A stretch of 20,070 nt of DNA. It comes from a virus. Under the pieces are notes generated by a model. That model was not told the origin of the DNA, did no database searches, and saw nothing but the letters and a program-made list of their open reading frames with translations. Location: positions 1 to 20,070 of the IMG/VR virus record IMGVR_UViG_3300027736_000303; one strand, written 5' to 3'. Of the stretch, positions 1-20,070 are shown one piece after another (positions within the stretch are counted from its first letter, which is position 1; every line of letters begins with the position of its first letter). A program made the position numbers and the translations under genes.

Positions 1-433
1 AAGTATATCCATTCATATCTCCTAATGCAGTACCAGTTGAAACTGTACCATTTATGTTACATCCTCTAGTTAAACCTACTGCAAAATAATTACCATTATT
101 ATCTTCTACAAAAGCGTGTGGTCTTTGAGAAATAGCTTTTTGTAATTCTACTTGCGTAGCTACATCCATTTTTGTCAATACCGCAGTAATTGTTTGAGCA
201 TAAAAAGTAGTTCCATTTTCGTCACTAGACGTAATTGTTTGCTCTAAATTATTCCCACCCTTTACATCGTATTTATACCAGTTTGTACCACTTCCACTAA
301 CCGCAGTTAATGTACCAGCAGTTATAGTTAAAGTTCCTAGTGTACCGTAATCTGCTAGGTATAATGTCTTAATTCCTCCTACTACATCTTTGCAAGGTAG
401 TTTTCTACCCGATGCCATTAAGCAAGTACTCAT
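1..433 (-). CDS. Structural protein, C-terminus outside window; possible tail tube
   Basis: The reading frame starts with ATG at 433 and stays open to the window edge, giving at least 144 residues (begins MSTCLMASGRKLPCKD). It lies just downstream of the major capsid gene, so a virion protein is the natural guess. The visible part is rich in Thr, Gly and Ser, with short beta-strand-like stretches and a segment around residues 105-143 (HAFVEDNNGNYFAVGL, then GTALGDMNGYT) that resembles how tail tube or major tail proteins of Bacteroidota phages read. That resemblance is from memory. The stop codon is not visible, so length and C-terminal domain are unknown. Alternatives are a head decoration or head-tail connector protein. 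The A-rich leader directly before the ATG is typical of this genome. Confidence 0.6.
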   Translation of the reverse strand, partial: MSTCLMASGRKLPCKDVVGGIKTLYLADYGTLGTLTITAGTLTAVSGSGTNWYKYDVKGGNNLEQTITSSDENGTTFYAQTITAVLTKMDVATQVELQKAISQRPHAFVEDNNGNYFAVGLTRGCNINGTVSTGTALGDMNGYT

Positions 434-461
434 ATTTTTTTTATTTAAAAGTTAATAAATA

Positions 462-483
462 GCCTCCCCTATTTCAGAGAGGC
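462..483 (-). terminator. Hairpin between capsid gene and next gene (weak terminator or mRNA processing element)
   Basis: On the minus-strand RNA, GCCUCUCU pairs with GGGGAGGC (8 bp including two G-U pairs) around a 6-nt loop. The wobble pairs only form in the minus-strand transcript, matching the direction of transcription. The sequence after it is UAUUUAUUAAC rather than a clean U-run, so full termination is doubtful. Partial termination or 3'-end protection of the abundant capsid mRNA is plausible. Confidence 0.45.
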
Positions 484-494
484 ATTTAATTTAA

Positions 495-1406
495 TTATGC
501 TATTCCGTAAGTAACTGAATCTGCTCCGATACCTACTTGTAAGCCTCTTGAGAAACGTGCAATAAATCTTACGTTTTTGCTTCCGTCGATGTCAGCCATA
601 TCAATAGTCTTAACAACGTTTGCATCGTCAGCCAATCCAAATCCTACGAATAGGTTTGAGATTTGTGCAGCTACCATTGTGTTAGCTGGTAAACCATTTG
701 CAACGAATATAGAAACTCCGTCAAAAGTTAATTCTTGACCATTGTACCAAGTTGTACCAGCAGCGTTAACACCAGCGTTTGATGTAGCAGCTACAGAGAA
801 ACCTCCTAATGCTCTTACGTATGCTTTAGCTACGTTTTGAGATACATATATTCTTAAGTCTTCAGTTCCATAAAGTGCAGCAGGAATACCGTCTACTACT
901 CTACCCATTTCAGCAATTACGTTTGCAGAAGTAATTGTCAAAGGAGTTCCGATTACAGTTGCTCCGTCTGTTTTAAGTAATTTACCTAATCCGTTTGTAG
1001 CATTCCATAAGAAAGTTTCAGTATCGATAGCAATATCTTTTAATACTTTAGCAATAAAGAAGTCAGAGAAGGTTGCTGGCATAACATCGAAAGAACTAAA
1101 GCCCATTTCGGCGGCTTGCCAATCTTGCTCAAATGGAGTCTTGCACAAGCTCAAATTTACTTGTTTTTCACTGACTGTCAGTACTTTATCTGATAAGGTT
1201 ACTGTTCCAGCATCTGTAAAATCACAAGTTGCATCTGCTACTAATCCAGAGATAACTGCTTTTTTTACTGTTGATTTGTATTTTACGTTTGGAATAACTG
1301 TTACTCCATTGTTTGCGATTGTGTTCGCACTTAATACCGCAGCTGCGATATATTTGCCAGCAAATTCGCCAGCGTAGTTTGATGTAATTGTTGGTTGACT
1401 AGGCAT
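495..1406 (-). CDS. Major capsid protein, probably HK97 fold
   Basis: A 303-residue protein rich in Ala, Val, Gly and Thr with very few Lys/Arg clusters. It lies after a prohead protease gene and an acidic scaffold-like gene, the usual place of a major capsid gene. The sequence reads as a short N-terminal arm, then alternating strands and helices (FSSFDVMPATFSDFFIAK around 103-120; a central segment near 160-200 with IAEMGRVVDGIP), and a C-terminal beta-rich part (FIARFSRGLQVGIGADS) as in HK97-like capsid proteins of Bacteroidota phages. Codons include more GC-containing Ala/Gly codons than neighbours, fitting high expression. The leader is TTAAAAAAAG directly before ATG, with two 14-bp repeats upstream. 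No motif proves the fold; the call rests on position, size and composition. Confidence 0.85.
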   Translation of the reverse strand: MPSQPTITSNYAGEFAGKYIAAAVLSANTIANNGVTVIPNVKYKSTVKKAVISGLVADATCDFTDAGTVTLSDKVLTVSEKQVNLSLCKTPFEQDWQAAEMGFSSFDVMPATFSDFFIAKVLKDIAIDTETFLWNATNGLGKLLKTDGATVIGTPLTITSANVIAEMGRVVDGIPAALYGTEDLRIYVSQNVAKAYVRALGGFSVAATSNAGVNAAGTTWYNGQELTFDGVSIFVANGLPANTMVAAQISNLFVGFGLADDANVVKTIDMADIDGSKNVRFIARFSRGLQVGIGADSVTYGIA

Positions 1407-1414
1407 CTTTTTTT

Positions 1415-1450
1415 AATTTTTTAAGTTTAATTTTTTAAGTTTAATTTTTA
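1415..1450 (-). repeat. Two and a half 14-bp tandem repeats in the capsid gene leader
   Basis: The unit aattttttaagttt (plus strand) occurs at 1415-1428 and 1429-1442, followed by a partial third copy running into the stop of the upstream gene. In the capsid mRNA this gives two copies of AAACUUAAAAAAUU just before the start codon, in an unstructured A-rich leader. It may aid ribosome loading or may be replication slippage in AT-rich DNA. Confidence 0.6.
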
Positions 1451-2044
1451 ATTTGATAATAAAGACATTATTCTCGCTTCTGTAGCAGAGATATTTTGTT
1501 TAGTGTTTGCTTTCCCTAAATTTACTTTAGCGTCTGCTGGTTTGTGTACTGTTGCTTTTTTAGATACACTTGAAAGAGTTTCTTTCATCTTTGAATGAGC
1601 CATAGCCATTTCGTCTAATTTAGCCTGTAGCTCGTCCATTTTAGGTTGTAGTGCTTCCATTACTTTAGTAAGGATTTCCTCTAGTGTAGCTGGTACCGCT
1701 TCTAGTTCTACTTCTGTTTCTGGTGCAGCCTCTTCTAATGGTGCTTCCTCTGTCGCTTCCTCTTCTGGGTCTGCTGACATTTCAGTCTCTCCTACTTCTG
1801 CAATAGGTAAAGCTAACTCGCCAATCATTCCAATTTCGTAAACTTCCAAAGTAGTTCCATCAGCTAAAAGATAAGTCCCAATTTCCAACGGTGTTTTATT
1901 ATCTCCGTCAATAGCAAAAATAGGCTGCCCTACTTCAAAGCTATCTGCTTCAATAACAGTTCCGTTATCTAGAGTCTGCTGCTCTAACTTTACATTTCTG
2001 CGAAGTAACGCATTGATGCGTGATAAAATTTCTGTGTTTTTCAT
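1448..2044 (-). CDS. Probable head scaffold protein
   Basis: A 198-residue protein between the prohead protease and the major capsid gene. The N-terminal ~85 residues are mixed beta-like sequence (DNGTVIEADSFEVGQPIF). Residues ~85-118 form a strongly acidic Glu/Ala/Pro linker, residues ~119-162 a helical coiled-coil candidate (LEEILTKVMEALQPKMDELQ), and the C-terminus is basic (KKATVHKPADAKVNLGK). Acidic linker, coiled coil and basic capsid-binding tail are typical of phage scaffolds, many of which are degraded by the neighbouring protease. The role is inferred from composition and position. A head fibre or decoration protein with an N-terminal beta domain is an alternative. Confidence 0.6.
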   Translation of the reverse strand: MKNTEILSRINALLRRNVKLEQQTLDNGTVIEADSFEVGQPIFAIDGDNKTPLEIGTYLLADGTTLEVYEIGMIGELALPIAEVGETEMSADPEEEATEEAPLEEAAPETEVELEAVPATLEEILTKVMEALQPKMDELQAKLDEMAMAHSKMKETLSSVSKKATVHKPADAKVNLGKANTKQNISATEARIMSLLSN

Positions 2045-2102
2045 ATTTATAATTTATTAATTCTTAACATATAACGAACTGATATTTTTTTTTGCATTTT
2101 CG

Positions 2103-2252
2103 TTATGCTTTTTTGTATATAGTTCCTATTCCTTGTGCTTGTAAAGAGCCATCACAACACTTCCTAGAGTATTTATTATCTGGACATAAACAACCTCTCT
2201 TGTCGTTTTTAGGACTTGTCCTACTTGGTGTTTTAAAATCTTTATCTGCCAT
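2103..2252 (-). CDS. Small Cys-containing protein, 49 aa
   Basis: ATG at 2252 to TAA at 2103, overlapping the end of the prohead protease gene by 11 bp, which suggests translational coupling. The product is basic at the N-terminus (MADKDFKTPSRTSPKNDKRG) and has the cluster CLCPDNKYSRKCCDGSLQAQ. CxC followed by CC could bind a metal. I recall similar short proteins with a KCCDGSL-type motif next to head genes in other Bacteroidota phages, but function is unknown. Fifty-eight bases separate its stop from the scaffold start, with no hairpin or promoter seen there. Confidence 0.7.
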   Translation of the reverse strand: MADKDFKTPSRTSPKNDKRGCLCPDNKYSRKCCDGSLQAQGIGTIYKKA

Positions 2253-2856
2253 AGTTTAAAAGTGTTTGAAGTTCTAATAATTCTAATCCAGCTAGTATTT
2301 GCACTTCTGTATCGTCAACTTTTGAAAGTGGAGTCTTTGCTTTGTCTGCAAAATATCCCTCAATACTAAATCCTTTTACCTTACCCGTTTTAATAAAGTC
2401 ATTCCAGATAACATCGTTTGCAACTTTAATAGTTCCCATCCAAGTTCCTACTGGTACATTTAATTCGTAAAGTTTTGATTTGTCTTTATCTGTGTCTTCT
2501 ACTATCCAAGACTCTACCATAGTTAAACCAGTAATAGACTCCATATGTTCGAATGTAGCATTTGATTGGTTGCCATTTTGAAAGAACATCTCCATACATC
2601 TACGAATAGTATCTTTACTAAAATAAATGTAATACTCTCCCTCCTTATCGTCGTTTCTGTAGATAGGTTTATCTGGGACTAACATAGCACCCATAATGAT
2701 TTTTTTCTCTTTGTCTACTTCCGCAAACTTGTATTCTTTTTGCTCTGTTTTTAAAGCAATAAAATCCTCTTCTATAGCTGGACTTTCAACAATCGAAATT
2801 GCATCAATTCCAGATAACTCCATATCCTCGTCAATAATTAATTCTATTAGTCTCAT
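2242..2856 (-). CDS. Prohead protease, XkdF-like serine protease
   Basis: A 204-residue protein reading as the XkdF-type phage serine protease family, which processes scaffold and capsid proteins during head maturation. The N-terminus has DAISIVESPAIEEDFIAL, typical of this family in Bacteroidota phages. A beta-rich core follows (KIIMGAMLVPDKPIYR at 52-67). Candidate catalytic residues are His104 in TFEHMES and Ser164 in GFSIEG, with Glu116 (VESWIVED) nearby as a possible third member. GTWMGTIKV (137-145) and KVKGFSIEGYF are the most recognisable blocks. It precedes the 49-aa gene, scaffold and capsid, consistent with processing them. The C-terminal ~30 residues may be trimmed by self-cleavage. 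Active-site assignment is by motif reading. Confidence 0.85.
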   Translation of the reverse strand: MRLIELIIDEDMELSGIDAISIVESPAIEEDFIALKTEQKEYKFAEVDKEKKIIMGAMLVPDKPIYRNDDKEGEYYIYFSKDTIRRCMEMFFQNGNQSNATFEHMESITGLTMVESWIVEDTDKDKSKLYELNVPVGTWMGTIKVANDVIWNDFIKTGKVKGFSIEGYFADKAKTPLSKVDDTEVQILAGLELLELQTLLNYGR

Positions 2857-2885
2857 ATTAATTTCTTTTTTTATATAACGTTTAT

Positions 2886-4820
2886 TTATCCTAAAGTTGC
2901 ATTTTGAACTATCCCTCTGTTTAATGATTGTTGACTTGTTACATCTCCACCTACTACAAATGCTTTTAAAGGTTGTGTTTCTTTATTTAATCCTATACTT
3001 TCTGCTATTTGATTTGCTCCACTTGGCCCTACTACGTTAAAACTTGGTGCTGGTGGTACTGCTCCTCCTCCTCCACCTCCACCGGCTGCTCCTCCACCAC
3101 CACCTCCACCGCCTGAAAGTAATGCTTTTGCTCTTGCAATATTAGCCAAAATTGTAGCCGTACCAGTAGCATAAAATGCTATTTTAGTTGCTAAATATAC
3201 TGCTGGTGCTGCTGGTCCGGGTGCTCCAGTTGCTGCACCAGCTGCACTTTGTTCTGTTCCTTGCATCATTTTTGAAAATGCGACTGCACTATCTACACCT
3301 ATTTGAACTAAAGCTAGTGCTTTCATAGCTGCTTGACCAGCTTTGCCTTTTGCTAATCCAGTCGCTTGTATTGAAGATAATAATTCCTCTCCACTCTTTG
3401 CTATACTTCCTACTGCTTCTGTTGTAGCTTGGAATGATTGTATTTTTCGTTGTCTTTCCTCTTCCTCTCTTTTTTCTCTTTCTGATACACTATCGTAGTA
3501 TATTTGAGCAAGTGCTAATTCTTGTGCTCTTTGTCTTTCTAACTCTTCCTCTTTAAATTTAACATCGTTAGCTGCTTTATTTTCAAGTCCAGTTGTGTCT
3601 ATTGCATCTGGTATTACTTCCTCTTCTCTTAATTTTTTATTATATTCGTCTGTTAGTTTTTTTAAGTTTTCTAATTTTTCGTGCTCTGATAAAACTTCGT
3701 CTTTTTTATGTTGTTTGCCTTTTTCTGCATCCTCAGCATCCTGCTTATTTTTACTAACTCTATAACCGTCTCTTTCATTTGTTAATTCACGAATAGAATC
3801 TTGAGTAGCTTTTAAAGTTGCTGCCCCTTCTGCTTTAGTTTTTTCTGGGTCAAAAGCTAATTTAGTAATATAGTCAGTAGCTTTTGAGGCAAAATTCTCA
3901 TCTATCTTTCCTTTGATTTCAATGCCGGGGATTTTATTAGCTAAATCAATTATTTTATTAATTGCAGTTGCAGCAGTTTCAAATAATATTCTTTGCGGAA
4001 TACTTACAAAGTCTATAAAAGATTTTAACCTTTCGTAATTTCTTTGAGCAGCCTCTGCTTCTAGTTTATTAGTTAATTGTAATCCTTTTACTCTGCTAAT
4101 ATTTGCATCAATAGTCGCTTGAGTTGCTTTTATTTTAATATCTAAAATTTGCTGCTCACTTTTGCCTTGTAATTTTAAGGTATTGTCCATCGACTTTGCA
4201 GACTTTAAATTTTCATTTGCTGTCTGTACATTTTGTTCTGCTAATTGGTTTAACTTTTTTTGTTCATTTGAAACTCCATTAACCGCCTCTTTAATATCAT
4301 CCCAATAAGCATATAAAGCACCAGCAGCAATTACTAATAAACCTATTCCAGTAGCACCTATTGCATTTTTAATTCCAGCAAAAACACTTTTAGCAACTGC
4401 ACCTAATTGTTGAAAGCTATCTCTTGCCTCTCCTAATCCTTGCAGACCTTGTGCCAAAGCCATAGCACTCTGAACTTGTAAAAGTTGCTCTTGTAATTTT
4501 TTACTCTCAACTCCAGCTAAACCTAAAGCACCTTGGTAAGCAGCAAAGCCACTCGCCACACCAGTAAGTGATGCACTTAATGCTTTAAACTTTGCATCTG
4601 GATTAAATGCATCGGTTAAGTTTTTTGCATCGCCTATACGGTCTTTTAGTTCTGCTGCTCTTTTAGCTGCCTCAACTGCTTCTCTTGAAGTTGCACCAAA
4701 TTTATCAGCCAAAGTTTGTACATCTGCTTGTGCTTCTCTTAATTGGCTTTTTAAACTACCTAAAGACTTGTCTGCTTGTTGAGCATTTACGTTTAAATTA
4801 ATATCTATTTCTTGTGCCAT
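2886..4820 (-). CDS. Tail tape measure protein
   Basis: A 644-residue protein with the usual marks of a tape measure. There is an N-terminal coiled-coil region with Gln/Ala/Lys repeats (residues ~12-65), a hydrophobic segment at ~154-173 (NAIGATGIGLLVIAAGALYA) able to span a membrane, long charged helices (~180-260 and ~360-470, with many Glu/Lys/Arg), a second Ala-rich hydrophobic stretch (~500-565) and a Gly-rich low-complexity run (~568-587). In siphoviruses this protein sets tail length; at about 1.5 Angstrom per residue it would fit a tail of roughly 100 nm or less. It follows the tail proteins and precedes the head protease, an unusual position. Its start overlaps the preceding 50-aa ORF by 16 bp. 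Confidence 0.85.
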   Translation of the reverse strand: MAQEIDINLNVNAQQADKSLGSLKSQLREAQADVQTLADKFGATSREAVEAAKRAAELKDRIGDAKNLTDAFNPDAKFKALSASLTGVASGFAAYQGALGLAGVESKKLQEQLLQVQSAMALAQGLQGLGEARDSFQQLGAVAKSVFAGIKNAIGATGIGLLVIAAGALYAYWDDIKEAVNGVSNEQKKLNQLAEQNVQTANENLKSAKSMDNTLKLQGKSEQQILDIKIKATQATIDANISRVKGLQLTNKLEAEAAQRNYERLKSFIDFVSIPQRILFETAATAINKIIDLANKIPGIEIKGKIDENFASKATDYITKLAFDPEKTKAEGAATLKATQDSIRELTNERDGYRVSKNKQDAEDAEKGKQHKKDEVLSEHEKLENLKKLTDEYNKKLREEEVIPDAIDTTGLENKAANDVKFKEEELERQRAQELALAQIYYDSVSEREKREEEERQRKIQSFQATTEAVGSIAKSGEELLSSIQATGLAKGKAGQAAMKALALVQIGVDSAVAFSKMMQGTEQSAAGAATGAPGPAAPAVYLATKIAFYATGTATILANIARAKALLSGGGGGGGGAAGGGGGGGAVPPAPSFNVVGPSGANQIAESIGLNKETQPLKAFVVGGDVTSQQSLNRGIVQNATLG

Positions 4821-4957
4821 TTCAATAGTCTTTTATGTTGTTTAAATGCCTCCATCCAAGTTTCTGGATGTTTGTTTTTTCCTTTTGCTATTTCTATTAG
4901 TTCACTTTGTCCGTAGTGACTAGATGCTTTTAGTAGGTTTAATATTTGCTCTATCAT
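4805..4957 (-). CDS. Small tail-module protein, 50 aa
   Basis: ATG at 4957 overlaps the stop of the 877-aa tail gene (ATGA), and its TAG at 4805 lies 16 bp inside the tape measure gene. Both ends are thus stitched to tail genes, which supports real translation. The product (MIEQILNLLKASSHYGQSEL...) is short, helical and basic, with His/Lys near the end. No known motif seen. Its position directly before the tape measure suggests a tail assembly helper or a translational coupler, which is inference. Confidence 0.65.
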   Translation of the reverse strand: MIEQILNLLKASSHYGQSELIEIAKGKNKHPETWMEAFKQHKRLLKWHKK

Positions 4958-7587
4958 ATTGCAGTCTGTGTTACCATTATATATTCTAATTTTTGTGATA
5001 CTCCTCCTATTCTATAATCTAAAATTACTGCATCGCTTCTGTCTAATCCAGTTGCATTTGCTGGTACTGTAACACTTAATACTATATCTGTTTTATTATT
5101 ATTTGAGTCAGTATAAGTTAAGAATCCAGCCGGTGATTTTACATCAAAAGTATCGTAATCATTTAAATAAATTACTACTTGAAATGTCAATGCTTGGTTG
5201 TTTGTTTGAATATTATTCATACTTGCTATTCTATATCCTACTGTACTTGCAGCATTTAATCCTCTGTAATCTGTCAATAGTTCCAAGTCAGTTTCTCCGG
5301 TTGTTAAATCCGTAGTAAATGAATTAATTATATATCTTTTATTTCTAATAACTAACCTATCATTTAAAGCAATTCCTAAAGGAATGCCTCCTCCATTTGT
5401 AACTGTACTTCCTAGTAGACTTGCCGGTAGTAATGCTTTTACTTTTATTAATCTAGTTTTAATATCATAAAGATTATCTACAAAGTTTTTATAGTGTCTA
5501 TAATATAGTCCTTGAGGGGCTAGTAAATTTAGCCAACTGGATTGCTCGTTACCAAAATTCATAGTCATTAATTGTGAGTGAGTTGCATCTGTCGGCATAC
5601 TATCATACTCATTTGAGAAACGATTATAGTTACTTATTTGTGTTGCTGCTCCACTTGAATTAGTCATATAAATTCTATCAGCACCAGTTAACGGAGTTAC
5701 TAACGAATTACAATAAATAAGCATTGGTTTTGGCTTATATGGTTTTACATCTTTATCTACTAATGTAGCAGTCTGAAATAATTTGCCTTGCTTTGGAACT
5801 TCAAATAAAACATTCTCAAAGGGTAGTTTAATATCATAAGTTGATGACTCTGTAATCTTATCTGAATTGTAAATTAAATCTCCATAATTTTGTTGATATA
5901 AACCTTTGTAGGCATTGTTTAATATATTCTTACTTTCCTCGTATTTAAAGTTTATACTTTTGAATAACTTTGGCTTATTTATGCTCATTTCGTTTTCATA
6001 AGTGTACTCTGTTATATCTAATGTTTTACCAGCGTTGTAATACATTTCAAGAGGTATAAATTCATAAATATTGTTCGGTCTTGGAATAATCATTAAGTTA
6101 AATGCCTTTATTATACCAGTAATAAAATCCACAATTTTAATATCCGGCATATAATTACCTATTGGAATATAAGTGTTTGTAGTATTATTACTAATAGCTG
6201 AAGAGACTATTTGATTAAAACTAGTGTTATTTGTAGTTCTGTTTCTTAAAAATTCTGTTTTTACTAAACGTAAAGTAGAATTAATTGTCATCGAACTACT
6301 AGAACTTATTTTAAATGTATACGAATGTGACGGACCACTTCCTATTGGATTTGATATTAAATAATCTATTGTAATCAAATCAGTAGAAACTCCTATTAAC
6401 TCTAAAGCAGAAAAAAGTATTCCATCTCTATAAACATAAAAAGTATATGGTGTTGTTATATTTGAAGGTGTAAAAGTAATAGCAATAGATAATGTTTTAT
6501 ATATTATTTCATAAGTTGTGGTATTACTAAAAGTTACATAACTTGAATTAGAAATTGTAAGAGTATCTGTTACGAAATTTATTTCTGGAAATGCTGGAGA
6601 CGAGGGTAATAATGCATAAAAATTTAATAATATAGGTTCACTTTTAAAAGTTATTGTTTCTGCTGGTTTTAAATATAAATATAGTTTTGTCCATTGGTCT
6701 AAATTAAAAAAACTCCCAGTAAATGTTATTTCATATTTAGCTTGTATTTTTGCAAATATATCTGAAACTTTTATTGCTGGAAATAACTCTTCCCATATAA
6801 TAGCACCAGCTAAAGTAGTTATGTCTTCTGTCGGTCTTAATGGGTCTTGGTAATAATATTTTTTTAGATTTCCTATTAATGGGTATTTGACTCCAGCAAT
6901 ATCAGTTGTTATTCTAGTTTTTACATTTGTACTATTATACTCGTGATTAAAACTTGAAAAATCTAAAATTTGTAATTTTTCGTCTTTAATTATATCTTTT
7001 AGTTGAGTTAGTTTGCCATAAAAAGTAACTGAATAGCTTTCAATAAATCCATCTTTTTTGTCTGCCTTCTCTAATTGAATAGTTCCGTTTCTAAATCTAT
7101 GCGTGTTAATCTCGATATAAGCATCGTATCTCATTCTGTGGTCAAATCCATTGTCTATTGAACTTTCATACCAGTGAGATAATATTTGATTGTTATTATT
7201 TGATGCTGGTATTGAGAAACTCTGTGTATAGTCAGTGTATAATTTACCTATGTCGTTTGCGTTCCCAATTTGGGAAGTAATACTAATTTTTTCGTCTTTG
7301 AATAAATCTAGTCTTTGATAATCACTTCTATATATTTCAAACGTGTCAGTTGCTTGTACCGGTAAATCATATTGTAAAGTTAAAACTGTTGTAGTGTTTG
7401 AAAGAATCCAACTTGTTAAATTGTTACTGATTCCAGAAGTCATTTTAATATAATAACCAGCGTACTGATTAGTAGTCATAGTTATACTAGGAGTGACTGT
7501 AAAAAATGGCGAAGTATTATCGCTATTAATTGTGCCTCCTATTACTAAAGTATTTTTTTTAATATAGACCTCTACGCTTAATTTCAT
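4954..7587 (-). CDS. Large tail protein (tail tip/Tal-like) with C-terminal BACON-like domain
   Basis: An 877-residue, Asn/Thr/Ile-rich, beta-dominated protein. Residues ~93-128 (LDLFKDEKISITSQIGNAND, then YTDYTQSFSIPAS) resemble a block I associate with large tail proteins of Bacteroidota phages. A middle region (~460-720) with IKAFNLMIIPRPNNIYEFIP and a late ETDLELLTDYR recalls the hub domain of tail-associated (Tal/gp27-like) proteins. The last ~82 residues (796-877) read like a BACON-type beta-sandwich: a VTVPAN strand, an R-S-D-A-V turn, and a final IMVTQ strand. Its start overlaps the stop of the 359-aa gene (TAATG). Likely at the tail tip and involved in host contact. Domain calls are from memory and could be wrong in detail. 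Confidence 0.7.
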   Translation of the reverse strand: MKLSVEVYIKKNTLVIGGTINSDNTSPFFTVTPSITMTTNQYAGYYIKMTSGISNNLTSWILSNTTTVLTLQYDLPVQATDTFEIYRSDYQRLDLFKDEKISITSQIGNANDIGKLYTDYTQSFSIPASNNNNQILSHWYESSIDNGFDHRMRYDAYIEINTHRFRNGTIQLEKADKKDGFIESYSVTFYGKLTQLKDIIKDEKLQILDFSSFNHEYNSTNVKTRITTDIAGVKYPLIGNLKKYYYQDPLRPTEDITTLAGAIIWEELFPAIKVSDIFAKIQAKYEITFTGSFFNLDQWTKLYLYLKPAETITFKSEPILLNFYALLPSSPAFPEINFVTDTLTISNSSYVTFSNTTTYEIIYKTLSIAITFTPSNITTPYTFYVYRDGILFSALELIGVSTDLITIDYLISNPIGSGPSHSYTFKISSSSSMTINSTLRLVKTEFLRNRTTNNTSFNQIVSSAISNNTTNTYIPIGNYMPDIKIVDFITGIIKAFNLMIIPRPNNIYEFIPLEMYYNAGKTLDITEYTYENEMSINKPKLFKSINFKYEESKNILNNAYKGLYQQNYGDLIYNSDKITESSTYDIKLPFENVLFEVPKQGKLFQTATLVDKDVKPYKPKPMLIYCNSLVTPLTGADRIYMTNSSGAATQISNYNRFSNEYDSMPTDATHSQLMTMNFGNEQSSWLNLLAPQGLYYRHYKNFVDNLYDIKTRLIKVKALLPASLLGSTVTNGGGIPLGIALNDRLVIRNKRYIINSFTTDLTTGETDLELLTDYRGLNAASTVGYRIASMNNIQTNNQALTFQVVIYLNDYDTFDVKSPAGFLTYTDSNNNKTDIVLSVTVPANATGLDRSDAVILDYRIGGVSQKLEYIMVTQTAI

Positions 7588-8666
7588 TATACGATGTTGT
7601 TAATTAGTTTATTCGCAAAGTCAAACTCCAAAGTATAGTTTATGTTTTTATCTTTTAAGTATGTTTTCTTTTGCATACTAGTAGTTTTAATTGTAACTGG
7701 TATTTCACTATTTGTAAGCAAAATTGTATCACTTAACATTAAATCTTGTATCAACTCAAAATATTCCTCTGCAATAAACCCAGTATTTACTTTTATACTT
7801 CCGTTACCATTTATATTAAATGGCTTTGTTTGGCCTCTACGTGCATCGTAGTTTACATTCTTTTGCATTAATGCGTAATCACTATTTTTTATATTAATAG
7901 AATTATAACTGGCTTTAAAAAATGTAAATTGATTCCAGCCTCCATACTTATTTACAAACCACATAGCCTGTACTGGATATGTAGGCTCACACACTTCTAC
8001 TGTTTCAACTTTATATATCTGCTCGTTATTTTCGTCTACTATTGCTACATAAACACTTGCATTATATACTAAAGGAATTGCGTAATTAAAAAAATCATTT
8101 TGGCCATTATAAAATGTTTGTGATTTTAAAAGGTCATTAGCTTTGTCATACCATTTTGCAGTATAAACATCATTTATATTTTTACATATAAAATTATAAT
8201 AAGGTATTGTATCACTCCAGTAAACTTTTAAATTTGGATTTGCTAATAATAAGTATGGGAATGGGTCTGTAATATCGTAATTCATTCCCTCCTCTACAGT
8301 TGAATATCCATTTACACCAACAAAAGAAATTGTGCTTAATAAAGTATATGTAGTTCCATCTGTACTATAATAAGTTTTGTATTCTCCTATGCACCATTCT
8401 TTGTTTCCAGCAGTAGTAACATTATTACTCGTATATTTCAAAGCATATTTATCTATGTACTCTAAAATAAATGGAGATATATTATAGTTTGTTTCTGTTT
8501 GTGTTACAGATGCAATTGCCTCACTCATTATATAAGTTGGTACTGTAGGGACTGTGTCTCCTTTATTCCAAAGTTTTAACTCTACTTTAGTTCTTACTTG
8601 AGTTGCCTCGTTTATAATTATTTCAAATGGACTTCTAGCTAGTATTACTTTTATTGATGCTGGCAT
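7587..8666 (-). CDS. Tail structural protein, 359 aa, Dit-like position
   Basis: A beta-rich protein with many aromatic residues, directly before the 877-aa tail protein and one base after the gp10-like gene. The C-terminal third has the pattern WFVNKYGGWNQFTFFKASYN (~236-255), then RGQTKPFNINGNGSIKVNTG and a repeated strand pattern ending in YTLEFDFANKLINNI. I associate this arrangement with a protein that travels with the large tail-tip gene in Bacteroidota phages, but no catalytic motif is visible. By position it may be a distal tail or baseplate-type protein. The family name is unknown to me, so the function is inferred from context. Confidence 0.6.
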   Translation of the reverse strand: MPASIKVILARSPFEIIINEATQVRTKVELKLWNKGDTVPTVPTYIMSEAIASVTQTETNYNISPFILEYIDKYALKYTSNNVTTAGNKEWCIGEYKTYYSTDGTTYTLLSTISFVGVNGYSTVEEGMNYDITDPFPYLLLANPNLKVYWSDTIPYYNFICKNINDVYTAKWYDKANDLLKSQTFYNGQNDFFNYAIPLVYNASVYVAIVDENNEQIYKVETVEVCEPTYPVQAMWFVNKYGGWNQFTFFKASYNSINIKNSDYALMQKNVNYDARRGQTKPFNINGNGSIKVNTGFIAEEYFELIQDLMLSDTILLTNSEIPVTIKTTSMQKKTYLKDKNINYTLEFDFANKLINNIV

Positions 8667-8667
8667 A

Positions 8668-9216
8668 TTATTTTATATTTGATTTTATTATTAAATCTAC
8701 AGTTGATTTCACATCCAGAGCAAATGCCTCTGCTATTTCTTTTGGCATTAATTTTATATTCTCTTCTATAGCATCTTTTAAAAAGTAACTTGGCTTTATA
8801 CCTTGATGGTAAACTGACTCTCTTACTGCATACGGACTTAATCCTCTTTTGTTACTCCACTCTACAAAATGCTTTACACTTGGCTTAGTTCCCTCTTTAA
8901 AACTGTACGGACTATTTCCTCCATTTTGCTTCCACATCTTACCCTTGTTGTTTGTTCTCTTAAAGGTGCTTGTCATCTTTCTTACTCCTCCTACTCCTCT
9001 GACTCCCTTATCTACAAATCCTCCATAGTCTGACATTCCTATATTCAAACTTAAAGACCTAGGCATAAACTTTACTCCGTTATTAACTACACTTTTTTCA
9101 AGTGTACCAGTATCGACTTTCTTTTTGTCTTTTAAGTTCTGCTTTGCATCTGCTACAACCTTATCTCCAAAGGCATTCATAGCATCTACTAAATGTTCAA
9201 ATTTTATATTTAGCAT
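8668..9216 (-). CDS. HK97 gp10-like head-tail connector / tail completion protein
   Basis: A 182-residue basic protein with the outline of the HK97 gp10-like family. It has an N-terminal helix, VDTGTLEKSV at ~39-48 (the family commonly shows a DTG-x-L-x-x-S turn), then LNIGMSDYGGFVDKGVRG at ~57-74 (Y..FVD.G, again typical), and a C-terminal helix. In HK97-type phages this protein sits at the head-tail joint. The segment at ~75-135, rich in Lys/Asn/Gly, is longer than in short family members. The start overlaps the preceding gene by 7 bp, and the stop is 1 base before the next start. The assignment relies on these two motifs plus position. Confidence 0.75.
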   Translation of the reverse strand: MLNIKFEHLVDAMNAFGDKVVADAKQNLKDKKKVDTGTLEKSVVNNGVKFMPRSLSLNIGMSDYGGFVDKGVRGVGGVRKMTSTFKRTNNKGKMWKQNGGNSPYSFKEGTKPSVKHFVEWSNKRGLSPYAVRESVYHQGIKPSYFLKDAIEENIKLMPKEIAEAFALDVKSTVDLIIKSNIK

Positions 9217-9680
9217 TTAGATATATCATTAGGTACATTTATCGTTATATCTGTTTGATATCCGGTTAACATATTCTCCATCTCCTTATCTATTACATCG
9301 CTATCTGGATTACCTTCTAACTCCCATCCGTCTTTGTATATTGTAGACTGCTTTAAACGGCTCAATAAACGATTAATAACATAGAGTTGGTTAGATAGTA
9401 TATACATAGTATTATCGTTCCCATAAACGCCTATTTCAGCTTCCTTTGATATGTTAACTATATCTAAGTTAATTACTGTTAAATTAAACGACAAAGTATT
9501 TTCGTTATGTCTTATTGAATTTAGCATTATATGGCTCAAAGGAAATATAGTATTTTTAGCCAAATCGATTTCGGTTAGTCTTCCTACTGTTACTTTGTTT
9601 ACAAATGGATTGCTACTTAATTCCTCGTTTAAAGAATCAATAATATTGTACAATGCCTCTACTCCTTTTTTATCGTCCAT
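9210..9680 (-). CDS. Tail terminator-like protein, 156 aa
   Basis: A 156-residue alpha/beta protein. It contains KVTVGRLTEIDLAKNTIFPL (~29-48), HIMLNSIRHNENTLSFNLTV (~50-69) and a later helix YILSNQLYVINRLLSRL (~92-108). This alternation of strands around a central helix fits small tail terminator or minor tail proteins that cap the tail tube, and its place between the assembly chaperones and the gp10-like protein agrees. No diagnostic motif is visible, so this is contextual. Its ATG (9680) lies 11 bp inside the end of the frameshift-extension ORF. Confidence 0.55.
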   Translation of the reverse strand: MDDKKGVEALYNIIDSLNEELSSNPFVNKVTVGRLTEIDLAKNTIFPLSHIMLNSIRHNENTLSFNLTVINLDIVNISKEAEIGVYGNDNTMYILSNQLYVINRLLSRLKQSTIYKDGWELEGNPDSDVIDKEMENMLTGYQTDITINVPNDISKC

Positions 9681-9939
9681 AACGTTTGTTTATTTTTTCT
9701 AATTGCTTTGCTCTCAACTCTGCCTTATCTAACTTATAAGATAGAAACTTTAGACACAAGTGCATATTTAATTTTGTGACTTTCTCAATTCTTGTAACGT
9801 CGTTTTTAGCGAGCTCAGCGAGGCTAGCAAACCATCCCCATTCTTTAGAAAATTGGCTTTCTGTCGAGTACTCATCTTGCTCATTTCCTGCTCCAAAGAG
9901 CAAAGGGTAGATGTCACCAAATCCAAGCCTAAATTCCAA
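9670..9939 (-). CDS. -1 frameshift extension of the tail assembly chaperone (gpGT-like C-terminal part)
   Basis: An 89-codon frame that overlaps the 3' part of the 221-aa gene by 172 bp in the -1 frame. It has no credible start of its own: the first codon is TTG inside the T-run, and a TAG in the same frame lies just upstream (9951-9949). A -1 slip at the T9 tract would join residues 1-165 of the upstream frame to these 89 residues, giving ~254 aa. The encoded sequence looks like genuine protein: aromatic and acidic FGDIYPLLFGAG, then FSKEWGWFASLAELAKN, then a helical VTKLNMHLCLKFLSY and a charged tail. Lambda gpG/gpGT and many other tailed phages make tail chaperones this way, the longer form recruiting tape measure and tube subunits. 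Confidence 0.8.
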   Translation of the reverse strand: MEFRLGFGDIYPLLFGAGNEQDEYSTESQFSKEWGWFASLAELAKNDVTRIEKVTKLNMHLCLKFLSYKLDKAELRAKQLEKINKRYGR

Positions 9940-10433
9940 AAAAAAACCCTAGCACCCAATACAATATTTATAGGCATATCTTTTAGTATCTCGTGGTACT
10001 TGTCTCCCTCGTACTTCTCTACTAGATATTTTCCGTCTTTGCCTCTTCCTATTACTGGTCTATATAATACTCCCATAGCAGTAACAATATCCTCTAGGTT
10101 GTCTATGTTATTATTCAAGTCTAGAAATTCTCCGAATGATAAGTTATCTAATTTAGGAATAAACCCAAACTCAATACCTCCTAGTTTAAAACTTTCAATA
10201 TGCAAAGTATCTCCTGATAATAAATCTACTAATATCTTTACTACTTTGTTTGCCGAGTCAGCATCTATTTGTTTGGCTTGGTCCTCTGTTATCTCGCAGA
10301 ATATCTCAAGCATTTTTAAACCTAGATATGTCTCTTGATTTTTTTGGCTCTTGCTATATTCAAACTCTTTCAAATACCTTTGGTACTTGCTTAAACTAAT
10401 CTCCTCTAGTGTGCTTGGTACTATTAATTTCAT
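9768..10433 (-). CDS. Tail assembly chaperone, short (zero-frame) form, gpG-like
   Basis: A 221-residue, mostly helical acidic protein starting MKLIVPSTLEEISLSKYQRY, between TerL and the tail genes. Residues 1-165 would be shared with the frameshifted long form; 166-221 (from WNLGLDL to LRKSQN) are unique to the short form. Those last 56 residues also look like real protein (helical, NGDGLLASLSSLKTTLQEL), arguing that both frames are used. The role would be chaperoning the tape measure during tail assembly, with the product absent from the finished virion. The call rests on the overlapping-frame layout and slippery T9; primary sequence alone would not identify it. The leader carries AAACGTTATATAG before ATG. 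Confidence 0.75.
   Translation of the reverse strand: MKLIVPSTLEEISLSKYQRYLKEFEYSKSQKNQETYLGLKMLEIFCEITEDQAKQIDADSANKVVKILVDLLSGDTLHIESFKLGGIEFGFIPKLDNLSFGEFLDLNNNIDNLEDIVTAMGVLYRPVIGRGKDGKYLVEKYEGDKYHEILKDMPINIVLGARVFFWNLGLDLVTSTLCSLEQEMSKMSTRQKANFLKNGDGLLASLSSLKTTLQELRKSQN
9936..9951 (-). promoter_or_regulatory. Slippery site for programmed -1 frameshift
   Basis: Minus strand reads TAG-GG-TTTTTTTTT-GG. In the zero frame this is GTT TTT TTT TGG (VFFW). T TTT TTT is a valid X XXY YYZ heptamer ending on a zero-frame codon boundary. The next codon after a -1 slip is TTG at 9939. The -1 frame is closed by TAG at 9951-9949, so it opens exactly at the T-run. RNA polymerase slippage on nine T residues could give the same products. 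No clear downstream pseudoknot was seen by eye. Confidence 0.8.
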
Positions 10434-10469
10434 AACTATATAACGTTTGATTTATTTATTTGTGAGTTA

Positions 10470-11666
10470 TTATTTTATTGCGTATGTGCCTCTGTTTTTT
10501 AATTCTTTGATTGCTTGGTAAGATAATGCTAAACTAATTACACTATCGTCGTGTACTCCTTGTGGTGCAGAATATTGTACGTTACGTGTTGTTTGGTTGT
10601 ATATGTACGTGAATGCTTCTAACTCATCTATTAGCCAACTGATATTTAATATCTGTATGTCTTTCTGCTCAAACAATACTGCCAAGTCTTCAATCATTAT
10701 AGGCTTGGTCTTTGTGGTTGTTACAAATGGATATACTCTTTTACCGCATATCTTTTTTAGCATCTCATAAAATACATCTCCTTGGTTGTTTACCTCTACA
10801 TATACTTTTGCATTGTACTCGTTTATCTTTACTGCTACCTTCTCTATAATTCTAGTCCACTCATCGTGTCGCCATCTTTCGCAATATACTATTTGCTTGT
10901 GTTCGTTTATAATAGTTAGTACAGTGTAGTCATCTGCTCGTCCAATATCTAATCCTCCATAGTATACATTTGAGTTTGTTGGCTCTCCAATACATTCTCT
11001 TACATTTGCAAATAGTCCACTTGAATTATCTAGAAATTCTGCTAGGTATTCCTGTCTAAATATGTGGCTAGGTAAACTTCTTTTTCGCTCTTCTAAATCT
11101 AACTCATTTATGAATGGAGTATCATAAGATGTAAAGTGAAAGTACTTATATCGATTGTCATAATTTGGCTGAAGTGATAGAGTGTGAAAATGATTTTTGC
11201 CTTTGGGTGTAGATATGAATATAACCTTTTTACCTTTGACTAGTACTGTAGCAGAAAGCACCTCACTCCATAACTCCTCTCTAGTAAATGCAACCTCGTC
11301 AATTATTAAATAGTCAAATGTATTACCCCTAATATTATCTGGTCTTTCTCCAGAGAAAAAAGATATAGTACTTCCAAATCCTTTAACTGTTAACTCACTT
11401 TGGTTAAAATCAAAAAAGCCACTTGTCCTAGTGGCCTTCTCTAATTCGCTAAATACTTTTTTACCTTGCTTATATACTGGAGTTACCCAAGCAATATTAC
11501 ATCCTCTGTTATTAATTGCCCAATATAACATTTGGTTTATAGCCAACATCGTTTTACCAAACTGCCTACCGATATTTAAGACATAGTATTTGTATGGCTC
11601 ATTATTAATTGAATCGTGTATTTGCCTCTGGTTTATATGTGGCTTATATCCTTTTATGCTACTCAT
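10470..11666 (-). CDS. terL: Terminase large subunit
   Basis: The ATP-driven DNA packaging motor and headful/cos nuclease. From the ATG at 11666 the product is 398 aa; a TTG three codons upstream is less likely because the ATG forms a tight 8-bp overlap (ATGAGTAG) with the small subunit stop. ATPase domain: Walker A GRQFGKT at 33-39, Walker B YLIIDE at 119-124 and the coupling motif STP at 152-154. Nuclease domain (RNase H fold): GLDIGRADDYT with Asp240, VYVEVNNQGD with Glu291/Asp297, and GVHDDSVISLAL with Asp373/Asp374. All expected motifs are intact. Length is at the short end for the family but complete. It forms an operon with the small subunit. Confidence 0.96.
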   Translation of the reverse strand: MSSIKGYKPHINQRQIHDSINNEPYKYYVLNIGRQFGKTMLAINQMLYWAINNRGCNIAWVTPVYKQGKKVFSELEKATRTSGFFDFNQSELTVKGFGSTISFFSGERPDNIRGNTFDYLIIDEVAFTREELWSEVLSATVLVKGKKVIFISTPKGKNHFHTLSLQPNYDNRYKYFHFTSYDTPFINELDLEERKRSLPSHIFRQEYLAEFLDNSSGLFANVRECIGEPTNSNVYYGGLDIGRADDYTVLTIINEHKQIVYCERWRHDEWTRIIEKVAVKINEYNAKVYVEVNNQGDVFYEMLKKICGKRVYPFVTTTKTKPIMIEDLAVLFEQKDIQILNISWLIDELEAFTYIYNQTTRNVQYSAPQGVHDDSVISLALSYQAIKELKNRGTYAIK

Positions 11667-12063
11667 CAAAATCAAACTTGGTTACACTTACCTCGGTCTG
11701 TGTCTTCTCTACTAATCCGTTTAATCTTTGTGTTATACTTGGATTGTACATACCAGCCATACCTCCCTCAATCTGGTCTTGTCTTACAGCTTTTTTTACA
11801 CGTGAACAGATGGTTTGATAGTCTGTGTATCTTTGCTCAGTATTTGCAAAATATTGGCTTAAATTATCTATTATATTCTTATCTGCTAGGTAGCATTCGA
11901 AGCCTTCAATAGTGAGTGGTCTTTCTTTCTCTCTATATACATCTAGAGCATCTTTACCTACCCAATCCTTAACTAGGAATGGTTTGCTCTTTGTCTCTTT
12001 TTTGTACTCTTGAAAGTGTTGCCATAGTATCTCTGGTGTCTCTATGTATTTTGGTTTGCCCAT
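11659..12063 (-). CDS. terS: Terminase small subunit
   Basis: A 134-residue protein directly upstream of terL with an 8-bp overlap. It reads as the gp3-type small terminase (P22-like DNA packaging family): an N-terminal segment with PKYIETPEILWQHFQEYKKE, a central LTIEGFECYLADKNI helix-turn region (~50-64), a long helix with YQTICSRVKKAVRQDQIEGG and the typical AGMYNPSITQRLNGL near 103-117, which in this family links the oligomer core to the terL-binding tail. The C-terminus is acidic (FDFDE). The role is recognition of packaging sites on the concatemer and loading of the large subunit. Confidence 0.88.
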   Translation of the reverse strand: MGKPKYIETPEILWQHFQEYKKETKSKPFLVKDWVGKDALDVYREKERPLTIEGFECYLADKNIIDNLSQYFANTEQRYTDYQTICSRVKKAVRQDQIEGGMAGMYNPSITQRLNGLVEKTQTEVSVTKFDFDE

Positions 12064-12069
12064 ATTTTG

Positions 12070-12453
12070 TTATTTTAGTTGTTGCTCTTGAAAGTCTATT
12101 AAGTTGTGTAATCCTTGTAATCTGTCTGTGTCGTATATGTCTCTTATTCTATTTATAAGTACTGCTTGAGGATTAGATATTTTTAAGACTTTGCCTCTTA
12201 TCTCTTCAAGTCTTTTATCATCTTTACAAGCTAACTCGTAATTATTAACAGAGTGAATAACTGTGGCGTGATTGTAATTTTTTCCTTTGCTCTTGTATAT
12301 CTCTGCTATACTATGTAACGTAAGATTAAAATCTTTGCGTAGTATGTAACAGAATAAACTTCTTGCATCTATTATTGGTCTCTTTCGTGAGTTCTCAAAT
12401 ACATTTACTTTTAGTGTATCTTTTATCTCGTTGGCTATTAATTTGTATTCCAT
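12070..12453 (-). CDS. DnaA domain IV-like DNA-binding protein
   Basis: A 127-residue protein carrying only what looks like the DNA-binding domain IV of the replication initiator DnaA. RPIIDARSLFCYILRKDFN (25-43) matches the basic-loop helix pattern (R-x-x-x-x-A-R-x-x-x-x-x-x-x-R). It is followed by LTLHSIAEIYKSKGKN (44-59) and NYNHATVIHSVNNYE, close to the DnaA signature [DN]-H-[AST]-T-V-x-H with His62, Thr64 and His67. There is no AAA+ domain, so it cannot act as an ATP-driven initiator. It could bind DnaA boxes in phage or host DNA, recruiting or blocking the host protein. It lies between the exonuclease and terS genes, spaced by 6 bp from terS. Confidence 0.75.
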   Translation of the reverse strand: MEYKLIANEIKDTLKVNVFENSRKRPIIDARSLFCYILRKDFNLTLHSIAEIYKSKGKNYNHATVIHSVNNYELACKDDKRLEEIRGKVLKISNPQAVLINRIRDIYDTDRLQGLHNLIDFQEQQLK

Positions 12454-13164
12454 TTATTTTGTTTTTAATTTTAAAAGTAAGTAACATTCTATAAATCGCT
12501 CTCGTGCTTTCTGCTTGTATATTTTTTTAAATAGACTAAATACTACTCTAATATAATTATAATCGCTTAAACAGTCTTTAAATGCGTTTTTACAATATGC
12601 TTTGCCATATCCTTTGCAGAAGTTTACATTGTCGGCAGTATCTCCCATTATCATTTGCTCCCAGAAGTTATACTTTGCCTCTTGCTCTGTTATATTGTGA
12701 TAGCATTGTTTCTTATAATGGTAGTCATAAATGATGCAAGGCAGTTGCTTATAGTCTTTGTCTATTGAAACAATTATAACTTCGTCTCTTCCAAATGTCT
12801 CTGTTAAGTTGGTCCAGTAGGTTGCTACTAAATCGTCTGTCTCTACTCCATAACCTTGCTTTGATTGGTATTGCTCTTTGACATAGTCCTGCAATTCATT
12901 TAGTATAGGAGGGACTTCTCTGTCTATTCTATTTGCTTTGTATGTTTTGCTTATCTGTTTGCGAAAGTTGCCTCTTGCTCCAGCAAATGTTATAACCTTA
13001 TCTACTTCGTGGTCTACTTCAATAGTATTAATGATTTTCATTACTACCTCGTTGTACTTGTCTTTGGCCTCTTCTATGTTATGATAACCACTATCCTCTG
13101 GAGTTTCTTTTTGCTTATAACAACTACTCCATATTAAACTGTCGGCGTCTATTAAAACTATCAT
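12454..13164 (-). CDS. 5'-3' exonuclease, FEN/PIN-like family
   Basis: A 236-residue protein with the metal-binding acidic residues of the flap endonuclease/5' exonuclease family (as T4 RNase H, T5 D15, Pol I N-domain). LIDADSL has Asp6 and Asp8; GVETDDLVA has Glu108, Asp110 and Asp111; SIDKDYKQL has Asp135 and Asp137; MGDTADNVNFCKGYGKAYC (173-191) supplies Asp175/Asp178 and the helix-three-turn-helix-like DNA-binding part. A basic arch region is likely at ~64-85 (RGNFRKQISKTYKANR). Expected role: removal of RNA primers or flaps, or end resection feeding the ERF pathway. Its ATG overlaps the stop of the 38-aa ORF (ATGA), placing it near the start of the promoter-driven late block. Confidence 0.9.
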   Translation of the reverse strand: MIVLIDADSLIWSSCYKQKETPEDSGYHNIEEAKDKYNEVVMKIINTIEVDHEVDKVITFAGARGNFRKQISKTYKANRIDREVPPILNELQDYVKEQYQSKQGYGVETDDLVATYWTNLTETFGRDEVIIVSIDKDYKQLPCIIYDYHYKKQCYHNITEQEAKYNFWEQMIMGDTADNVNFCKGYGKAYCKNAFKDCLSDYNYIRVVFSLFKKIYKQKARERFIECYLLLKLKTK

Positions 13165-13277
13165 ATCGTTACCAGTCTATTGATTTGCTCTATTTGCTCA
13201 TCTAGTTCTTTTTTGGCTCTTTCTCTCTCTGCTATTATTTGTTTGAGGATAGCTTCTGTTTTAGTTAATTCATTCAT
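13161..13277 (-). CDS. Small coiled-coil protein, 38 aa
   Basis: First ORF after the promoter at 13331-13302. ATG at 13277 follows a leader with AAAACAAAAAAAT, and the TGA overlaps the exonuclease ATG (ATGA). The product, MNELTKTEAILKQIIAERER plus a further 18 residues, is nearly all helical, with heptad-spaced Leu/Ile and alternating Glu/Lys, so a short coiled coil is likely. Function unknown; it may be a real microprotein or mainly a leader peptide coupling translation to the exonuclease. Confidence 0.6.
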   Translation of the reverse strand: MNELTKTEAILKQIIAERERAKKELDEQIEQINRLVTI

Positions 13278-13301
13278 ATTTTTTTGTTTTAGTTTGTTTT
13301 A

Positions 13302-13331
13302 CAAAGATAATCTTTTTTAGTTTATTAACAA
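13302..13331 (-). promoter_or_regulatory. Bacteroidota-type promoter for the exonuclease-terminase-virion block
   Basis: Minus strand carries TTG at 13331-13329 (within TTTG), a 19-bp spacer, and TATCTTTG at 13309-13302. This matches the -33 TTG and -7 TAnnTTTG consensus used by the primary sigma factor of Bacteroidota. The start site would fall near 13297, about 20 nt before the 38-aa ORF. It is one of the few true intergenic gaps in the window, in a reading direction that serves all genes to the left. Confidence 0.8.
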
Positions 13332-13335
13332 ATTT

Positions 13336-13740
13336 TTAGTATTTATTAATTATTGCTGCTTGGGTTTCTGATAAAAAGTAAACATTTTTGTTTATCAATT
13401 CGTTATTATCAAAGTCAGTTGTGGCTTTGCAGTTTAATACACTTGCCTCTGGAAGTTCTAAAGTATCTAAATAATAAAGATAGTTACCTTTCAAATCAAA
13501 AACATAGTAAAATTTTAAACAATCCATTTGCATTAATTTTGCGTATTTAAACTTCTCTAGTATTTTAGTTGGGTAGTATGTGTGTCGTAGTTTAAACTCT
13601 ATTACACAATCAAATCCTTTCGGAGTTTTGCCTCTTGCATCGTAATGCTCAAACTCTTCTCCAGTCCATTCTAAATCCCAACCGTCTAAATTTAGTATCT
13701 TAATTATACCTTGCTCCCATTTATGGTGCGAATTACTCAT
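13336..13740 (-). CDS. Putative PD-(D/E)XK-type nuclease
   Basis: A 134-residue protein. The N-terminal helix has HKWEQGIIKILN with Glu9; the central strand-turn-strand GKTPKGFDCVIEFKLRHT holds Asp44 and Glu48-x-Lys50, the D...ExK core of the restriction-endonuclease-like fold. Aromatic strands follow (LKFYYVFDLKGNYLYYLDTL). These residues support a small DNA nuclease such as a resolvase-like or VRR/Hjc-like enzyme, processing recombination or replication intermediates. No second domain is seen. The ATG at 13740 overlaps the stop of the 71-aa gene by 4 bp, and the next promoter follows just after its own stop, so it ends this transcription block. Confidence 0.65.
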   Translation of the reverse strand: MSNSHHKWEQGIIKILNLDGWDLEWTGEEFEHYDARGKTPKGFDCVIEFKLRHTYYPTKILEKFKYAKLMQMDCLKFYYVFDLKGNYLYYLDTLELPEASVLNCKATTDFDNNELINKNVYFLSETQAAIINKY

Positions 13741-13952
13741 CTTGCTCTAGGCTTTGGATTAGTACTCCAAAATTCGTTTAAATCATCTATATAACTTTGA
13801 ATTATTTTAGGACTACACTTGCAAGGATAGTTTACTTTATGATTAAAGTAGTTAGCGTGTAATTGACTTACTTTCAAATACTCATCGTTTGTTATTGTGC
13901 CTCTTAAATTATCTCTAAATGTTTGCCACCATAACCAGTCTTGTTTTGTCAT
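13737..13952 (-). CDS. Conserved-looking small phage protein, 71 aa
   Basis: Overlaps both neighbours by 4 bp. The sequence (MTKQDWLWWQTFRDNL, then LHANYFNHKVNYPCKCSPKI, then IDDLNEFW) has a core LH-x-x-Y-F-x-H plus PC-x-C that I associate with short proteins in replication regions of Bacteroidota phages. Two cysteines and nearby His could bind metal. No known function; helical with Trp-rich N-terminus. Confidence 0.7.
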   Translation of the reverse strand: MTKQDWLWWQTFRDNLRGTITNDEYLKVSQLHANYFNHKVNYPCKCSPKIIQSYIDDLNEFWSTNPKPRAR

Positions 13953-14218
13953 CTTCTTTTTATTTTAAAGTTTAATGCTTTTTGTCTTTTATCGCAATTA
14001 CAATTAGGATATATTTTTTTAACTAACCACTTTACTCCTGTAACTCTAAATAAGTATTCTAAATAATCCCCTAGTTTAAAATATATAAATGTATGGTGGT
14101 CTCTTAACTCTTGCTTATAGTCTTCTAATTGTTTTCTATACTTTGCCATTTGTTTTTTTTCTTTATAACCTATCTCCATATCTACTTTGTTTTGGTTTAT
14201 TGTTTTATACTCTTTCAT
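13949..14218 (-). CDS. Small basic protein, 89 aa, with CNCDKRQKALN motif
   Basis: Lysine-rich, with a coiled-coil-like N-terminal half (KEKKQMAKYRKQLEDYKQEL at ~19-38), a hydrophobic stretch (LGDYLEYLFRVTGVKWLVKK) and a C-terminal PNCNCDKRQKALNFK. The last motif (GCDKRKxxLN-like) is, from memory, recurrent at the C-terminus of small Bacteroidota phage proteins. Could be DNA-binding or virion-associated; not identifiable. Its ATG overlaps the stop of the 29-aa ORF (TAATG). Confidence 0.65.
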   Translation of the reverse strand: MKEYKTINQNKVDMEIGYKEKKQMAKYRKQLEDYKQELRDHHTFIYFKLGDYLEYLFRVTGVKWLVKKIYPNCNCDKRQKALNFKIKRR

Positions 14219-14307
14219 TACTCTCCTTTTTTAATTAGATAATGCCATAACCAAATTAATTTTGACCTGATAAATTCATATGCAAATAATAATAATAAAT
14301 ATTTCAT
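14218..14307 (-). CDS. Small hydrophobic peptide, 29 aa
   Basis: ATG at 14307 overlaps the TGA of the 62-aa gene (ATGA); TAA at 14220-14218 overlaps the ATG of the 89-aa gene (TAATG). The product MKYLLLLFAYEFIRSKLIWL plus a short basic tail is hydrophobic and aromatic with Lys/Arg, so it could be a membrane-associated or amphipathic helix. Coupling at both ends supports translation. A holin-like activity cannot be claimed from one short helix. Confidence 0.55.
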   Translation of the reverse strand: MKYLLLLFAYEFIRSKLIWLWHYLIKKGE

Positions 14308-14492
14308 ACTATTCTTTTTTTAATTTCTATTGCTACTTCGTTCCAGTAGTTTAACTCTTTTATCTCTCCTTTGTTTTTAGCGTTTTGAATAAGCCCATTT
14401 ATAACATCTTTTAAATATGGTAGTGAGTATTTACTCAATAGGTTATCGGCTCTTAAATCGCTTGTAAATTGCTCGTTTAAATCAAATTTCAT
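14304..14492 (-). CDS. Hypothetical protein, 62 aa
   Basis: A helical acidic/basic protein (MKFDLNEQFTSDLRADNLLS...) whose start lies 11 bp inside the end of the sigma-like gene, showing translational coupling. No motif recognised. The C-terminal NYWNEVAIEIKKRIV helix is amphipathic, so a small protein-binding or DNA-binding role is possible but unsupported. Confidence 0.65.
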   Translation of the reverse strand: MKFDLNEQFTSDLRADNLLSKYSLPYLKDVINGLIQNAKNKGEIKELNYWNEVAIEIKKRIV

Positions 14493-15021
14493 TTTTTATC
14501 TGTTGTTTAATTCGTTTAACTGTGTTTCTAATGCTCCAGTAACTTAATTTTGTCTCTTCGCTTAAATCTGTAATAGAGTAGCTTTCAACGAATATCTTTT
14601 GATAAATAAACTTTATATAACAAAGACTTGCTTTGTACTCTGTATGCTCATCTATTGAGTCTATTTCGTTGTTTAATTCTTTTACCCAATTACTAACCAA
14701 ATCTTTCTGGAAGTAAAACTTGTCCTCTGAATATTCGCTTGGCTCTTCTATTAAAATAACATCCTCTATGTTTACTAGTATTTTCTTTTTATTCTTTCTG
14801 TAATCATCTAGGTACATATTTTTTAAAGTAACGTATACAAAAAAGAAGTTTACCTCTTCTCCATCATACATCAAATCGTTATTTTTTATTTGACTATAAT
14901 TATAAATCTTAATATACATCTCTTGGACATAGTCCTCTGCGATGTCATCTGGGCAGCCAAATGATTTTACATATTTTAACCAAGTGGAATGCTTTAAATA
15001 GAGAACATCGAGTATATTCAT
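14482..15021 (-). CDS. Sigma-70 family (ECF-like) RNA polymerase sigma factor
   Basis: A 179-residue protein with the two-domain outline of a small sigma factor. Region 2: PDDIAEDYVQEMYIKIYN (24-41), matching the AEDLVQEvFlrl core-binding helix, followed by VYVTLKNMYLDDYRKNKKK (62-80), matching the -10 recognition helix. A charged linker follows. Region 4 is the C-terminal helix-turn-helix at ~148-178 (SITDLSEETKLSYWSIRNTV). It would bind host RNA polymerase and direct it to phage promoters, most simply the late block. It lies 1 base after the ATPase stop and overlaps the 62-aa gene. Divergent enough that a sigma-like transcription regulator without full promoter activity is possible. Confidence 0.75.
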   Translation of the reverse strand: MNILDVLYLKHSTWLKYVKSFGCPDDIAEDYVQEMYIKIYNYSQIKNNDLMYDGEEVNFFFVYVTLKNMYLDDYRKNKKKILVNIEDVILIEEPSEYSEDKFYFQKDLVSNWVKELNNEIDSIDEHTEYKASLCYIKFIYQKIFVESYSITDLSEETKLSYWSIRNTVKRIKQQIKNEI

Positions 15022-15022
15022 T

Positions 15023-15934
15023 TTATAAAAAATTAAGTTGACTTTCTTTTATAGTCCTTAAAATAGATTTTCCTTCTATACTAAAGCCTACATTATTTTG
15101 TAAAGCTACGATTTCTATTGGATTATCAATACTAGTTGGTCTGCCTCCAGTTTCTATCTCTTTTATCTTTCGTATATGTAACATTGTAGTTGTGTATAAT
15201 TGTGGATGTAAAGTTAATCGATGCACTACTATAAAATCGTCGGCCCTATTAACAAACTTTCCTCCTCCCTCTACGTCACTTGCCATTGGTGGAAGTGGAT
15301 GCCCAGCAAATTGGTGGTCGTTTCTATAAACCATTCTTAAAGCGTTTGTGTTTGCGTGAGTATTTAACCATAAACTAATTTTAAATTCTTTGCAGAACAT
15401 TCTCATTTCGGTACAGGCTTGGTAATCGTATTCGTGACCTCCTAAATTTTTCATTAAATCGTTATCTTTAATTAAAGCATTATAAGGGTCAAGTAATATG
15501 CCATTGTAATTAAATTGTTTTTTTACACTTTTAAACATATCAATAGCAGAATGATAATCGTACATCTTTGCATTGTCAACAAACTTAAAGTGACTATTAA
15601 TAAAATCGGTATGAGTTTTAAAGTTGCTTTCAGAAACTAAATTAATAGGTGTCTCATCCAGAAACTCAACTAATTTTCTTATTAGTGAGTATGAATCATT
15701 CTCGGTGCTGCATACTAACCATTTCAAATCGTGCTTTAAAGAATAACAAAGCATTAAATAAAGAATAGAAGTTGTTTTACCTACGTTTGCGTGTCCAAGT
15801 ACTATATTAAAATTGGATGTCTTAAAACGTATGTATTCGTCTAATTGAGGGATGTCTAGTTTTAATCCCTCTTTGAGTTTACCAGACCTAATCTGGCGAA
15901 GAATATCTAGTTGTTTGTTGTAATCTATTAGCAT
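15023..15934 (-). CDS. RecA/DnaB-fold ATPase, replicative helicase-like
   Basis: From ATG at 15934 the product is 303 aa. The ORF extends to an ATG at 16030, but the extra 32 codons would overlap the SSB-like gene by 44 bp, cover a hairpin, and give atypical sequence; the 15934 start has the usual leader AAACCAAAACAA. Motifs: Walker A GHANVGKT (47-54), Walker B-like GILLDPYNAL (145-154), sensor-like LNTHANT (190-196) and basic RKIK (255-258). An N-terminal LKLDIPQLDEYIRFKTS, typical of phage RecA-fold helicases, precedes the P-loop. No primase (zinc or TOPRIM) domain is present. Expected role is unwinding at the phage fork, next to SSB and ERF. A recombinase-type ATPase is the alternative. 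Confidence 0.82.
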   Translation of the reverse strand: MLIDYNKQLDILRQIRSGKLKEGLKLDIPQLDEYIRFKTSNFNIVLGHANVGKTTSILYLMLCYSLKHDLKWLVCSTENDSYSLIRKLVEFLDETPINLVSESNFKTHTDFINSHFKFVDNAKMYDYHSAIDMFKSVKKQFNYNGILLDPYNALIKDNDLMKNLGGHEYDYQACTEMRMFCKEFKISLWLNTHANTNALRMVYRNDHQFAGHPLPPMASDVEGGGKFVNRADDFIVVHRLTLHPQLYTTTMLHIRKIKEIETGGRPTSIDNPIEIVALQNNVGFSIEGKSILRTIKESQLNFL

Positions 15935-15951
15935 TTGTTTTGGTTTGTTAA

Positions 15952-15984
15952 ATAATGGCTGGACTATTACATCCAGCCTATTAT
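15952..15984 (-). other. Intergenic hairpin between SSB-like and helicase-like genes
   Basis: GGCTGGA (15957-15963) pairs with TCCAGCC (15972-15978) around an 8-nt loop. The stem extends with ATAAT/ATTAT past a single bulged base to about 12 bp. On the minus strand it is followed by TTAACAAACC rather than a T-run, so it is a poor terminator. It is in the 52-bp gap left by choosing the 15934 start and may tune helicase expression or mRNA decay. Confidence 0.6.
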
Positions 15985-15986
15985 AT

Positions 15987-16337
15987 TTAGAATGGTAAAT
16001 CGTCCTCTTGTAATTGTACAACCTTTGCATTTTGTGTTTGTCTATCTGGCATAAAACTACCAGCTGACTTCTCTCTTTCTCCTTTGTTTATATTCCAGCC
16101 TTGGATGTTTGCAAAGTATCTACCTTTCCATTCTGCGCCTCTTAAGTTAATACCTATTTTAACTATGTCTCCTAGTTTAAAGTTGTCTAATAAGGAAACT
16201 TTCTCTTGAGTAAATTCAACTGGAATAGTCTGAGGATATTGCTCATCTGTTTTTACTACTGCTAGTCTCTTTTGGAATCCTTTTGCTCCGATTGTTTCTG
16301 TTTCGTTTATAACGATTAATTCTCCTTGTATTTCCAT
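15987..16337 (-). CDS. DUF3127-type single-stranded DNA-binding-like protein with SSB C-terminal tip
   Basis: A 116-residue OB-fold-like protein. The N-terminal pattern MEIQGELIVINETETIGAKG, then FQKRLAVVKT, YPQTIPVEF and the later GDIVKIGINLRGAEWKGRYF with IQGWNI matches the Bacteroidota DUF3127 family as I know it. The C-terminus is VVQLQEDDLPF: the EDDLPF end closely resembles the DDDIPF tip through which bacterial SSB recruits its partners. Between them is a flexible basic/Gln linker (~88-105). This supports a phage SSB that coats single strands for ERF and the helicase, which flank it. The gap to the ERF stop is 1 base. Confidence 0.8.
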   Translation of the reverse strand: MEIQGELIVINETETIGAKGFQKRLAVVKTDEQYPQTIPVEFTQEKVSLLDNFKLGDIVKIGINLRGAEWKGRYFANIQGWNINKGEREKSAGSFMPDRQTQNAKVVQLQEDDLPF

Positions 16338-16338
16338 C

Positions 16339-16932
16339 TTATTTGTTGTTTAAAAGTGCTTGTTTTACTTCGTTAGTTAATTTGTATTTTTTCTCTATTA
16401 GTTCTATGTCTCCTCCTCCAGCTAAATAGTCAACTGCTTTATTATATGCCTCTGTACCTATTTCCAAAGATACTGTCTCTTTTGCTTTTATAGGCTCTTT
16501 AGAGTGAGTATTTGTTGCATCAGCATCCGCAGTATCGTCTATTAAAAGTAAGTTCCCTAAAGCGTATTTTTTAGCGTAGCTGGATGCACTTCCAAACGCT
16601 TGTGGTGTTTGCATTCCTTTTTGTTGTAAATCTACTCCTACTACAGCAGAACAATCAATACTCTTTCCGCTTTCACAATCCCAAATAGTAGCAACCGATG
16701 TCATTACAGGAGGGTTAGCGTTTATTAACTGCTCATTAATTGTAAAGTAAACTCCGTATTTCTCATTCATAGGCTTTAATCCCTCTAGAATATCCTCTGC
16801 ACTTCTAAAGCTATATTTCCCAAAGGAATTAAATCTACTTTTTTTTGCTTTAAACTCTTGCTGTATTTTGCAAAGTTTCTCTCCTATGCATAAAAGAATA
16901 GGCTCATTAAATTGAATAACTGTTTTGCTCAT
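16339..16932 (-). CDS. erf: ERF-family single-strand annealing protein
   Basis: A 197-residue protein of the ERF recombinase family. The N-terminal region has FGKYSFRSAEDILEGLKPMN (38-57), equivalent to the family YxYas.edil...kP. The core block is FGSASSYAKKYALGNLLLID followed by DTADAD (113-138), the hallmark G-x-A-x-S-Y-x-x-R/K-Y-x-L-...-DxxDAD. The C-terminal ~50 residues are a helical tail (LAGGGDIELIEKKYKLTNEV). Role: annealing complementary single strands during phage recombination or genome circularisation, with the adjacent SSB-like protein as partner. Family length is usually ~200, so it is complete. Confidence 0.92.
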   Translation of the reverse strand: MSKTVIQFNEPILLCIGEKLCKIQQEFKAKKSRFNSFGKYSFRSAEDILEGLKPMNEKYGVYFTINEQLINANPPVMTSVATIWDCESGKSIDCSAVVGVDLQQKGMQTPQAFGSASSYAKKYALGNLLLIDDTADADATNTHSKEPIKAKETVSLEIGTEAYNKAVDYLAGGGDIELIEKKYKLTNEVKQALLNNK

Positions 16933-16933
16933 T

Positions 16934-17149
16934 TTAAGTTGTTTTAAAATAATTAGTATTAGTTTGTGTAAATGTATAAAATTTATCCTCGTAATAATTG
17001 CTTACTATTTCTGCTTGGTGAACTTCGATGTTATTTGTCAGTCTTTCGACCTCGTCCATTAAGCGTAAGTTTTCAATTCTTAAGGCTTCGTTTGATTGGC
17101 TTAAAAAATTTACCAATTCTTTTGTACTCCAGTTTTCGTTTGCTTTCAT
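16934..17149 (-). CDS. Coiled-coil protein, 71 aa
   Basis: Starts at ATG 17149 after leader AACTAAAACAAA. Residues ~10-50 (LVNFLSQSNEALRIENLRLM, then DEVERLTNNIEVHQAEI) show Leu/Ile heptads and suggest a coiled coil. The Tyr/Thr/Phe-rich C-terminus (YTFTQTNTNYFKTT) is odd. It lies 1 base before the ERF gene. No family recognised; an accessory or dimeric regulator is possible. Confidence 0.65.
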   Translation of the reverse strand: MKANENWSTKELVNFLSQSNEALRIENLRLMDEVERLTNNIEVHQAEIVSNYYEDKFYTFTQTNTNYFKTT

Positions 17150-17166
17150 TTTGTTTTAGTTTTAAA

Positions 17167-17346
17167 TTAATTATATTCACTGTACTCGTAATATTCATCA
17201 TAAAAAATTGTATAGTCTAAATCTGGATGCAATTCTTTATATTTTCTTTGCTCTTGCTTTGCTTGTCTTTCTGTGAGTAAAAGTATGAAAGGCTTTCCCT
17301 CTTCTAACAATACAAATCTAGTATCTTTAATCTCCATCTCTTTCAT
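17167..17346 (-). CDS. Hypothetical protein, 59 aa
   Basis: ATG at 17346 chosen; the open frame begins at a TTG (17358), and a third candidate is the ATG at 17337, which overlaps the preceding stop by only 11 bp. The product has a small beta start (TRFVLLEEGKPFILLLTE), a Lys/Gln-rich helix and a very acidic Tyr-rich end (YDEYYEYSEYN). No motif known. Confidence 0.6.
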   Translation of the reverse strand: MKEMEIKDTRFVLLEEGKPFILLLTERQAKQEQRKYKELHPDLDYTIFYDEYYEYSEYN

Positions 17347-17512
17347 ATAATTCTGCAATCATTAGTATATCTTTATTTATCTCCTCTAATTGGTCAGAGT
17401 CCATCGGTCTACCATCGTAGTCTGCACTTACAATATAAATATCGCTATAATCTTTATTATCCTCCCAATCTATTCCTCCAAACTCTATATTATCTATTAA
17501 TTCTATTGTCAT
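17327..17512 (-). CDS. Hypothetical acidic protein, 61 aa
   Basis: MTIELIDNIEFGGIDWEDNK, then YIVSADYDGRPMDSDQLEEI. The pattern (E-F-x-G-I-D with a following VSA-x-Y-x-G-R-x-[ML]-x-x-x-x-L-x-x-I/L-N) recurs, from memory, in small proteins of many phages and may be a metal-independent beta-beta-alpha fold. Negative charge throughout hints at protein or DNA-mimic binding, but no function is known. Overlaps its neighbours on both sides. Confidence 0.7.
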   Translation of the reverse strand: MTIELIDNIEFGGIDWEDNKDYSDIYIVSADYDGRPMDSDQLEEINKDILMIAELYERDGD

Positions 17513-17663
17513 CTTTATATGTTTTAATGTTAATTTTTGCTACTTTTTTTTCCGATACTACAGGCTTAATGTTAAATGTTAATTCTATGTGAGTTAATTC
17601 TTTGTCTCTTTCAAATACACTTCGCATCTCTGCGTATATCTCGGCCCAGTCTTTACTATCCAT
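17490..17663 (-). CDS. Hypothetical protein, 57 aa
   Basis: ATG at 17663 overlaps the stop of the 54-aa gene by 8 bp; TAA at 17490 lies 23 bp inside the next gene. The product MDSKDWAEIYAEMRSVFERD then a beta part LTHIELTFNIKPV and a Lys-rich tail is a plausible small fold. No motif recognised. The long downstream overlap and tight upstream overlap fit a coupled early operon. Confidence 0.6.
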   Translation of the reverse strand: MDSKDWAEIYAEMRSVFERDKELTHIELTFNIKPVVSEKKVAKINIKTYKDDNRINR

Positions 17664-17820
17664 TTGCTATTTCTTTAATTGAGTCAATTCTCTTAAAAAC
17701 TACATTCTCTTTTAAAAATAAGTTAAATGCTTGTTCAAATGTTTGTGCCTCTATTACTCTTTCAAAGTCCGTACACTCATCTCTATGCTCTGACCAGTAT
17801 GTTACTAAATATTTTCTCAT
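17656..17820 (-). CDS. Hypothetical protein, 54 aa
   Basis: ATG at 17820 overlaps the TGA of the 27-aa ORF (ATGA). The product MRKYLVTYWSEHRDECTDFE, then VIEAQTFEQAFNLFLKENVV is a beta-strand plus helix pattern, the shape of small single-domain phage proteins in which a strand of the type YxVxYW is followed by an A-x-x-F-E-x-A helix. No function assigned. The stop overlaps the next start by 8 bp. Confidence 0.65.
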   Translation of the reverse strand: MRKYLVTYWSEHRDECTDFERVIEAQTFEQAFNLFLKENVVFKRIDSIKEIANG

Positions 17821-17900
17821 CTGCAAAATTGTAAAAGTATATAAAACAATACAACTATTATAAATTTAAATTGGTTCTCTGCTTTTAAAAAATTTTTCAT
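17817..17900 (-). CDS. Single-helix membrane peptide, 27 aa
   Basis: ATG at 17900 lies 2 bases after the stop of the 76-aa gene; TGA overlaps the next ATG. The product has a polar N-terminus (MKNFLKAENQFK) and a hydrophobic helix (FIIVVLFYILLQF) ending in CR. It is long enough to insert in the inner membrane. Could be an early host-membrane effector or only a coupler; nothing proves either. Confidence 0.5.
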   Translation of the reverse strand: MKNFLKAENQFKFIIVVLFYILLQFCR

Positions 17901-17902
17901 AA

Positions 17903-18133
17903 TTACTTGCTTAAAACGATTTGTAAATTACCTTTTTTGTACTCAATCATATCTAATCTTTTTTTATCGTATAAACCATAAAATCTTACAAAATTATCGT
18001 TTAATAAATCTTGCTCTAGTTGTGTGTCGTAATCTGCCATAGCTCTTACGTTTGAGTGATTAATCGAGATGTTAAAAAATCTGTCTAAATCTAAATTTGC
18101 TTTTTGTAATTCTAAAAATAATTCGTTTTTCAT
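17903..18133 (-). CDS. Hypothetical protein, 76 aa, first gene after the central control region
   Basis: First gene downstream of the terminator and promoter-like element, so probably among the earliest expressed. The product is acidic and helical in its first half (MKNELFLELQKANLDLDRFF), has VRAMADYDTQLEQDLLNDNF, and ends with basic strands (KKRLDMIEYKKGNLQIVLSK). No known domain. Its leader has AAAAACAAAAACAAAC just before the ATG, complementary to a segment of the candidate short RNA upstream. Confidence 0.65.
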   Translation of the reverse strand: MKNELFLELQKANLDLDRFFNISINHSNVRAMADYDTQLEQDLLNDNFVRFYGLYDKKRLDMIEYKKGNLQIVLSK

Positions 18134-18168
18134 ATTGTTTGTTTTTGTTTTTAGCTTTATTGCTTGGA

Positions 18169-18200
18169 CAAATATATAAACATTTTGTTAATAAAAAAAC
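18169..18200 (-). promoter_or_regulatory. Promoter-like element for the early/replication block
   Basis: TATATTTG at 18176-18169 is a perfect -7 TAnnTTTG element about 36 nt before the 76-aa gene ATG. At the expected 19-bp distance the -33 position reads GTTTT rather than TTG, so it is weaker than the other two promoters or needs an activator. It is placed just after the terminator, where a new transcript would be expected to begin. Confidence 0.55.
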
Positions 18201-18229
18201 TTTTTTGCAATTATTTTTAAAAAAAGATT

Positions 18230-18266
18230 AAAAAAAAATCCCAACCTAATAAAAGACTGGGACTTT
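18230..18266 (-). terminator. Intrinsic terminator, minus strand
   Basis: In minus-strand RNA UCCCAGUC pairs with GGUUGGGA (two G-U pairs) around the loop UUUUAUUA, extended by AAAG pairing with the first U residues, followed by nine U. The G-U pairs exist only on the minus strand, and the U-run follows the stem in that direction. It ends the NinG-side transcripts and separates them from the replication block. Confidence 0.88.
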
Positions 18267-18303
18267 CAAACAAAAACAAAGTAATATTATGATTAACAAA
18301 ATC
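18231..18303 (-). ncRNA. Candidate short untranslated RNA between promoter and terminator
   Basis: A full promoter (18338-18308) is followed by about 70 nt with no ATG and then the intrinsic terminator, so any transcript from it would be a small RNA of roughly 70 nt. It starts with AAGAUUUUGUUAAUC, holds the unpaired segment UUUGUUUUUGUUU complementary to the next gene's leader, and ends in the terminator stem. This is inferred from sequence; expression is untested. It could also be an attenuated leader read through under antitermination. Confidence 0.5.
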
Positions 18304-18307
18304 TTTA

Positions 18308-18338
18308 CAAATATAGTAATTTAATTAAGTTTACCAAA
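18308..18338 (-). promoter_or_regulatory. Bacteroidota-type promoter at the end of the NinG gene
   Basis: TTTG at 18338-18335, a 19-bp spacer, and TATATTTG at 18315-18308 give a full match to the -33/-7 consensus. The -33 box overlaps the last codons of the NinG-like gene. No gene start lies before the terminator 40-70 bp downstream, which is what makes the element unusual. Confidence 0.72.
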
Positions 18339-18872
18339 CTCTTTTATTAAAATATCATATTTTAATTTTTTACCTATTAATTCCTCTTTTGTATACTTAT
18401 AGTTTCTAGTTTCGTTTGCTTTCGCTTCTATCTCATCCGTATATTCTATTCCGTATCTCTTAATAAGTCCTAATCTGTAATTTAATTCGTTACCTCCCAG
18501 AAACCTATTACACTTTCTGCATTGTTTATGGCAGTTACTCTCATCAAATATAACCCCTGAGTATATCTCTGCTTTCTTATAGTGACCGCCATCCCAGAGT
18601 TCTGTATTTTCTATTCCACAACTTACGCAAGGTTGTTTATTATCTCGCATTCTAACCCACTTTTGAAAGGACTTTTTAGCTTCTGCCTCATATTGACCTA
18701 GAGTTTTGAGTTTGTCTCTTAAAATGGCTTTCTCTGCCTTCCATTCTCTTTGGTCTTTTAGTTGTTTAAGTTTCTTTGAATGCTCTATTGCACACTTATA
18801 ACCACATACCGATTGTGCAAACTGCACTGGAGTGAATTTATTTTGACAAACTTTGCATTTTTTATCTTTCAT
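18321..18872 (-). CDS. ninG: NinG/Rap-like recombination nuclease
   Basis: A 183-residue protein of the lambda NinG (Rap) family, an endonuclease that cuts branched recombination intermediates. An N-terminal zinc knuckle has C6-x2-C9 and C23-x3-C27. A basic helical linker (~30-70, many Lys/Arg) follows. The core has PCVSCG (Cys82, Cys85), WDGGHYKKAE with His97, and NCHKQCRKCNRFLGGN with Cys114, His115, Cys118 and Cys121, an HNH-like metal site typical of the family. The C-terminal ~50 residues are charged. It probably works with ERF and the SSB-like protein although encoded in a different block. It is the last gene before the terminator. Confidence 0.93.
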   Translation of the reverse strand: MKDKKCKVCQNKFTPVQFAQSVCGYKCAIEHSKKLKQLKDQREWKAEKAILRDKLKTLGQYEAEAKKSFQKWVRMRDNKQPCVSCGIENTELWDGGHYKKAEIYSGVIFDESNCHKQCRKCNRFLGGNELNYRLGLIKRYGIEYTDEIEAKANETRNYKYTKEELIGKKLKYDILIKEFGKLN

Positions 18873-18935
18873 TTTCCAGTATACAGTTATTTTTAGATAA
18901 TATTTTCCATTATATCTTGTCCCAAATTTAGATTA

Positions 18936-19442
18936 TTATAGGGACCAAAAAATTAATCCTTTATACTTTCTCCAAAGGATGTATATTGGTATTAATAACA
19001 AAAACCAAAGTAGCCACCAATAAGACTGTTTACGTTCTGTTTGTTTTGTTTCAACTACTTTGTTTGTTTTAACCGTCTTTAAATCGCTTTTTTGTACGTT
19101 CTGTTGGACTTTTACATCTTTTACTATACTTATATTGTTTTTCTTTTTTGAACGCTTAATTTTAGCGTTTATGTACGTTATTCCATTTACAACCATAGGT
19201 ATTGTGTCAGATACTGGACATATCTCTATCTCATCACTTGTTGAAGTGTCAATTATTTTAGTGTTGTCAGTTACCCTCGTTTCAATTTCAAGAGTAGATT
19301 TTTCAGTTTTTTGCTCTTGTTCTTGAGTTTTAGACTTTGCTACCTTTCTAGAGCCACACGAAGTCATAAATAATAAAACTATAAAACTAAATACAATAGT
19401 TATTATAAAATTATTCCTGTTGTTGTTTTCTGTTGTTGTCAT
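18936..19442 (-). CDS. Probable unimolecular spanin (u-spanin)
   Basis: A 168-residue protein with membrane anchors at both ends. The N-terminus is a lipoprotein signal: Asn-rich start with one Arg, hydrophobic FIITIVFSFIVLLFM and a lipobox-like MTSC with Cys29. The Cys is followed by GSRKVAK, lacking the acidic export signal that sends Bacteroidota lipoproteins to the cell surface, so the protein should face the periplasm. Residues ~30-138 are polar and Lys/Glu/Thr-rich. The C-terminus (YWWLLWFLLLIPIYILWRKY, 141-160) is a transmembrane helix with a basic cytoplasmic end. An outer-membrane lipid anchor plus inner-membrane helix is the T1 gp11 type of spanin, which fuses the two membranes at lysis. 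No holin or endolysin is recognised nearby, so it may be another envelope protein. Confidence 0.7.
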   Translation of the reverse strand: MTTTENNNRNNFIITIVFSFIVLLFMTSCGSRKVAKSKTQEQEQKTEKSTLEIETRVTDNTKIIDTSTSDEIEICPVSDTIPMVVNGITYINAKIKRSKKKNNISIVKDVKVQQNVQKSDLKTVKTNKVVETKQTERKQSYWWLLWFLLLIPIYILWRKYKGLIFWSL

Positions 19443-19555
19443 TTTTTTAAATTTATTATTTTAAAATACACACTATTTACGCTTTCTTTATTTACTCCTC
19501 TTTTATAGTAAAAATTCATAACTCTTTTAATTCTTTGGTAGTTTGATGCACTCAT
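19439..19555 (-). CDS. Small basic protein, 38 aa
   Basis: ATG at 19555 overlaps the stop of the Cys-rich gene (ATGA), and its TGA overlaps the spanin ATG (ATGA). The product MSASNYQRIKRVMNFYYKRG plus 18 residues is basic and aromatic. The overlaps at both ends support translation. Function unknown. Confidence 0.6.
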   Translation of the reverse strand: MSASNYQRIKRVMNFYYKRGVNKESVNSVYFKIINLKK

Positions 19556-19878
19556 AAATTGATTTGTATTTTTATTGTTTCACATCCCATTTTATGTACA
19601 CCATCAGTTTGATGGCATTTAGTGCAGTACGTATCATTTACGCACTTTGGATACGTACAGTAATCTAAATTACAAATCTCTCCGTCTCTTTTAACTCCGT
19701 TTAATTTACACTTGGTAGATTCCTTTCCATTAGGCCAAAACATATCGCAGTTATCTGCATCGTCATCTCTACTAAATCCTCCATAACTTTGATAAACTAA
19801 ACTTGCTGGAGCAGTAAACCTATGGCAGTAATCTTTTGAAGGACATAAACTATCTTTGCATTTTGCTATATCACTCAT
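19552..19878 (-). CDS. Cysteine-rich putative metal-binding protein, 108 aa
   Basis: Eleven cysteines in 108 residues: C7, C12, C18, C44, C57, C69, C74, C79, C85, C88 and C99. The start KCKDSLCPSKDYCHRFTAP, then DDDADNCDMFWP, resembles a short Cys-knot-like family I recall from Bacteroidota phages. The pairs CxxC near 85-88 and surrounding His suggest zinc sites. No signal peptide, so a cytoplasmic zinc-stabilised protein is more likely than a secreted disulphide protein. Its ATG overlaps the stop of the 54-aa gene by 8 bp. Confidence 0.75.
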   Translation of the reverse strand: MSDIAKCKDSLCPSKDYCHRFTAPASLVYQSYGGFSRDDDADNCDMFWPNGKESTKCKLNGVKRDGEICNLDYCTYPKCVNDTYCTKCHQTDGVHKMGCETIKIQINL

Positions 19879-20035
19879 CTTCTTCTGTTTTTAAATATTC
19901 TTTTATAATATCTATATCCCATCCATAACTCAATAACATACCAGTTAATGCTTTTGTAATTTGCTCCATACTTACATCTACATTTGTAAATTCAGTTGTA
20001 TATGTTTCATATTTAGTTTCTATTTTAATTATCAT
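19871..20035 (-). CDS. Hypothetical acidic protein, 54 aa
   Basis: ATG at 20035, TGA at 19871, overlapping the Cys-rich gene start by 8 bp. The product has a beta-like start (MIIKIETKYETYTTEFTNVD), a helix with MEQITKALTGMLLSYGWD and a strongly acidic tail (KTEEDE). No motif recognised. The 35 bases upstream to the window edge are AT-rich with no clear promoter. Confidence 0.65.
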   Translation of the reverse strand: MIIKIETKYETYTTEFTNVDVSMEQITKALTGMLLSYGWDIDIIKEYLKTEEDE

Positions 20036-20070
20036 ACTATTTATATATTAATTAATACTACTTTGAAGAT

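Follow-up and report, generated by a model that had tools for sequence, protein, structure and literature searches.

The gene read from 10433 down to 9670 on the minus strand of the window, a complete IMG/VR record of 20,070 bp, is a genuine, deeply conserved recoded gene of a large group of Bacteroidota phages, and sequence comparison strongly supports programmed −1 recoding in which both C-termini are real. In the explanation that we propose, an obligate run of 9–10 T's would be the point at which one N-terminal domain receives either of two C-termini. A faithful U9 transcript would give the N domain with an overprinted tail of ~55 aa (221 aa in total), polymerase slippage on T9 would add one extra U and give the N domain with a C domain marked by a WGW motif (254 aa), and transcripts with one U too few or two too many would run into an immediate stop in the third frame; ribosomal −1 slippage on the contained U_UUU_UUU may contribute. 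By analogy with gpG/gpGT of phage lambda, the two forms would most likely serve as a short and a long chaperone of tail assembly, made in a fixed ratio. As a whole, T-run recoding by polymerase slippage in a tail-module gene encoding a chaperone pair is moderately probable. Its observed basis is the conserved −1 architecture, the dual coding, a run of at least nine in all codon phases, the lack of detectable stimulators, and the occurrence of continuous fusion homologues; that the polymerase does most of the slipping, that the products are chaperones, and that their ratio is set are inferred.

Frames and conservation of the T run

The coordinates were recomputed and agree with the preliminary description in the two frames, their overlap of 172 nt, the T9 tract at 9946–9938, the in-register T_TTT_TTT, and the fusion of 165 + 89 = 254 aa. 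The features of the locus are as follows.

9768–10433, minus strand: zero-frame product of 221 aa (ATG at 10433, stop at 9768; PHROG family phrog_32199), composed of the N domain (residues 1–165) and the putative overprinted 56-aa tail
9938–9946, minus strand: T9 tract, the putative recoding site (all 265 distinct genes have T9 or T10)
9939–9945, minus strand: heptamer T_TTT_TTT, in register within T9, which a ribosomal −1 slip would use
9670–9939, minus strand: −1-frame extension of 89 aa with the conserved WGW domain, which would complete the 254-aa fusion
9768–9939, minus strand: dual-coded overlap of 172 nt, for which the 4-fold-site divergence of the −1 frame was determined
9929–9931, minus strand: TAG in the third (+1) frame just past the run, which would end U8 or U11 transcripts

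From 9947 downward, the zero-frame codons over T9 are GTT TTT TTT TGG. The −1 frame (9670–9939) has no credible start, and its extension contains invariant F, F, F, W, and L columns among 69 sequences. The TAG at 9951–9949 does close the −1 frame, as had been pointed out, but two bases (GG) separate it from the run that it was said to precede immediately; nor is its closeness to the run, taken earlier as remarkable, a general feature, the −1 frame of the relatives opening 0–161 nt before the run. Two more 9-base A/T runs of the window (2085–2093 and 18230–18238) are apparently intergenic, lying between ORFs.

A first search returned 30 viral contigs, in which the run was kept in all 28 reaching the site; one contig (L020) breaks off right after it. 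The set was enlarged by profile and single-protein searches to 325 two-domain loci, 324 of which, analysed without any prior assumption of a T run, have their two domains in the −1 relation. Contigs fetched repeatedly were reduced by counting distinct genes (n = 265), 247 of which have T9 and 18 T10, and none a shorter or longer run, with an in-register T_TTT_TTT heptamer within every run. In 17 of the 18 T10 genes, the codon phase is shifted such that the −1 relation persists. The remaining one (L205, 944–983), the sole exception among the 325 loci, has both domains in one continuous frame and is either a naturally occurring indel allele or a misassembly. T runs of at least nine number 19 per 475 kb outside the gene in the same phages, and the run at the gene exceeds chance occurrence. 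A narrower scan of a genome collection gave three Flavobacteriaceae/Bacteroidetes MAG contigs. Two isolates, Nonlabens phages P12024L and P12024S, likewise have T9 and the −1 junction in their genomes; their proteins are ~25% identical to that of the window. Comparison with homologous phages, which the preliminary description had proposed as a check, thus finds the T run and both C-terminal frames conserved, and two products sharing the N domain, one of them with the C domain added by −1 recoding, are predicted from sequence at 324 of the 325 loci. At one further site of interest (L065, 4181–4932), T9 and both domains are kept and the N frame is broken by an in-frame stop at codon 58.

Two other explanations of the interrupted frame were rejected on the grounds of this conservation. 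Homopolymers are prone to error and continuous homologues exist, as would suit gene decay or an error made in sequencing or assembly; however, the same interruption is found in 324 of 325 loci, in many separate assemblies, and in the isolates P12024L and P12024S, and both frames are under constraint, so that we give this reading hardly any weight. Phase variation by DNA-polymerase slippage, in which the fusion would be switched 'off' in T9 genomes and 'on' in T10 genomes, would account for L205, where T10 brings both domains into one frame, but the 'on' state occurs in one of 265 distinct genes, the domains of the other 17 genes with T10 remain in the −1 relation, and the overlapping zero-frame tail is conserved, which makes such switching very improbable.

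The two C-termini and continuous homologues

Past the run, the zero frame stays open for 53 codons on average, as compared with 19.7 under a null in which the −1-frame amino acids were fixed and synonymous codons redrawn, and in every one of 264 distinct genes the third frame meets a stop no more than two codons from the run. The 4-fold-site divergence of the −1 frame was 0.144 in the overlap, 0.232 past the overlap, and 0.346 in the N part. The openness of the zero frame above the null and the lowered synonymous divergence in the overlap together bear out the earlier impression that both C-terminal tails look like real protein. Moreover, the third positions of the zero frame near the run are freer than those of the −1 frame, a pattern that fits a constraint on the zero-frame amino acids, contrary to a pure nucleotide signal. 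Extra synonymous constraint (0.02–0.04) in the first 20 codons past the run fits dual coding and could mask a signal. The zero-frame tail (~55 aa) is thus best regarded as an overprinted second C-terminus that is itself selected. When the two halves of the fusion were folded separately with AF2, the N product (zero frame) was predicted to be mainly helical with confidence (pLDDT 87.5), and the C domain to be helical with moderate confidence (pLDDT 78).

Continuous counterparts are found in the proteins of the Flavobacterium phage 6H gp10 type (phrog_25418; Duneviridae), whose N and C domains are homologous to those of the fusion and colinear with it through the junction; unlike the gene of the window, they consist of one ORF of 289–304 aa without a T tract and are encoded upstream of the tape-measure gene. 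The 6H-type profile aligned with the fusion profile over 236 columns spanning the junction (hhalign E 1e-10, to be read as a pairwise profile value, as are all such E-values here), and its alignment with the zero-frame profile ended about at the junction. Because the 6H-type homologues align across the junction and the zero-frame profile only to it, the −1 fusion is the full-length, ancestral form of the protein, to which one lineage has added the overprinted zero-frame tail. Continuous homologues lacking the T run had been expected to reveal a sequencing error in the window; they do occur (6H-type phages, besides the T10 allele L205), but, given the conservation of the interruption, they are no sign of an error in the window.

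In the deposited genome of phage 6H itself (NC_021867; L192, 10044–10927, minus strand), gp10 ends early, and its missing C domain was found in an unannotated overlapping frame, whereas in relatives with 98–99% identity (L336–L338) reading continues for 293 aa. The deposited 6H sequence therefore carries a frame interruption, error or real.

The counterpart genes of the Nonlabens isolates P12024L and P12024S (genes 40/41 and 38/39, respectively; phrog_32199) share T9 and the −1 junction with the window and differ from it in a zero-frame tail of only ~25 aa. Their records list the gene as two separate hypothetical proteins, an annotation that is now corrected in that the "two unrelated hypothetical proteins" would be one recoded gene.

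Gene neighbourhood and predicted function

The neighbouring genes that bear on the function are listed below; the conserved gene order is TerL-X-Y-Neck1-p359-p877-p50-TMP, in which X is the recoded gene.

10470–11675, minus strand: terminase large subunit, immediately upstream of the recoded gene
9210–9680, minus strand: next gene (Y), 156 aa, phrog_30964, with its ATG overlapping the fusion stop
8668–9216, minus strand: tail-completion/Neck1-like protein (phrog_5, E 3e-6)
2886–4820, minus strand: tape measure-like protein (phrog_24676, E 1.5e-10), 4.8 kb downstream of the recoded gene

Chaperone genes of the gpG/gpGT type usually lie between the genes for the major tail protein and the tape measure, and their products bind the tape measure and the tail tube protein and are absent from the virion. 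The frames had been described as lying where tail assembly chaperones belong, which does not hold for the window: the gene is located directly after the large terminase and five genes before the tape-measure gene, and not between the major tail protein and the tape measure, although the 6H-type homologue is nearer the tape-measure gene. Searches for chaperone families gave no match for any of 70 members in Pfam or PHROGs, nor for representatives in NCBIfam, and sequence and fold searches against PDB gave nothing credible. A named family was also sought by family searches and abandoned, as these returned only unnamed PHROGs and weak Pfam hits resembling chance. In BFVD, there are many unnamed phage homologues, some of which (234–258 aa) match both halves of the fusion, and the best fold match annotated as a chaperone is a weak one (E 0.042).

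On these grounds, the recoding could be real and the product something other than a tail chaperone, e.g., a head–tail joining or packaging-associated protein. Such a function is consistent with the order TerL-X-Y-Neck1, which places the gene after the terminase and before the Neck1-like gene, and with the lack of a chaperone family match; against it stand the continuous homologue of Flavobacterium phage 6H, which lies upstream of the gene for the tape measure, the short/long pair with a C-terminal extension, which is a hallmark of tail chaperones, and the weak chaperone-annotated fold match, and we consider it a possible but lesser alternative. A tail-assembly chaperone is our best guess, held with moderate confidence, as is suggested by a recoded short/long pair in the tail module. 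The chaperone label given earlier is accordingly plausible in view of the tail module, the recoded N/N+C pair, the 6H-type context, and the one weak fold match, is weakened by the atypical position and the missing family match, and is not for transfer without experiment.

Like lambda gpG/gpGT, the gene would encode an N-domain protein and a −1 fusion with an extra C domain in the tail region of a long-tailed phage. It differs in its poly-T site of at least nine, in the dual-coded zero-frame tail of ~55 aa, in its location after the terminase, and in having no detectable sequence homology to chaperone families. In this sense, the gene is a variant of the gpG/gpGT kind.

The start of Y over the fusion stop (9670–9680 in the window) recurs in 213 of 253 genes tested. 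This overlap suggests that translation of Y is coupled to the −1 frame, which is probably the case, and hints that Y may need the recoding in order to be translated. The more elaborate proposal that a Bacteroidota phage lineage sets the short/long ratio by polymerase slippage on T9/T10 and not by ribosomal frameshifting, with three C-termini (the dual-coded tail, the fusion, and the immediate stop) and with the next gene coupled to the fusion, is made tentatively, at slightly less than an even chance.

Polymerase and ribosome at the T run

The run occurs in four codon arrangements, xTT TTT TTT Txx in most genes and otherwise TTT TTT TTT Cxx, xxT TTT TTT TTT Cxx, or GCT TTT TTT TTC, and is at least nine long in all of them; on a tree of 106 clusters, the arrangement has changed nine times or more. 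A ribosomal heptamer needs seven T's, whereas all 265 distinct genes have at least nine, and sites of seven or eight T's, as well as TTC as the second slip codon, are absent among them. The conserved A/T run of at least nine at the junction, as expected for transcriptional slippage, is thus found in 265 of 265 distinct genes. Of the stimulators of ribosomal frameshifting, neither a structure nor a Shine–Dalgarno (SD)-like site was detected: pseudoknot-free folding gave no signal of RNA structure downstream or upstream of the run (mean z ~0), and upstream SD-like sites are rarer than at control positions (6/77 versus 14%). The synonymous divergence just upstream of the run is likewise not reduced (0.36). 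The run was also considered as an intrinsic terminator, and this was dismissed with no upstream hairpin signal.

In bacteria, slippage is usually selected against at 9 A/T (PMC1088944), 9 A or T give efficient slippage in vivo (PMC5009743), programmed transcriptional realignment uses Tn with n > 8 (PMC3711429), and ribosomes slip poorly on U_UUU_UUU in E. coli (PMC5009743). The length of at least nine kept through phase changes, the absence of detectable stimulators, and this literature on 9 A/T lead us to prefer polymerase slippage, and the comparative data favour it over the ribosomal heptamer as the main mechanism. It is nevertheless something that we infer, because the heptamer is always present, the folding was pseudoknot-free, and the flanking residues supply some of the T's, part of the T count being tied to residues that both frames favour (V/L/I-F-F-Y/W). 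Classical programmed −1 ribosomal frameshifting on U_UUU_UUU, with a gpG/gpGT-type pair as the product and T9 as merely a long heptamer, would agree with the in-register heptamer in every gene and with the rule for chaperone genes in long-tailed phages (PMC5009743), but it has against it the survival of the run length through phase changes, the missing 7- and 8-T sites and TTC codons, the lack of a structure or SD-like stimulator, and the weakness of U_UUU_UUU in E. coli, and we hold it to be possible but less likely. The preliminary description had mentioned in an aside that polymerase slippage could also act; judging from the conservation of run length, this is probably right, and slippage now looks the better mechanism of the two.

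Known transcriptional-slippage genes, i.e., Thermus dnaX (9 A/T run), Shigella mxiE (Tn, n > 8), and IS transposases, resemble the gene in the unbroken run of 9–10 A/T at the junction near a stop in another frame, stimulators being unneeded; here, in contrast, the gene belongs to a phage tail module and slippage is deduced from sequence. No tail chaperone made by transcriptional slippage was found in the literature searched, which excluded most subscription journals. Were the short/long ratio set by polymerase slippage, these phages would rely on the transcription machinery and not on ribosomes in assembling their tails, a different answer to the problem that lambda handles by gpG/gpGT. The alignment of 265 distinct genes, which are deeply diverged and place the run in several codon phases, amounts to a strong natural experiment on the required length of the T run.

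As to which polymerase transcribes the tail genes, sigma-like proteins are of relevance: the protein encoded at 14482–15021 of the window is sigma-factor-like by eye, with no Pfam match, and P12024L and P12024S have an annotated Sigma-70 region 2 protein upstream of the terminase.
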